DNA of 64,000 nt, taken from positions 1,550,001-1,614,000 of the forward strand of contig NZ_CP027194.1 of assembly GCF_002970935.1 (NCBI RefSeq), written 5' to 3'. The DNA comes from Lactobacillus sp. CBA3606. GTDB taxonomy: Bacteria; Bacillota; Bacilli; Lactobacillales; Lactobacillaceae. The notes under the pieces are model-generated. The model did no database searches. It was not told where the DNA came from and saw nothing but the letters and a program-made list of their open reading frames with translations. Every line of letters starts with the position of its first letter. The first letter of the stretch is position 1. Made by a program: the position numbers and the translations under genes. Of this stretch, positions 1 through 64,000 are shown in pieces.

Positions 1-71
1 CGCGCGGCACTCGCCCATAAACTAGCCCAGATGATAAATCCAGCCAATAATAGTCTTCGTACTTGACGCAT
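1..71 (-). CDS. secreted protein, N-terminal fragment (cut by window edge)
   Basis: Only the first 23 or so codons are in the window. An ATG at position 71 (minus strand) follows a good ribosome binding site (AAGGAGAGGAGC) 7 nt upstream, and the reading frame is open to the window edge. The visible residues start MRQVRRLLLAGFIIWASLW: a basic start and a hydrophobic stretch, as in a signal peptide. It lies 21 nt downstream of the DUF916 gene, so it is probably the last or next gene of the same WxL surface operon. Its function cannot be judged from this fragment. Confidence 0.6.
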   Translation of the reverse strand, partial: MRQVRRLLLAGFIIWASLWASAA

Positions 72-92
72 TTGCTTAGCTCCTCTCCTTAA

Positions 93-1115
93 TTAGGCTT
101 GGTTATGCCGACGATTCTTGAGTAACAACCAGATAACTAGTCCCAGTAAAGCCACAATAATAACGCCAAGACCAACGAACCACCAGAAATAGTTCCGTTG
201 TTGCACTTGCCCAACCGCTGTTTTATTTAAGCTATCGGCTTTTTGCTGACTGATTGTAAAGTTCCGAGTAAATTGCCACTTGTGCTTACCTTTATCCGCT
301 GTAGCCGTTAAATGTAAGGTGTATTTGCCGGCTTTCAAAGGTTGCTTGCCATCCCCAATAGCAAAGTTGAAATTACTATTAGGGGCCATCGCCATGTTTT
401 CTTTATTCGTTGTTAACAGTTTTTTAGTCGAATTAGCAGCGGTCACGTAACTCTTGATCTTGAGCCCGTGCATAATTACAGGTTGATCATTTTGCAAATT
501 AGCGGTGACGTAATTCTGATAGTTAATTTGTTTGGCTTTAATCCCTAATAACTTCATATTAGGCTTAATTGATGTACTCGTTGCTTCACGAACTTGCAGA
601 CCAATGACGTAAGCATACTGATTTTCAATCGTCATGCCACTTGATTTTTTGGCAGTCGCCGTATTTTCCTGCGTCACATTAATACCACCAAGCGCAATCC
701 CGGTAAATGCCGTCTTGGGAATTGCTAACTTAATCGTCACGGCCTTAGTTGACTTAGCTGGTACTTCAACTTTTTGGACTTTTGATAACGCCGTTTTAAT
801 ATCAAATTTTAGTGACGCATCTGCTTTCGCTCGCGGTTGACTATAATCAATCACCCCGTTGCTATTAGTGCTTGCTCGATTTGGAGAAACCGCATAAGTG
901 TGCGCCTGACTATCTTTATTCTTAATCTTGATTGTCAACGTCTGGGTTTGTCCCGGGTTAACTTTCAAATCGAAATACGAGACATCTGAATTCACTTGGT
1001 TTTCTGGCAGTTCAGCCGCAACACTATAATTTAAATTATCAGCCTTAGCCACCATAGTTAAGCCGCCAAATACCACGCTCAAGATGAGACTCAACTGCAA
1101 GAATATTTTTTTCAT
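93..1115 (-). CDS. WxL-interacting surface protein (DUF916/DUF3324, CscA-like)
   Basis: A 340-residue membrane-anchored extracellular protein. It has an N-terminal signal peptide (MKKIFLQLSL, cleavage near AKA-DN), two beta-rich domains matching the general plan of the WxL-interacting protein family (peptidoglycan-binding DUF916 half, then DUF3324 host/WxL-binding half), a C-terminal membrane helix (about residues 310-335, YFWWFVGLGVIIVALLG...) and a short basic tail (KNRRHNQA). The family presents WxL proteins at the cell wall. It sits directly downstream of two WxL genes and a small LPXTG-like gene, the usual company of cscA. The start is the ATG at 1115; a GTG one codon upstream (1118) is equally placed relative to the weak AAAGG site. 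Confidence 0.85.
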   Translation of the reverse strand: MKKIFLQLSLILSVVFGGLTMVAKADNLNYSVAAELPENQVNSDVSYFDLKVNPGQTQTLTIKIKNKDSQAHTYAVSPNRASTNSNGVIDYSQPRAKADASLKFDIKTALSKVQKVEVPAKSTKAVTIKLAIPKTAFTGIALGGINVTQENTATAKKSSGMTIENQYAYVIGLQVREATSTSIKPNMKLLGIKAKQINYQNYVTANLQNDQPVIMHGLKIKSYVTAANSTKKLLTTNKENMAMAPNSNFNFAIGDGKQPLKAGKYTLHLTATADKGKHKWQFTRNFTISQQKADSLNKTAVGQVQQRNYFWWFVGLGVIIVALLGLVIWLLLKNRRHNQA

Positions 1116-1200
1116 CACTATTTTTTACCTTTCTTTTTCAACTTACTTCCTATGTATCCGGGGGTAACCCGTATCGATTCGGATAACCCTGGACTGATTC

Positions 1201-1890
1201 TCAACTGGGGGCATTCGTTAGTAACCACGTTAAGGTCCCCGTATAATTTCCTGGTGCAATCGTGGCATCATGTAACTGTAACGTCGTCGGCACCGTCCCA
1301 CGATTCATTACCAACAGCCACGTCCCTAAACCAGTTTTGGGCGCTGCGACTAGCACGTTGTTAACTTGACCAGCTGTTAAATGACCCTGATTGACTAGTT
1401 TGGGTGCTGAACTAACGTTAGTCCCAACTGGTTTAATTTCGACCGATCCTAAATCAATCGTGGCATGTAACATTTGCGTCGCACTACTAGGTTGACTAGG
1501 CTTAACTTGTAGCGCCCAACCGGCTGTACTCGTCCGCCGATTAGAAACCTGAACCATCGCCCGTTGATTTTGTGCCGCTACGATAATTGGCCCCTGGTGA
1601 CCGTGACTAGGTTCAAACTTCAAATTACTTAAATAATCAATGGTTAAATTACCCTGCGAACCAGTGCCAGTCACATTGCCTGGATCAACGCTATCACCTG
1701 GATAGATCTGACTCGGATCATCTGGATCAACTGGCGCGACGGCGCTATCATCCGTATTAGGCGCAATTTCAATCTTGACTTGCGACTGATGAGAAGTGGC
1801 GACTTGACCCACTAATGGCATCAATAACCAGCCACTAACTAGTGCACTACCGACTAGTGGTAACCGCGTTAAAGTCTTCACCATGCGCAT
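1201..1890 (-). CDS. WxL domain surface protein
   Basis: A 229-residue secreted protein. The signal peptide is followed by a proline/aspartate-rich spacer (PVDPDDPSQIYPGDSVDPGN, about residues 53-72) and a WxL domain. The domain ends in TGTLTWLLTNAPS, which carries the second, C-terminal WxL motif (W-L-L) expected at the extreme end of the family. WxL domains bind peptidoglycan non-covalently. The GAGGTG site 6 nt before ATG 1890 supports the start. It is shorter than the large CscB proteins, so CscC-like is the better label. Second of two consecutive WxL genes in the operon. Confidence 0.85.
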   Translation of the reverse strand: MRMVKTLTRLPLVGSALVSGWLLMPLVGQVATSHQSQVKIEIAPNTDDSAVAPVDPDDPSQIYPGDSVDPGNVTGTGSQGNLTIDYLSNLKFEPSHGHQGPIIVAAQNQRAMVQVSNRRTSTAGWALQVKPSQPSSATQMLHATIDLGSVEIKPVGTNVSSAPKLVNQGHLTAGQVNNVLVAAPKTGLGTWLLVMNRGTVPTTLQLHDATIAPGNYTGTLTWLLTNAPS

Positions 1891-1941
1891 CAGTTACACC
1901 TCGCTTCTCACGGTGAAATTCAAACAAAATTCGTTTTTTAA

Positions 1942-2523
1942 TTAAGATGGGGCATTAGTTAAAGTCCATGTCAAAGTTGATTTGTAAGCGCCCGCTGCAT
2001 TCCCTGCTGGTACGTTCAAGCTAACATTATCTTTATCATGAGTCATGGTGAAGACCCCAATCCCTTCACCAGCATCTGCTGATAAAATCGATTGATTTTC
2101 AGAATTAACAGTCACATTTTGAGCCGTAGGGGCCGTAGACGCATTACTTGAATCTTCAGCTTCTACTTGACCACTGTTTAAGCTCAGGGCAGCGCCACGT
2201 AATGTGCTTTTACTATCACTAGTCGTAAAGCTAGTTCCTTTAACATCAACATGCCAACCATCGGTATTTCCAGGATTGGTCACTTGTGCCAAGCCAGTCA
2301 CTGCATTAGCAGTATAAGTTTGCGTTGCCAAATTGTTCGTATTCGTACCAAGATCAATGTCTGGGGCCGAATCTAACGTGATATCTTTTTTAGTTTCATC
2401 TTGAGTTAACTCAATTTCAGCTGTGGTATCCTTGCTAGTAGTCGTGTCTGCTGCTTGGGCAGCTAAAGGTAAAACGGTCATTAGTGAAATTCCTGCGAGT
2501 AGTGTTCCAATATATTTTTTCAT
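1942..2523 (-). CDS. WxL domain surface protein
   Basis: A 193-residue secreted protein with a typical signal peptide (MKKYIGTLLAGISLMTVLPLAAQA) and a WxL domain ending in STLTWTLTNAPS (W-T-L). The last ten residues are almost identical to those of the neighbouring WxL protein, so the two probably arose by duplication. A reading frame extends 12 codons upstream, but the AAAGGAG site 7 nt before ATG 2523 fixes the start there. The ATG overlaps the TAA of the preceding LPXTG-like gene by one base (TAATG), implying translational coupling. Predicted to sit in the cell wall bound to peptidoglycan and the DUF916 partner. Confidence 0.88.
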   Translation of the reverse strand: MKKYIGTLLAGISLMTVLPLAAQAADTTTSKDTTAEIELTQDETKKDITLDSAPDIDLGTNTNNLATQTYTANAVTGLAQVTNPGNTDGWHVDVKGTSFTTSDSKSTLRGAALSLNSGQVEAEDSSNASTAPTAQNVTVNSENQSILSADAGEGIGVFTMTHDKDNVSLNVPAGNAAGAYKSTLTWTLTNAPS

Positions 2524-2804
2524 TACGATTGCTCCTTTATTTGTCGACGGCATTGCCACCAGATTCTGATCAGTAGTCCTAATAAACTAACTATAAGTAA
2601 TGCGATGCCCCCTAAGACCCAGGTTTGACTTCCATTTAGTTGCGGTAACAATCCCGCTAACCGGCCTGATTGCAACGCATCGCCAGCGGCATGTGCAGTT
2701 ACGGTAATATCATAGGTGCTTTGTTGAACATCAGCCAACGCATTGAGCGTCCAGCTACCATTTAAGACGGCTGCTAAACCACTCAGCAAAATTCGCCACC
2801 ACAT
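2523..2804 (-). CDS. small cell-wall sorting-signal protein (CscD-like)
   Basis: A 93-residue protein: signal peptide (MWWRILLSGLAAVLN...), about 25 extracellular residues, the motif LPQLNGSQ, a hydrophobic helix (WVLGGIALLIVSLLGLLI) and a basic tail (RIWWQCRRQIKEQS). This is the layout of a sortase substrate, and small LPXTG proteins are standard members of csc clusters. The motif departs from the usual LPQT(G/N)E of lactobacilli, so anchoring is uncertain. The frame is open to a TTG at 2852, but GAAGGG about 12 nt before ATG 2804 and the hydrophobic N-terminus favour 2804. First gene of the operon. Confidence 0.75.
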   Translation of the reverse strand: MWWRILLSGLAAVLNGSWTLNALADVQQSTYDITVTAHAAGDALQSGRLAGLLPQLNGSQTWVLGGIALLIVSLLGLLIRIWWQCRRQIKEQS

Positions 2805-2909
2805 CTTACCATCACACCCTTCGCTTGGCTTTACAATTAATCGCTTAGTCAATCTACATGTCAGTTACTAATAGTTAACTTTTGTTAATGCTTCCCTATC
2901 AGCAACGAA

Positions 2910-2939
2910 AATATAGCACGGAAAGTAAATCACTGTCAA
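2910..2939 (-). promoter_or_regulatory. predicted sigma-A promoter of the WxL operon
   Basis: On the minus strand: TTGACA (-35, 2934..2939), an 18-nt spacer and TATATT (-10, 2910..2915). It lies about 100 nt upstream of the LPXTG-like gene, pointing into the five-gene surface operon. Confidence 0.6.
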
Positions 2940-3429
2940 TTAATTAGAGGCGTTAACTATCAGCTTAAAATGCACTTTTAACGGTCTTCTGAGGTGTTTC
3001 TCATTTTTATAAAAGGATAAAAATAGTTATATAAACTACTCTAATCAGTTTGATGACAACGTTTTTAAGCCTTTGTTAAATCAATTTTTCGAAAAATCAA
3101 CAACCCGTTTAATCAATCAACCCGTTAACATTATATTATTATTAAATTTCAATGTGACCATCCATTAGTCATTTACTTCAATTACCATAACTAATCATCG
3201 TTAACATAAAAATGGAATGTTAGCGGGTTCATCACTGCTATGTAAAGCTTACATTGACCCATTGATTAGCAACTAAACTGGTTAAAAGCTAGTCAATCTT
3301 TTGTTTTATTAATCGAGGCCTTCAATTTTTGATTAGAGCTTGCTATAAAAACAAAAAATATTATATTGAATACAAAATAATTTATTCCTCAATCGCAATC
3401 ATCCCTGCCAAACACCGCTAATCTGCGTC
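2940..3429. other. AT-rich intergenic region without a recognised gene
   Basis: About 490 nt of very AT-rich sequence between the surface-protein promoter and the TetR gene. I see no open reading frame with a ribosome binding site, no convincing hairpin and no RNA gene. The short sequence AACCCGTT occurs twice at about 3102-3127, which I do not interpret. Confidence 0.5.
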
Positions 3430-3443
3430 ATACCATATGGTAT
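3430..3443. promoter_or_regulatory. 14-bp perfect palindrome, candidate TetR operator
   Basis: ATACCATATGGTAT is a perfect palindrome about 45 nt upstream of the TetR-family start codon. A -10-like TATACT overlaps its right edge (3441..3446). The position suits autorepression by the adjacent regulator; binding is inferred. Confidence 0.45.
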
Positions 3444-3485
3444 ACTTAGAAAAATAATTGATTTAACCAGAAGGAGACACTCATC

Positions 3486-4070
3486 TTGCCTGCCAAGAAA
3501 ACCTTTAACGATGACCAAGTCATCACCAAAATCATGCAGTTGTTTTGGCAAAATGGTTACTACCACACCTCCATGGATGACATTGTTGCCAAAAGTGGTG
3601 TGAAGAAACAAAGCCTATACAACGCTTTTGGTGATAAGCACACCCTGTACCTCAAAGCCTTACAACGCTACCATCAGCTCACTCTAAAAGCCTGCGCGCA
3701 AGCCATGCAGCCATTAGAACAAGCTGGCGAATCGCCGTTAGTGGTACTCATGATGTTATTTAGCCGCGATTTAGTCACGCCAACCCAACCGACCGGCGAC
3801 TTAATGGCCAACGCCGTTGCAGAATTTGCCGCCACCGATAGCGCCGTTACACAAACTACTGACCGTTTTTATACAGACTACTTAACCTTAATGGCCGCTG
3901 TCATTTTAAAAGGACAGGCCAATCAAGCCATTAGTAATGCCCAACCGGGGATGGTCTGGGCGCAAAGTTTATTGGAAGCACGAATTGGCTTGCAAACCCG
4001 CATCCGGCAAGGACAACATCCCGATATCGCCCAACGTCAACAAGTCTGGACAGCTTTGTTACAAGTCTAG
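3486..4070 (+). CDS. TetR/AcrR family transcriptional regulator
   Basis: A 194-residue one-component repressor. The N-terminal TetR helix-turn-helix is clear (about residues 10-50: ITKIMQLFWQNGYYHTSMDD, then a GVKKQSLYNAFGDKHTLY recognition segment). The rest is a variable helical ligand-binding and dimer domain. The start is a TTG with AGAAGGAG 9 nt upstream; no better ATG exists. No efflux or enzyme gene sits beside it in the same direction, so its target is unknown apart from likely self-regulation through the palindrome just upstream. It ends at a strong shared terminator. Confidence 0.85.
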   Translation: MPAKKTFNDDQVITKIMQLFWQNGYYHTSMDDIVAKSGVKKQSLYNAFGDKHTLYLKALQRYHQLTLKACAQAMQPLEQAGESPLVVLMMLFSRDLVTPTQPTGDLMANAVAEFAATDSAVTQTTDRFYTDYLTLMAAVILKGQANQAISNAQPGMVWAQSLLEARIGLQTRIRQGQHPDIAQRQQVWTALLQV

Positions 4071-4110
4071 CCGCATGCTTAGCGGGCGCTTCAGTACCCC
4101 CAACGACCGC

Positions 4111-4170
4111 AATAAAATAGTCGCATCAAGAATTTACAAGCCAATTCTTGATGCGACTATTGTTTTATTT
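4111..4170. terminator. bidirectional terminator between tetR and sbcC
   Basis: An 18-bp perfect stem (4117..4134 with 4143..4160, 8-nt loop), flanked by A-rich sequence on the left and TGTTTTATTT on the right. It suits convergent transcription from the TetR gene and sbcC. Confidence 0.8.
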
Positions 4171-4180
4171 AGAGCCCATT

Positions 4181-4196
4181 TGTTTCACGTGAAACA
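4181..4196. other. parS: parS centromere site (ParB/Spo0J binding)
   Basis: TGTTTCACGTGAAACA is a perfect 16-bp palindrome that fits the bacterial parS consensus (TGTTNCACGTGAAACA). It sits 1 nt beyond the sbcC stop codon, between it and the convergent terminator. parS sites are bound by ParB and cluster around the replication origin in Firmicutes, so this window is probably origin-proximal. I found no second copy here. Confidence 0.88.
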
Positions 4197-4197
4197 A

Positions 4198-7100
4198 TCA
4201 CTCAAAAGCAAGTTGATAGTGAATCTTACTTTCACCGTTACCAGTCGGAATAACTTGTAATTGTGCTGGCAATTGACTTTCAAGTTCACTAACATGACTA
4301 ATAATTCCAATCATACGTGATTGACCTTCTACTTGTTGCAACGTTTCCATAGCCATCTCTAAAGCTTCTTCATCTAAAGAGCCGAACCCCTCATCAATAA
4401 ATAAGGCTTCAATCTTAATACCACCGGCTTGCGCTTGAATGACCTCAGCCAATGCCAATGCCAACGAAAGTGCGGCCACAAAGCTTTCACCACCGGATAA
4501 GGTATGCACACTGCGAACTTTGCCGGCATTGTCATCATAAATATTGATTTCAAGGCCACTGCCATTCCGGAAGGTCCCTAACGCCGTCTCTAATTGGAAT
4601 TGATAGCGCCCACGCGTTAATTGTTGGAGCCGATGGTTAGCTTGCCGGAGCACCTTCTGCAAATAAGTCCGTAATACAAAACGTTCTAGACTTAACTTTT
4701 GCGCGCCACTACCGTTAGTGACATCGGCTAACTTAGCCAATTGGGCCAACTCAGCTTGTTGATCACGAACTTGAGCTAGTGCTGCCTGCATCTTAGCCAC
4801 CAAGGCTTGATTAGCTTGCAATTCACGGTCCAAATCATAATACTGATGTTCAATTTGTTGTTCGGCCGTTGTCGCCGTTGTTACCGCTAATTCTAAAGCT
4901 GCGATGTCCGGCTGTGACTGATTGCCAATCGCTTGTTGAACAGTTGCAAGCTGACCTTGTAGCGTTGACCGGTGTTGTTCAAATTGATTGATCTGCGCCC
5001 GCAACGTAGCCAACGTCGTGACTGCTTGCAATTGCTGATTTAACCGTTCAAAATCAACATAATCCCAGGCTGCTTGCATGGCCGCCGTTAACGTTTCAGT
5101 CGCTGTTTCGACTTGTTCTTGACTAGCAGTTAAATGGCTAGCGGTTGTTGCCAATTGTGCCTGAACAGCCGCTAATTGTTCATTGATAGCCGTCACAGCT
5201 TGATCAGCTTGCTGCATCGCCGTTTCATAATCAGTCTGCGCCTGTGATAACTGCGCTAAATACTGATTTAAGACAGTTAAAGTTGGATAATCCGGTGATA
5301 ATTGCTGTTGTTGATCAGTCAACTGGGTCTGTAATTGTAAGCCATGATTTTCAGCGGTAGTTAGGGCTTGCGTTACTTCGGCTTGTTGTTGCGCTAACTG
5401 GTCACTAGTTGGCCCTAATTCGGTCAATTGGGCTTGTGCCTGTTGCGCAGCAGTCACTTGCAGCTGATTATCGGCCTGTTCTTTGGTCAATTGCGCCTGC
5501 ATGGCGGTTAATGCCGTCGCTAACTGTGCAACCACGGTGGTCAAAGTAGGTTGTTTCGTTTGAATCAATTGGGTTAAAGCACTGGTTAACTCCGTCAGTT
5601 GTGTTTGTGCCAGCTTGGCTTGTTGTTGGTCATTCGTCAATTGCGTTTGCGCGGTCGCCAAAGTTTTCGCTGCCTGCATACTTTGTTTTTGAGCTATTTT
5701 CACAGCATCCTCAGTAACGGTCAATGTATCGCTTGGGGCCGGCTGGGGATGTGTCGTCGAACCGCACACCGGACACGGTTCATTGGGCAATAAACGCTGG
5801 CTCAATAAAGCAATCTGCCCGCGAACCCAAGCGCTGTCTAATTCCCGATAAGTCGTTTCAGCCTTGGTCGCCGCGGTCGTTTGCTGCGTAACCTTTTTTT
5901 GCTGTTGCTCACAACCTGCTGTTGCTTGGGTCAACTTAGCTTGTTGACTCGTGACTGCCGTCAATTGGGTCGTAATCTCAGTTAGATCACGTTGTTGACT
6001 AACTAAAGCAGCTTGTCTCGTTAAGCGACTAGGTAATTGGTCACTCAGAGCAGTTAATTCGGTCTGTTGCTGCTGTAAGTGCTGTTGTCGAGCGGCTAAC
6101 TCAGTCGCTTGGGCTTGTAAGTGCTGCACTTGTTGCTGCGCCTTTTTTTCTGCTATCGTCGTCTGCTCAACTTGTTCATATAGCTCTTTTTTAGCGGTCA
6201 ATGTCGTCAACTGTTGCTGCCGTTCAGCGGCAACTGGCTTTTTATCTACTAGCCGTTTTTGCTCGGTTTGCGCTGCTTGTTGTCGCGCGCTCAAGTTGGT
6301 TTGCTGATCAGTCAACTGGGTTTGCGTCGCCTGCTCAGCTTTGACTCGGGCTTGGGCAGCCGTTAATTGTTGTTGGACTGGTGCTAATTGCTGCGCCCAT
6401 TCTAAATGTTGTACTTGCTGACGTTGTACGTCAATCTGTGGCTGTTTTTGCACTAATTGGGCCTGTTCTGTGGTTAATTGCTGCTGAGTTGCATAATTTT
6501 TAGCCAGCGTTTGCCCAGTTGCTTCAGCTTGTTGGGCCTGCTTTAAAGTCTGATTAGCAGTGGTTAGCGCTGTATTTAAAACTGCTCGTTGGGCCACTTG
6601 CTCGGCCTGCCACGTTAATTGCGCCGTTACCGCTGCTTGTGGTGCCAAATCAGCACCGGTCACTTCAGCGGGCCACGTTAACTGCTGCTGATATGTGGTC
6701 AAAGTTTGCGTTGTTGTCGCATTCGCTTGCTGTTGTTGCTTCAGCTGTTGTTTCAGTTGCGCCGCCCACCGACCATATAGACTTGTCCCGAAGATGCCAC
6801 GTAAGACCTTTTCTTTTTCATCACTATTAGCCATCAAGAATTGGCGAAATTGACCTTGCGGCAAGAGTACGATTTGTGAGAATTGGGCGCGCGTCAATTG
6901 CAATAAGTCGCTAATATAAGTTTGGACGGCATTAACTTTCGTATATTCTGCGACCGCCTGACCGTTGGCATCAAAAACCGTTAAGGTCACTGCTGCTGGC
7001 TGATTATGCGTTCCAGTCCCTCGTTTTTTAGCAACGAGTTGTTCAGGCGAACGGACGAGCCGATAAGTCTGTCCTTGGTGTTCAAAATCAAACCTAACTT

Positions 7101-7329
7101 GAGTCAATTCATCAAACGTCGCAAAGTCGGACCGCATTTGCTTAACTTGCCGGTCACCCCCCGACGTCCCACCAAATAACGCAAAACACATAGCATCAAA
7201 AATCGTCGTTTTGCCAGCACCCGTTTTACCACTAATTAGAAAGACCGGAAAATCATTAAATTTCGTGAAATCAATCTCCTGATGGCGAAACGGACCAAAA
7301 AAATCAAGTTGTAAGGTTAAAGGTCGCAT
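4198..7329 (-). CDS. sbcC: SbcC exonuclease subunit (SMC-like ATPase)
   Basis: A 1043-residue Rad50-type ATPase that with SbcD forms an ATP-dependent nuclease opening hairpins and clearing protein-blocked DNA ends. Visible motifs: Walker A (GKTGAGKTTIFDAM, about residues 34-47), the central zinc hook CPVCG (about residue 520) splitting two long coiled coils, ABC signature LSGGESFVAA (about 945) and Walker B LFIDEGFGSLDEE (about 978). The length is normal for the family. The coiled coils are unusually rich in Gln, Thr and Ala. Start ATG 7329 has GGAGGAATAACCG upstream, and the gap to sbcD is only 3 nt, so the two are co-translated. Confidence 0.95.
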   Translation of the reverse strand: MRPLTLQLDFFGPFRHQEIDFTKFNDFPVFLISGKTGAGKTTIFDAMCFALFGGTSGGDRQVKQMRSDFATFDELTQVRFDFEHQGQTYRLVRSPEQLVAKKRGTGTHNQPAAVTLTVFDANGQAVAEYTKVNAVQTYISDLLQLTRAQFSQIVLLPQGQFRQFLMANSDEKEKVLRGIFGTSLYGRWAAQLKQQLKQQQQANATTTQTLTTYQQQLTWPAEVTGADLAPQAAVTAQLTWQAEQVAQRAVLNTALTTANQTLKQAQQAEATGQTLAKNYATQQQLTTEQAQLVQKQPQIDVQRQQVQHLEWAQQLAPVQQQLTAAQARVKAEQATQTQLTDQQTNLSARQQAAQTEQKRLVDKKPVAAERQQQLTTLTAKKELYEQVEQTTIAEKKAQQQVQHLQAQATELAARQQHLQQQQTELTALSDQLPSRLTRQAALVSQQRDLTEITTQLTAVTSQQAKLTQATAGCEQQQKKVTQQTTAATKAETTYRELDSAWVRGQIALLSQRLLPNEPCPVCGSTTHPQPAPSDTLTVTEDAVKIAQKQSMQAAKTLATAQTQLTNDQQQAKLAQTQLTELTSALTQLIQTKQPTLTTVVAQLATALTAMQAQLTKEQADNQLQVTAAQQAQAQLTELGPTSDQLAQQQAEVTQALTTAENHGLQLQTQLTDQQQQLSPDYPTLTVLNQYLAQLSQAQTDYETAMQQADQAVTAINEQLAAVQAQLATTASHLTASQEQVETATETLTAAMQAAWDYVDFERLNQQLQAVTTLATLRAQINQFEQHRSTLQGQLATVQQAIGNQSQPDIAALELAVTTATTAEQQIEHQYYDLDRELQANQALVAKMQAALAQVRDQQAELAQLAKLADVTNGSGAQKLSLERFVLRTYLQKVLRQANHRLQQLTRGRYQFQLETALGTFRNGSGLEINIYDDNAGKVRSVHTLSGGESFVAALSLALALAEVIQAQAGGIKIEALFIDEGFGSLDEEALEMAMETLQQVEGQSRMIGIISHVSELESQLPAQLQVIPTGNGESKIHYQLAFE

Positions 7330-7332
7330 CGG

Positions 7333-8451
7333 TTATTCCTCCTGATTGGCTGCCGTTAAAGCTTGGGCCGCCCACTTTTTTTGTTGCGTACTAAGGGAAC
7401 TAGTCGTCGTTTGTTCAAAGAATTGCGCTAACAAGGCCATCGGATCCAAGTTTGGGTCTAGTTCAGCTATCTGACTATCCATATTAACTGGACCGTCAGC
7501 ACGTTCTAACTCAATAATATTAGGATAGACTTCCCGTAATGCCGTCATGACGTTAGGGATTACGGCTTGGTCAGTTAACTGAATAGCTAAATAATCAGCT
7601 TGTGCTTGTTGTTGATAAAATGTAGGATCGGTTAAGGTTGCAAAGGCACCTGTTAGCACCCGGACATCGTGAATTGGTGTTAACGGCTTGAACGTCACTT
7701 TAAAAGGCGCCGTATCGACAATCCAGACCCCCTTTTGCTGTTGCGCTTCTGAGACGGAAAACTTCACCGGCGAACCGCTATAGCGCACGCGCTCAGCATG
7801 GAGGGCATCTTTACCATGTAAATGCCCTAACGCCACGTAATCGAATGGTGCCAGCAAATCTACTGGAATTGCATTCAACCCACCAACCGTAATCTTAGTT
7901 TCCGAATCCACATGTTCACTACCAGCCGCAAAAAAATGCGCCACTAAAACATGTTTTTTAGCTGGATCAAAGCGTGCCACCATGGCAGCCACTAATCGTT
8001 TCATCCCGGCTAAAGCCGTTGTTAAATGCGGATCATCAAAATACTGTCGCGCTGCGAATGGTTCAAAATATGGCAATAAGAAAAATTGCGTATCCTCGAA
8101 TTCCACCGGTGTGACGGCCTGACTTAACGTCGTATTGAGATAATAATTAGTCGCCTGAAACCAGGGACTCCCAGTTCGCAACCGGGTCGCACTGTCGTGA
8201 TTGCCACTAATTGCTAACACTGGTAACTTGGCTTTTAAATTTAAATCAATCAACATATCGTCTAGTTGGGTCACCGCCCGCTCGCTAGGAATTGACTGGT
8301 CATATAAGTCGCCAGCAATAACAACGGCGTCCACCTGTTCATCAATCGCAATTTGTTTAATCTGCTGATAAGCCGCCTGCTGTTCTGCCGCTAGATCAAA
8401 CCCATGTAGTTTCTTGCCAATATGCCAATCAGCAGTATGTAAAAAGCGCAT
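7333..8451 (-). CDS. sbcD: SbcD exonuclease subunit (Mre11-like nuclease)
   Basis: A 372-residue calcineurin-like metallophosphoesterase, the nuclease half of SbcCD. Metal-binding motifs are in place: DWHIG near residue 8, GDLYD near 47, GNHDS near 83, and downstream histidines (VLVAHFF, ALGHLHG). The start ATG 8451 follows AGGAGG at 9 nt. It is the promoter-proximal gene of the sbcDC pair on the minus strand; upstream lies a 349-nt intergenic region shared with the divergent aquaporin gene. Confidence 0.95.
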   Translation of the reverse strand: MRFLHTADWHIGKKLHGFDLAAEQQAAYQQIKQIAIDEQVDAVVIAGDLYDQSIPSERAVTQLDDMLIDLNLKAKLPVLAISGNHDSATRLRTGSPWFQATNYYLNTTLSQAVTPVEFEDTQFFLLPYFEPFAARQYFDDPHLTTALAGMKRLVAAMVARFDPAKKHVLVAHFFAAGSEHVDSETKITVGGLNAIPVDLLAPFDYVALGHLHGKDALHAERVRYSGSPVKFSVSEAQQQKGVWIVDTAPFKVTFKPLTPIHDVRVLTGAFATLTDPTFYQQQAQADYLAIQLTDQAVIPNVMTALREVYPNIIELERADGPVNMDSQIAELDPNLDPMALLAQFFEQTTTSSLSTQQKKWAAQALTAANQEE

Positions 8452-8800
8452 GTTTGTCGTCCTCCTAAAAAATAGTTAGTTCTATTATAAAGCAGCTGGT
8501 GCGTTAATTGCCTCAGTTAGGATCATTGACAGATTAGGTTTGTTAGAATGACGAACTAGCCATCTTCAGGTTCACCTCACTGAGAAAAATCAGAAAAATT
8601 ATTATTATGCTAAATATTTAATGCACCAAAATTGTCAAAGTTCTTATTAATCAGCAAAGAAATCGTTTCCATAAATATCACAATTATTGCGTTAAACTTA
8701 TCGAACTTATTACTATCATGAGTATATTACAAGCAGTCCATTTTAAAGTATTGTAGAATAGGCATTAGGTTGTCATATTATAAAAAGGAGCGTGAATTTC
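8452..8800. other. divergent intergenic region, no gene seen
   Basis: AT-rich spacer between sbcD (minus) and the aquaporin gene (plus). It must hold both promoters: on the minus strand a TATAAT lies about 35 nt upstream of sbcD (ATTATA on plus near 8485) without a clear -35. I see no hairpin, operator or small ORF. Confidence 0.5.
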
Positions 8801-9451
8801 ATGCGCAAATATCTAGCCGAGTTTCTCGGTACATTTATGCTGGTCTTTCTTGGGACTGGCGCCGTTGTTGTTGGTAAGGGTGGCGTCTTAACCATTGGCT
8901 TGGCCTTTGGATTAGCAATTACGGTTTCAGCTTATGCTTTCGGTGGTATTTCCGGTGGGCACTTTAACCCAGCCGTCACCACTGCGATGCTAATCAATCG
9001 TCGAATAGCAGCGCGCGATGCCCTTGGATACATCGTCAGTCAAATCTTAGGGGCCATTGTTGCTTCAGCAGCAATCCGTAGTTTTGTTAGCGCCTTGGGT
9101 CTCGCGACCAACTCACTTGGTCAAACGGACTTTTCAAAAATCAACAGTGGTATGGCCTTCTTCGTTGAAGCCTTAGTGACCTTCTTATTCTTAATGGTCA
9201 TCTTAAATGTCACTAGTGCCAGCCATGGCAACAGCAATTTTGCTGGCTTAACAATTGGGGTTACGTTAGGTTTCTTAATTATCGTTGCCTTGAACTTAAC
9301 CGGTGGCTCATTAAATCCTGCCCGTTCAATTGGCCCAGCGCTCTTTGCTGGCGGCACTGCAATCTCACACCTATGGGTCTACATCTTAGCTCCCGAAGTT
9401 GGTGCAATTCTAGCCGCTTACTGCTCACGTGTTTTGGGTAGTGAAGACTAA
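8801..9451 (+). CDS. MIP family channel (aquaporin/glycerol facilitator)
   Basis: A 216-residue integral membrane channel with six hydrophobic segments and the two half-helix signatures of the family: HFNPAVT (about residue 59) and SLNPARS (about 175). The compact length, about 216 rather than 235-280, is nearer to water-selective aquaporins, but lactobacilli use related channels for water, glycerol and small acids, so substrate is left open. A frame extends to a GTG at 8792, but AAGGAG is 10 nt before ATG 8801 and only 1 nt before the GTG, so ATG is chosen. Monocistronic, ending at a strong terminator. Confidence 0.9.
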   Translation: MRKYLAEFLGTFMLVFLGTGAVVVGKGGVLTIGLAFGLAITVSAYAFGGISGGHFNPAVTTAMLINRRIAARDALGYIVSQILGAIVASAAIRSFVSALGLATNSLGQTDFSKINSGMAFFVEALVTFLFLMVILNVTSASHGNSNFAGLTIGVTLGFLIIVALNLTGGSLNPARSIGPALFAGGTAISHLWVYILAPEVGAILAAYCSRVLGSED

Positions 9452-9480
9452 CATTTAAGTTAACATCAAACTTAGTTCAA

Positions 9481-9526
9481 AAATAATACCGCTAATCGGC
9501 CCTCGTGCCTGTTAGCGGTATTATTT
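9481..9526. terminator. bidirectional terminator
   Basis: Perfect 15-bp stem AAATAATACCGCTAA / TTAGCGGTATTATTT (9481..9495 with 9512..9526), 16-nt loop, A/T tails on both sides. It serves the convergent aquaporin and ABC1-kinase genes and overlaps the stop region of the latter. Confidence 0.85.
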
Positions 9527-11261
9527 ATTTTCGACGCCAGTGTCGGTACCATTCATGTAGCGTCCCAATCACCAGACCGACAATGACAATGACGGCCGTG
9601 ACGTAGCCAAAAATCCCAATATTAGTAATCCAGCTATTATCTGAGTGACTTTGGACTAGTAACGAAGAGCCCACAATCAAAGCTGCTAAAATCACGGCTA
9701 AAACAACCTTATTGACCATTGAATCAATCCGATCAATAAACATTTTACGATGTGAAAAAACAATATTCACCCGTGTCTGTCCGTTTTCAAATGTATCTAA
9801 GGCTGCTAACAACCGTGATGGTAACTTAGGCGTATCCCGTAAGCCCTGCGCCGTCGCTAACAGGCCATCTTCTAACTCATGTTGTAAGTTAAAATTCTCG
9901 CGAATATATTGACGTGCAAAGGGCCGAGCCACATCCATCATCGACAATTTGGGATCCAATGTTTCGACAATGCCTTCAATCGTACCAAATGCCTTGCCAA
10001 GTAGCGTCACTTCAGAGTTAACCTGAATATTATTACTACGACAAACTTTGACCATTTCAAAAATTAGTCCTTGAAAATCAATATCGCCTAAACCAGAATT
10101 ATAATACTGCCCTAAAAATGGGGCTAATTCACTAAAGAACGCCTCTTCATCCACTTCGCCAGTACGATTAGAAATGGCTAGAATGGCTTTGCCGACTTGC
10201 TGCGTATTTTCAGTCGTGACCGCAACTACGACATTTGCAATCCCTGCCATCAGCGCTGGGCTAATGGCCCCCATCATTCCAAAATCCAAGTAGACTAACC
10301 GGTATGGTGGTACTGGTCGTTGCCCTAAGCGGCCCTTTTTCCGGAGAACCGTTTCATGATAGCCAATATCAGTTGGCGCTAATTCACGTAATAAAATATT
10401 GCCGGGATGCGGATCAGCATGGAAAAAGCCATCCTCAAAAACTTGTTTTAAAAAATTAGTCACTAATACTTGTGCCAGATATTGACGTTCGTCATCATAT
10501 TGATGATCGTCGGCGGCATCGGCCGCGCTGACTTGCGCCATAAAGTGCTGAATGCTCGTGCCCGCCATATATTGATTGACCAAAACTTTTTGGGTGCTAT
10601 ATTTCGCATAAACCCGGGGCACACGAATAATATCATCTTGATTATTCAATCGGTAAAAACGTGTCCCATTCTTAACCTCAATGCTAGTATCTAATTCGTT
10701 AAATAAGGAACGCTTAATTTCAGCCACCATTTCTCGTAAATCAATCACCGAGGAATCTGGAATATAGCGTAAGAGCGGCAGGGCCCGTTCAAATAACGAA
10801 ATATCCAACGTCACTTCGGCATCAATCCCCGGATGTTGCACCTTTACAACCACTTTTTGACCATTAAGTAAGGTTGCATGATGTGTTTGCCCCATTGACG
10901 CCGAGGCAAACGGCTGCTCATCAAACGCGGCAAACATCGCCGTCATCGGTTGGTTGGTCTGGGTTTCAATAGTTTGTTTGACCACTTGGTAATCATCCGC
11001 CCGGACATTATCTTGCAGCTTTTTGAATTCATTAGCGAATTCCGGCTTAACAATATCAGTTCGTGATGACAGAATCTGACCGATTTTAATAAAAGTTGGC
11101 CCCAGCTCTTCAAAGGCCGCCCGCACTTGGCTTGGATGCTTCTGCCGAGCTAAATTACTGAGGACATTATATTTTCGTAACACGCTCACAATCGTGCGAA
11201 ACCGCGTATGTCGATTTTGGTTAACCCGCCATTGTGGTTCTTCAGTCGTGGTTTTAGCCAT
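9525..11261 (-). CDS. ABC1/AarF/UbiB family protein kinase-like protein
   Basis: A 578-residue atypical kinase. The family hallmarks are visible: KxGQ motif (FIKIGQILSSRTD, about residue 56), alanine/glycine loop (FASASMGQTHHA, about 121), catalytic HADPHPGNIL (about 284) and metal-binding DFGMMG (about 331). Two C-terminal membrane helices (about residues 510-570) anchor it. In proteobacteria UbiB supports ubiquinone biosynthesis; a lactobacillus makes no ubiquinone, so a role in isoprenoid-lipid handling is only an inference. Start ATG 11261 has GGAGG upstream. It stands between two terminators, so it is probably transcribed alone. Confidence 0.88.
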   Translation of the reverse strand: MAKTTTEEPQWRVNQNRHTRFRTIVSVLRKYNVLSNLARQKHPSQVRAAFEELGPTFIKIGQILSSRTDIVKPEFANEFKKLQDNVRADDYQVVKQTIETQTNQPMTAMFAAFDEQPFASASMGQTHHATLLNGQKVVVKVQHPGIDAEVTLDISLFERALPLLRYIPDSSVIDLREMVAEIKRSLFNELDTSIEVKNGTRFYRLNNQDDIIRVPRVYAKYSTQKVLVNQYMAGTSIQHFMAQVSAADAADDHQYDDERQYLAQVLVTNFLKQVFEDGFFHADPHPGNILLRELAPTDIGYHETVLRKKGRLGQRPVPPYRLVYLDFGMMGAISPALMAGIANVVVAVTTENTQQVGKAILAISNRTGEVDEEAFFSELAPFLGQYYNSGLGDIDFQGLIFEMVKVCRSNNIQVNSEVTLLGKAFGTIEGIVETLDPKLSMMDVARPFARQYIRENFNLQHELEDGLLATAQGLRDTPKLPSRLLAALDTFENGQTRVNIVFSHRKMFIDRIDSMVNKVVLAVILAALIVGSSLLVQSHSDNSWITNIGIFGYVTAVIVIVGLVIGTLHEWYRHWRRK

Positions 11262-11375
11262 TTGAAGGCCTCCGATTCAGAAATTAAGTTAAGTCTATTA
11301 TCCATCTTTCCACCACAATACGCACGACTTAAACTGTCTTTCCCCAAAAAAGAAACCGTCTTGACGCTAGCTACT

Positions 11376-11418
11376 AAATAATCGCTGCAAGAATTGGACA
11401 TTCTTACAGCGATTATTT
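11376..11418 (-). terminator. terminator after the NADH oxidase gene
   Basis: 19-nt stem with one mismatch on plus that becomes a G-U pair in the minus-strand RNA (11376..11394 with 11400..11418), loop of 5 nt. It ends the minus-strand oxidase gene. Confidence 0.75.
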
Positions 11419-11441
11419 GGTCTTTATTCAAGTCTAATTTT

Positions 11442-12842
11442 TCAATTCTGATCGCTTTGCCAGTTACCACGCGCCGTAACTCGTGGTTCGGCATGACCTA
11501 AGTCTAACTCCTGTTCAACCGCCTGTTGACCGACCAAATTCAAATAATTAAATGGTTCGTCAAAATTTGGTTGGAACAACATGTCGATATAAGCCAAATC
11601 ATCGATCGTATTCTGATTTTGAATCATCACCGAAATCGTATTCGCTGATTGAGAAACATCGTGCTTACTCCAAAATTGTGCACCTAAGATTTGGCGCGTT
11701 TTATAATTATAAACGAGATCAATCAATAGTCGTTCTGCCGTTGGCATATAAGTTGGCCGCCAAGTGCCATCAAAGATCACATGGCGAATCGGTAATTGGT
11801 CATGCTGAGCGGCTACGTAGGTCAAGCCAGAGGTTGCCAGCGTATAATCGAACAATTGCATCGCTGAAGTGGCCTGCGTGCCCACATACGGCTGAATATC
11901 ACCAAAGACGTTGATTCCCGCTAGCGCACCTTGCCGTAGCGCATTCGTGGCTAATGGCGTATAGGCGGGCTTGCCAGTCGGATTATAGTTCACCACACAG
12001 GCATCGCCAGCCGCGTAAATATCTGGATCTGACGTTTGAACGTAGTCATTAATAATGAGCGCACCATGCCGATCCATCTTCACTTGACCCCGTAATAATT
12101 CGGTATTCGGCACAAAGCCGGTACAAACAATGGCTAAATCAGCCGTATAGTCGCCAGAAGAGCTTTCAATCACGAGCTGACCGGCATCGTTGTTGCTAAA
12201 ACCAGTTACCCGTTCATTCAAATAAACTTTTACTTGATGATCTCGTAACAACTGCACCGCCTTAGTCGACATTTCAGGGCCAATATAGTTATTTAAAATT
12301 TGGTCATGTGACTGAAACAGCGACACATCATGGTCGGTTGACGCATAGCTTTCAGCTAATTCAGTCCCCATATAACCGGCACCAATAATCGCAATATGCT
12401 GGTTATCCTTTGCCGTTGCATAGATGGCTTGGGCTTGTTCATAGTTCTTACAGAGCAAGACCTTTGATTGATCAATCCCCATGATGGGCGGTACGACCAC
12501 TGAAGAACCAGTGGTCATGATTAACTTGTCGTACTGGTCATCAAAGACTCGGCCAGTCTGCATATCAGCCACCTGCATCGTCTTATTTTTCGTATCAATC
12601 CGTAAGACATTATGCTGCGTTCTCACCGTGGCCCCAATCTTTTCCAAGGCTTCGGGCGATGAATAAAACATGTCTTCTAAGTGCTTAATTTTCCCAGTTA
12701 AATATAAATAAATCCCACTAGAAACAAATGAAATATTATCGTGCCGTTCATATATCGTCACCTGAGTATCCGGGTGTCGTCTTAAAATTTGTTTTGCCGC
12801 TGCGGTACCAGCGTGCGTACTACCTACAATAATAACCTTCAT
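11442..12842 (-). CDS. NADH oxidase-like FAD flavoprotein (catalytic Cys replaced by Ser42)
   Basis: A 466-residue member of the NADH oxidase/peroxidase group of pyridine nucleotide-disulfide oxidoreductases. It has an N-terminal FAD site (IIVGSTHAGTAAA with the conserved His10), an NAD site (IAIIGAGYMGTELAESY, about residues 150-166), a second FAD motif (DIYAAGDACVV, about 277) and the dimerisation domain. The redox-active Cys42 of water-forming Nox and Npx (usual context SFLSCG) is serine here (SFVSSGIYLYL). In characterised homologues loss of this Cys shifts the product to hydrogen peroxide, so peroxide formation or another role is inferred. The frame starts at 12860, but GAAGGT 5 nt before ATG 12842 and the FAD motif fix the start. 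Confidence 0.85.
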   Translation of the reverse strand: MKVIIVGSTHAGTAAAKQILRRHPDTQVTIYERHDNISFVSSGIYLYLTGKIKHLEDMFYSSPEALEKIGATVRTQHNVLRIDTKNKTMQVADMQTGRVFDDQYDKLIMTTGSSVVVPPIMGIDQSKVLLCKNYEQAQAIYATAKDNQHIAIIGAGYMGTELAESYASTDHDVSLFQSHDQILNNYIGPEMSTKAVQLLRDHQVKVYLNERVTGFSNNDAGQLVIESSSGDYTADLAIVCTGFVPNTELLRGQVKMDRHGALIINDYVQTSDPDIYAAGDACVVNYNPTGKPAYTPLATNALRQGALAGINVFGDIQPYVGTQATSAMQLFDYTLATSGLTYVAAQHDQLPIRHVIFDGTWRPTYMPTAERLLIDLVYNYKTRQILGAQFWSKHDVSQSANTISVMIQNQNTIDDLAYIDMLFQPNFDEPFNYLNLVGQQAVEQELDLGHAEPRVTARGNWQSDQN

Positions 12843-12860
12843 GCGATACCTTCCATTCAT

Positions 12861-13019
12861 AAAAATAAACTTAACTAATTAATTAAAAGCTTCATGATAA
12901 AATTGAAACATCATTCTGATTTTTCAATACTAATGCTAATTAATTGATTAGTAAACCACAAGGCATTATTAAAAGATATAAAATTTTAAGTTTATTTTTA
13001 TATCGTTATCATTTAATCG
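12861..13019. other. AT-rich spacer, no gene seen
   Basis: Spacer between the NADH oxidase start and the degenerate PTS fragment. It holds no ORF or hairpin I can support. The oxidase promoter should lie here, and the missing remainder of the PTS gene has been lost from this place. Confidence 0.4.
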
Positions 13020-13152
13020 CTAGCTGGTAGCGTTAGCGGCTAGTTTAAAGCGTAGCCGCGTCGCGCAATGCACTAAACCTATTAACATTATCTTTACCAC
13101 CAACGCCAACCAAGATTGCATTGGCAGTCGCTTTAATCTTATCACTAGCCAT
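13020..13152 (-). pseudogene. PTS beta-glucoside-type permease, EIIB stump (frameshifted, truncated)
   Basis: A minus-strand ATG at 13152 with GGAGGG 7 nt upstream begins a peptide whose residues 14-24 ([11 protein letters not shown]) match the start of an EIIB domain, compare [19 protein letters not shown] in the intact permease at 40418..42406. After NVN the frame runs into RFSALRDAATL and stops at 13045. One base out of frame the sequence reads LVHCATRLRFK, the expected active-site Cys region, then stops at 13020. One extra T (AAA at 13075..13077 on plus) explains the shift. Everything after about codon 40 (EIIC, EIIA) is missing. It lies 25 nt after the RpiB-like gene, so it was the last gene of that operon. 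Confidence 0.82.
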
Positions 13153-13177
13153 ATCTAAGCCCTCCTAATAGCTGCCG

Positions 13178-13678
13178 CTACTGATCAGCGTATCGGTCCG
13201 AAGTAGCCGTCCGAATAGCTTCGAATTGTTGCTCATCATTATTTTCAATTGCCGCTAATTCATCAACTCGTCGTAAATGACGCCCCCCAATAAAGCTTGC
13301 ATCTAGCCAGGCCTTAACAATCATCTTGGCCAATTCAGGGCCGACAACTCGAGATCCAAAAGCTAAAACATTGGTATTATTGTGTTGTCGTGATAATTGG
13401 GCCGAATAAGGTTCGCTACAAACAACCGCCCGAATCCCTTTAATTTTGTTGGCAGCTAAGGAGATGCCAACACCGGTACCACAAATCACAATTCCTAGGT
13501 CAAATTCACCGCTAGCAACGGCCTCACCAACCCGCTTACCATAAATCGGATAATCCGTTCTCGTCGTTGTATTCGTGCCAAAATCAGTAACGTCATAACC
13601 GAGTGTTTTTAAATAAGCGCTAATCGTTGGTTTTAATTCAATTCCTACATGGTCTGATCCAATTGCAATTTTTGTCAT
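13178..13678 (-). CDS. RpiB/LacA/LacB family sugar-phosphate isomerase
   Basis: A 166-residue isomerase of the ribose-5-phosphate isomerase B / galactose-6-phosphate isomerase fold. Signatures: IAIGSDHVGIELK at the N-terminus and the anion-hole segment VICGTGVGISLAANKI (about residue 66) with the catalytic Cys. The neighbour is an AlsE-type epimerase, so allose-6-phosphate to allulose-6-phosphate isomerisation (AlsB/RpiB activity) is the best inference; a ribose-5-phosphate role is possible. Three ATGs occur in a row; AAGGAG is 7 nt before the third (13678), which is chosen. Gap to the epimerase is 16 nt. Confidence 0.82.
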   Translation of the reverse strand: MTKIAIGSDHVGIELKPTISAYLKTLGYDVTDFGTNTTTRTDYPIYGKRVGEAVASGEFDLGIVICGTGVGISLAANKIKGIRAVVCSEPYSAQLSRQHNNTNVLAFGSRVVGPELAKMIVKAWLDASFIGGRHLRRVDELAAIENNDEQQFEAIRTATSDRYADQ

Positions 13679-13694
13679 CATCATTCTCCTTAAT

Positions 13695-14360
13695 TTAAAT
13701 CGTAACGGTATTTTCTTGTCGAACTTCATGAATAATTTGTTGATAGGTTTGAGGCTTGTTAAATAGCGTCGATGTACCCAGAATAAAGTTTTCCACGCCT
13801 AAAGCATGCAACTGCTGAATTCGTGGCCGTGAAATGGCCCCATCGACACTGATGGTGTACCCAAATTCAACTTGTTTGGCAGCCAAAGACTCAATCTTCG
13901 GTAAAACGTAGTCTAAAAATGGTTGTCCAGCAAATCCGGGATTAACTGTCATTACCATCACATTGTCGACAATTGGGAGTAGCGCTTCGATGGTTGCCAC
14001 CGCAGTCCCAGGATTAATCGCAATACCAGCTTGCTTACCCAGTGCATGGATATCATCGATTGTTCGAGCCGCTTGTGTTTCCGCTTCAGGGTGAAAATAA
14101 ATCACTTGCGCACCGAGGTCACTGAATAACTTGACGTAACGCCGGGGATGCTCAATCATCAAATGCACGTCCAATGGCTTTTGTGCCACCTGACTGATGT
14201 AGGCATAATCTTGTAACCCCATCCCAAAATTAGGCACAAATTGACCATCCATAATATCCATATGAAAGTAATCAATCCCAGCCTGATTTAAAGTTGAAAC
14301 TTCATGCTTTAAATCGGCGAAATTAGCACACATCATTGACGGACTTAGTCGTAATTTCAT
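13695..14360 (-). CDS. allulose-6-phosphate 3-epimerase-like (AlsE/Rpe family)
   Basis: A 221-residue TIM-barrel epimerase. Family signatures: LSPSMMCANF at the start, DYFHMDIMDGQFVPNFGMG (metal ligands His and Asp, about residues 30-48), HLMIEHP, MTVNPGFAGQPF (about 137) and VDGAISRP. The wording SPSMMC, KPLDVHLM, and GTSTLFN resembles E. coli AlsE (D-allulose-6-phosphate 3-epimerase) more than Rpe, as I recall that sequence. It would convert allulose-6-phosphate to fructose-6-phosphate after the RpiB-like isomerase. Start ATG 14360 has GAGG upstream. A LacI-type operator sits 33 nt upstream, so it may have its own regulated promoter. Confidence 0.8.
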   Translation of the reverse strand: MKLRLSPSMMCANFADLKHEVSTLNQAGIDYFHMDIMDGQFVPNFGMGLQDYAYISQVAQKPLDVHLMIEHPRRYVKLFSDLGAQVIYFHPEAETQAARTIDDIHALGKQAGIAINPGTAVATIEALLPIVDNVMVMTVNPGFAGQPFLDYVLPKIESLAAKQVEFGYTISVDGAISRPRIQQLHALGVENFILGTSTLFNKPQTYQQIIHEVRQENTVTI

Positions 14361-14392
14361 TAATTAATCCTCATTTCTTTTAAATCATTCGC

Positions 14393-14408
14393 GAGTAATC
14401 GTTTACTC
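14393..14408. promoter_or_regulatory. LacI-family operator, copy 2
   Basis: GAGTAATCGTTTACTC, identical over 16 bp to the copy upstream of the beta-glucosidase gene (15808..15823), with 6-bp inverted arms around a central CG. It lies between the glucosidase stop and the epimerase start. Confidence 0.75.
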
Positions 14409-14422
14409 AAACGGCAAAAAAA

Positions 14423-15772
14423 TTAAGCCAATGTTAACTTTAAATTAGCCCCATTGGTGGCAATAACCCGTTGATACCAATAAAAGCTTTGCTTCTTAAT
14501 CCGTTTTAACTGCTGGGTTTTATCAACATACACGAACCCGTAACGCTTTTCAAAACCTTCACGGGTTGAGTATAAATCCGTTGCCGACCAGGTTAGATAA
14601 CCGACCATTTCGACCCCACCCTCAACTGCCTCACGCATTTTCTCAATATGATTGGCTAAATACTTGATTCGATAGTTATCAATCACGGTGCCATCGGCTT
14701 CCAACGTATCACGAGCACCTAAGCCATTTTCCAAAATCAAGATTGGCAATTGGTAACGACTATAGAAATCTTCTAAATAATGTTTAAACCCATAAGGATC
14801 AATGGTCCAGCCCCATTCACTGGTTGCGACGTACGGATTAGGCGCTTTAATCCCATTCATTTCATGACTGAGATCCGTTTGTTGTGCTGAAATCGCTGAC
14901 GACATGTAATAAGTTAATGACATAAAGTCCGGCTCGGCCTTAGCAATCACCGCTAAATCCCCTGGTTCAATGACCTGATCAAAATCAGCACCTGGAAAAG
15001 CTTTCAGATAAAATGGGGCATATTTACCACGAAAATAAACATCCGCTGGCCCGTAGCCAACACGCTTTAATAAGCCGTCCGTTGCTTCGACATCCTTTGG
15101 ATCTGCGGTCATTGGATAAGCACAAATATTACCGATATTACCACCCACCTGCGCTTGCGGATCAATTTCATGCACGAGTACCGTTGCTTGGGCATAGCTT
15201 AAATTAAAGTAATGTTGCATCTTAAAAATTTCAGTCTTATTTTTTCCATGGTAACCAGTCATATATTGCGAATCCATGGGTAAAAAATTTTGCTCATTAA
15301 AGGGAACCCAATACTTCACACGCCCTTTAAAATAAGTCACGACCGTCTTAACATAATGCAAATAGTCTGTGATAATTTGCCGATCCATCCAACCGTTATA
15401 AGCTTGCAACAAATGCAGCGGTAAATCATAAGCATAGAGTGTCACGACTGGTTCAATATGGTATTTTTCCAGCTCGGTTAACATCGCATCATAGTAATCT
15501 AAACCAGCTTGATTAGGTGTCGTCTCATCACCATTCGGGAAAATCCGCGTCCAGGCCATCGTAAACCGATAAAAATGGTCCGAGGCCGTTTTAAAATCGG
15601 CAAAGTCAGCACTCGATGCCACCGTATTAGCCTGGGAACTAGCCGTTTGACGGACATCCGCTATCGACACACCTTTATGCCCGGAATTGGAATCGCCTTC
15701 AAATTGTTGCGCATTCGTTGAGGATCCCCACTTAAAAGTCTTTGGAAACCCAACAGGTCGTAATTCTATCAT
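14423..15772 (-). CDS. GH1 6-phospho-beta-glucosidase
   Basis: A 449-residue family 1 glycosidase, slightly short for the family (about 470-490). Acid/base Glu160 lies in WVPFNEQN and nucleophile Glu348 in ILENGLG. The C-terminal STREGFEKRYG segment carries the Ser, Lys and Tyr that bind a 6-phosphate in phospho-glycosidases. It hydrolyses a PTS-imported beta-glycoside-6-phosphate in the cytoplasm; its neighbours hint at an unusual glycone. The frame begins at a TTG (15778), but GGAGG is 7 nt before ATG 15772. First gene of the LacI-controlled operon whose PTS gene is now only a stump. Confidence 0.88.
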   Translation of the reverse strand: MIELRPVGFPKTFKWGSSTNAQQFEGDSNSGHKGVSIADVRQTASSQANTVASSADFADFKTASDHFYRFTMAWTRIFPNGDETTPNQAGLDYYDAMLTELEKYHIEPVVTLYAYDLPLHLLQAYNGWMDRQIITDYLHYVKTVVTYFKGRVKYWVPFNEQNFLPMDSQYMTGYHGKNKTEIFKMQHYFNLSYAQATVLVHEIDPQAQVGGNIGNICAYPMTADPKDVEATDGLLKRVGYGPADVYFRGKYAPFYLKAFPGADFDQVIEPGDLAVIAKAEPDFMSLTYYMSSAISAQQTDLSHEMNGIKAPNPYVATSEWGWTIDPYGFKHYLEDFYSRYQLPILILENGLGARDTLEADGTVIDNYRIKYLANHIEKMREAVEGGVEMVGYLTWSATDLYSTREGFEKRYGFVYVDKTQQLKRIKKQSFYWYQRVIATNGANLKLTLA

Positions 15773-15807
15773 TGTCAAACCTCCGTTTAAATTATATAAT
15801 AGTTATT

Positions 15808-15823
15808 GAGTAATCGTTTACTC
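15808..15823. promoter_or_regulatory. LacI-family operator, copy 1
   Basis: GAGTAATCGTTTACTC between the divergent glucosidase and lacI-type genes, placed just downstream of the predicted transcription start of the glucosidase operon. An exact copy occurs at 14393..14408. Confidence 0.8.
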
Positions 15824-15835
15824 TTTACGGTTACT

Positions 15836-15872
15836 ATCCTAATACCTTAAAATGTAATTGTCAACGCTTCCT
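15836..15872 (-). promoter_or_regulatory. glucosidase operon promoter with overlapping cre-like box
   Basis: Minus strand: TTGACA (-35, 15859..15864), 17-nt spacer, TAGGAT (-10, 15836..15841). A cre-like sequence (AGGAAGCGTTGACA on minus, 15859..15872, 12 of 14 consensus positions) overlaps the -35. Together with the operator downstream this suggests control by both the adjacent LacI-type repressor and CcpA. Confidence 0.6.
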
Positions 15873-15908
15873 TAACCAATTTTATTTAAAAACAGCGAGG
15901 TGACTCAA

Positions 15909-16898
15909 ATGCAGCACTATTCAATTAAAGATATTGCCCGGCTCAGCGGGGTTTCCGTGGCGACCGTCTCACGCGTCATCAATAATAACGGTCGTTTTTC
16001 TGAGGAAACTCGTAAAAAGGTCTCAACTGTTATTCAAACCACTGGCTATGAAACCAACTATAGCGCTAAAAATTTACGCATGAATCGTTCTGATACCATT
16101 GGCATCTTGATTCCTGACATCAGTAACTTTTTCTTTGCTGAGATCACTAAATTGTTAGAAGAAAAATTGTTTGCCCATGGCTACTCTGTCATTATCTGCA
16201 ATACAGCACATGATGATCAACGTGAACAAAGCTATCTTCGAACCTTAGAGAGTAAAGGAATTGACGGCTTGATTGTCATCTCTGGTAGTGCCACCTTTGA
16301 ATTTACGCAAGGAAACAGTCAAAAAAAGATTCCTTATGTCTGCGTTGATCGTAAACCGGCCGATAAGTCCAAAACCATTTTTATTTCTTCAGATCATCAG
16401 CAAGGTGCTTATGACGCTACCAAAGCACTTTATCACGCTGGTTGCCAAAACCCAGTAATTGCAATTGGCACCTTTGACACCCCTTCAATGCAGGGCCGAC
16501 TTGCTGGCTTTAACGCCGCCTTAACCAATCGTACCTCCCAATGGGGCCACGTTTTTAAATTATCAACACCAGCAGCTGGCACTGATGACCTAACCGCCTA
16601 CTTACAACGACATCCCCAAACGGATGGTATCTTTGCGGTTAATGATTCCGTCGCTTTAAAATTGCATCAAATTTTACGGCAATTAGCTATTTCAGTGCCA
16701 ACGACGATGAAACTGATTGGTTTTGATGATTCACCAACTGACGAATACGTGACGCCTACCCTTTCATCAGTTGCTCAAAACAATACTGAGTTGGCTGAGC
16801 AGACCGTCATACAATTGCTCGGGCTCATTGACCAGACGACACAGCCAGGGCACGAGGTAATTGTTCCAGTCAAACTACGACTACGGGAAACCAGTTGA
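15909..16898 (+). CDS. LacI family transcriptional repressor of the glucosidase/epimerase operon
   Basis: A 329-residue LacI/GalR regulator: helix-turn-helix and hinge at residues 5-60 (YSIKDIARLSGVSVATVSRVINNNG), then a periplasmic-binding-protein-like effector domain (TIGILIPDISNFFFAEI, DGIFAVNDSVALKL, LIGFDDSPTDEY). Divergent from the 6-phospho-beta-glucosidase operon and flanked by two copies of an identical 16-bp operator, so it almost certainly controls that operon; the inducer is unknown. The frame begins with a GTG at 15900, but AGGTG 6 nt before ATG 15909 supports the ATG. A hairpin terminator follows. Confidence 0.88.
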   Translation: MQHYSIKDIARLSGVSVATVSRVINNNGRFSEETRKKVSTVIQTTGYETNYSAKNLRMNRSDTIGILIPDISNFFFAEITKLLEEKLFAHGYSVIICNTAHDDQREQSYLRTLESKGIDGLIVISGSATFEFTQGNSQKKIPYVCVDRKPADKSKTIFISSDHQQGAYDATKALYHAGCQNPVIAIGTFDTPSMQGRLAGFNAALTNRTSQWGHVFKLSTPAAGTDDLTAYLQRHPQTDGIFAVNDSVALKLHQILRQLAISVPTTMKLIGFDDSPTDEYVTPTLSSVAQNNTELAEQTVIQLLGLIDQTTQPGHEVIVPVKLRLRETS

Positions 16899-16949
16899 TC
16901 CTTGCCTGACGTCAATAGCGTTACTGCTGACACTTGAAAGGTACTAGTG

Positions 16950-16985
16950 AATAGACATTAAGCCTGACGCTTATGTCTATTTTTA
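16950..16985 (+). terminator. terminator after the LacI-type gene
   Basis: Stem AATAGACATTAAGC / GCTTATGTCTATT with one bulge and a 5-nt loop, followed by TTTTT on the plus strand. Confidence 0.75.
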
Positions 16986-17004
16986 AGTTGCATTTTATTA
17001 AAAA

Positions 17005-17050
17005 TCTGCTGGTGGTAATCTGAGTTTTCACTTTGATTACCACCAACAGA
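17005..17050 (-). terminator. terminator downstream of galR
   Basis: 16-nt stem with one G-U type mismatch (17005..17020 with 17035..17050), 14-nt loop, followed on the minus strand by TTTTTAAT. A second weaker repeat (AAGTAAGTT/AACTTACTT, about 17114-17162) brackets the galR stop codon. Confidence 0.7.
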
Positions 17051-17158
17051 AATTATTGCACGCAAAAATCGCTATTTCATACTTGTTATATAATGATTTT
17101 AAAAAAGGCGACCTAAAGTAAGTTGGCGTGGCTATCATGACTATCACCTGACACTAAC

Positions 17159-18247
<1,089 letters not shown>

Positions 18248-18253
18248 TTACAT

Positions 18254-19723
18254 TTAATTACTGGCTCTAACTGCCGTGACAAACCGATCAAAAGCCGCTT
18301 GGCCGGCATCATCCCATTTGAAGACCCCCGCGTTAGCAAGCACCTCCGCAAAGACTTGACCCACTTCACGATCCAATATTGGCGTCACATTATCAGCCGT
18401 AAACGTATACTTGGCTTTCAATGCATCGGCCCACGGCTGATGCATTGGTACCATTTGATTATGACGGTCTAAGAGGTATTTTGCAACTTCTTGAAGTTCG
18501 GTTTTTAGCCGGGCAGGTAAAATGGCCCGACCCATGACTTCGATTAAACCAATGTTTTCTTTTTTAATATGTTGCACAGCTTGATGTGGATGAAAAATCC
18601 CATCTGGATAAGCTGCTGACGTTTGGTTATCCCGTAATACCAAGTCTAAAATATATTGATCGCCCACTTTACGTGCAATCGGCGTTGTTGTGTGGTGACG
18701 CGTCGTTCCTGTATAGGCTCGCACGTCAACTGTTTCATCCGAATAGTTTTTCCAGACTTCATGAATCTTAGTTGCCGCATCAAGTAACGCAGTCTGATCT
18801 GAACTAGTCAAACGAATTGTCGACATCGGCCACTTCACGATTCCAGCCGTAACGTTAGCTAGTCCTAAATCAAGCGGACGGTCCAGCGGTGCTTTCATCA
18901 TTGGAAAATCATGACGACCGCCTTGATAATGCTCATGTGACAACATCGATCCACCCACAATTGGCAAATCGGCATTGCTACCGACAAAATAGTGTGGAAA
19001 TTGGGTCACAATCGCTAATAAGTTACTAAAGGTTTGCCGATTAATCACCATTGGCCGATGCACCCGATCTAAGAAGATTGAATGTTCATTAAAGTAGGCA
19101 TAGGGTGAATATTGAAAGCCCCAAGTTTCGCCCGCTAAAGTGAAACGAATCACCCGATGATTACTGCGAGCTGGGTAACCTAGCCGACCCAAGTAGCCTT
19201 CATTCTCTAGACATAGTTGGCACAACGGATAACCATTTTCCGGTTGATTCCGTGCGGCTGCAATGGCTTTTGGATCTTTTTCTGGTTTTGACAAATTAAT
19301 CGTAATTTCTAGCTCGCCAAAATCAGTCTGCGCTGGAAAAACAACATTTTTCGCAATAGCACTCGTTTTAATATAGTCATTTGCTTGACTTAACTGATAA
19401 AAATAATCAGTTGCCGCTTTAGGACTCGTTTGATACTTATCCCAAAAATTTTGATTAACCACGGATGGCAATGGCGTGACTAAATCCATCAATTGATCTG
19501 CTAAAATATCACGTGCCGATTGATCGGCCTCAATCGACTCATTTTGGACGGCCGTTTGCACAAGTGCAGTGGTAAGACTCGTCAGCTGATCATCGGTCGC
19601 GGTCACGACTGGACCTTCACCGACTAAGGCGAGTACCCGATTGGTGACATAAATCCGATCTAAGGCTGTGTATTGTGACGGCGACGCAATGACTGCCGTC
19701 ACAAATTGATTAATGGTTGTCAC
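18254..19723 (-). CDS. galT: UDP-glucose--hexose-1-phosphate uridylyltransferase (class II)
   Basis: A 489-residue GalT of the Firmicute class II type. It swaps UMP between UDP-glucose and galactose-1-phosphate in the Leloir pathway. The active-site segment GSMLSHEHYQGG (about residue 253) is present and the length is normal for class II (class I is about 350). The start is a GTG whose G is the last base of the galE stop codon (TAGTG), so translation is coupled to galE. Third gene of galK-galE-galT-galR. Confidence 0.95.
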   Translation of the reverse strand: MTTINQFVTAVIASPSQYTALDRIYVTNRVLALVGEGPVVTATDDQLTSLTTALVQTAVQNESIEADQSARDILADQLMDLVTPLPSVVNQNFWDKYQTSPKAATDYFYQLSQANDYIKTSAIAKNVVFPAQTDFGELEITINLSKPEKDPKAIAAARNQPENGYPLCQLCLENEGYLGRLGYPARSNHRVIRFTLAGETWGFQYSPYAYFNEHSIFLDRVHRPMVINRQTFSNLLAIVTQFPHYFVGSNADLPIVGGSMLSHEHYQGGRHDFPMMKAPLDRPLDLGLANVTAGIVKWPMSTIRLTSSDQTALLDAATKIHEVWKNYSDETVDVRAYTGTTRHHTTTPIARKVGDQYILDLVLRDNQTSAAYPDGIFHPHQAVQHIKKENIGLIEVMGRAILPARLKTELQEVAKYLLDRHNQMVPMHQPWADALKAKYTFTADNVTPILDREVGQVFAEVLANAGVFKWDDAGQAAFDRFVTAVRASN

Positions 19724-20727
19724 TAGGCTTGCCCTCCCTGATCATCATAGCCGGCGGGATGGCGCTGTTTCCAGTTCCACGCAGTCCGAATAATCTCTTT
19801 GACATCATCATACTGTGGTTGCCAGCCCAAAGTAGCGCGGGCTTTATCACTCGCAGCAATTAAGGTACTTGGATCGCCGGCTCGACGTGGCGCCATCACA
19901 GCTGGAATCGGTTGTCCAGTTACTTCACGAGCAGCATCTAACATTTCTTGATTAGAAAAACCCGTTGAAGAACCTAAGTTAAAGGCTGCACTGGCATGAT
20001 CTTGTTGTAAATAAGTTAATGCCAGAATATGCGCATCCGCTAAATCAACCACGTGGACATAGTCGCGCACGTTGGTGCCATCTGGGGTGGGATAATCATC
20101 ACCAAAAATCTGCAATTGATTCCGTTCACCCGCAGCAACTTGCAAAATAATCGGCACGAGATGCGTTTCTGGGTGATGATCTTCACCGATACTGCCATCT
20201 GGTTTCGCACCAGCTACGTTGAAATAGCGCAATGCAACAAACTTAATTCCGTAAGCGACATCTGACCAATGCATGATTTTTTCCATGGCTAACTTACTTT
20301 CCCCATAAGGATTCGTCGGCACTTGGGGGTCAGTTTCTTTGATGGGAACTTGCTTGGGTTCGCCATAAGTTGCAGCGGTTGATGAAAAGACAATTCGTTT
20401 CACGTCATGTTTTGCCATAACTTCTAGTAATTTCACCATACCAGCCGTATTATTATCAAAATATTTCAACGGATCTTGCATTGATTCTGGTACGACAGAA
20501 AAGGCCGCAAAATGCATAACTCCTTCAATATTTTCCTGATCAAAAACTGAATTCATAAACGTGGTATCCCGAACATCACCTTCATAAAAACGAGCTTGTG
20601 GGTTGATAGCAGCTTGATGTCCCGTCACTAAATTATCAACCACTGCAACATCATAACCCTGTGCAACTAACCGATCGACTGCGTGTGACCCAATATAACC
20701 AGCCCCACCTAAAACTAACACTGCCAT
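19723..20727 (-). CDS. galE: UDP-glucose 4-epimerase
   Basis: A 334-residue short-chain dehydrogenase-type epimerase interconverting UDP-galactose and UDP-glucose. It has the NAD-binding GGAGYIGSH at residues 7-15, SSTAATYG (about 122) and the catalytic YGESK (about 147). Start ATG 20727 follows AGGAGG at 7 nt. It lies 42 nt after galK and overlaps galT by one base, so all three enzymes are made from one transcript. Confidence 0.95.
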
Positions 20728-20769
20728 GTGATTTCCTCCTATTCAATTCCGCTACTTATGCCAAACTCA

Positions 20770-21936
20770 TTAAGCCAATTCTAAAGGTCCATCCGCAATT
20801 TCAGCAATATAGAAATCAGCATCATAGCCGACCGTATCCCGATAAACTTGACCCACGTTTGCCTTAAAAGCGTCAACTTGATCCTTTTCAACAATTGCAA
20901 TTGCACAGCCACCAAAACCGGCCCCAGTCATCCGCGCGCCTAAAACGCCAGGTTGTTGCCAAGCAGTTTCTGCCAAGGTATCTAATTCTTTACCCGTAAC
21001 TTCATAATCAAAATGTAGTGACACGTGTGAAGCGGTCACTAAGCTACCGAAAGTCTTTAAGTCAGCATTAGCCAAAGCCTGCGTTGCTCGGATAGCGCGT
21101 TGATTTTCAAAAACAGCATGCCGGGCGCGTTTAATTAACGTGGCATCATTAATCAGATAGGCCGCTTCATCAAAGTTAGCTTCATCTAAATCACCTAATG
21201 ACTTAATAGCTAACTTCGTTTGGAGGCGTGCCAAGGCTTCTTCACATTCAGCCCGACGTTCATTGTATTTCGAATCTTGAAGTTCGCGCCGTTTATTCGT
21301 ATTCATAATCACAATAACATGATTCCCCAATTTAACAGGGGCGTATGAATAGGCCATGGTATTGGTATCTAATAGGATTGCTTGATCTTTTTTACCCATA
21401 CCAACTGCAAATTGATCCATAATTCCCGAGTTAACGCCGATATAATTATTTTCAACTTTTTGACCTAATTTAACGAGGTCTAATTGGCTAACCGTTAAGT
21501 TAAAGCCAGTCTTTAAAACAATTCCCATCAACAATTCGATAGAAGCTGATGATGATAACCCAGCACCATCTGGTAGATTTCCATGCACATATAAATCAAA
21601 ACCATGATCAAATGTAACGCCGGTCTTCGCTAATTCATCCATCATCCCTTTAGGATAATTCGTCCAACCAGCGGCCTTGTCATAATTTAAATCATGAACA
21701 TCAAACGTCACGATGCCTTGATCCGGAATATTGGCAGAATACATCCGCACCGTGTTATCAGTTCGCGCAGCATAGACCCCGTACGTCCCAATGCTGATTG
21801 CACATGGGAAGACGTGGCCACCATTATAATCTGTATGTTCGCCGATTAAGTTAATCCGACCAGGTGAGAAAAAGACCCGTTCTGGTTCGCTGTCAAAAGT
21901 CGTTTTAAATTCTTGTCGTAAGTCGCTGGTTTTCAT
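20770..21936 (-). CDS. galK: galactokinase
   Basis: A 388-residue GHMP kinase that phosphorylates galactose to galactose-1-phosphate. Signatures: PGRINLIGEHTDYNGG (residues 25-40), the ATP loop GAGLSSSASIEL (about 124) and GARMTGAGFGGCAI (about 345). Start ATG 21936 has GGAGG upstream. First gene of the gal operon, reading away from lacL; the 300-nt region between them holds both promoters and two cre-like or GalR-like boxes. Confidence 0.96.
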   Translation of the reverse strand: MKTSDLRQEFKTTFDSEPERVFFSPGRINLIGEHTDYNGGHVFPCAISIGTYGVYAARTDNTVRMYSANIPDQGIVTFDVHDLNYDKAAGWTNYPKGMMDELAKTGVTFDHGFDLYVHGNLPDGAGLSSSASIELLMGIVLKTGFNLTVSQLDLVKLGQKVENNYIGVNSGIMDQFAVGMGKKDQAILLDTNTMAYSYAPVKLGNHVIVIMNTNKRRELQDSKYNERRAECEEALARLQTKLAIKSLGDLDEANFDEAAYLINDATLIKRARHAVFENQRAIRATQALANADLKTFGSLVTASHVSLHFDYEVTGKELDTLAETAWQQPGVLGARMTGAGFGGCAIAIVEKDQVDAFKANVGQVYRDTVGYDADFYIAEIADGPLELA

Positions 21937-21979
21937 AATTGTAGCCTCCGGTTTATTTTAGTAAAACTTTATCAATCTG

Positions 21980-22008
21980 AATATAAGGCAATTTCCACGG
22001 TTTGTCAA
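21980..22008 (-). promoter_or_regulatory. galK operon promoter
   Basis: Minus strand: TTGACA (22003..22008), 17-nt spacer, TATATT (21980..21985), about 45 nt upstream of galK. A close match to the sigma-A consensus. Confidence 0.75.
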
Positions 22009-22036
22009 TCACTAATTATCCTTGGTTTCACAAAAA

Positions 22037-22050
22037 TGGTAACGCTTTAT
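22037..22050. promoter_or_regulatory. cre-like / GalR-like box upstream of galK
   Basis: TGGTAACGCTTTAT, centred on CG, about 30 nt upstream of the galK -35. It resembles CcpA cre boxes (TGWNANCGNTNWCA, two end mismatches) and could equally be a GalR operator. Confidence 0.4.
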
Positions 22051-22153
22051 CGTATATTTTATTTTTCGATTTATACCTTTAGCAACCAACCTAACTTAGC
22101 CTGGTTTTCACTTGATTAGTAAAACTATTCTAGTTAATTTTAACTAAACATTC

Positions 22154-22201
22154 TATACAAATGCCCAGTTTTGCTTTATATTATTTGTGTAAGCGTTTTA
22201 T
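22154..22201 (+). promoter_or_regulatory. lacL promoter with cre-like box at the start site
   Basis: TATACA (22154..22159), 17-nt spacer, TATATT (22177..22182). TGTAAGCGTTTTAT at 22188..22201 (cre consensus except the last two bases) covers the predicted start of transcription, a typical repressing position for CcpA or GalR. Confidence 0.55.
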
Positions 22202-22236
22202 AAAATGCTGTTATTTTTGAAAGGAGCACCATTTAT

Positions 22237-24129
22237 ATGCAAGCTGACCTTGAGTGGTTGGATGACCCCGAAGTGTTTCGTGTGAATCAACTTCCGGCTC
22301 ATAGTGACCATGCCTTCTATCAAACCAACGCTGAAATAACCCAAACCAGTAGTTACGTGCAATCTTTAAACGGGATTTGGCAATTTAGCTTTGCCAAAAC
22401 CCCGGCGGAACGGCCCTTGAACTTTTATGACCCGAACTTCGATGCTAGTGCGTTTGAATCAATTACGGTGCCTGGTCATATTGAATTAGCCGGCTACGGT
22501 CAGATTCAATACATCAATACGTTATATCCTTGGGAGGGCCAAGTTTTCCGCCGCCCACCCTATACGTTAAATGCAGATCAGTTAGTCTCTGGACTCTTTA
22601 GTGACGCCATTGACAATACCGTCGGTTCATATCTTAAAACATTTGAATTAACGCCTGCATTCCAAGGCAAACGGACAATTATTCAATTTCAAGGCGTTGA
22701 AGAAGCCCTGTATGTCTGGCTAAATGGTCATTTTGTTGGCTATGCAGAAGATAGCTTTACCCCATCTGAATTCGACTTAACGCCGTTCATCACCACCGGT
22801 AAAAATACGTTAGCAGTACGTGTTTACAAGCGCAGTACCGCTGCGTTCATCGAAGATCAGGATATGTTCCGCTTCTCAGGGATTTTTCGCGACGTTAATT
22901 TATTAGCACTCCCGGCCGTCCATATCGCAGACCTCGATTTACGACCAACCGTAACTACCGACTGGCATACTGGCAATTTAGCAGTTACGACCAAGTTATC
23001 ATGTGCAGCTACCACCACAACGGCCACCTTGCAACTCACGGTCACCGATCCAGCTGGTACCGTCATTGCTCAACAAACCCAACCACGGGCCAATACGGTG
23101 ACCTTTGACCCAATCACGGTCACGGACGTTCAACTTTGGGGTCCCGCTACCCCGAACCTCTACCAGGTCACACTAACCGTTTTGACCGCTAATCAGCACA
23201 TCATGGAAGTCGTCCCGTATCAATTTGGCTTCCGGAAAGTCGAACTTCGCGCTGATAAAGTGATTTACGTCAATAATCAACGACTGATCATCAATGGTGT
23301 GAACCGCCATGAATGGAACGCCAAAACCGGCCGCGTCCTATCAATTGCCGACATGCAAGCTGATATTCAAACCATGTTAGCTAATCATATCAACGCTGAC
23401 CGAACTTGCCACTATCCCGATCAACTCCCTTGGTACACTTTATGTGACCAAGCCGGCATTTATTTGATGGCCGAAAACAACTTGGAATCTCATGGTTCTT
23501 GGCAAAAATTAGGCGCCATCGAGCCATCTTATAATGTACCTGGTGATAATCCACACTGGTTAGCCGCAGTAGTGGATCGAGCCCGCACTAACTATGAACT
23601 TTTCAAGAATCATCCCGCCGTTATTTTCTGGTCATTGGGGAATGAATCTTACGCTGGGAGTGATATTGCTGCCATGAACCGTTTCTACAAAACTCATGAC
23701 ACCTCTCGCTTGGTTCATTATGAAGGGGTCGTTCATACGCCCGACTTAAAAGATCAAATTTCAGACGTTGAAAGTCGGATGTATGAAAGTCCTAAAAACA
23801 TTGCCGCTTACTTGGATAATGATCCGCAAAAACCCTTTATCGACTGTGAATACATGCATGATATGGGTAATTCACTAGGCGGTATGCAAGCTTACAATGA
23901 CCTCATTGATCGCTATCCGATGTATCAAGGGGGCTTCATCTGGGACTTTATCGACCAAGCCCTCCTCGTTCATGATCCAATTTCTGGACACGATGTTTTA
24001 CGCTATGGTGGCGATTTTGATGACCGTCACTCAGATTATGAGTTTTCCGGCGACGGGTTGCTATTTGCTGACCGAACCCCAAAACCAGCCATGCAGGAGG
24101 TGAACTATTACTATGGGTTACACAACTAA
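22237..24129 (+). CDS. lacL: beta-galactosidase large subunit LacL (GH2)
   Basis: A 630-residue catalytic subunit of the heterodimeric LacLM beta-galactosidase, cleaving lactose to glucose and galactose. Glycoside hydrolase 2 domains in order: sugar-binding jelly roll (about 50-220), immunoglobulin-like (220-330), TIM barrel (330-625). Acid/base Glu470 is in WSLGNES and nucleophile Glu538 in [16 protein letters not shown] is also present. The C-terminal small-chain domain of LacZ is missing here because it is encoded by lacM. Start ATG 22237 follows GAAAGGAGC. Overlaps lacM by 17 bp. Confidence 0.96.
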
Positions 24130-25078
24130 TCAGCTTCATGTCATTTACGGTGATGGGGCACTCGGTGTGAGCGGTGCCGACTTTCACTACCTTTTTAGCT
24201 ACGAACGCGGTGGGTTAGAGTCCTTACAAATTCACGGTAAAGAATGGCTTTATCGCACGCCAAAACCTACTTTCTGGCGGGCCACGACCGATAACGACCG
24301 CGGTAACCATTTCTCAGAAAAATCCGCACAATGGTTAGCGGCCAATCAGTTCAGCCCTTGTACGCAAGTCGCGGTAAGTATCGATGGTCAGCTCTTACCT
24401 GAGTTGCCAATTGCGCCGTTGAATAATCGTTACACTAATAACGAAACTGCGGCTGAGGTTGCTCTAACCTTCACCTTCAGTACCAATACGGTGCCCAGCA
24501 CACCAGTCACCATCACCTATACGGTCACCGGTACCGGAAAAATACACGTCCAAGTCCACTTTACGGGCAATGCCGCTTTACCAGACTTACCCGCTTTGGG
24601 ACTACGCTTAATCATGCCAACTACCGCAACTGGTTTTGACTACACCGGTCTCGCTGGTGAAACCTACCCTGATCGTCAAGCCGGCGCAGCTCACGGAACT
24701 TACCACATTGATGGCTTACCAGTTACTCCTTATCTAGTGCCACAAGACTGTGGGATGCACATGGCGACCCAACAAGTCACCGTCACCCGTGATCAAACCC
24801 AAAACAATGCCGATCAAGCGAGGATGCCGTTTGCTTTAACCTTTGAACAAGCGACACATCCTTTCGCCTTTAGTTGCTTACCTTATACGGCTGAAGAACT
24901 CGAAAATGCGACTCACATGGAAGAATTACCCTTGCCACGACGGACTGTATTAACGATTTACGGCGCTGTACGTGGCGTTGGCGGGATTGATAGTTGGGGC
25001 GCCGACGTCGATGCTCAGTATCATATTCCAGCCAGTCAAGCTATTGATTTTGACTTTAATATTAGTCCTAAACACTGA
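24113..25078 (+). CDS. lacM: beta-galactosidase small subunit LacM
   Basis: A 321-residue protein corresponding to domain 5 (Bgal_small_N) of LacZ; it pairs with LacL to complete the active site. Recognisable stretches: [32 protein letters not shown] and the C-terminal [22 protein letters not shown]. The gene starts inside the end of lacL in another frame, with GGAGG in the lacL coding sequence 12 nt before ATG 24113, the known arrangement for heterodimeric lactobacillus enzymes. A terminator follows at once. Confidence 0.95.
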
Positions 25079-25095
25079 CATTTATTTAAAATTTC

Positions 25096-25125
25096 GAGCT
25101 TGGGTTTAACCTCAAGCTCTTTTTT
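25096..25125 (+). terminator. terminator after lacM
   Basis: Stem GAGCTTG/CAAGCTC (25096..25102 with 25113..25119) followed by TTTTTTT. Confidence 0.85.
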
Positions 25126-25229
25126 AATGCCCGAAAATTGAGCGCTAAATGCTAAGTCTCGGTACCACTGCAACAGCCAAATTAACTTCGTTGGTAAAAC
25201 CATCGTTAAACTTTTTAGTAAAATAGTTA

Positions 25230-25258
25230 TTGACATCTTTACTGAAAACGATTACATT
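25230..25258 (+). promoter_or_regulatory. lacS promoter with embedded cre site
   Basis: TTGACA (25230..25235), 17-nt spacer, TACATT (25253..25258). TGAAAACGATTACA at 25243..25256 matches the cre consensus (TGWNANCGNTNWCA) fully and overlaps the spacer and -10, predicting direct CcpA repression by glucose. Confidence 0.8.
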
Positions 25259-25299
25259 AAGACTTGTAATTCATAACGAGAAAGATGTGAGGCGATACT

Positions 25300-27252
25300 A
25301 TGACTGATTCTGTAACGACTAAAAGTAAATCGCGACGCGTAACTTCGCAATTAGCTTATTCCTTTGGGGCTTTCGGGCATGATGCGTTCTATGCAACGCT
25401 ATCCACGTACTTTATTATGTTCGTCACTTCCCACTTATTTGACAAGAGCAGCGGTGCTCAAGGTTCCAAGATGATTGCGTCCATTACGTTAATCATCGCT
25501 GCCTTACGCTTCGTCGAATTGGCGATTGATCCTTTGATTGGGAACGCCATCGACAATACCAACTCACGCTGGGGACATTTCAAACCTTGGATTGTCATTG
25601 GCGGGACGATTGGTTCAATTGTCTTAGCTATTTTATTCACTGACATGGGTGGACTCAATGCTTCTAACCCGGTCCTATATTTAATTATTTTTGCTATTTT
25701 ATACATCACAATGGATATCTTTTATTCCTTTAAAGACGTTGGTTTTTGGTCCATGATTCCAGCAATTTCATTTGATTCGGCAGAACGTGAAAAGACGGCC
25801 ACCTTCGCTCGAGTTGGCTCAAATATCGGGGCCAACTTAGTTGGCATCGTTGTTATGCCAATCGTCTTATACTTCTCGGTGAACGCTAACAGTGGTCAAG
25901 GTGATAACCGAGGTTGGTTGGCCTTTGGCTTAATCATCGCCTTAGTTTCTTGGATCTCCGCGATGGCAGTTGCTGCCGGCACCAAAGAAAATGAGTCTGA
26001 ATTACGTCAAAATACTGAAAAAACGACTTTCAAAGACGTCTTCAAGGTTTTGGGTCGTAACGATCAATTAATGTGGTTAGCCCTTACCTATGGGATTTAT
26101 ACGGCTGGGATTGCCATCACCAACTCTCTGGAACTCTATTACTTCACCTATATTTTAGGGAACGCTTCTGAATATACCTTGCTAGCCAGCTTGAATGCGA
26201 TCATCGGGATCTTTTCTGTTTTGGCTTTCCCATCACTAGCCAAGAAATTCAGTCGTCGCAAAGTCTTCTTCTTAGCGATTGCCATCATGATGGTCGCCTT
26301 AGCTCTATTCACGTTCTCCGGTCAATCTTTAGCCTTAGTTTTGACGGCTGCTGTCTTATTCTACATTCCACAACCATTGATTTTCTTAGTTGTCCTAATG
26401 GTCTTAAGTGATTCCGTAGAATACGGGCAACTAAAGTTTGGGCACCGTGACGAATCTTTAACTTTATCCGTTCGCCCATTGTTAGATAAACTAGGCGGCG
26501 CCGTTTCCAACGGGATTGTTGGTTTGACTGCCGTTTGGGCCGGGATGACTGCCGGCGCAACTGCGGGTGACATTAGTACTCATGGGCAAATGATTTTTAA
26601 ATTAATGATGTTTGGCGTTCCGGCACTGATGATTCTAATCGGAACGTTTATCTTCTTCAAAAAAGTCACTTTAGATGAAACCATGCACGCTAGCATTGTG
26701 GACGAACTCGAAAAGACTTGGCACAAACATCTAGATACCGATGAAACACCAGCCGAGGTTGAAGCTGAAGCAACGGCCACGACCAGCTACCAACTGCCGG
26801 TCAGTGGAACGTTACAAAAGTTAAGTACCGTTGGTAATCAGACCTTTGCCAGTGGCGATATGGGTCGGGGATTTGCAATTAAACCGACGGATGGTGGTGT
26901 CTATGCCCCGTTTAACGGGATTGTTGAAGCCACCTTTCCAACACGTCATGCTATTGGGCTGCGCTCAGACACCGGAATCTTAACCTTGATTCATATCGGG
27001 ATTGGGACCGTTAACTTACGCGGTACCGGTTTCGTACAATATGTTCAAAAAGGCGACCGGGTCACTCAAGGTCAAGAATTGATTGAATTTTGGGCACCAG
27101 CAATTACTAAAGCTGGTTTAGATGACACCGTCATGGTCGTTATCACCAATCATCAAGCCATTCAAAGCTTTGATTACTTGAAACATACCGGAACCGCCAC
27201 ACACGGCGAGGCGATTTTAAAACTTTCGAGTCCCGCTGCTAAGCAAGACTAA
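25300..27252 (+). CDS. lacS: lactose/galactose permease LacS (GPH family with EIIA domain)
   Basis: A 650-residue secondary transporter. Residues about 15-470 form twelve membrane helices of the glycoside-pentoside-hexuronide family, moving lactose or galactose with protons or by lactose/galactose exchange. Residues about 490-645 are a cytoplasmic glucose-type EIIA domain with the HPr-phosphorylated His565 in LTLIHIGIGTVNL, used for regulation rather than PTS transport. Start ATG 25300 has a weak GTGAGG site. The gene is separated from lacLM by a terminator and has its own CcpA-type promoter. Confidence 0.94.
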   Translation: MTDSVTTKSKSRRVTSQLAYSFGAFGHDAFYATLSTYFIMFVTSHLFDKSSGAQGSKMIASITLIIAALRFVELAIDPLIGNAIDNTNSRWGHFKPWIVIGGTIGSIVLAILFTDMGGLNASNPVLYLIIFAILYITMDIFYSFKDVGFWSMIPAISFDSAEREKTATFARVGSNIGANLVGIVVMPIVLYFSVNANSGQGDNRGWLAFGLIIALVSWISAMAVAAGTKENESELRQNTEKTTFKDVFKVLGRNDQLMWLALTYGIYTAGIAITNSLELYYFTYILGNASEYTLLASLNAIIGIFSVLAFPSLAKKFSRRKVFFLAIAIMMVALALFTFSGQSLALVLTAAVLFYIPQPLIFLVVLMVLSDSVEYGQLKFGHRDESLTLSVRPLLDKLGGAVSNGIVGLTAVWAGMTAGATAGDISTHGQMIFKLMMFGVPALMILIGTFIFFKKVTLDETMHASIVDELEKTWHKHLDTDETPAEVEAEATATTSYQLPVSGTLQKLSTVGNQTFASGDMGRGFAIKPTDGGVYAPFNGIVEATFPTRHAIGLRSDTGILTLIHIGIGTVNLRGTGFVQYVQKGDRVTQGQELIEFWAPAITKAGLDDTVMVVITNHQAIQSFDYLKHTGTATHGEAILKLSSPAAKQD

Positions 27253-27260
27253 AGTCATTG

Positions 27261-27305
27261 AAAAAGCAATCCGCACCGGCAAATAGCTGGCGCAGATTGC
27301 TTTTT
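27261..27305 (+). terminator. terminator after lacS
   Basis: Stem AAAAAGCAATC/GATTGCTTTTT (27261..27271 with 27295..27305), further pairing inside, T-rich end. Confidence 0.8.
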
Positions 27306-27418
27306 GTTCACAGCCCCCCTCGGCGCCATGTCGGCCACCACTTTCACTGCTAAAGTTCGTTAGTTTAAAGCACAAATGTAAAATTTTATGTTATGATAAT
27401 AATATTATTATTAGGTAC

Positions 27419-27456
27419 AGTTAGGGTCCCATCAAATTGATGGGGCCCTAACTTTT
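27419..27456. terminator. terminator between lacS and galM
   Basis: 17-nt stem with one mismatch (27419..27435 with 27437..27453), 1-nt apparent loop that would open to a larger one, followed by TTTT on plus. It ends 7 nt from the galM stop and can serve both directions. Confidence 0.75.
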
Positions 27457-27462
27457 AGTCGT

Positions 27463-28491
27463 TTAGTTTAATGCTTCATATTGATACCTAATCGTATGTG
27501 TCACCGGATGTCCTGGCCGCAATACGATATCACCAAAATCAGGATGATTAATCGCATCTGGTAAGGTTTGAGCTTCCGTCGCTAATGCCGTATATTGATG
27601 AGCGGCTTCCTTAGTTGCATCAAACGGATTAGCCGTATAAATAATCAAGCTATTCCGATCAGAATAGAGCTTTACTTGCCGATGCTGGTCGGTATCACCA
27701 ATTACCGCAATGGGCGTTGTCGCACTAGGCGTCACTTCGTAAGCATCATCGAATTCAATCCCTTGACTGGTCGCTTTCAATTGATCCAAAGCCGCTTGAA
27801 CTGGTTGCGGTTCATTGAAATCATAAGCAGTCTTGCTAACTGGTAACCGTTGACCGGTTGGCACCTTTTCAGCATCAAACTCTAAGCGCTTAGCACTAGT
27901 GATTTGTAGCCATTGATGGGCCAATGAGGTCCGATCATCCGCCACGTTCCAATAGACGTGGTTCGTTGGATTGAAGAGTGTCGCCGCATCCGTATCACCT
28001 GTAAAAGCAATCGAAACACGATCTTGATTATCTAAAGTAAACTTAATTTGCACAGCTAAATTACCCGGATAATGATCGGTCGTCGTTGTGATTTGCCGTT
28101 GTAGGGTCACGCTAGCACTATCCGCTGTCTGACTTAACTGACCCGCAAAATTCAAGGTATTAAACCCGTGCTGGCCCCCATGCAAAGAATGGGTTTGCTC
28201 ATTCATATCAACGTTATAACGTTGATCGTCAATCTTAAAGCTAGCACCGCCGATACGACCTGCGACACGCCCAATCGATTGGCATAAGCAGTACCCGACG
28301 CGTTGATAGTCTGCCATGTTGTCTAGGCCCCAAATCAAAGGCCGCTCGACGCCATTTTCCACAACGACAAACTCTTGCCACGTTCCCCCATAACTCAAAA
28401 CTGAGATACGAGTTTGGTGATCATTAATTAACGTATATCGCATAATATCTTGACCGGCTAACTGGTCAAAAACTGTTGCTTTCGTTTCCAA
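27463..28491 (-). CDS. galM: aldose 1-epimerase (galactose mutarotase)
   Basis: A 342-residue mutarotase interconverting alpha and beta galactose or glucose, needed because LacLM releases beta-galactose and GalK uses alpha. Visible motifs: SLHGGQHGFN (about residue 97), NPTNHVYWNV with the catalytic His (about 177), GIEFDDAYEV (about 240). Length is normal. It stands alone on the minus strand but belongs to the gal/lac regulon by position and by a cre-like box upstream. Confidence 0.93.
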   Translation of the reverse strand: METKATVFDQLAGQDIMRYTLINDHQTRISVLSYGGTWQEFVVVENGVERPLIWGLDNMADYQRVGYCLCQSIGRVAGRIGGASFKIDDQRYNVDMNEQTHSLHGGQHGFNTLNFAGQLSQTADSASVTLQRQITTTTDHYPGNLAVQIKFTLDNQDRVSIAFTGDTDAATLFNPTNHVYWNVADDRTSLAHQWLQITSAKRLEFDAEKVPTGQRLPVSKTAYDFNEPQPVQAALDQLKATSQGIEFDDAYEVTPSATTPIAVIGDTDQHRQVKLYSDRNSLIIYTANPFDATKEAAHQYTALATEAQTLPDAINHPDFGDIVLRPGHPVTHTIRYQYEALN

Positions 28492-28507
28492 GGTAATCCC
28501 TCCATAT

Positions 28508-28533
28508 TTAAAACGCTTTCATCGTTAATTATA
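28508..28533 (-). promoter_or_regulatory. galM promoter -10 and cre-like box
   Basis: Minus strand TATAAT (28528..28533) with no strong -35. TGAAAGCGTTTTAA (28508..28521 read on minus) matches cre except near its end and covers the start of transcription. Confidence 0.55.
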
Positions 28534-28578
28534 GCCTATTTAAACTGGAATTGATATTATTTTAGTAAAAGTTTAACT

Positions 28579-28620
28579 AAAAAGCGTTAGTCCTTCGCTT
28601 GCGAAAAACTAACGCTTTTT
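28579..28620 (-). terminator. terminator of the hydroaromatic operon
   Basis: Perfect 13-bp stem AAAAAGCGTTAGT/ACTAACGCTTTTT (28579..28591 with 28608..28620), T run on minus, 3 nt after the stop of the flavoprotein reductase. Confidence 0.85.
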
Positions 28621-28623
28621 CAA

Positions 28624-30927
28624 TTAGGCCTGTACGGTCGTTTTAGCTGCTACTGCGGTAATGTAATCTAAGAAATTCCCGAAACATTGCTTCAAGAAGT
28701 GTTCGCTACCATCGTCATCTAAATGGTCGTTTTCATCAAATTTGGTGCCTGCTTGCGGTAACATAAATTCATTCCCCGGCATCACTTTAGCATCTACCCC
28801 TGGTGAATCCAGAATCTGCCGTAAGTTCATTTGTGCGCGGACCGTGCCTTGAATCCCTAAGGATGTCCCCACAATCATGACTGGCTTGTCCTTAAACGGA
28901 TGTTCCGCACATGATAACCATTCAATCGCACTCTTCAAAGCGGCTGGAATCGAGTGATCATATTCTGGTACCGCAATGACCACGCCATCAGCAGCGTCAA
29001 TTTTAGCTGCTAGGGCTTTGACGGTCGCTGGTTCGTTATCCAGATCATCTTCGTTAAACAACGGCAAGTCTTTGATTTCACAAATATCTAAGCTAGCTTG
29101 TGCATCCATTAAGTCCTTCATCGCATACAAAAGTTTTCGGTTATACGATTTTGAGGCATTAGTGCCGACAATCGCGACAATATTAGCTTCATCATCGCCG
29201 GCCTTTTGTTGCGCCTTGGCATTCTCACTCGCCGCCGCACCCGCAACGTAACCGGATGCAATTCCCCAAGTATTCATCATACTTGGCATTGAATCGTGAC
29301 CATTGGCGCCACCGATAACTTCACCGGCCCCAAAGTAGTTTGCTACTAAAGCATTCTTACTCGTCAATAATTGTAAGCTCTTAGAATCCGTGGTATAGCC
29401 ACCTAACGTGGTCGCAAACCGGTCACGTTGTTCGATAAGATAATAAGTATCGCCTTCATATTGATGTAAGTATTTCGGATCACGACCGAATTCACGATCA
29501 TGGCCAGCCTTAACGTAACCTTGATAATCAGAAACCGTCTGTGCGAGCCGGTCGGCATTTACGCCAGCTGCCTTGGCAACCGTCGTTAAGTCACCCTTAA
29601 CGAAAATTGGTCGCTTAGTGGTATCGGCAAAGAATCCTTTGATTTCTTGGGGAGTGAAGTCATGTAAAATCAAGAGATCGTAAACTTGTTTCCAGGTCCG
29701 TTCATCCATTAACAAGTAAGCAGTTTTGTCCGCTTGCTTTAAAATAGCATTCCGAAAAGCGGTGTACACGTTAGATTCATTAACAATCCGTTCACCCTTG
29801 GTGTTCACATAAATGGCACCCATATCCGTCGCTTGCTTTGAGGCATAAGTTGTTAACTTAGCAACCCCTGGTTCCACTTCAACCCCATGCGGATAGATCT
29901 TATACCAATCTAAGTCATGCGTTTGTAAATCCAAATCTGCATTAAATTCATAGGCATCACCCGTGGACGTCATTGGACCATAGTAATCAATCCCTTGGCT
30001 TTCAGCACCACGCATCTTTTGATTAGCCCCATGACCCCCCGTAGCTAAGACAACTGAGCGCGCTTTAATCTTAATCAATTGCCCATGTTGTTTACCGACT
30101 AAGCCGTTCAACTGACCTTGGCGGTTAAACGTTAAGGATTGAACTGGCGTATCTAATAAGATTTCGCCTCCCGCTGCCGTAAAGGCCCGCGAAACTTTTT
30201 GAATCAGTTCATAACTGCTAGCTGAAGGTAACTCGATTTGCCGATTAATTGAATGTTCCGGCGTTTGGGTTTGGGCTTTTTGGTAATGTAAGTCCGCAAA
30301 ATCACTAATAAAATCAATCGCTGGTCCAATATGGTCTACCATTAACTGGGTTAGAGCAGGATAGTTAGTTTCGAGACTTTCACGGGCAACATCCTGCGCT
30401 AACATTTCAGGCGTATCATGATTATTATCAAAAATCTGAGCAGATACTTTAGAGCCCGTCCCAACAACATTGGAGCCATTGAGAATCGTCGCACCCCCAA
30501 GATAACCATTCTTTTCAACTAGAATGACCTTTTGACCCATAGTTAACGCCCGACAACCCGCAACTAATCCGGCTTCACCACCACCGATAATCACAACATC
30601 CGTCCGCAGATGCTGCGTTGTCGTGGCTTTTTTAGCCTTCGGCACTGGGGTTAACGTAATCCCTTCGTCAGCGACCGCTTTTTGCGCGGAAGTCAATAGG
30701 GCTTGGGTCATCACGGTAGCACCACTAATCGTATCGACATTGAATGATTGTTCATCAATAATATTTTGTTTTAATTTATCAATGACTTGATTAAAAATTC
30801 CGGACGTTTCAGAATGTTTCAAGATTTTTAAATCTTCCACTTTATCATCTTGAACGTCAACTTCATAATTAATAATGCCATTATGGCCCATTGCTTGACC
30901 TTTAATTTGTTGTTCTGCTTTACTCAA
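28624..30927 (-). CDS. flavinylated FAD-dependent reductase with C-terminal flavin reductase domain
   Basis: A 767-residue three-domain cytoplasmic reductase. Residues 1-95 are an FMN-binding domain with the flavinylation motif DTISGAT (Thr71), the target of ApbE. Residues 108-575 are a fumarate-reductase-type FAD domain (VVIIGGGEAGLVAG; TGGHGANQKM; GERIVNE with the likely proton-donor Arg). Residues 580-767 are an NAD(P)H-dependent FMN reductase domain (VAIVGTNASKSYNRKL, VPEYDHSIPAALKSAIEWL). There is no signal peptide, so electrons probably pass from NAD(P)H through FMN to FAD and on to an enoate. The usual substrate His and Arg of fumarate reductases are not evident, and the neighbours are shikimate genes, so an unsaturated hydroaromatic acid is the inferred substrate. 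TTG start with AAGGGAG, overlapping apbE by 8 bp. Confidence 0.85.
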   Translation of the reverse strand: MSKAEQQIKGQAMGHNGIINYEVDVQDDKVEDLKILKHSETSGIFNQVIDKLKQNIIDEQSFNVDTISGATVMTQALLTSAQKAVADEGITLTPVPKAKKATTTQHLRTDVVIIGGGEAGLVAGCRALTMGQKVILVEKNGYLGGATILNGSNVVGTGSKVSAQIFDNNHDTPEMLAQDVARESLETNYPALTQLMVDHIGPAIDFISDFADLHYQKAQTQTPEHSINRQIELPSASSYELIQKVSRAFTAAGGEILLDTPVQSLTFNRQGQLNGLVGKQHGQLIKIKARSVVLATGGHGANQKMRGAESQGIDYYGPMTSTGDAYEFNADLDLQTHDLDWYKIYPHGVEVEPGVAKLTTYASKQATDMGAIYVNTKGERIVNESNVYTAFRNAILKQADKTAYLLMDERTWKQVYDLLILHDFTPQEIKGFFADTTKRPIFVKGDLTTVAKAAGVNADRLAQTVSDYQGYVKAGHDREFGRDPKYLHQYEGDTYYLIEQRDRFATTLGGYTTDSKSLQLLTSKNALVANYFGAGEVIGGANGHDSMPSMMNTWGIASGYVAGAAASENAKAQQKAGDDEANIVAIVGTNASKSYNRKLLYAMKDLMDAQASLDICEIKDLPLFNEDDLDNEPATVKALAAKIDAADGVVIAVPEYDHSIPAALKSAIEWLSCAEHPFKDKPVMIVGTSLGIQGTVRAQMNLRQILDSPGVDAKVMPGNEFMLPQAGTKFDENDHLDDDGSEHFLKQCFGNFLDYITAVAAKTTVQA

Positions 30928-31885
30928 TTGAATACACTCCCTTACGTCGCGGCTTCAAGCCACTCGTGACCTTAACTTGTTGCTGGCGATCGATAAAAAT
31001 TGCTTCGACCCCTGGTAATTGCTCGATGGTCGCCATGCCAGCCACACACCCTTGAAAATAACCCACCGTGGCTAGTACCTCGGCTAATTCTGATTGTGCC
31101 GTAATAATACTGACTTGGGCCACCTGATTTTTAACGGGATAGCCCGTTTGTGGATCAAGAATATGATGATACACTTGGGTGCCAACCTTAAAATATCGTT
31201 CAAAAATACCGGATGTCACAACGGTTTTAGCTGGCATTTGAACTTGCAATAATGGTTGTCCGCGTGGCGCGGTTGGGTTTTGAATCCCAACCTCCCAACG
31301 TTGATCGGCAGTGAACGGCTGTGTCCCTAGTAACTTAACATTACCACCCAAATTCACAATTGCTTGCGTGACACCAGCTTGTTGCAACTGGGCCACAATT
31401 TGATCTGCAAAGTAACCTTTCGCAATTGCACCCAAATCAAGCGCCATCCCGGCCCGTTGCAAATAAACGGTCTGGTGAATGGGGTCTAGCTTAACTTGAT
31501 CAGGATCCATCAAGGCTAGTCGTGCCTGAATACGCGCCGGACTGGGCACTTGTTGCCCCCCAAACCCGATCCGCCATAACTTGACTAACGGTCCAATCAA
31601 CACGTTAAAACTAGCCGAATATTGGCGTGTATAGGCTAGTGCTGCCTGAATTAATTGAAAACCCGGGGTACTGATTGCAACCGGCTGCTGACCGGCTTGT
31701 TGATTAATCGCACTTAATTCCGAATCTGGTCGATTCATTGAAAAAACTTGATCCATCCGTTGCAGATAGTCATAAATAGCTTCAATGACCGGCTGATTCC
31801 GTTCAAATAACGTTATTGAGATAACCGTGCCCATTAACGTAAACTGGGAAACGTATTTCTTATGCGTTGCATGTGGTGCCGTCAA
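30920..31885 (-). CDS. apbE: FAD:protein FMN transferase (ApbE family)
   Basis: A 321-residue ApbE-family flavin transferase, which attaches FMN to a Thr of a DxxSGAT-type motif in partner proteins. Signatures: DLGAIAKGYFADQI (about residue 151), TSGIFERYF, and the metal-binding HHILDPQTGYPVKN (about 238). No signal peptide or lipobox, so it acts in the cytoplasm, matching the cytoplasmic partner encoded next. The TTG start at 31885 has AAGGAG 9 nt upstream. Its last 8 bases overlap the start of the flavoprotein, whose Thr71 is the obvious target. Confidence 0.9.
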   Translation of the reverse strand: MTAPHATHKKYVSQFTLMGTVISITLFERNQPVIEAIYDYLQRMDQVFSMNRPDSELSAINQQAGQQPVAISTPGFQLIQAALAYTRQYSASFNVLIGPLVKLWRIGFGGQQVPSPARIQARLALMDPDQVKLDPIHQTVYLQRAGMALDLGAIAKGYFADQIVAQLQQAGVTQAIVNLGGNVKLLGTQPFTADQRWEVGIQNPTAPRGQPLLQVQMPAKTVVTSGIFERYFKVGTQVYHHILDPQTGYPVKNQVAQVSIITAQSELAEVLATVGYFQGCVAGMATIEQLPGVEAIFIDRQQQVKVTSGLKPRRKGVYSIE

Positions 31886-31906
31886 TGGTCACAGCTCCTT
31901 TTTTAT

Positions 31907-32665
31907 TTAGCTTAATTTCAAATCAGTTAATGTCGGTCGTAACCGGTCCAAGGCAATTTGCCCAGGCGCTGAGGCCGCACCAACCGTCGCAAAGGACAAG
32001 CAGGAGCCAAAAACTTCTCCCGCCAAGCGCGACACTTTACCCAAATCACCCATAGACATCGTAATCACCGGTTGAGTCAGGCTTTGGTGCGCTTCATTGG
32101 TCGCTGCCAGTAAGGTTAACACGTCATTTGACGTTTGTGGCATGACCGCCATCTTCGCAACATCGGCGCCAAAAGCCACCATACTGGTCAACCGTTCTAC
32201 AATATCAGCTTGCGCTGGCGTCTTGTCAAAATCATGATTACTCATAATGACGACGACTTTTTGCGCATGGGCTTGGTCAACTAATTGTTTCACCGCTACT
32301 TCATCATGATACCGTTCAACATCTAACGCATCCGTGAACTGGCCCGCTAATACCGTCGTATTAACTTTAAAGTAATCGGCATCGCTTAACGCTAATTCGC
32401 CACCTTCGCCTTGAGTTCTAAATGTGGTTAACAAGGCTAAATCGCCTAACGCTTGGCGTAACTGTTGACCGGTTTGTGTTAATTGATCTGGTTGCGTGAC
32501 GCCCTCATAAAAATCAATGCGCCATTCAACTAAATCTGGCTGGGCCGCTTTAATTGCCGGCACGGCCGCAAGAATTTCAGCCGTCGTTTTACCCGTAATC
32601 GGGACTGCAATTTTAGGCCGGCCAGCACCTAAGGTTAGGTGCCGTAATTTAACGATTTTTTGCAT
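31907..32665 (-). CDS. aroD: 3-dehydroquinate dehydratase, type I
   Basis: A 252-residue class I aldolase-type dehydratase interconverting 3-dehydroquinate and 3-dehydroshikimate by a Schiff base. Visible: PDLVEWRIDFYEG (about residue 45), the catalytic His region VIMSNHDF (about 142) and Schiff-base Lys in ADVAKMAVMP (about 169). The frame begins at 32701, but AAAGGAG lies 12 nt before ATG 32665, which also gives the normal length. It overlaps the MFS gene by 17 bp. Placement with a carrier and reductase suggests catabolic rather than biosynthetic use. Confidence 0.92.
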   Translation of the reverse strand: MQKIVKLRHLTLGAGRPKIAVPITGKTTAEILAAVPAIKAAQPDLVEWRIDFYEGVTQPDQLTQTGQQLRQALGDLALLTTFRTQGEGGELALSDADYFKVNTTVLAGQFTDALDVERYHDEVAVKQLVDQAHAQKVVVIMSNHDFDKTPAQADIVERLTSMVAFGADVAKMAVMPQTSNDVLTLLAATNEAHQSLTQPVITMSMGDLGKVSRLAGEVFGSCLSFATVGAASAPGQIALDRLRPTLTDLKLS

Positions 32666-33881
32666 GATTGAGACTGGCTCCTTTCTGAGTTGGTTTGCCA
32701 AATAAATGATAGTATCGAATCGTTATTAAGACTGCTAAGATAAAACCAATCAGCGCAATAATAACATCAAATAAGAAGATATTAGCTAAACTATCAGCCA
32801 TCATTCCGGTAACTAATGGAATTGTGAAGGAGGCAATTGAACCAGCCGTATAAAAGGCTCCGGTAATTGTTCCCTTACCTTGTGGGAAGAAGGTCGACAT
32901 AACCGTTAACCCTAATTGCATCACCCCACCGGCGGCTGAGAAACCAATGACAAATGACATAATTGAACACATCATCGCGGTTGGGAATAAGTACATTAAC
33001 AAAAGTGATAAGAATGACATTAACGTATAAATACCTAAAAATTGAATTTCTTTAACGGCGCGTTTGGCCAAAGCTGCGGTCACTAAGACACAAACAATCG
33101 AGCCGATACTATAATAACTAATCAACGCTCGTGACCCCGTGTCACCCATGCCGGCAACATGGGTCCCATATTGACTTAACCATTGGCTAACAAGATAAAA
33201 GGTGGCTTGTGAGACATAACCATAAAGGATAAACAAGGTGCCATCAAACCATAAACTACCTTTAGGTTTAGCAGCTGTTTCAGCTTTAGTGGCAGTAGTC
33301 GTCGTTGTACTAGCTTGATTGGCAACTGGAAATTTGCCAGAAACTAATAAGAAAATCAAGTTAATGACTAAAACAACAATACACAGAATAAATGACCAAC
33401 CATACCAATACTTACCAGCAACTAGAAAGCTAACCAATAAGGGTAATCCGAATTGTCCAACTGAGATAAAAGCTTTAATAATAACATTTGCGGTTCCTTT
33501 AGCATTCGGGAACATTTCCATTAAAGCTGGATAAGTCCCAGAATCTAAGAACGAGTTAGCGATCCCCGCTAGAATCCCAAAAATATACGCGATTGAGATT
33601 GACGGGCTCATTAAGATTCCCACAAAGAACAACAGATAAGTAATGACACCTAAAACAACGAATGGCTTACGACCAAATTTATCTGATAAAAATCCTGAAA
33701 CCAATAAGACAATTAAGCGACCAATTCCTAATGAAGAAATAACGACCGCTACACCACCTGTATTGGTATGCCATTGTCCAGCTAACGAATCCATGTTTTG
33801 GGCTAAAATAATGACCCCAATCCCATGAATAAAGTAGTTTAGGTATAGGCTAATTGCGGTTGGCATATACTTATTTTTCAT
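32649..33881 (-). CDS. MFS transporter, probable shikimate/quinate carrier
   Basis: A 410-residue major facilitator with about twelve membrane helices; the conserved loop between helices 2 and 3 reads SDKFGRKPF. Position inside an operon with shikimate dehydrogenase and dehydroquinate dehydratase makes uptake of quinate, shikimate or a related acid (or export of the product) the likely role; the substrate is not proven by sequence. Start ATG 33881 has AGGAGG 5 nt upstream. A close paralogue lies at 35923..37122 on the other side of the LysR gene. Confidence 0.85.
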   Translation of the reverse strand: MKNKYMPTAISLYLNYFIHGIGVIILAQNMDSLAGQWHTNTGGVAVVISSLGIGRLIVLLVSGFLSDKFGRKPFVVLGVITYLLFFVGILMSPSISIAYIFGILAGIANSFLDSGTYPALMEMFPNAKGTANVIIKAFISVGQFGLPLLVSFLVAGKYWYGWSFILCIVVLVINLIFLLVSGKFPVANQASTTTTTATKAETAAKPKGSLWFDGTLFILYGYVSQATFYLVSQWLSQYGTHVAGMGDTGSRALISYYSIGSIVCVLVTAALAKRAVKEIQFLGIYTLMSFLSLLLMYLFPTAMMCSIMSFVIGFSAAGGVMQLGLTVMSTFFPQGKGTITGAFYTAGSIASFTIPLVTGMMADSLANIFLFDVIIALIGFILAVLITIRYYHLFGKPTQKGASLNHAKNR

Positions 33882-33903
33882 GATATCCTCCTAAGCGCAA
33901 TTT

Positions 33904-34794
33904 TTATTTATGGTCAACAGCATCTTCATCAAATAAAATATGGCGAATATAATCAACTGGCATTTCTTTACCCGTCCATAACTTAAAGGCAGCTGCACCT
34001 TGTTCAAGCATCATGCCTAAACCGTTAAAGACATGTTCAACCCCAGCTGCTTGTGCAACTTTCATGAGTTTAGTCGTCCGTGGCGCATAAACAGTATCAA
34101 AGACAATCAAGTCCTTACGTAACCAACTAGGATCATCAATTAGCGTCTTGTCTTCCAATGGTTTCATCCCAACCCCAGTTGAATCAGTATAAATATCAGA
34201 ACTTTGAATTTCTTGTTTGAAATCAGCGCGATTTTCAAGTTCATGTAAGGTCGCTTTGCAATCGGTCCGTTCATTAATTAACTTAACATTACGTTCTGCA
34301 TTTTCCCAAGAAGCATCATGCATATTAAAGATCGACATCTCTTTAACGCCATCTAAAGCTGCTTGCACAGCAATGGCAGTCCCAGCGCCACCGGCACCAG
34401 CCAAAGTCATCTTTTGACCACGAATATCAATACCTTCATCTGCCAAAGACTTCATAAAACCAATGCCATCAGTTGTATACCCGGTTAGCACGCCATTATC
34501 ATTAACAACCGTATTAACCGCACCAACCATTTCAGCGGCAGGATCTAATTTATCTAACAATGGAATAACTTTTTGTTTATTAGGCATGGAAATATTAGAC
34601 CCACGCATATCTAAAGTTCTAATTGATTGAATCGCGCTTGGTAACGTCTCATTAGTGACTTCAAATGCTAAGTACGCATAATTTAATCCTAGTTTAGCAA
34701 AAGCATTGTTATGCATCGTTGGTGACATTGAATGTCTAATTGGATAAGCCATCAAGCCGATTAGTAATGTATGTCCGTCAATTCGTTCAGTCAT
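33904..34794 (-). CDS. aroE: shikimate/quinate dehydrogenase
   Basis: A 296-residue AroE/YdiB-family NAD(P)-dependent dehydrogenase. Substrate site SMSPTMHNNAF (about residue 21), catalytic Lys in ISMPNKQKV (where most AroE have NVTxPxK), Asp in YTTDGIGF, and nucleotide loop GAGGAGTAIAV (about 129). It oxidises or reduces C3/C5 hydroxyls of shikimate or quinate. Clustering with a carrier rather than with aro biosynthesis genes suggests a catabolic YdiB-like role. First gene of the operon, start ATG 34794 with AGGAG, divergent from a LysR regulator. Confidence 0.9.
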   Translation of the reverse strand: MTERIDGHTLLIGLMAYPIRHSMSPTMHNNAFAKLGLNYAYLAFEVTNETLPSAIQSIRTLDMRGSNISMPNKQKVIPLLDKLDPAAEMVGAVNTVVNDNGVLTGYTTDGIGFMKSLADEGIDIRGQKMTLAGAGGAGTAIAVQAALDGVKEMSIFNMHDASWENAERNVKLINERTDCKATLHELENRADFKQEIQSSDIYTDSTGVGMKPLEDKTLIDDPSWLRKDLIVFDTVYAPRTTKLMKVAQAAGVEHVFNGLGMMLEQGAAAFKLWTGKEMPVDYIRHILFDEDAVDHK

Positions 34795-34888
34795 AATTAA
34801 TTCACTCCTAAATAAAATTTATAATATTTTGTTACTCAATTCACTTGTCATCTTAGCAGATTGACTTATTATATTAAATAGGGTAACG

Positions 34889-34914
34889 TTGATTAATCAA
34901 TAGATATTTTCTAT
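34889..34914. promoter_or_regulatory. two adjacent dyads, candidate LysR binding sites
   Basis: TTGATTAATCAA (34889..34900, perfect 12-bp palindrome) abuts ATAGATATTTTCTAT (34900..34914, 5-bp arms, T-N11-A pattern typical of LysR-type sites). Both lie in the divergent region, just upstream of the LysR start. Confidence 0.55.
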
Positions 34915-34936
34915 GATTGAAAGGGGTATCATTTTC

Positions 34937-35866
34937 ATGAATTTACGCCACTTGATTTTCTTTAAGGAATTGGCGCGCACCCAACATATGTCGCAAGCCG
35001 CTGATAGCCTTGGTATCTCACAACCATCACTTAGTTATGCCATCAAAAAATTGGAAAAAGAATTGGGCGTGCCACTTTTTGAACCTGACGGCCGTAATAT
35101 TAAACTAACCCCAATCGGTGAGGTCTATCTGAAATATATCACTGCCAGCTTAAATGATTTATCACAAGGTAATGAGTTAGTTCACCAGTTGATGAATCCT
35201 GATACCGGTCACGTTAATTTAGGCTTTACTTACACCCTGGGTCAGCAGTTAGTGCCGGAACTACTCACTAACTTCCAAGCTGAGCCACAAAACAAGGCAA
35301 TTACGTTTGAACTTGGCCAAAGTAACTCTACCGCCCTATTACAAGACCTAGCCAACGAAAAATATGACCTGATTTTAGCTTCTAATATTGAAAAATTTGG
35401 TGATCAAGCCGCCGACAATCTCTTTGACTTTATTCCACTGGTGCAACAAGAAATCGTGGCCGCAATTCCTAGCCACCATCCCTTAGTAAGTAAAGACTCC
35501 TTAAAGGTCGCCGATTTAGCACCTTACCCCATGATCCTTTTTTCTAAAAACAGTGGGCTTCGACCGTTAATCGATCAAATCTTAGCACGCGCTAAATTAA
35601 CCCCTAAGGTTGCTTACGAAGTCGAAGAAGATCATACCATGGCTGGCTTTGTTCAACATAACTTAGGCGTGGCGCTCATGCCTTATTTACCATTGCTTAA
35701 TCAAACCAATGTTCACTTGAAGCATCTTATAAACCAACCGTTGCAACACCAAATATATCTAATCGTAAAACAAAATCACTTTATTACACCTTCTGTTCAT
35801 CGTTTCCAGGAATTCAGCCGCAGTTACTGTTGGCAACATTATACGAATCAAGAACGGTTGATTTAG
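34937..35866 (+). CDS. LysR family regulator of the hydroaromatic operon
   Basis: A 309-residue LysR-type activator: N-terminal winged HTH (MNLRHLIFFKELARTQHMSQ, then SLGISQPSLSYAIKKLEKELG) and a two-lobe effector-binding domain from about residue 90. Divergent from aroE, with two dyads between them, so it very probably controls that operon in response to quinate, shikimate or a derivative. The frame starts at 34913, but AAAGGGG 10 nt before ATG 34937 and the normal LysR N-terminus fix the start. Ends at a strong terminator. Confidence 0.9.
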   Translation: MNLRHLIFFKELARTQHMSQAADSLGISQPSLSYAIKKLEKELGVPLFEPDGRNIKLTPIGEVYLKYITASLNDLSQGNELVHQLMNPDTGHVNLGFTYTLGQQLVPELLTNFQAEPQNKAITFELGQSNSTALLQDLANEKYDLILASNIEKFGDQAADNLFDFIPLVQQEIVAAIPSHHPLVSKDSLKVADLAPYPMILFSKNSGLRPLIDQILARAKLTPKVAYEVEEDHTMAGFVQHNLGVALMPYLPLLNQTNVHLKHLINQPLQHQIYLIVKQNHFITPSVHRFQEFSRSYCWQHYTNQERLI

Positions 35867-35871
35867 ATCTT

Positions 35872-35914
35872 AAAAGCGCGGGCGACAAAAATCCATCTTG
35901 TCGCCCGCGCTTTT
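35872..35914. terminator. strong bidirectional terminator
   Basis: Perfect 17-bp GC-rich stem AAAAGCGCGGGCGACAA / TTGTCGCCCGCGCTTTT (35872..35888 with 35898..35914), 9-nt loop, between the convergent LysR and MFS genes. Confidence 0.92.
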
Positions 35915-35922
35915 GAATACTT

Positions 35923-37122
35923 TTACTTAGTCACAACTATTTTGGGCCGATATAAACTTAAAACAATCAGACTGCAGGCGACGCCAACCATCGCAATGCC
36001 AACATCAAACCACATAATATTTCGAATACTGACCCGCGAAATCCAGGCAGTAAACACCGGAATCGTAAACGAAGCCAACCCACTAGCCGTATAGTAAATG
36101 CCAGTAATACGACCCTTAGCCCGCGGAAAGACATCGCTCATAATGGTTAAGCCCAATTGCATCACGCCACCAGCGGCTGAACAACCAATGACAAAAGAAC
36201 AAACTAGCGCCACGCTCATCACCGGCACTAACGTTAAAACAATTAAGGCCAGTAACGAAATTAACGTGTTGATTAACATGAGCCACACGGCCTTAATAAC
36301 CCGTTCAACTAAAATAGCCGTCACGACGACCCCAAGAATTGAGCCAATACTGTAAATACTAACCAGCATCCGAGCATGGACCAAGTTAAGCTTAACCACT
36401 TCACTACCATATTTGGTTAACCACTGACTAACTAAGTAAAAAGTCGCCATCGACACATAACCAAAAATCGTTAAAACAATCCCTAATACTAACTGTCGCG
36501 GCTTTAGCCCAGTCGGTTTTGGGGCTACCTTCGTGACAGCTGGTTTAGCCGGAACAGTTGATAGCTTTGGAAACTGCCGTGCTCGTAATAGCATAAAATT
36601 AATAACCAATAGCCCGATGCACAGTAAAAATGACCAACCATACCATAAGGTCAAATGATCAAGTCCGGCCACGATGATTGGTAATAATAGCTCACCAATC
36701 GATGCAAACGCCTTAATCATAATATTGGCAGTTGCTTGTCGCTTGGGATACAACTCCATTAGTGCTGGATAAGTCCCAGAATCCAAAAAAGAATTTGCCA
36801 TCCCAGCTAAAATTCCAAAGCCATAGGCAACAATAATGGTCTTCGATAAAATAATACCGATAAAAAATAACGTATACGTTAAAATGCCAATCTGTACAAA
36901 AAACTTACGCCCAATTCGATCGGAAAAAGTGCCGGCAATATACAAAACTAGCAAGCGACCAATGCCTAGTGATGAAATAACTAATGAAACTCCAGCATCA
37001 TCAACGTGCCACTGTTGCCCTAAAACAGTCATGTTCTGAGCTAAAATAACAATGGCCATCCCATGGACAAGATAGTTGAGGTATAAGCAAATCGTCGTTC
37101 GGGTCCGTTCTATCTGAGTCAT
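35923..37122 (-). CDS. MFS transporter, paralogue of the shikimate-operon carrier
   Basis: A 399-residue twelve-helix major facilitator clearly paralogous to the protein at 32649..33881. Both share LYLNY.(I/V)HG near the N-terminus, ISSLGIGRL.VL, GILAGMANSFLDSGTYPALME and VIG.SAAGGVMQLGLT. The pair flanks the LysR gene, so this copy may carry another hydroaromatic acid or export the reduced product. Start ATG 37122 follows AGGTG. It is transcribed alone on the minus strand. Confidence 0.83.
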   Translation of the reverse strand: MTQIERTRTTICLYLNYLVHGMAIVILAQNMTVLGQQWHVDDAGVSLVISSLGIGRLLVLYIAGTFSDRIGRKFFVQIGILTYTLFFIGIILSKTIIVAYGFGILAGMANSFLDSGTYPALMELYPKRQATANIMIKAFASIGELLLPIIVAGLDHLTLWYGWSFLLCIGLLVINFMLLRARQFPKLSTVPAKPAVTKVAPKPTGLKPRQLVLGIVLTIFGYVSMATFYLVSQWLTKYGSEVVKLNLVHARMLVSIYSIGSILGVVVTAILVERVIKAVWLMLINTLISLLALIVLTLVPVMSVALVCSFVIGCSAAGGVMQLGLTIMSDVFPRAKGRITGIYYTASGLASFTIPVFTAWISRVSIRNIMWFDVGIAMVGVACSLIVLSLYRPKIVVTK

Positions 37123-37256
37123 CCGTATTCACCTGTGCTTTGCTTAAATTTGAATTGAGTAACAAAGCACTTTGCTCACCTGTTAACACAATCATTAAAA
37201 GGTAAAAATCTAGGTTTGTCAAGGCAACTAACCGTCACTTAGCACGCCACAACAAA

Positions 37257-37277
37257 ATAGTCCTAGTTTTGGACTAT
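37257..37277 (-). terminator. hairpin downstream of the beta-glucoside operon
   Basis: ATAGTCC tagtttt GGACTAT (7-bp perfect arms) followed on minus by TTTTG. A short possible terminator about 60 nt after the last glucosidase gene; it could also be an operator for the next MFS gene. Confidence 0.45.
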
Positions 37278-37336
37278 ATCAAGCTACTTTGGCAGCCGAC
37301 TGAGCCATTAACTAGCACTATTATTGACCACTATCT

Positions 37337-38842
<1,506 letters not shown>

Positions 38843-38925
38843 TTATGCTTTAGCACTAAATGTTAGCCCTTACATTTAGTATACGAACTTCGTAGTTGAA
38901 TTTCAAATGAATTTGAAACCGGTTA

Positions 38926-42548
<3,623 letters not shown>

Positions 42549-42562
42549 TACTTAATCTTCGA

Positions 42563-43411
42563 TTATTCAATTTTCTGTCGATGCGTTACTCGCCAGATAT
42601 GCAACGTTAAATATACTTGATCATCCGGTGATAACACCCAATTTGCCTTACTTTGTAAAAAGTCATCAATTCGTTCAACCGTTCGATAGGCTTTAGGATA
42701 TTTGACTATCATTAGCTGAAGCAATGATTGATCTAAGTCACTGCCAGTTGCTGGTGCATGACTTGCGCGTTGAACCATTAGTGATCGCAAATGTGCTACG
42801 AAACGATTATAATTGAATGATTCAGAGTCTAGCGTAATACCATATTGGTACTGAACAATATTGACAATACCACTAATAAGTTTTGTGATTTTGATCGTTT
42901 CTTGTAACTTAGAGCCATCCGAAGCAGCATTGACAAAGTGATAGGTCATAAAGACCACTTCACTTTTTGGCAACGAAATTTTAGCACAAGTTTTAATCAA
43001 ATCAACAGCTTTTTGAGCGGCTTTATATTCTTTGCTAAAAAGGTTGCGAACTTCCCACCGAACCGTACCATTATCCACATCAATCCCATCATTGGCACGT
43101 TTAATAGCAAAATCAATATGATCTGCTAATACAAAATATTGATAATCGTTGAAGCTGAGCCCTAAGATAGGTTCAACCAAATGAATCACCTTAGTCGTTA
43201 ATGATAAAGCTTGCGGCCGCAAATCCTTAAAACTATCAACATCTAAATTGCCCGTCAACGTAGCAATAAAACGCCGATCGATTTTTGTCTCATCAATTAG
43301 GTCGTCACGATGCTTGCCAAAGCCTACACCGTTCCCAATAACAACCCATTCGACGCTATCGTCATCTTCTACCAGGGCCGCATTATTATTAAAGTTTCTC
43401 AGGAATTTCAT
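42563..43411 (-). CDS. bglG: BglG/LicT family transcription antiterminator
   Basis: A 282-residue RNA-binding antiterminator: N-terminal CAT domain (residues 1-55, MKFLRNFNNNAALVEDDDSVEWVVIGNGVGFGKH) and two PTS regulation domains (PRD1 about 65-170, PRD2 about 175-280) with His in DHIDFA and TYHFVNA. It binds RAT sequences in nascent RNA when PRDs report substrate and good HPr phosphorylation. RAT/terminator elements lie both before this gene and before bglP, so it controls itself and the permease. Start ATG 43411 has GGGAGG. Confidence 0.93.
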   Translation of the reverse strand: MKFLRNFNNNAALVEDDDSVEWVVIGNGVGFGKHRDDLIDETKIDRRFIATLTGNLDVDSFKDLRPQALSLTTKVIHLVEPILGLSFNDYQYFVLADHIDFAIKRANDGIDVDNGTVRWEVRNLFSKEYKAAQKAVDLIKTCAKISLPKSEVVFMTYHFVNAASDGSKLQETIKITKLISGIVNIVQYQYGITLDSESFNYNRFVAHLRSLMVQRASHAPATGSDLDQSLLQLMIVKYPKAYRTVERIDDFLQSKANWVLSPDDQVYLTLHIWRVTHRQKIE

Positions 43412-43433
43412 TACTGCGCCTCCCGGATTAAAT

Positions 43434-43525
43434 AAAAAGCCTACTTTAAAAGTAGTCCAATTCCTTAATACGGAACTGTTGTACTAATAATAGTAGGCTA
43501 ATGCCTGATCAAGTCAGTAACACGC
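43434..43525 (-). promoter_or_regulatory. RAT antiterminator site and terminator in the bglG leader
   Basis: RAT-like sequence on minus at 43496..43525 (GCGTGTTACTG...CAGGCATTAGCC), overlapping the first arm of a terminator (AGCCTACT, 43492..43499; second arm AGTAGGCT with TTTTTATTT at 43434..43445). It lies between the promoter and bglG, giving autoregulated antitermination. Confidence 0.85.
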
Positions 43526-43540
43526 TTTATTTATGGATTC

Positions 43541-43569
43541 ATAGTACCAAGTTTTGTAAGCGTTGTCAA
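43541..43569 (-). promoter_or_regulatory. bgl operon promoter overlapped by a cre site
   Basis: Minus strand TTGACA (43564..43569), 17-nt spacer, TACTAT (43541..43546). A consensus cre box, TGTAAGCGTTGTCA on plus (43555..43568), covers the -35 and upper spacer, predicting glucose repression by CcpA. Confidence 0.82.
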
Positions 43570-43727
43570 CGACGTTTGTTAATTTAATTAGGATTACTTT
43601 TTAAAGGTATACCAATTTATTAAATAACCAGCAAGATTGGCGCTAAAAATTTATTTATCAATTTATCATTACGATCGTGATAGACTATAATAAAGTTAAT
43701 TACAATTTGAAAGGAAACTATTTTTTT

Positions 43728-44345
43728 ATGACTTATAAAACCATTCTATTCGATGTTGATAACACCTTAATTGATTCAGCTTCCATTGCCGCAAATGTCT
43801 TTCACGACGTCATTGCGACCTATGGTGTAGATATTCCTGTACAACAGCTCCGGAATTTAGTCGGCTTGCCCACTGATAAAATTTTGGAACAATTACAAAT
43901 CGAACCCGCCGCTGAAATTGCAGCTAATTATGTTAAGAAAATTAGTGCTTACAAAGATAATTTGCACTTCTTTGACGGTATCCAAACTACTTGGAAACGT
44001 CTAAAAAATAACGGCATCGACACCGGCATTGTGACCTCAAGAACTATGGCCGAAGTTAAGAGCGATTTAGCTAATTTTCCTGAAATTACTCATTCTAAAA
44101 TTATCGTAACCGCTGATAAAACTAGCGAACATAAACCAAGCGGCGCGCCACTGGAATTTGCTATGAAACAAAATGGCTTAGTTAAAAATGAAACTATTTA
44201 CGTTGGCGATACTGTCTACGACATGCAAGCGGCCTTTGATGCTAAAATCGATTTTGCTAGCGCAACTTGGGGTGCACTACCTAATGCTGATTTTTCTGAA
44301 GCGACTTATCAATTGGAACACCCCTATGAATTATTGAATTTATAA
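43728..44345 (+). CDS. HAD superfamily hydrolase (phosphatase, subfamily IA)
   Basis: A 205-residue haloacid dehalogenase-type phosphatase. Motif I FDVDNTLID (residues 7-15), motif II Thr/Ser in GIVTSRT (about 100), motif III Lys in HKPSGAPLEFA and motif IV VGDTVYDMQAA (about 165). A helical cap follows motif I, as in phosphoglycolate-phosphatase or beta-phosphoglucomutase-like members; the substrate is unknown. The frame starts at 43677, but GAAAGGA lies 12 nt before ATG 43728 and motif I then sits at the expected place. It stands alone between the bgl promoter and the rhamnose operon. Confidence 0.85.
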   Translation: MTYKTILFDVDNTLIDSASIAANVFHDVIATYGVDIPVQQLRNLVGLPTDKILEQLQIEPAAEIAANYVKKISAYKDNLHFFDGIQTTWKRLKNNGIDTGIVTSRTMAEVKSDLANFPEITHSKIIVTADKTSEHKPSGAPLEFAMKQNGLVKNETIYVGDTVYDMQAAFDAKIDFASATWGALPNADFSEATYQLEHPYELLNL

Positions 44346-44505
44346 AAAATTCATCATTATTAATTTTTTAATATACCTTTACAACCGTAGTAATTCAGAC
44401 GCTTTGTTAACGAGAGGAGCCATAGAATCGATTCTTTTTCTTTTATGTTAATTTCAAATCTTATGTCAACACAAGAACAATATATTCCTACAGTGTTTAA
44501 TAAAA

Positions 44506-44545
44506 AACTAGTATCGATAGGATTTTACACCTATCAACACTAGTT
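44506..44545. terminator. hairpin after the rhamnose operon
   Basis: Interrupted stem: AACTAGT and GATAGG pair with CCTATC and ACTAGTT (44506..44521 with 44530..44545), 8-nt loop, A-rich on the left, so U-rich in the minus-strand RNA. Confidence 0.7.
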
Positions 44546-44618
44546 ATCATAGAGCTACTTAATTATTAATAACAACTGCTTTGTTTTTGACCATTAAATT
44601 TAACAAGCATGTCTATAT

Positions 44619-45305
44619 CTATTTTTTAATCGTCTTTAAACCATAGTGTTTCAAGTTAATAAAAACAGTTCTATCAAAGAAACCAATAAACGTTCCTTGA
44701 AAAAATAGACAAATAATAGTTCCGATATTAACTGCCCATAATTGACCACTAATAAGATAAGTAATCACCATAATAATTACTGGCGGAATATAGTGAACGA
44801 TTTGCGCAATCGTTGCATTACCGTGCAAATATCTGAACCGAATAATCTGCATAAAATCATCATTCGGGTGCAGAATCAGATTAGCGCGCTGATACATTGA
44901 AGTTGCCAACGCCACACATAGAATTCCCAAAACATCAATTATTACTCGAGTATTTACAGGTAGCTCTCGAATGCCCGTTTTCTGAATTTCTTGTGTAAAT
45001 AGTTGAATCAAATAACTAAATGGTACCGTGAATAACAAATTCCCAATAATTCGTGACCAGATAATCTGTCGAATTAAAATTGTATTCAATAACACCACTA
45101 CCACACCACAACTAAATAACGTTACGCTCAAACTAAATGGCCAAAGATGATATAAATTAACAGCAGAGGCTGTCCACACGGCACTACCTAGGTTCATTAC
45201 AATTGTTAAAGCATGCCCAATCGAGTTAATTAAGAGCGATAATCCGAGGAAGAACCATCTTTTGACCCAATCATGACCAACCTTCACTTGTGTGTTCTGA
45301 ACCAT
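44619..45305 (-). CDS. YitT/YczE-like membrane protein in the rhamnose operon
   Basis: A 228-residue integral membrane protein with about five to six hydrophobic segments (WFFLGLSLLINSIGHALTIVM, FSLSVTLFSCGVVVVLLNTIL, IIDVLGILCVALATSMY, IIMVITYLISGQLW, GTIICLFFQGTFIGFFD). Layout resembles the YczE/YyaS/YitT group, whose function is unknown. It lies 32 nt after rhaD in the same direction and before the operon terminator, so it is co-expressed on rhamnose; a role in transport or product export is a guess. GGGGTG is 6 nt before ATG 45305, preferred to the GTG at 45314. Confidence 0.75.
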   Translation of the reverse strand: MVQNTQVKVGHDWVKRWFFLGLSLLINSIGHALTIVMNLGSAVWTASAVNLYHLWPFSLSVTLFSCGVVVVLLNTILIRQIIWSRIIGNLLFTVPFSYLIQLFTQEIQKTGIRELPVNTRVIIDVLGILCVALATSMYQRANLILHPNDDFMQIIRFRYLHGNATIAQIVHYIPPVIIMVITYLISGQLWAVNIGTIICLFFQGTFIGFFDRTVFINLKHYGLKTIKK

Positions 45306-45337
45306 CCGCAGCACCCCAGCTTAAATTGCCCTAAAGA

Positions 45338-46183
45338 TTAATCAACGTTAGCAGTAACTGCATCCGGTGTTAAAAAGTCTTCATTAGCAGTTAAATCAAA
45401 ACGTTGGATCAAGTCTTTAAAATCTTTATCTGTAATAGATTGTAGAATTTCGCCACCTTGAGCCCGAATCGTTGTGTAAATTAGAGCTGATTTTTCAACG
45501 GTTTCAATTAATCCATAGGTTTCATCCAATGAGTCACCGGCAGCGAAGACCCCATGATGTGGCCATACAACAACTCGAAAGTCATTCATCTTATCGGCTG
45601 TTTTTTCGCCAATCGCATTGGTTCCTGGACACATATATGGAATTACACCAATACCTTCTGGAAAGACAACAATTGATTCTGGATGCATTTTCCATAAAGT
45701 CCGACTAAATCGCTTTGAAGATAGCGGTACAGTAAACGTCATTGCAACTAAGTTAGTTGGGTGACAGTGCATGATAACCCGTTGATCAGGATCATGCTTT
45801 AGCCGTTCAATGTGACTCATCAAATGAGATGGAAATTCACTAGTAGGTTCGCCACCATCATTAAAGCCCCACATTAAATCAACCTGATTACCAGCCTTAC
45901 TGATTCGAATTAACCCCATATCACGTTCAGGATATTCGATAATATTCTTAAAGTAACGGCCAGTCCCAGTTACAAGATAATACTTACCAGCTAATGCACT
46001 AGCATCAAATTTGATAGGAATTTGACGTAACACTTTATCAGTACCAGCAAAGGCTTCAACCTCTTCTTTGGTTAAGCGTAAACTGACATTCCCACCGTTA
46101 CGTTCATCCCAGCCATGTCGATATAAATTATTCGTTGTTTTAGACATATCCTTAACATATGATGATTCAATAAAATTCTTCAT
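45338..46183 (-). CDS. rhaD: rhamnulose-1-phosphate aldolase
   Basis: A 281-residue class II aldolase splitting L-rhamnulose-1-phosphate into dihydroxyacetone phosphate and L-lactaldehyde. Hallmarks: [15 protein letters not shown] (about residue 23), zinc site [10 protein letters not shown] (about 140) and [10 protein letters not shown] (about 210). The frame extends to a TTG at 46192; AGAGG 9 nt before ATG 46183 and the N-terminus [13 protein letters not shown], which lines up with known RhaD, support 46183. Follows rhaA in the rhamnose operon. Confidence 0.93.
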
Positions 46184-46236
46184 ATTTGCCAACCTCTTTA
46201 AATTAATTATTGTTGTAACAAACCTAATTTAGTTAA

Positions 46237-47508
46237 TTATTTTGCATCTCGTGGAAATTGGACCTTTTGTTCATAATTCCGAATTTCATTAAGCCAATCA
46301 GCACCAACTGGTGTATTGTTCTTCAAGCAGAATTCATCCCAGATTGCACCAAATGGGTATGATTTAAGCTCTTCGGTCACTGCTAAACGCTTTGTAAAAT
46401 CAAAATTCAATTCAGCCTTCTTTAAATCATCAATTGGTGCCAGCATTGCTTGTAATAATGCTTTTTGAGTCGCACGAGCACCAACAACCCAAGCAGCAAC
46501 TCGATTAATGGTTGCATCAAAGAAATCTAATCCAATGTTAGTCCGGCTTAATTCATTATCACGAACCAAGGAGCGTGTAATTCGAGTTAATGCATCATCA
46601 AAGATAACAACGTGATCACTATCCCAACGAACTGGCCGAGAAACATGTAACATTAAGCCTTTGCCAAATGGCATGAAAGCAGAGAACTTATCTGAAACAT
46701 CTTCTGTTGGGTGCCAGTGTCCAGCATCAATGGTCCATAATTTACCTCGACTGATTGCATAGTTGTTATAGAACAAGTGTGAACCAACCGTATAAGATTC
46801 AATTCCAGTTCCGAATAATTTACCTTCAACCGCTTCGATAGTATTATTTTCATCGTATTTTTTAGCAAATACTTCATCTAATGATTCAATTAAGCGTTCC
46901 CGTGGGCTTTGTTTGTCGATTGGATTATCTTTAAAGCCGTCTGGAATCCAGAAATTATTAACTGATTGTTGACCTAATTCCTTACCAAAGTAATTAGAAA
47001 TTTCACGTGATTGTTTCCCAACTTGGATCCAATAATCGCGAACCGATTTTTCAGGACTTGCCAACGTAAAATTATTTTTAACCATTGGATGTGAGAAGAA
47101 AGTCGGATTCATATCTAGTCCAATACCTTCTTGCTTAGCCCAATCAACCCAATACTTAAAATCATCAGGACCAACCTCATTAAAATCCTTTTTCTTATCT
47201 GTAACCGCATACAAAGTATGCAACTGTACTTTGTGACTCCCAGGAATCAATGACAAAGCTTCATGTAAATCACCAGTTAATTGGTCTGGCGTCCGTGCAA
47301 TTCCAGGATAATTTCCAGAAACTCCAATTCCACCAGTCAATTCTTGATTAGGATTCAAGAAACCATGAATATCGTCACCTTGCCAACAATGAACCGACAA
47401 TTTAACTTTTCTCAAATCATCCATAACTTTATCAGTATCTACACCTAATTCAGCATAACGTTCCTTGGCAACTTCATAAGCTTTTTCTACTTCATCAGTT
47501 TTAACCAT
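46237..47508 (-). CDS. rhaA: L-rhamnose isomerase
   Basis: A 423-residue metal-dependent TIM-barrel isomerase converting L-rhamnose to L-rhamnulose. Family stretches: LSVHCWQGDDIHGF (about residue 32), GLDMNPTFFSHPM, NFWIPDGFKDNP, TVGSHLFYNNYAISRGKLWTIDAGHWHPTE (metal ligands) and SDHVVIFDD. Full normal length. Start ATG 47508 follows AGGAGG. Gap to rhaM is 18 nt. Confidence 0.96.
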   Translation of the reverse strand: MVKTDEVEKAYEVAKERYAELGVDTDKVMDDLRKVKLSVHCWQGDDIHGFLNPNQELTGGIGVSGNYPGIARTPDQLTGDLHEALSLIPGSHKVQLHTLYAVTDKKKDFNEVGPDDFKYWVDWAKQEGIGLDMNPTFFSHPMVKNNFTLASPEKSVRDYWIQVGKQSREISNYFGKELGQQSVNNFWIPDGFKDNPIDKQSPRERLIESLDEVFAKKYDENNTIEAVEGKLFGTGIESYTVGSHLFYNNYAISRGKLWTIDAGHWHPTEDVSDKFSAFMPFGKGLMLHVSRPVRWDSDHVVIFDDALTRITRSLVRDNELSRTNIGLDFFDATINRVAAWVVGARATQKALLQAMLAPIDDLKKAELNFDFTKRLAVTEELKSYPFGAIWDEFCLKNNTPVGADWLNEIRNYEQKVQFPRDAK

Positions 47509-47526
47509 TATTATTTCCTCCTAAAA

Positions 47527-47841
47527 TTAATCTAAATGAAATACTTCTTTTAGATCTGTAGTAACTGGACTATTATCCTCATTAGTATCCATTAATGGTT
47601 CCATATACTGCCACCATTTCTTACAAATATCGGTATCAGCGATTTTGTTATATGTGGCTTCATCAGATACTTCCAGATAAGCAAAGGTCTGGCCTGTCAA
47701 TTCATTCAAAAAGATTGAATAATTTTTAGCACCATATTTTTTTAGTGCTTGCTTCATTTCTGGCCATAACTCAGCATGCCGTTTTTGATACTCAGCATAG
47801 GCATCCTTATGCAAATACATCACTTGTCCTAATCTAACCAC
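47527..47841 (-). CDS. rhaM: L-rhamnose mutarotase
   Basis: A 104-residue dimeric alpha/beta protein of the RhaM (YiiL) family, speeding exchange of rhamnose anomers for the isomerase. Recognisable features: the HAELWPEM segment with the catalytic His, the YSIFL strand, and [12 protein letters not shown] near the C-terminus. The start is a GTG at 47841, with AAGGAG inside the last codons of rhaB; only 1 nt separates it from the rhaB stop. Confidence 0.93.
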
Positions 47842-47842
47842 T

Positions 47843-49309
47843 TTAAACCATCTCCTTAGACTTGTTTTTCAGAAACTCTTGATACTGACTTAAAATATCT
47901 CCATATTTATTTTTTTCTGGTCGGAATCGTTTTAAATCAAATGATTTAGCAATTAGCCGGCGACCAGCATTGATATTCTCAACATCCTCAGCCGCAATCA
48001 TCTGAACCATGATGTTACCAATTGCCGTAGCCTCGCTAGGACCAGCAATCACTTCAACATCTGCTAAAGTGCTCGTTAGCTGATTCATCAGAGCAACATT
48101 ACTACCACCACCGACAATATTTAAAGTATCAATATGGTACCCTAATATTTCATCTAACTTGGCTAATTCATTGGCATAAAACAACGATAGATTCGAATAA
48201 ATAGCTTGGAATAATTCTCCAGGTGTTGTCGGAATCTTTTGATTAGTTTCTCGACAATAAGCCTGTAACTCTTCAATCATGTTGTTCGGATTCGTAAAAC
48301 GATCATCATTAATATCGATAAATTGTTCAAATGGTTTTACCTTATCGGCCAAAGCAGCTAACTCACCAAAACTATATTTATCATTCAATTCATGTCGAAC
48401 ACACTGCGCAACCCATAAACCCATAATGTTTTTTAAGAAACGATAGGTCCCGTAAGCGCCCCATTCATTAGTATAATTTTCACGAAAAGCTTGTAAGCCA
48501 TTTTCAGGAACATTCAATTCAGTTCCCAATAATGACCAGGTTCCCGAGCTTAAGAACGCCCATCGATCACCTTTTCCAGGGGTTCCAACAACTGCAGAAG
48601 CTGTATCATGAGTAGCAACGGTTATAACTTCAACTTCAGGAATATCATATTTTTTATGCCACTTGTAACTTACATTACCTAAGATTGAACCAGATTCTAC
48701 TAATCGTGGAAATTGGTCTTGCGAAACATTTACTTTATCAAGTAAGTCTTTATCAAATAGTCCTACTCGTAAATTCAGCATTTGAGTAGTCGAAGCATTT
48801 GTAATCTCAGTAACTGCATTTCCAGTTAGTACATAGCCAAGGTAATCAGGCATCATCATAATCTTGTCAGACTTTAATAACAGAGACCGATTTTCCTTGT
48901 ATAACTGATACAGTGTGTTGAAATCTTGAAATTGAATCCCAGTCTTTTCATAGATATACTCTCTTGGTAAATCACTAGTTAGTTCCTGAATCGCATTATG
49001 AGTTCGTTTATCACGATAACTAATTGGATCCTCCAACTTATGACCATCAGCACCAACTAAGACATAGTCAACAGCCCACGTATCAATCCCTAACTTAACC
49101 TCGTTAATTCCCATTTGCTTAACTTTTTCAAGTCCAAGAAAGATTTCATCAATTAAATGATCCACGTCCCAACGATCATGCCCAGCATGCATTGAAAACC
49201 CATTTGAAAAACGATGAACTTCCTGTAAAACTATTTTTCCATCTTGTGGTTGACCTAAAATCAAACGGCCACTTGAAGCACCGATATCAACAGCAATATA
49301 TGATTTCAT
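47843..49309 (-). CDS. rhaB: rhamnulokinase
   Basis: A 488-residue FGGY-family sugar kinase phosphorylating L-rhamnulose at C1. Visible: [13 protein letters not shown] (ATP site), [12 protein letters not shown] (about residue 74), [14 protein letters not shown] (about 233), [13 protein letters not shown] and [19 protein letters not shown] (about 396). Start ATG 49309 immediately follows the TGA of the MFS gene without a gap; AGGTG lies in the end of that gene. Second gene of the operon. Confidence 0.95.
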
Positions 49310-50650
49310 TCATTTCACACCTCCCGTTGTTGAGGTCGAAGAACTAGTATGATCGTTTTTGTCTTCAACGGTATTAGTTTGTACCGCCTTGGCCTTGCCA
49401 TAACGTTCTTCTGTAATTTCATCTAATGATTTTCCACGTGTTTGTGGTGTCCAAATAACCCCGATAATTAGCGAAATAATTAATAAGACAATCATGAACA
49501 TCCCAGCAGTTTGAAAACCCATGTTAGTTAAAATAGCTGGGAATATAATGGACCATATTCCGGCTGAACCCCGGACAACAAAGAACATAACACCTTGTGA
49601 GCCAGCTCGATATTTAGTTGGGAATAACTCCGTTGCCCATAGTGCATACCAAGCTTGAGCACCAATCCCAGCAGAAATTCCCCAGAGTGCAACGAAGATC
49701 CAAAGACTAGTCCAATTCATTCCGGAGAAGGTTAAAACGATCCATGAAGCAACTGCCATAATAGCGCCAACTGCAAAGAAGATTCGATGATTAGCACGAT
49801 CACCATAACGCGCAAAACCAATATAAGTTGCAGCTGCTGTTAAAATCCAAAGAACGGCTTGTAACAAATTAGCTTGCATGTTGGTCAAACCACCAGCAGT
49901 TTCGTAGACATATGGCATGAAGAAACCCATTGCTCCCGAAACTAAATTCCAGAACATGTAAACACCAATTAGAAATAACAAAGTTTTAATATTAATTGCA
50001 TTTGAGAATAGATCACGATATGGATGTGGTTTTTCATTAGTTGCTTTTTCAAGCTTCTTTTGTTCAACCCAAACTGCTGATTCATCCAATTTGCTTTGCA
50101 ATCGCCAAGCAATGAATGCCACAATGGTTAGGAAAACGAATAAAATCCGATTACCCATCAATCCCATCGGTGATAATATTGTCCCGGCAATAAAAATAAT
50201 GGCTGGTCCTAGTGACCAAGCAAATTGTGAAATACCAATATTTTTAGCTCGGTCATTCGATTGTGATGTTTCTGAAATATAAGTCCACGATGCAGGTACC
50301 CCCGCACCAACTGCAATCCCAGTTACTAAGAATCCGGCTAGTAACATCGGAAAATTAACCGAGAATGCTACGATAGCTGTACCAACCATATAAATCAGCA
50401 TATCGTACGTATAAATAACCTTACGACCATACTTATCTGATAAGTGGCCTCCAATTAAAGCACCAATTGCTGAACCAAATGCATTTGCGCTTAACGCACC
50501 CAACAATCCGACTTGAAAACTGCTTAAACCCAAAGCTTTAGTCCATAGCGTTAGACCACTAGCACCGGCGACAATGGAACCAGAATCCAGAAAGTTTGTG
50601 ATTGATACCGCAATTGTAGATCCAGCAGATCCTTGTTCTTTTTTACTCAT
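49310..50650 (-). CDS. MFS sugar transporter, probable L-rhamnose permease
   Basis: A 446-residue major facilitator of the sugar-porter type, twelve helices, with the family motifs GGHLSDKYGRKVIY (about residue 65-78), RLQSKLDESAVW in the central loop and the C-terminal PQTRGKSLDEITEE, a variant of the PETKG signature. First gene of the rhamnose operon, so rhamnose uptake is the natural role; it is unrelated to the E. coli RhaT family. The frame extends to 50701, but AAAGGAGGT before ATG 50650 fixes the start. Confidence 0.87.
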   Translation of the reverse strand: MSKKEQGSAGSTIAVSITNFLDSGSIVAGASGLTLWTKALGLSSFQVGLLGALSANAFGSAIGALIGGHLSDKYGRKVIYTYDMLIYMVGTAIVAFSVNFPMLLAGFLVTGIAVGAGVPASWTYISETSQSNDRAKNIGISQFAWSLGPAIIFIAGTILSPMGLMGNRILFVFLTIVAFIAWRLQSKLDESAVWVEQKKLEKATNEKPHPYRDLFSNAINIKTLLFLIGVYMFWNLVSGAMGFFMPYVYETAGGLTNMQANLLQAVLWILTAAATYIGFARYGDRANHRIFFAVGAIMAVASWIVLTFSGMNWTSLWIFVALWGISAGIGAQAWYALWATELFPTKYRAGSQGVMFFVVRGSAGIWSIIFPAILTNMGFQTAGMFMIVLLIISLIIGVIWTPQTRGKSLDEITEERYGKAKAVQTNTVEDKNDHTSSSTSTTGGVK

Positions 50651-50671
50651 TACATCTACCTCCTTTAAAAA

Positions 50672-50707
50672 AGTAAGCGGTTTCATTTGTTTACAAGCCA
50701 CATTGTA
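50672..50707 (-). promoter_or_regulatory. rhamnose operon promoter region with cre-like box
   Basis: Minus strand TACAAT (-10, 50702..50707) with a weak TTGTAG 18 nt upstream. AGTAAGCGGTTTCA on plus (50672..50685) matches cre at 13 of 14 positions and lies just downstream of the predicted start, 22 nt before the MFS start codon. The same 16-bp string AAAAGTAAGCGGTTTC recurs before the YueI-family gene. Confidence 0.6.
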
Positions 50708-50779
50708 CCCGTTGACTTCACTATGCTACAATAACAGTTGTGCGGTATGTGTGTATCATATTTACAGGAGGGATTGTGA

Positions 50780-51754
50780 ATGGAAGCACGTATTTTGAAC
50801 CTTTTAAAGCAACCAACATTAATCGAGGAAAAACAAAAAAAACAGCATTGTTTTGTAGAAGACATGCCAACATACGCAATTAACAAAGCACTCTCTAAAG
50901 AAGAACATGCCCGTGTTCTCAGCAACTATTTCTTTAGAAATAAAGATATTTACATTAGCAGACACAATCGCTATGCCGATTACCCAACTCATACACACAC
51001 CTTTTTGGAAATGAATTATATGTTACAAGGTCATGCTAATGAAATTGTTGATGATAATAAGGTTACTTTAAATACAGGTGATTTATTATTGCTAGATAGT
51101 GGTTCAACTCATTCAATCGCTGCTTTAGGCGATGACGATTTGCTCATAAACATTTTATTCAGAACTAAAAATATTAGCATCGATCTATTAAATGACTTGC
51201 GTCGCAGTAATAGTGTGTTATACGACTTTTTACTTAATCAAGTTGTTGGAAAACAAGACCAGTCTAGGGACTATCTCATTTTCTCTAAACGACGCAGTAG
51301 CGAAATTACCGACACTTTGAATCGGATAATTGAAGAGTATTATTTAAAAAAAGATTTTTCAAACGCTATAATTCAGTCCTATCTATCCATCTTATTAGTT
51401 CAACTAGTCCGTAAGTATCCCCTAAATGGACCACATCAAGCCAGCAAACGACGATTAATGGCAATTAAAATTCTTAAGGATATTGCTACTGAATATAAAA
51501 CAATTAACTTAACCACACTGGCTACTCGCTATAACTACAATAAAAATTATCTTAGTAATATGTTCAAACAAGAAGTTGGTAAGCCATTCAGTGAGGTCCT
51601 AACTCGTCAACGTTTAATTCAGGCCAGGACTCTAATCACGTCTAGCTCAGCGCCCATCGCTACTATCATGGAACAAGTCGGTATTTCTAATAAAACCTTT
51701 TTTTATAAAAAGTATCAAGAGTATTACCATTCTGTTCCCAGTGCCGATCGCTAA
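50780..51754 (+). CDS. AraC family regulator of rhamnose genes
   Basis: A 324-residue regulator: N-terminal cupin-type sensor (about residues 60-130: HNRYADYPTHTHTFLEMNYMLQGHA, with TGDLLLLDSGSTHS) and C-terminal double HTH (about 225-320: NLTTLATRYNYNKNYLSNMF, then IATIMEQVGISNKTFFYKKY). Divergent from the rhamnose operon by about 130 nt, so activation by rhamnose is inferred. Start ATG 50780 has AGGAGG upstream. Confidence 0.9.
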   Translation: MEARILNLLKQPTLIEEKQKKQHCFVEDMPTYAINKALSKEEHARVLSNYFFRNKDIYISRHNRYADYPTHTHTFLEMNYMLQGHANEIVDDNKVTLNTGDLLLLDSGSTHSIAALGDDDLLINILFRTKNISIDLLNDLRRSNSVLYDFLLNQVVGKQDQSRDYLIFSKRRSSEITDTLNRIIEEYYLKKDFSNAIIQSYLSILLVQLVRKYPLNGPHQASKRRLMAIKILKDIATEYKTINLTTLATRYNYNKNYLSNMFKQEVGKPFSEVLTRQRLIQARTLITSSSAPIATIMEQVGISNKTFFYKKYQEYYHSVPSADR

Positions 51755-51765
51755 AAAAATAATGA

Positions 51766-51817
51766 TTTACAAATTAATCCTAATTTGCTATATTAGTCGT
51801 CAAAAGTAAGCGGTTTC
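51766..51817 (+). promoter_or_regulatory. promoter and cre-like box of the YueI-family gene
   Basis: TTTACA (51766..51771), 17-nt spacer, TATATT (51789..51794). AAAAGTAAGCGGTTTC (51802..51817) sits at the start of transcription and is identical over 16 bp to the box before the rhamnose MFS gene. Confidence 0.65.
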
Positions 51818-51832
51818 TGAAAAGAGGAAACC

Positions 51833-52270
51833 ATGTCAACAGCTGAACAAAATCTCGATCCACATCTTCAAAATGCAATCTGGGGGTTACCACTATTACG
51901 CCCAGACGAACAGCATCGTTGCTTAGGTACCTTTTATGAGCGAATTGACTTGAAAATTACATTTGAGCAAGCCTTACAGCGAGATTTTTCCCAAGAACTA
52001 CTACTAACTATTCAACAACATCCAGAACGCATGTTATTACTACATGGTAAACTTGATGCTGATATTTTAGGTCGTTATGTTAAGTTAGCTCACCAAACTG
52101 CGATTAATTTCGCCATTAAATCTGACATTTTCTATCACCATGACCGCAATAGCGTTGCAATCATTCTTTGTGCCAATACCAATATTGATTACCAAAAAAC
52201 TGACATCACGCAACGTTTTCCAACCCCAGTTAAACCAAAAATCATCAAAAAACATCATTGGTTTACTTAG
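51833..52270 (+). CDS. YueI family protein (DUF1694)
   Basis: A 145-residue cytoplasmic protein resembling Bacillus YueI: NAIWGLPLLRPDEQHRCLGTFYERI near the N-terminus (the family has GxxxxxPDExxxxLGxxxER) and FAIKSDIFYHHDRNSVAIIL in the C-terminal half. The fold is ribosomal L7Ae/S-like according to family knowledge, but the function is unknown. It has its own promoter with a box shared with the rhamnose operon, and a very strong terminator. GAGGAAACC precedes ATG 51833. Confidence 0.8.
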   Translation: MSTAEQNLDPHLQNAIWGLPLLRPDEQHRCLGTFYERIDLKITFEQALQRDFSQELLLTIQQHPERMLLLHGKLDADILGRYVKLAHQTAINFAIKSDIFYHHDRNSVAIILCANTNIDYQKTDITQRFPTPVKPKIIKKHHWFT

Positions 52271-52273
52271 TTC

Positions 52274-52338
52274 AATACAACAAGCCGCTCAAAATTATCA
52301 GTCAAAATGACTAGTAACTTTGAGCGGCTTGTTGTATT
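52274..52338. terminator. very strong terminator
   Basis: Perfect 20-bp stem (52274..52293 with 52319..52338) around a 25-nt loop with T-rich end, between the YueI-family gene and the convergent DeoR gene. Confidence 0.9.
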
Positions 52339-52415
52339 TATTTTAAACTAGATTGTGAACAAAAAAATTAATGGAAACTGAATTGTTTTCTAATATTTAT
52401 TCAATTTTAATCTTT

Positions 52416-53189
52416 TCATGATCCTGGAAACATAACCCTAACATCATTTATTTTCATCTTTTCAATGAATAGTTTATCGGGCTTTTTATCAGTTATTAAA
52501 ATTGACCATGCCGATAATTCAGCCAGTTTAATATAATCTGAATTGTCATGTCGAAACTTAGTATGATCTGCTAACAATATACTTTCACGCGCATTTTCCA
52601 CCATTTGCCGCTTAATAGTTGCTTGTTCAACATCTGCCATATAGGCTCCCGAAATATCTAAGGTACTGCATGACATAATTGCAAGTTGTGGGCGAAACAT
52701 TGCGATATCTTGAAGTGTATGACTGCCTAATATCGAATCAGAATTAGCACGTAATTGCCCACCAGTTAAAAATACATTTAAATTTGTCATTGAATTGGCA
52801 GCCACTGTAAACTGCAAATTATTCGTAATAATATTTAAATTTTGATAGTCCATCAAATAATTCGGTAAATGCGCCGCAGTTGTACTTGAATCAATAAACA
52901 TTGCTTGATTATCTTGAATTACTTTAGCTAATAGACGACAGATAACCTTTTTTTCAGCAATATGCTCACGCCTCCGAAATGGTGATGCAAACTCAATATT
53001 AGTATCTTGCAATAACGATACCATACCAAAAGTTCTTTTTATTCGTCCAGATTGTTCTAAGATAATCAGATCCCGACGCATTGTCGAAATACTTTCACTT
53101 GTCAAATCAATTAATCGCTTAACACTAATTCTTGGATGCTTTTTTAGTATCCTCAATATTTGAACCAATCGATCATCTCTATTACTCAT
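52416..53189 (-). CDS. DeoR family transcriptional regulator
   Basis: A 257-residue sugar-phosphate-responsive repressor: N-terminal winged HTH (residues 5-58, RLVQILRILKKHPRISVKRL then SESISTMRRDLIILEQSG) and a DeoR sensor domain (MFIDSSTTAAHL, NIITNNLQ, ILLADHTKF). Divergent from the first galactitol-type PTS operon, which it probably represses until the imported sugar phosphate appears. The frame extends to 53240, but GGAGG 5 nt before ATG 53189 fixes the start. TGAAC repeats lie directly upstream. Confidence 0.9.
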   Translation of the reverse strand: MSNRDDRLVQILRILKKHPRISVKRLIDLTSESISTMRRDLIILEQSGRIKRTFGMVSLLQDTNIEFASPFRRREHIAEKKVICRLLAKVIQDNQAMFIDSSTTAAHLPNYLMDYQNLNIITNNLQFTVAANSMTNLNVFLTGGQLRANSDSILGSHTLQDIAMFRPQLAIMSCSTLDISGAYMADVEQATIKRQMVENARESILLADHTKFRHDNSDYIKLAELSAWSILITDKKPDKLFIEKMKINDVRVMFPGS

Positions 53190-53203
53190 CTTTACCCTCC
53201 AAA

Positions 53204-53262
53204 TGAACATTCTTGAACTATATCCGCCTATTTTGAACATTTAGTTGGAATAATTTTGAATG
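53204..53262. promoter_or_regulatory. TGAAC repeats, candidate DeoR operator
   Basis: Four near-identical elements starting at 53204 (TGAACATTC), 53214 (TGAACTATA), 53234 (TGAACATTT) and 53257 (TGAATGATT), in the same orientation at 10, 20 and 23 nt intervals, about one or two helical turns apart. They sit right upstream of the DeoR gene. Confidence 0.45.
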
Positions 53263-53432
53263 ATTTTCATAATATGTCGAATTGCATACCAATCCGCATA
53301 TAGCCATCATATACTGGTCATTGAAAGCGAATCGGCGAGGGTAATGTGAATAATATTCAATCTATATCACTAATATTAATTAACATATTATCATATCATT
53401 TATTAAAAAAATAAATTTTATCTGTAATCACT

Positions 53433-53489
53433 TTGAAAATTATCAACCAGTTTTTCATTATGGGTTGCCATTAAATGAATCCGCTTTCA
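53433..53489 (+). promoter_or_regulatory. promoter and cre box of the first galactitol-type PTS operon
   Basis: TTGAAA (53433..53438), 17-nt spacer, CATTAT (53456..53461). TGAATCCGCTTTCA (53476..53489), one mismatch from cre, lies just after the predicted start and 24 nt before the EIIA start codon. Confidence 0.65.
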
Positions 53490-53512
53490 AAAGACTATTA
53501 GGAGGACTTCTT

Positions 53513-53974
53513 ATGGATTATCAAACAATGCTTAAACCAGAGTTAATTTTTTTAAATGTTGATGCTGAGGATCGAATTGATTTATATCAGCAAGTAGCAA
53601 AAGAGCTATTGAAACTAGGCTATGTAAAAGACTCTTATGAATCTGCATTAAACCAACGCGAAGATGAATTTCCAACTGGTGTAGTGAGTGATCTAATTTC
53701 AATCGCCTTACCACATGCCAACCCTGAAAACATTTATAAACCGTTTGTATGCGTCGTAACTACTCGAAAACCGATTCCAATGCTTCAAATGGGCTACAAT
53801 ACCGAAGAGCAAGCCAAAGTATTCTTCTTTTTAGGAATTACCCACGCTGATGATCAACTGATTCTCTTACAAAAATTCATGGCTCTAATTCAAGATCCAA
53901 TCTTCGTAAAACATCTTGATAAAATCCATGACAATGCTGAAATGTTCACTTACTTGACCAAAGAATTCAAATAG
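53513..53974 (+). CDS. PTS EIIA component, fructose/mannitol/galactitol type
   Basis: A 153-residue EIIA of the mannitol/fructose type. The phosphorylated His lies in SIALPHANPENI (about residue 67). It receives phosphate from HPr and passes it to the EIIB encoded next. The frame starts at 53465, but AGGAGG 7 nt before ATG 53513 fixes the start. Similar in layout to the EIIA at 57252..57704 but clearly diverged from it. Confidence 0.88.
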   Translation: MDYQTMLKPELIFLNVDAEDRIDLYQQVAKELLKLGYVKDSYESALNQREDEFPTGVVSDLISIALPHANPENIYKPFVCVVTTRKPIPMLQMGYNTEEQAKVFFFLGITHADDQLILLQKFMALIQDPIFVKHLDKIHDNAEMFTYLTKEFK

Positions 53975-54002
53975 TTCAAAAAAAGAAAGGAAGTATCCTA
54001 TT

Positions 54003-54314
54003 ATGGCAAAAATTATTGTTGCTTGTGGAAGTGGCGTCGCTTCAAGCGAGTTAGTTGTTAAGCATATTTCAGATTTTTTTGAAGATCATCACATAACAGG
54101 TGTCGAAGTCGAAGCTACTGACTTTAAAAAATTACCAGATATTTTGGCCAACTATGATATCTATGTTTGGATTGCACGTCCAAGCGAAGAAATTCAGCAA
54201 ATTGTTGACGATAAAAATATTGCTTCAGTCAATGGACTACCAATTTTCACTGGACAAAAACCAGAGATTTCCTACAAGGCTATTATTACTGCCTTAAAAA
54301 GAATGCAATCTTAA
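54003..54314 (+). CDS. PTS EIIB component, galactitol type
   Basis: A 103-residue GatB-like EIIB with the phosphorylated Cys in the N-terminal loop IIVACGSGVASSELVV (about residue 8). It transfers phosphate from EIIA to the incoming sugar at the EIIC. AAAGGAAG precedes ATG 54003; 28 nt after the EIIA gene. Confidence 0.88.
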   Translation: MAKIIVACGSGVASSELVVKHISDFFEDHHITGVEVEATDFKKLPDILANYDIYVWIARPSEEIQQIVDDKNIASVNGLPIFTGQKPEISYKAIITALKRMQS

Positions 54315-54341
54315 CGATGCTCTAATTAGGAGGAACAACTC

Positions 54342-55880
54342 ATGGATGTGTTAAAAACAATCGTTAATTACGTTTTAAATCTCGGAGCACCGGTCTTTGT
54401 ACCGCTAATTATGTTTATTCTAGCTACAATTGCCGGCCTAAAACTCAAAAAATCAGTTTTAGCCGCATTAACTTTAGGGGTCGCCTTCAGTGGCATGACT
54501 TTAGTCGTTAACTATATGATGGATTCAATTTCACCAGCTGCTAAAGCAATGTCTAAAGTTTTCCATCTAAGCTTAAATGCCATTGATGCTGGATGGACCG
54601 GTGTTGCTGCAATTACTTGGTCATATAAATCAGCATTTTTATTCTTCCCATTATTACTTGCAATTAATTTCATCATGCTAACTTTTAATTGGACAAAAAC
54701 GTTAAACGTTGATATGTGGAACGTTTGGAATAAAATTTTTACTTATGTAGTTGTTTTATATTTTACTCACAATGCCTTCTACGGATTTCTAGTTGCCGGT
54801 CTCCAAATTGTACTTGAACTCAAAGCCGGTGACATGTGGCAGCGACACATTGAAGATCTTACTGGAATGCCTGGAGTTACCGTCCCACATTTTGTCACTT
54901 TGTTTGCTGTTATTTTACAACCATTGAACAAATTACTCGATTTCATTCCAGCCATGAATAGACCTTTTGATTCAGCTGCGCTACAAAAGAAAATTGGCGT
55001 CTTTGGTGATAACACCGTCATGGGAGCCATTATCGGAGTATTGCTTGGCTTTGGCGCCGGGTACTCGGTGTCAGGCTCATTAAACTTAGCTATTGAAGCT
55101 GCAACTGCAATGACCTTATTCCCAATGATTTCAAAGCTCTTTATGCAAGCGCTGTCACCAATTGCTGATGCGATGAGTGATTTTATGAAAAAACATTTCA
55201 ATGGTCGTGAATTCTTTATTGGTTTAGATTGGCCAATTTTAGCTGGACGTAACGAACTCTGGGTAACAGTCGTTATTTTAGTACCAATTATGCTAATTTT
55301 CGCCATGATCCTTCCAGGAAATACCGTCTTACCTTTTGCCGGCATTATTAACCTTTCCTTTGTGGTTGCAGCACTCCTACTGACGGGGGCTAATTTACTA
55401 CGTATGTTGGTTCTTGGTGTTATTACTACACCCATCTTTCTGTATGGTGCAACCTACTTTGCACCAGTTATTACCAATCTTGCAAGAACTACTGGAACGG
55501 TTAAAGTTCGTGCAGGCCAACAATTATCTTGGTCGACTTTTGAAGGCCCGGACTTTCGATTATTCTTTGCTAAAGCTTTTACTGGTGAATGGTGGGCCAT
55601 TGCTCTAGTTATTCTTTGGTTATTAGGCTTTGTCTGGCTATATATTGATCAAAACAAGCTTAAATTACCTAGTCAACGTTATACTACTGGCAATAGCTCA
55701 CCGGTCTCAGTAACGACGACAACCTCTAATATTTCAACAGCTGATGTCAATCTTGACGACCTTGATGGACTAGACTTCGGGACTACTTCCCATAATAAAA
55801 AAGCGACATCCGAAAAACAAGCTTCCAATCTTAATGATGTTGATAATATGGATTTTAGTCATGCTTCTAAACAAAAATAA
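54342..55880 (+). CDS. PTS EIIC component, galactitol type, with acidic C-terminal tail
   Basis: A 512-residue GatC-family permease with about ten to twelve helices (residues 1-440), including GAPVFVPLIMFILATIAGL at the start and TGMPGVTVPHFVTLFA. It is longer than its paralogue at 57730..59124 because of a hydrophilic tail of about 65 residues (446-512) with two copies of a short acidic motif, NLDDLDGLDF and NLNDVDNMDF. The tail is cytoplasmic by the usual topology and of unknown use. AGGAGG precedes ATG 54342. Confidence 0.88.
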   Translation: MDVLKTIVNYVLNLGAPVFVPLIMFILATIAGLKLKKSVLAALTLGVAFSGMTLVVNYMMDSISPAAKAMSKVFHLSLNAIDAGWTGVAAITWSYKSAFLFFPLLLAINFIMLTFNWTKTLNVDMWNVWNKIFTYVVVLYFTHNAFYGFLVAGLQIVLELKAGDMWQRHIEDLTGMPGVTVPHFVTLFAVILQPLNKLLDFIPAMNRPFDSAALQKKIGVFGDNTVMGAIIGVLLGFGAGYSVSGSLNLAIEAATAMTLFPMISKLFMQALSPIADAMSDFMKKHFNGREFFIGLDWPILAGRNELWVTVVILVPIMLIFAMILPGNTVLPFAGIINLSFVVAALLLTGANLLRMLVLGVITTPIFLYGATYFAPVITNLARTTGTVKVRAGQQLSWSTFEGPDFRLFFAKAFTGEWWAIALVILWLLGFVWLYIDQNKLKLPSQRYTTGNSSPVSVTTTTSNISTADVNLDDLDGLDFGTTSHNKKATSEKQASNLNDVDNMDFSHASKQK

Positions 55881-55895
55881 TCACGGTGAATTATT

Positions 55896-56141
55896 ATGAA
55901 AACAAATCACAAAAAGAATTCCCTTAAATTGTTCTGGTCATTATTACTTTTTGTAGATGTTCTACTTTTTATCGATGCCTTAAGCACTACTACTATTTGG
56001 GCATGCTTATTGGTTATGATTTTAAGTGAGCTCATCTATTTCAAAGGCAATAAATACCTTTTTGGTGAATTTGATCGTAAACAACAACTAAAACGCGAAC
56101 AACGCAAACAAAAATATTTACAAAACAAAGAATCGGAGTAA
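55896..56141 (+). CDS. small membrane protein of unknown function
   Basis: An 81-residue protein with two hydrophobic stretches (LFWSLLLFVDVLLFIDALS and IWACLLVMILSELIYF, joined by a short turn) and a highly charged Lys/Gln/Arg-rich C-terminus (FDRKQQLKREQRKQKYLQNKESE). I do not recognise the family. It sits 15 nt after the EIIC and 7 nt before the aldolase, with GGTGA before ATG 55896, so it is a true operon member. Opposite charge to the acidic EIIC tail suggests a possible contact, which is conjecture. Confidence 0.7.
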   Translation: MKTNHKKNSLKLFWSLLLFVDVLLFIDALSTTTIWACLLVMILSELIYFKGNKYLFGEFDRKQQLKREQRKQKYLQNKESE

Positions 56142-56148
56142 CGATATT

Positions 56149-56871
56149 ATGACAGAAGAATATGTATTTGAAGCTGAGCGTCGTGATTTAGCAATGGTTT
56201 CAAGAGAGATGTTTAATCGTAAAAATACTAACATTGCTGGAGGTAATATTTCTGTAAAAATCACTGCCTCTCACAATATTGATTTCGGTAGAGTCCACAT
56301 AAAAAAGTATCATGATTATATTATTATGACACCTACTTTTATGTCTGAAGCGTGGTATGGCAAACTAGATGGTGCTCAAATTCTAGTCGTTGATTTAGAA
56401 ACTGGTCAACAAATTGATGGTGTTGGTCGATTAACTCGCGAAATCAACATGCACCTTGAAGCCTATGCCGCCAATCCAGCTATTACCGTTGTTTATCACT
56501 CACATGCTGAAGAATCAATGTTTTGGGCAACCATTGGACAAGATATGCCAAATGTTACAGAAATTACAGCTGTTAATCAGAGTCTCGGAAAAATCCACTG
56601 TTTACCTTATGAACCTGCTTGCTCCAAAGCACTAGCTGATCAAGTCCATACCAGCTTAGTTGACTTAGGTGATGCTGCTTTAGAAAACATCTTTCTATTA
56701 AATAGCCACGGTGTTTTAATTACTTGTACTGATCTACATGCAGCCACTCGTATTCTCGAAACAGTTGAATGGAATGCTAAAATTGCCTATCAACAAACCG
56801 TTTTTAAATCACTTGGCTTATTAAAGAAATATCAATCGTGTGGAAAAAATACGGATGCATTTTTAAATTAA
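56149..56871 (+). CDS. class II aldolase/adducin family protein
   Basis: A 240-residue member of the FucA/RhaD/AraD fold. N-terminal NRKNTNIAGGNISVKI (about residue 22, phosphate loop), zinc ligands in VVYHSHAEESMF (about 119-121) and NSHGVLI (about 184). It would cleave or epimerise the ketose phosphate delivered by the PTS. An aldolase rather than a pentulose epimerase is suggested because it lacks the AraD-type RQHGPFTWG and YYRKHG C-terminus. The substrate is unknown; no isomerase or dehydrogenase accompanies it. CGGAG precedes ATG 56149. Confidence 0.82.
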   Translation: MTEEYVFEAERRDLAMVSREMFNRKNTNIAGGNISVKITASHNIDFGRVHIKKYHDYIIMTPTFMSEAWYGKLDGAQILVVDLETGQQIDGVGRLTREINMHLEAYAANPAITVVYHSHAEESMFWATIGQDMPNVTEITAVNQSLGKIHCLPYEPACSKALADQVHTSLVDLGDAALENIFLLNSHGVLITCTDLHAATRILETVEWNAKIAYQQTVFKSLGLLKKYQSCGKNTDAFLN

Positions 56872-56884
56872 TATGGATTCTATG

Positions 56885-56924
56885 ATATTTGGTGCTGATG
56901 GAGAAATCCGTTAACACCAAATAT
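56885..56924 (+). terminator. hairpin after the aldolase gene
   Basis: Perfect 10-bp stem ATATTTGGTG/CACCAAATAT (56885..56894 with 56915..56924). It lacks a good T run and may be a partial terminator ahead of the stronger one that follows. Confidence 0.5.
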
Positions 56925-56949
56925 TATAGATCCAAAATATCTAGCGCTT

Positions 56950-56990
56950 GTGGTGCACTGAGCTTTTTTAGCTGAGTGCACCACTTTTTA
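56950..56990 (+). terminator. terminator after the first galactitol-type operon
   Basis: 15-nt stem with one mismatch (GTGGTGCACTGAGCT / AGCTGAGTGCACCAC), 5-nt T-rich loop, followed by TTTTTATA. Confidence 0.85.
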
Positions 56991-57059
56991 TAGTGCATTC
57001 CTGAACCATGCTTGACTGTACAAATACTGTTATATCAGCATTTTTTAAATATTATTTAA

Positions 57060-57075
57060 AACAATAACTATTGTT
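57060..57075. promoter_or_regulatory. palindrome upstream of the second PTS operon
   Basis: AACAATAACTATTGTT: 7-bp arms around AC, about 175 nt upstream of the second EIIA gene. A candidate site for the PRD activator encoded in this operon. This 380-nt intergenic region also holds the two terminators above and a cre-like box; no gene is seen in it. Confidence 0.4.
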
Positions 57076-57160
57076 ATCCAATGCACTACCAGTAGTATCA
57101 GCATTGTTCATTTTACGGTAGTTCACCGATTGCACTGAAATCAATCGTTCAAGTTCACTT

Positions 57161-57174
57161 ATAAAGCGTTTTCA
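57161..57174. promoter_or_regulatory. cre-like box before the second PTS operon
   Basis: ATAAAGCGTTTTCA matches the cre consensus at 12 of 14 positions, about 80 nt upstream of the EIIA gene. No clear sigma-A promoter could be placed beside it, in keeping with an activator-dependent promoter. Confidence 0.5.
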
Positions 57175-57251
57175 TTCATGGTTTAATAACAAATGTAAGT
57201 TAAACAAGTGATTTACAATCATTATCAATCTATTAGCTGGGGGGTGTATCT

Positions 57252-57704
57252 ATGAGTATCCTAAATAAAGAGTTGGTTTTTTCACATGTTGATGCCAACG
57301 ATGCTGACGAACTTATTCACTATCTTGCAGAACAATTAAAACAAGCTGGCAAGGTCAAAGATACTTTTGAGCAAGCTATTAAGGATCGTGAAAAAATTTA
57401 TCCAACTGGTTTACCAACTGGAAAAATTGCCGTTGCAATTCCACATACTAATGTTGAATATGTTAACGAGGCTGCGATTGCCTTTGCTACTTTGGCTCAT
57501 CCAATCAAATTTCATAATATGGCAGTAACTGATCAAACAGTTGATGCCCAAATTGTTGTGATGTTAGCAATGAAGAATCCACATAGTCAAATTTCCATGC
57601 TCCAAAAGTTAATGGCCCTTTTTCAAGATCAAACACTATTAGGTCGGTTACAGCAAATTACAGATAACGAGCAATTATTCAAGATTGTATCAGAACATAT
57701 TTGA
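57252..57704 (+). CDS. PTS EIIA component, galactitol type
   Basis: A 150-residue EIIA of the fructose/mannitol/galactitol type with phosphorylated His in VAIPHTNVEYVNEA (about residue 66). First gene of the second galactitol-type PTS operon, which runs A, C, B, regulator, epimerase. GGGGGTG precedes ATG 57252. Confidence 0.9.
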   Translation: MSILNKELVFSHVDANDADELIHYLAEQLKQAGKVKDTFEQAIKDREKIYPTGLPTGKIAVAIPHTNVEYVNEAAIAFATLAHPIKFHNMAVTDQTVDAQIVVMLAMKNPHSQISMLQKLMALFQDQTLLGRLQQITDNEQLFKIVSEHI

Positions 57705-57729
57705 TTAAAGCTAAGGGGGATTATTCACT

Positions 57730-59124
57730 ATGAGTCATATTATTGATTTCATCATGTATATCGTTGGATTAGGACCAACCGTTCTAATTCCGATTGTTAT
57801 GTTGGTGTTCGGGCTAGTTGTCCGTGTACCTTTTACCAAAGCCTTACGTGGTGGTTTGATGGTCGGAATTGGTTTTATCGGTCTAAACGCCACAGTCTCA
57901 ATTTTGACCAATGTCATGAACCCAGCAATTAAGAGCATGATTGCAGTTATGCACTTAAACTTACAAGTTATTGATGTGGGCTGGCCATCTGCTTCTGCCA
58001 TTGCCTATGGGACTGCAGTTGGTGTCAGCATGATTCCACTTGGAATTGCAATCAACATTATCATGTTACTCACTAAGACAACTTCAACGATTGATGTTGA
58101 TATTTGGGATTTTTGGCATTTCGCTTTTAGTGGCTCGTTGGTATATGCCTTAACTAGGGATATCTTATTGAGTTTATTCTTAGCAAGCGTAAACATGATT
58201 GTCATTATGGTTATTGCTGATCGAACTGCGCCACTTTCTGAAAAGTATTTAGGTTTGCCCGGAATTTCTATTCCTCATGGTTATGCTGGATCGTTCGTCC
58301 CAATTGCAATTGTCTTGAACTGGATTCTCGACAAAATTCCAGGCATCAATAAAATCCATTTGGATGCTAAAGGTTTCAATACCAAGTTTGGTTCATGGGG
58401 TGAACCTACTTTACTTGGTTTCTTAATCGGGCTTGTTATTGGTGCATTAGCCTATGGCTTTATTCCTGGTATGACAATTGCTGCTAAGCTCGGCAAAATC
58501 ATGCTAATGGGAGTTACGCTATCAGCTGTTATGATTATCACACCAAAAATGGCTGCCTTATTACTACAAGGGGTTGTACCAGTTTCAACAGCCATTCAAT
58601 CTTATACGCAAAAGAAGTTTTCCGGAAAGCGTAAAATTTACATTGGTATGGATACTGCAGTTGGGATTGGGAGTCCCGTTGTCTTAGCTTGTGCAACTCT
58701 GATGATTCCGGTTGCCTTACTATTCGCTTTCATTTTACCTGGTAACCAATTCTTACCAACAATTGGTTTAGTTGGATTTGTGTTCATGTTCCCATTGATT
58801 GTTTCAATTACTCATGGTGATTTTTTCCGTTCATTCATCATTGGTGCTATTAACGTTATTATTGGCCTCTGGATTGGGACCGATCTGGCACCATTAATTA
58901 CTAAAAGTGCACGTGCCGCTCACTTTACCATTCCAAAGGGTTCATCATTAATTTCAAGTATTGATTACGGTTCCAACCCCTTCCCATGGTTATTCGTCCA
59001 AGTAGCAACACATAAGATTACTGCTTATATCATTGGTTTAGCATTGATTGTGGTACTCTGCTGGTGGAACCACAAGAAAATTGTCGAAGAAGAAAAAGGG
59101 TTGTCAGCAGAAGCTGTCAAATAA
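57730..59124 (+). CDS. PTS EIIC component, galactitol type
   Basis: A 464-residue GatC-family permease, with VLIPIVMLVFGLVVRVPFTKALRGGLMVGIGF at the N-terminus, LGLPGISIPHGYAG (compare LTGMPGVTVPH in the other copy), and WGEPTLLGFLIG. About eleven helices. It lacks the long acidic tail of the first copy. Its order before EIIB differs from the first operon, which runs A, B, C. AAGGGGG precedes ATG 57730. Confidence 0.9.
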   Translation: MSHIIDFIMYIVGLGPTVLIPIVMLVFGLVVRVPFTKALRGGLMVGIGFIGLNATVSILTNVMNPAIKSMIAVMHLNLQVIDVGWPSASAIAYGTAVGVSMIPLGIAINIIMLLTKTTSTIDVDIWDFWHFAFSGSLVYALTRDILLSLFLASVNMIVIMVIADRTAPLSEKYLGLPGISIPHGYAGSFVPIAIVLNWILDKIPGINKIHLDAKGFNTKFGSWGEPTLLGFLIGLVIGALAYGFIPGMTIAAKLGKIMLMGVTLSAVMIITPKMAALLLQGVVPVSTAIQSYTQKKFSGKRKIYIGMDTAVGIGSPVVLACATLMIPVALLFAFILPGNQFLPTIGLVGFVFMFPLIVSITHGDFFRSFIIGAINVIIGLWIGTDLAPLITKSARAAHFTIPKGSSLISSIDYGSNPFPWLFVQVATHKITAYIIGLALIVVLCWWNHKKIVEEEKGLSAEAVK

Positions 59125-59158
59125 CAAAATCAGAATTTAAATTAGGAGTGTATATATT

Positions 59159-59449
59159 ATGAAAAAAATTTTAGTTGCATGTGGTGCCGGTGTCGTTACA
59201 AGTACAGCTGCTATGAACAAATTACAAGAAGAGTTAGCCAACCGTGGTATTTCAACCGACGAATATACATTGGGTCAATCATCCGTTGCTGAAGTCCAAT
59301 CACTTGCTAGTCAATATGATATGGCAATTACAACGACTCAATATGACAACGATGCGATTAAAATCCCTGTCATCAACGGCCTACCACTACTAACAAACAT
59401 TGGTGTTGATACAGTAATTGATAAAGTTGTTTCAGAGTTGGGGCTTTAA
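59159..59449 (+). CDS. PTS EIIB component, galactitol type
   Basis: A 96-residue GatB-like EIIB; the phosphorylated Cys is in ILVACGAGVVTSTAAM (about residue 9). Pairs with the EIIA and EIIC just upstream. TTAGGAG precedes ATG 59159. Followed by a strong terminator, after which the regulator and epimerase genes continue in the same direction. Confidence 0.9.
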   Translation: MKKILVACGAGVVTSTAAMNKLQEELANRGISTDEYTLGQSSVAEVQSLASQYDMAITTTQYDNDAIKIPVINGLPLLTNIGVDTVIDKVVSELGL

Positions 59450-59481
59450 AGGATACGGCTAATAATAACTAGGCATAAGTT

Positions 59482-59523
59482 AATAAAGCCGAATGATTGG
59501 TCTCTCAATCATTCGGCTTTATT
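59482..59523 (+). terminator. terminator after EIIB
   Basis: Perfect 18-bp stem AATAAAGCCGAATGATTG / CAATCATTCGGCTTTATT (59482..59499 with 59506..59523) with a 6-nt loop. It separates the PTS genes from the PRD regulator gene. Confidence 0.88.
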
Positions 59524-59565
59524 GGCTTTAATAGTCACTAAGCATTCACACAGGAGGTACATCGG

Positions 59566-61665
59566 ATGACAAAAAATAGTCCAGTGACAACTGGTGCTGA
59601 ACGTCTATTAGACTACTTAGTCTATACGACCGAATATCTCAGCATGGAAGAGATACGTGAACTATTTAATATTTCCAGACGTACAGCTTTCAACTGGTTA
59701 GCAATAATTAATAGGAAACTAATTAGTGAAAAGCTTACACCCATCATAAATATCCCTCGTTATGGCTATAAATTAAATGATCAAGCCCGGCACCAATTAG
59801 CCCAACAGCACCTTAAAATGACTCCAGCATCAGCTGAAGAGAGTTTAAACTTAGGTCCCCAAGAACGACGAACTGAAATTATTTGGCTATTACTTCAAGG
59901 CCAAAATAACATCTCAATTAATAGATTATCTGAATACTTTAGTTGCTCTCGCAACACAATTATCAAAGATTTCAAAGAGCTTAATCTGGCTTTTCCAAAG
60001 TTAACAATTATCAGCACTCACCAAGGACGCAAGATTGACAGCGCTGAACGAACCGTCCGACTCGTTATCTATGAATTATTACAGCGTCACAACACCGCTA
60101 TGTTTAAGTTCATTGATACACTAAATTATAGTGTGACAAAGTATGAACAAATCATTATCGACTGTCAGTCAAGGTTACACATGAATTTCTCGGAAAATGC
60201 GATTCATCAGCTGACTTATTTACTGATTTTTTCAGATTGGCGAATTCGTCAAGGAAAAGTCATTCAAGACGAGAGTGATTACTATTGGATTGTTGAAAAT
60301 ACGAATGGTGTCATCTCAACTTGTGAGAACATTATGGAGGCTATCTTTGGTAAAACTTACGATGTCGGAGAGGTTATTTTTCTGAGTAAAGTTGTACTTT
60401 GCTCACAAGCAACTGAGATGGATTGTGTCAATGCCAGTCTGTACGATGATTTAAATGATATTTCGCAAGAAATTATTTTCCGGTATGAACAACTAACTGG
60501 CGAAAAAGTTTCTTACAAATTATTCACTAAAGTGCTCTGTAATCACCTATATTCAACTTTTTTTCGTGTGAAATTTGAAATACCATTTTCTTCTAGCGAA
60601 ATAGATGCCATCAAAAAACGTTATCCACGTTTAGTCAAATTCACAGCTATTGCCTGTGATCCCTTGGAACACTACCTTGGGAAACGTCTACCAAGCAATG
60701 AAGTGGCTTTAATTTGTTTATACTTTGGTCCTGGTGACAGTAACGAGTATCAGGATTTGCAAGATACGGATAAATTTAAGCGAGCTTCACTAGCTGAAGT
60801 TTTAGTGGTTTGTTCAAGTGGTATTGGGACTTCTGTCATGCTTTACAATGAACTTAGCAAAACATATCCCTTAATAAAATTTTCATTACCCTTAGAGATT
60901 CGAGAATTACCAGAGATATTCAGATTGAACTATCAAGCACAATTAATTATTAGCACAGCACCACTTGACGAAAATGACTATCAAATTCCGGTGGTTAATG
61001 TAAAAGCTATTCTTACTGAACACGATCAGAGCTTAATTGAAGCTCAATTTAGAAATAAATTACCACGAAAAATTGAACACAATACAAATGTCGTTAGTCA
61101 CTTGCTGGAAATCATTAATGACTATGCCACTGTTAATGACGAAAACGGTTTACGGCTAAGTCTTGACAAATTTATTTTTCCTGATAATAATCGAGAATCC
61201 ACTCACACCGATCGGCCATCACTAGGCAGTATTTTGCCAGCCAATCATATCAAGTTGCTTCACAACAACGGTCAATTAACTTGGGATGAAGTTTTAAAAA
61301 TTGGCTGTCAGATGCTAGAAGAAGACCAAATTATTGAATCACGCTATTACTCAGAAATCCAAAAATTAATTAATCAGTATGGTCCATATATGTTAATTGC
61401 TAATAATATCTTTTTAGCCCACGCTGCACCAAGCCAGGGCAGTAAAACGGTTGGGTTATCCCTAGTCCTATTGGATCAACCTTTAAAAATCACTGCTAAA
61501 AACCAAAGCGTTTATGTCACATGCATCTTTGTACTATCTCCCGGCTTAAAACATGAACATGAGCGCGCATTAACAGAGCTAATTGACATCGTCCGAAATA
61601 CTGATAATGTTAAAAAGCTTTTGAAAGCATCAACCGTACAGGATGTACGTGAAATTATTATTTAA
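59566..61665 (+). CDS. PRD-containing transcriptional activator (BglG/MtlR/LicR type)
   Basis: A 699-residue multi-domain activator. Order: HTH (residues 10-70, YLSMEEIRELFNISRRTAFNW), second HTH (about 90-150, NNISINRLSEYFSCSRNTIIKDF), PRD1 and PRD2 (about 185-400), a GatB-like EIIB domain (about 412-500, EVLVVCSSGIGTSVML with a Cys) and an EIIA-like domain (about 550-695, NNIFLAHAAPSQG with the His). Such proteins sense PTS activity and substrate by phosphorylation and activate PTS operons. AGGAGG precedes ATG 59566. Expected targets are the operon upstream and the epimerase 12 nt downstream. Confidence 0.9.
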   Translation: MTKNSPVTTGAERLLDYLVYTTEYLSMEEIRELFNISRRTAFNWLAIINRKLISEKLTPIINIPRYGYKLNDQARHQLAQQHLKMTPASAEESLNLGPQERRTEIIWLLLQGQNNISINRLSEYFSCSRNTIIKDFKELNLAFPKLTIISTHQGRKIDSAERTVRLVIYELLQRHNTAMFKFIDTLNYSVTKYEQIIIDCQSRLHMNFSENAIHQLTYLLIFSDWRIRQGKVIQDESDYYWIVENTNGVISTCENIMEAIFGKTYDVGEVIFLSKVVLCSQATEMDCVNASLYDDLNDISQEIIFRYEQLTGEKVSYKLFTKVLCNHLYSTFFRVKFEIPFSSSEIDAIKKRYPRLVKFTAIACDPLEHYLGKRLPSNEVALICLYFGPGDSNEYQDLQDTDKFKRASLAEVLVVCSSGIGTSVMLYNELSKTYPLIKFSLPLEIRELPEIFRLNYQAQLIISTAPLDENDYQIPVVNVKAILTEHDQSLIEAQFRNKLPRKIEHNTNVVSHLLEIINDYATVNDENGLRLSLDKFIFPDNNRESTHTDRPSLGSILPANHIKLLHNNGQLTWDEVLKIGCQMLEEDQIIESRYYSEIQKLINQYGPYMLIANNIFLAHAAPSQGSKTVGLSLVLLDQPLKITAKNQSVYVTCIFVLSPGLKHEHERALTELIDIVRNTDNVKKLLKASTVQDVREIII

Positions 61666-61677
61666 GGAGTAAAAATC

Positions 61678-62373
61678 ATGTTAGAAAATTTAAAACAGTA
61701 TGTCTATGAGCAAAATATGCGTTTGCCAAAGTTAAACTTAGTCACTTTTACTTGGGGAAATGTTTCAGCAGTAGACCGCGAACATAACCTTTTTGTCATT
61801 AAACCATCTGGTGTAGCTTACGACAAACTCACTCCAGAGGATATGATAGTTTGTGACTTTAATGGCAACGTCATTGAAGGCACATTAAATCCATCTAGTG
61901 ATACACCTACCCATGCCTATTTATATCAACATTTTCCAAAAATTGGCGGTATTGTTCACACTCATTCACCTTGGGCAGTCTCATTCGCACAAGCAGGCAT
62001 GGATCTACCAGCACTAGGAACAACCCACGCAGACACTTTTTATGGCCCAGTCCCGGTTTCTGAAGCATTAACCAAAGCAGAAATCGAATCAGCGTATGAA
62101 AAAAACACCGGAATTGTTATCGCGCGTACTTTCAAAGATCACAACATCGACCCAATGGCCGTACCAGCTGTCTTAGTCCGTCAACACGGCCCGTTTACTT
62201 GGGGAGAAACAGCTGCCAACGCTGTCTATAACGCTAAGGTTCTAGAAGTTGTTGCTGAAATGGACTATCACACACTCCAATTAACCCGTAATGATAGTTC
62301 TGTTCCACAATTTCTACTCGATAAACACTATTATCGCAAACATGGTAAAGACGCTTACTATGGTCAAAAATAG
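61678..62373 (+). CDS. L-ribulose-5-phosphate 4-epimerase
   Basis: A 231-residue AraD/UlaF/SgbE-family zinc epimerase turning L-ribulose-5-phosphate into D-xylulose-5-phosphate. Signatures: LVTFTWGNVSAVDRE (residue 21 on), IKPSGVAYD, SSDTPTHAYLY, zinc ligands in GIVHTHSPWA (about 95-97) and RQHGPFTWGE (about 170), and C-terminal KHYYRKHGKDAYYGQK. Strong paralogue of 62607..63329. AAGGAG precedes ATG 61678. It joins the PRD regulator gene in one transcript and probably handles the product of the adjacent PTS. Confidence 0.92.
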   Translation: MLENLKQYVYEQNMRLPKLNLVTFTWGNVSAVDREHNLFVIKPSGVAYDKLTPEDMIVCDFNGNVIEGTLNPSSDTPTHAYLYQHFPKIGGIVHTHSPWAVSFAQAGMDLPALGTTHADTFYGPVPVSEALTKAEIESAYEKNTGIVIARTFKDHNIDPMAVPAVLVRQHGPFTWGETAANAVYNAKVLEVVAEMDYHTLQLTRNDSSVPQFLLDKHYYRKHGKDAYYGQK

Positions 62374-62546
62374 CCACAATATTCTGTGCTTAGCTAATTG
62401 AATAATTACCCATTTCATTGAATTAGGCTAACTAAACTATTAACTATCAGACAATTTTTTTGAAAATGCCCTACTAAAACTTGTTTCTTTATATGTCTTA
62501 GATAGACTCAAATATTCATTATTAAAAAAGTTGGCTTTGTGAACTT

Positions 62547-62607
62547 AGACAATAAAATCTCCCTTGAATTAACCATGATTCGTCATTCAAGGGAGATTTT
62601 ATTGTCT
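62547..62607. terminator. bidirectional terminator between two epimerase genes
   Basis: Perfect 23-bp stem (62547..62569 with 62585..62607) around a 15-nt loop, T-rich on both sides. It serves both convergent epimerase genes and reaches the stop codon of the minus-strand copy. The 233 nt between the genes hold nothing else that I can identify. Confidence 0.92.
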
Positions 62608-63329
62608 TATTCACTATGCGTCATTGATTGCGGATTGTTTTGACCATAATAGGCATCCTTACCATGTTTACGATAATAATGCTTATCTAACAGATATTGT
62701 GGGACATGACTATCTTGGTGTGATAGTGTCAGTGCATGATAATCAATTTCGGCAACAACTTCTAAAACCTTAGCATTATAAACTGCTTTGGCAGCTGTTT
62801 CCCCCCAAGTAAATGGACCATGTTGAGATACCAATACACCTGGAATAGCTTCTGAATCAATATGGCGATCCTTAAAAGTTTTGACAATAACAGCACCAGT
62901 TTCTGCTTCATACGCCGTTTCGATTTGTTGCTTACTCAAGGGCTCTGAAACTGGAACATCCCCATAAAAAGTATCAGCCGCAGTCGTATTTAAGGCCGGG
63001 ACATCCATGTTAGCAGAGGCGAATGCCACCGCCCAAGGAGAGTGCGTGTGCACAATGCCACCAATTTGGGGGAAAGCATTATATAGGACAGTATGTGTTG
63101 GTGTATCACTAGATGGATTTAACTTGCCTTCCACTACTTCACCTTTAAGATTAACAACGACCATATCACTAGGCTTTAATTCATCATAGGCGACCCCACT
63201 GGGTTTGATGACAAATAATCCTTTTTCACGGTCAATCCCACTAACATTCCCCCAAGTAAATGTTACTAACCCCAATTTTGGTAACTGCATATTCGCTTCA
63301 TAAACTTTTTCTTTTAATGCTTCAAGCAT
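62607..63329 (-). CDS. L-ribulose-5-phosphate 4-epimerase (UlaF/SgbE-like)
   Basis: A 240-residue epimerase with the same motifs as its convergent paralogue: LVTFTWGNVSGIDRE, IKPSGVAYDE, zinc ligands in GIVHTHSPWA and SQHGPFTWGE, KHYYRKHGKDAYYGQ, plus ten extra C-terminal residues. GGAGG 6 nt before ATG 63329 fixes the start (a GTG lies two codons earlier). Its start overlaps the end of the UlaE-type gene by 8 bp (ATGCTTGA), so the two epimerases are made together and convert L-xylulose-5-phosphate to D-xylulose-5-phosphate. Confidence 0.92.
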   Translation of the reverse strand: MLEALKEKVYEANMQLPKLGLVTFTWGNVSGIDREKGLFVIKPSGVAYDELKPSDMVVVNLKGEVVEGKLNPSSDTPTHTVLYNAFPQIGGIVHTHSPWAVAFASANMDVPALNTTAADTFYGDVPVSEPLSKQQIETAYEAETGAVIVKTFKDRHIDSEAIPGVLVSQHGPFTWGETAAKAVYNAKVLEVVAEIDYHALTLSHQDSHVPQYLLDKHYYRKHGKDAYYGQNNPQSMTHSE

Positions 63330-64000
63330 GAACACCCTCCTGTTCTAATCCAACTTTGGTGAATAACGCATCAAAATACTTCTTAGCCATAGTCACTTCA
63401 CGAATCGAATCATCAGCTTTTTCAGTCCACATCTCAATTGTGAATGCTCCGTGATAATTCAATCGCTTTAAGGTTCGTAAGCAACCTTCAAAGTCTACCG
63501 TTCCTTCACCGAAAGGAACATCACGAAATTGCCCGATACTATCAGGTGTAACTGGCTGAGTATCCTTCAAATGTACTGCCACAATATTATCCAAGCCAAC
63601 TTCTAAATCATGTGCCACATCATTATCCGGCCATGCAGTCAAATTACCCACATCAGGGTAAGCTTGGAGCCATGGGCTGTGGATCTGACTTTTAATATCA
63701 CGAATCTTTTCTAATGAATTTAGAAACTGATCGTCCATTGTTTCAATCGCCAACATGACTTCTTTAGAAGCTGCATATTCGACACCTACTTTTAGGTTTT
63801 CTAAAAAAAATTCCCGTGACAAAATCGTCTTTGGCTCATAATAAACATCGTACCCAGCTAATTGAATATTTCGAATACCCAGATCACTGGCTAGATCAAT
63901 TGCTTGTAATAACATTTTCAGACTGGTTTGGCGAACCGCTACATCCGCAGATCCTAACGGAAACCGTCGTTGACCGCTCAGCATCAACGTATGGATTCTG
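63322..64000 (-). CDS. L-ribulose-5-phosphate 3-epimerase (UlaE/SgbU-like), N-terminus outside window
   Basis: The C-terminal 226 or so residues of a TIM-barrel epimerase; the frame is open through the window edge, where RIHTLMLSGQRRFPLGS matches the middle of UlaE-type proteins (about 280 residues in full), so roughly 60 residues are missing. Metal and substrate residues are visible in QLAGYDVYYE, LAIETMDDQF, YPDVGNLTAWPDND, VAVHLKDTQP and FTIEMWTEKADD. It converts L-xylulose-5-phosphate to L-ribulose-5-phosphate, as in ascorbate or xylulose breakdown. Upstream genes lie outside the window. Confidence 0.92.
   Translation of the reverse strand, partial: RIHTLMLSGQRRFPLGSADVAVRQTSLKMLLQAIDLASDLGIRNIQLAGYDVYYEPKTILSREFFLENLKVGVEYAASKEVMLAIETMDDQFLNSLEKIRDIKSQIHSPWLQAYPDVGNLTAWPDNDVAHDLEVGLDNIVAVHLKDTQPVTPDSIGQFRDVPFGEGTVDFEGCLRTLKRLNYHGAFTIEMWTEKADDSIREVTMAKKYFDALFTKVGLEQEGVHA

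Follow-up and report, generated by a model that had tools for sequence, protein, structure and literature searches.

A flavoprotein operon linked to AroE and AroD in Lactobacillus sp. CBA3606: a candidate NAD(P)H-dependent 3-dehydroshikimate reductase family of Lactobacillales

What does a flavoprotein with a fumarate-reductase-type FAD domain reduce when it is encoded beside enzymes of quinate and shikimate conversion? The question is raised by five minus-strand genes, aroE, MFS, aroD, apbE and the gene of a three-domain flavoprotein, located at 28624-34794 of the 64,000-nucleotide stretch analysed here (the window). An earlier note, made from the letters alone, had described the genes as tightly spaced or overlapping, and coordinates, gaps and Pfam domains bear this out: from aroE to the flavoprotein gene the gaps are 22, -53 (to the listed AroD start), 21 and -8 bp (Table 1). 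The AroD frame is listed as 31907-32701 with a TTG start at 32701; the alternative ATG at 32665, preceded by the ribosome site AGAAAGGAG, is more likely to be the true start.

Table 1. Features of the operon and its flanking region (positions in the window).
Feature	Position	Strand	Remarks
Flavoprotein, 767 aa	28624..30927	-	FMN_bind, FAD_binding_2, FMN_red; Pfam, structure model
Ser546 codon	29290..29292	-	position of FccA Arg544 (fumarate binding); Ser in 42/42 rows
Tyr388 codon	29764..29766	-	position of FccA catalytic Arg402; Tyr in 41/42 rows, gap in the other
ApbE FAD:protein FMN transferase	30920..31885	-	PF02424, 266 bits; no recognisable export signal
AroD, type I 3-dehydroquinate dehydratase	31907..32665	-	PF01487 (DHquinase_I), 234 bits; NCBIfam aroD above cut-off
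MFS transporter	32649..33881	-	PF07690; proposed quinate/shikimate import, substrate inferred
AroE, near quinate/shikimate dehydrogenase YdiB	33904..34794	-	NCBIfam PRK00258.2-1 above cut-off
Invariant block TTGTTACTCAATTCACTTG	34829..34847		LysR/aroE intergenic region; possible operator/promoter
LysR regulator, divergent	34913..35866	+	Pfam HTH_1, LysR_substrate
Second MFS transporter	35923..37122	-	same kind as the operon's

Three domains of the flavoprotein scored above the Pfam cut-offs: FMN_bind (PF04205, 48.8 bits) at residues 14-85, FAD_binding_2 at 110-546 and FMN_red at 582-726, the last being the fused flavin reductase domain claimed in the earlier note. The start codon is TTG, with a GGGAG site. 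Within FMN_bind, the sequence DTISGAT, already singled out in that note, ends at Thr71 (codon 30717-30715, minus strand) and fits the flavinylation motif D-x-x-[S/T]-G-A-[S/T] as published (PMC12052999), placing the protein among ApbE-flavinylated flavoproteins. At position 71, 39 of the 42 family rows have Thr or Ser, five of them Ser; the other three rows have no letters there. FMN should be attached by ApbE acting in trans. The term 'self-flavinylated', used at first for this enzyme, was dropped as imprecise and without evidence, since ApbE is a separate gene and is absent from the examined DNA of 17 of 41 related loci.

An export signal had been reported as lacking from both proteins. In agreement, neither the flavoprotein nor ApbE carries a lipobox, and on a simple hydropathy scale, which is not a signal-peptide predictor, the best 12-residue N-terminal values were 0.16 for the flavoprotein, 1.85 for ApbE and 1.84 for a 474-aa paralogue without lipobox; two proteins of the genome that do have a lipobox reached 3.03 and 2.62. 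A cytoplasmic relay of ApbE, FMN, FAD and NAD(P)H is supported by comparative evidence. The cytoplasmic fumarate reductase of Klebsiella pneumoniae is likewise soluble, and the ApbE that modifies it has no signal peptide (PMC12052999); compared by description, the flavoprotein here differs in lacking the fumarate residues and in adjoining AroE and AroD. In a tree of the FAD part, the fusion to FMN_red comes out as a single later gain with one loss (L027); support at that node was only 0.14, and the placement is not relied on.

The association with AroE and AroD recurs among relatives. Across 41 related loci from 12 named genera, some of which are not independent (L035 and L037 were recovered from a single MAG, and L038, L042 and L044 carry the same species label), AroE was found in 39, AroD in 38 and an MFS transporter in 33, in several gene orders. 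The exceptions include two Tetragenococcus loci, L032 and the frameshifted L039, with neither AroE nor AroD within the examined DNA, and L027 with no AroD there. In Ligilactobacillus pobuzihii, flavoprotein and AroD are fused in a single 825-codon frame without a stop, and the AroD half aligns over its full length to the AroD of the window. A tblastn search matched the flavoprotein, over both of its parts, in 28 plasmid records, all from Ligilactobacillus salivarius and all listing a shikimate dehydrogenase and aroD beside it; four other L. salivarius plasmids gave an AroD match and lack the flavoprotein. Megablast of the operon's nucleotide sequence returned no plasmid copies, and a phylum-wide profile search at 1e-80 matched one of 398, the window's own genome. 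A1 was built on 26 of the 42 family sequences, and the fragments L038, L039 and L041 enter the family column counts and are omitted from later comparisons, including that with the sister family. Together, the locus counts, the varied gene orders, the fusion and the 28 plasmids argue that the pairing is not chance, and a functional coupling of the flavoprotein to AroE and AroD is supported by this comparative evidence.

Comparison of the active site bears on the substrate. In FccA, we take His365, Arg402, His504 and Arg544 to be the residues of fumarate binding and catalysis. Alignment to FccA and UrdA places Tyr345, Tyr388, Ala505/Thr506 and Ser546 at these positions, and all four residues are replaced throughout the family, whereas the 474-aa paralogue in the same genome retains H, R, H and R. 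Of the fumarate-reductase-type FAD domain proposed in the earlier note, the FAD_binding_2 fold of soluble FccA-type reductases therefore stands, and none of the four residues does. In a Foldseek comparison of the structure model (pLDDT 83.5), urocanate reductase UrdA (6t85/6t86) was the best match; among solved structures it is nearest in fold to the FAD part, with TM 0.81-0.85 when scaled to target length. Model confidence was low (block means 50-64) at residues 301-330, 341-360, 501-510 and 541-550, which form most of the compared active-site loops. UrdA shares the Tyr at the FccA His365 position; it differs in having Arg at the positions of Tyr388 and Ser546, and in donor and substrate. The nearest homologues found outside the family, sister flavoproteins L114-L125 of other Lactobacillales (29-33% identity), keep SGA[S/T] and differ in Asn at 388 and in KIYPNG or KTYPNG in place of the family's KIYPHG; seven of the twelve are 966-971 aa long with an extra N-terminal region. 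They too are without the FccA arginines, so this absence counts against fumarate and not towards hydroaromatics.

From the genes, domains, motif, linkage, fusion, active-site replacement and missing pathway genes read in the sequence, we infer a scheme whose substrate, direction, electron path, transport, regulation and later steps are all proposals. We judge it rather probable that the operon takes up quinate or shikimate from plants, makes 3-dehydroshikimate and reduces its C=C bond with NAD(P)H as a soluble electron sink; the sink role itself is supported by comparative evidence. The YdiB-like AroE would oxidize quinate to 3-dehydroquinate, or shikimate to 3-dehydroshikimate, and AroD would dehydrate 3-dehydroquinate to 3-dehydroshikimate. 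The earlier note had named quinate or shikimate as the compound reduced; its AroE/AroD-linked soluble sink is retained, and the substrate is revised to 3-dehydroshikimate, the likeliest one because AroE and AroD converge there and its C=C is activated by both ketone and carboxylate. Electrons would pass from NAD(P)H through the FMN_red flavin, the ApbE-attached covalent FMN on Thr71 and FAD to C1=C2 of the substrate, with Tyr388 at the site that the catalytic arginine occupies in reductases of this fold. The remaining ketone could next be reduced by AroE to dihydroshikimate, giving a net consumption of one NADH for each hydroaromatic, and relatives with an SDR and a sugar-isomerase-like gene might continue by dehydration and further reduction to dihydroxycyclohexanecarboxylate. 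More tentatively, at somewhat less than an even chance, we propose that an unnamed Lactobacillales family of NAD(P)H:3-dehydroshikimate ene-reductases, with Tyr for the catalytic Arg, turns hydroaromatic acids of plants into soluble electron acceptors, encoded on chromosomes and on the megaplasmids of a commensal of humans and animals, and that in species lacking the upper shikimate pathway scavenged shikimate also enters through this operon, import being split between redox balancing and aromatic biosynthesis. Quinate and shikimate metabolism of lactobacilli, the same reaction class and organisms as predicted here, was reportedly described by Whiting and Coggins in 1971 and 1974; we know of no gene assignment for this reduction, and our searches of the open-licence literature found no gene-level report.

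The AroE of the operon is the sole match in the genome to PF08501 (Shikimate_dh_N, 106 bits). It resembles YdiB (1npd, E 6e-88; 3tnl, E 3e-110) and has in common with it the segments HSxSP, SMPNK, NTxVND, TDG and QGA, presumably substrate-binding; against the YdiB equivalog PRK12749 it scored 328 bits, below the cut-off of 349, and against PRK00258.2-1 'shikimate dehydrogenase' 526 bits, above the cut-off of 431. DAHP synthase (PF00793) and DHQ synthase were not found in the window's genome, where chorismate synthase is retained; of 21 genomes of the genus, the same 13, the window's included, yielded neither enzyme. With a single AroE and the first two pathway enzymes not found, an anabolic use is likely too: aromatic biosynthesis may draw on the operon as well, since import, AroD and AroE can provide AroK-AroA-AroC with shikimate in genomes that lack the upper pathway. 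The same observations, together with a genome (G099) that keeps AroD-AroE at the locus and lacks the flavoprotein, would suit a purely biosynthetic salvage of imported quinate for chorismate, the flavoprotein having a side role or an unrelated substrate. We regard this as unlikely, though the strongest of the alternatives. Three genomes (G211, G258, G306) keep the whole operon although none of chorismate, DAHP and DHQ synthase was found in them, so the operon serves something besides chorismate and plain aromatic biosynthesis is insufficient; moreover, the flavoprotein is present in all eight genomes of the genus with both DAHP and DHQ synthase (G172, G193, G227, G243, G287, G302, G304, G305). 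These three genomes and G099 indicate that the redox and biosynthetic uses are separable. Several G genomes evidently are the same assemblies as named loci.

Quinate and hydroxycinnamates co-occur in plants, and the flavoprotein could instead reduce caffeate or another hydroxycinnamate freed from chlorogenate together with quinate, AroE and AroD taking the quinate half. HcrB (lp_1425) of Lactiplantibacillus plantarum, likewise a flavoprotein, containing a COG0431 (FMN reductase) domain, performs NADH-dependent C=C reduction of hydroxycinnamates (PMC10295242). The genome, however, already encodes an HcrB-like paralogue, read by eye as having the reverse domain order (FMN_red, FAD, FMN_bind), with other neighbours and other active-site residues, among them His at the Tyr388 position; judged against this paralogue only, the flavoprotein has neither the HcrB-type order nor its active site. 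The AroD fusion ties it to the dehydroquinate step, and no esterase was prominent among the recurrent neighbour clusters, few of which were named, by eye or Pfam. We consider a hydroxycinnamate substrate improbable.

An oxidative dehydrogenase that desaturates a ring, like the 3-ketosteroid or 4-oxocyclohexanecarboxylate dehydrogenases, appears very improbable. The flavoprotein does match KstD, cyclohexanone dehydrogenase and the ChcC1/ChcC2 models in sequence or fold, all below NCBIfam cut-offs, and has Tyr where the reductases have Arg; its best fold matches, however, are urocanate and fumarate reductases, and an FMN_red fusion in fermentative organisms would favour reduction. The annotated fumarate reductase, part of a citrate-to-succinate route in a transcriptome paper that assigns EC 1.3.5.4 to lp_3491 (PMC4895336), has the fold and the PDB name of an orthologous domain in its favour and is the least probable reading, rejected by the active-site comparison, by the full-set paralogue and by the adjoining AroE: on sequence grounds, the fumarate reductase label does not hold for the flavoprotein.

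Mentions of lp_3489-lp_3494 were located in two papers. Two transcriptome reports describe lp_3490 and lp_3491 as upregulated with cranberry fractions and lp_3491 in carrot juice (PMC8004764, PMC4895336), which would favour the 3-dehydroshikimate proposal if they are orthologous to genes of the operon; other reductase genes, e.g. lp_1425, rose in the same experiments (PMC8004764, PMC4895336). If the 3-dehydroshikimate proposal is true, the 'fumarate reductase' label in published transcriptome interpretation would be corrected, a substrate class would be added to flavin-dependent C=C reductases of the soluble ApbE-flavinylated kind, and chorismate synthesis would be explained in species where no DAHP or DHQ synthase is found. 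It would also predict a gain in redox balance for food and gut lactobacilli from quinate-rich plants, and identify the genes behind a reduction of plant acids that was reported for lactobacilli some 50 years ago. The operon is present on plasmid pMP118 of a named strain, L. salivarius UCC118, and is therefore directly testable.

Upstream of aroE, the divergent LysR gene likely starts at its second ATG (34937), which is preceded by GAAAGGGG. The TTGTTACTCAATTCACTTG block between the two genes is invariant in ten of ten aligned intergenic regions, nine of them distinct as two are identical. A promoter-like match overlaps the block, and such matches were not above chance (23 found, 16.9 +/- 4.7 expected). 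In relatives, the gene of the second MFS transporter often adjoins the LysR gene.

The gene listing bore out the five minus-strand genes of the operon at the positions that the earlier note had read from the sequence, and Pfam and NCBIfam models confirmed their families. Successive genes, in the order AroE-MFS-AroD-ApbE-flavoprotein, are separated by 22, -53, 21 and -8 bp; AroD most likely starts at ATG 32665, with which its overlap with the MFS gene becomes 17 bp. The divergent LysR regulator and a second MFS gene (MFS2) are counted with the operon unit because relatives of both recur in related loci. The LysR/aroE intergenic region contains a 19-bp block invariant across ten aligned regions (nine distinct), and promoter-like matches in this region were not above chance (23 found vs 16.9 +/- 4.7). 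The flavoprotein sequence puts the genome (2.56 Mb, 99.99% complete) nearest Lactiplantibacillus.

Coordinates of features in the window, the CBA3606 contig (C1) and related loci
Feature	Sequence	Coordinates	Remark
LysR regulator	window	34913-35866	probable start 34937
MFS2	window	35923-37122	
AroE	C1	1584507	
AroD, two copies	C1	1581934, 1138803	
Other full-length FAD_binding_2 proteins	C1	1752606, 1912636, 1421775	
Paralogue, 474 aa	C1	1752531	
MFS before chorismate synthase	L093	6617-8158	C1:187116-188657
Lipobox ApbE locus	L060		C1:17500-23500
Third ApbE	L061	2114-3118	
Operon, pMP118 of L. salivarius UCC118	L136	7271-12365	order LysR, sugar isomerase/epimerase-like, SDR, flavoprotein, AroE, AroD
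Flavoprotein-AroD frame, Ligilactobacillus pobuzihii	L034	8998-11472	825 codons, no stop
Split operon genes	L022	4917-7963	
Long AroE frame	L025	11690-13462	591 codons

The flavoprotein is genuinely coupled to AroE and AroD. Among named genomes that carry it, a pattern-based scan yielded 41 loci in 12 named genera; part of the set comes from MAGs, and part from strains of a single species. Over the DNA read per locus, AroE is present at 39 of the 41 and AroD at 38, followed by MFS (33), LysR (30), ApbE (24) and an FMN_red domain (23). Gene order varies: AroD-ApbE-flavoprotein-AroE in Lentilactobacillus and Companilactobacillus, AroD-flavoprotein-AroE in Bombilactobacillus, and sugar-isomerase-like, SDR, MFS, flavoprotein, AroE, AroD at three loci of Tetragenococcus and Ligilactobacillus (L030, L031, L033). 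The exceptions are two Tetragenococcus loci without AroE and AroD (L032, L039) and one locus without AroD (L027). In L. pobuzihii the flavoprotein and AroD share one uninterrupted frame, and the three other full-length FAD_binding_2 genes of CBA3606 lie far from its one AroE and two AroD genes. The operon genes are split into several frames in L022, L038, L039 and L041, which suggests that the pathway is decaying in certain species. The Pfam match of the long AroE frame in L025 is confined to its N-terminal part, possibly a frameshift or fusion.

Plasmids carry the same genes. A tblastn search of plasmid records with the flavoprotein gave 28 matches, all in Ligilactobacillus. With the fused flavoprotein-AroD as query 35 records matched, both parts being covered in 28, all L. 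salivarius; shikimate dehydrogenase and aroD are annotated under the match in 28/28, and the best ten of the flavoprotein-query matches are among these records. The remaining seven (four L. salivarius, three Listeria) match the AroD half only. Hosts of the L. salivarius megaplasmids with the operon include humans, pigs and poultry, among others. In the two that were read, a gene for choloylglycine hydrolase and IS3 transposases lie nearby.

The structure model of the flavoprotein (26 input sequences, pLDDT 83.5, pTM 0.82) matches urocanate reductase (UrdA) best, with TM 0.81-0.85 by target length, followed by the fumarate reductase FccA and then by KstD and cyclohexanone dehydrogenase; confidence is low at loops 301-330, 341-360, 501-510 and 541-550. 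The cap domain corresponds to a 160-residue NMR structure from L. plantarum (2lfc), which is titled fumarate reductase and is 77% identical. We take His365, Arg402, His504 and Arg544 of FccA to be functional residues of fumarate reductase, and the titles of solved structures among the fold matches include FccA mutants at His365, Glu378, Arg381, Arg402 and His505. Aligned to UrdA and FccA, the flavoprotein has Tyr345, Tyr388, Ala505/Thr506 and Ser546 at the positions of His365, Arg402, His504 and Arg544; UrdA likewise has Tyr at the first. Among 42 family rows Tyr345 and Ser546 occur in 42, Thr506 in 41 and Tyr388 in 41 (one gap). Judged by these residues, all four replaced family-wide, a fumarate reductase is rejected; the 474-aa paralogue of the same genome keeps H, R, H and R. 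The arginines are missing beyond the AroE-linked family too: a sister family from further Lactobacillales genomes (L114-L125), 29-33% identical, carries Asn at position 388 and Ser at position 546. Thirty-seven polar positions, including His225, His347, Tyr388, Arg392 and His544, are conserved across the family, with no more than one exception among 39 rows, yet occur in at most one of the 12 sister sequences. Seven of the 12 sister proteins are 966-971 aa long and have an extra N-terminal region.

The earlier note had proposed that imported quinate or shikimate is interconverted by AroE and AroD and its C=C bond reduced with NAD(P)H; this interpretation is supported in part and sharpened with regard to the substrate. 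Electrons from NAD(P)H would pass through the FMN_red domain to FMN on Thr71 and on to FAD. HcrB, which carries an FMN_red-type domain, requires NADH (PMC10295242). The operon ApbE has no recognisable export signal and the flavoprotein is presumably soluble, which resembles a precedent in Klebsiella, where a cytosolic ApbE serves a soluble reductase (PMC12052999). The operon AroE is similar to YdiB, a quinate/shikimate dehydrogenase, and to Listeria 3tnl; it scores above the cut-off of the NCBIfam shikimate dehydrogenase model and below that of the YdiB model. AroD is an ordinary dehydratase of type I. Both enzymes would lead to 3-dehydroshikimate, whose C=C bond should, on chemical grounds, be conjugated with the ketone and the carboxylate. 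Because of this convergence, the activated C=C bond and the AroD fusion, the flavoprotein probably reduces 3-dehydroshikimate in preference to shikimate.

Whiting and Coggins reportedly described quinate and shikimate metabolism of lactobacilli in 1971, and their 1974 paper is said to concern dihydroxycyclohexanecarboxylate. In the open-licence literature we found no report linking the operon genes to hydroaromatic reduction. Names and gene order suggest that lp_3491 is the FMN/FAD part and lp_3490 the FMN_red part of this flavoprotein. With cranberry fractions lp_3490 was up in several media but lp_3491 in FOS+PAC2 alone, other reductase genes being up as well (PMC8004764). In carrot juice lp_3491 was up, confirmed by qRT-PCR, and the authors read this as TCA/fumarate metabolism (PMC4895336).

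CBA3606 has chorismate synthase, in a cluster that by eye includes EPSP synthase, TyrA and shikimate kinase. DHQ synthase was not found in this genome, nor was a DAHP synthase in a search for PF00793. DAHP (PF00793) and DHQ synthase are absent together from the same 13 of 21 genus genomes; in the other eight both adjoin another AroE (by coordinates in 8/8, read in G305). Chorismate synthase occurs in 17/21, and the four genomes without it (G125, G211, G258, G306) all belong to the 13. Three of these (G211, G258, G306) keep the whole operon; their losses may represent two events rather than three because G258 and G306 look closely related. The flavoprotein occurs in 19/21: G125 has neither it nor AroE, and G099, which has chorismate synthase, retains only AroD and AroE at its GalM locus, without ApbE, MFS or LysR there. 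By the gene content of G211, G258, G306 and G099, the proposed sink arm (reduction of 3-dehydroshikimate) and the biosynthetic arm (shikimate supply to chorismate) are separable: either can be missing with the other retained. Directly before chorismate synthase in CBA3606 lies an MFS gene (L093) related to the operon's, with 298 bits to MFS2 and, by eye, a chorismate-mutase-like C-terminal tail.

Of 301 genomes sampled from the taxonomic family, 34 contain a member of the flavoprotein family. The flavoprotein profile matches 29/395 genomes at order level, 12 of these in the sister tier, and at phylum level 1/398, CBA3606 itself. An SDR cluster accompanies 12 of the 41 loci (by eye, the L016 SDR is of a different kind) and a sugar-isomerase-like TIM barrel seven. 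The SDR matched 237 NCBIfam models, trans-4-hydroxycyclohexanecarboxylate dehydrogenase ranking 24th; the TIM barrel matches Listeria Lmo2234 strongly and QuiC and IolI weakly. Two AroE copies of another type lie beside SDR/TIM-barrel genes in L005, L007, L027 and L043. The SDR, the TIM barrel and these AroEs are candidates for later steps, hydroxyl removal included. Elsewhere in CBA3606, a lipobox ApbE (L060) adjoins an NDH-II-like frame and a lipoprotein in which GAT-type motifs recur; judged by eye, this is a locus of flavin-based extracellular electron transfer. A third ApbE (L061), like that of the operon without lipobox, stands alone and possibly serves an HcrB-like protein.
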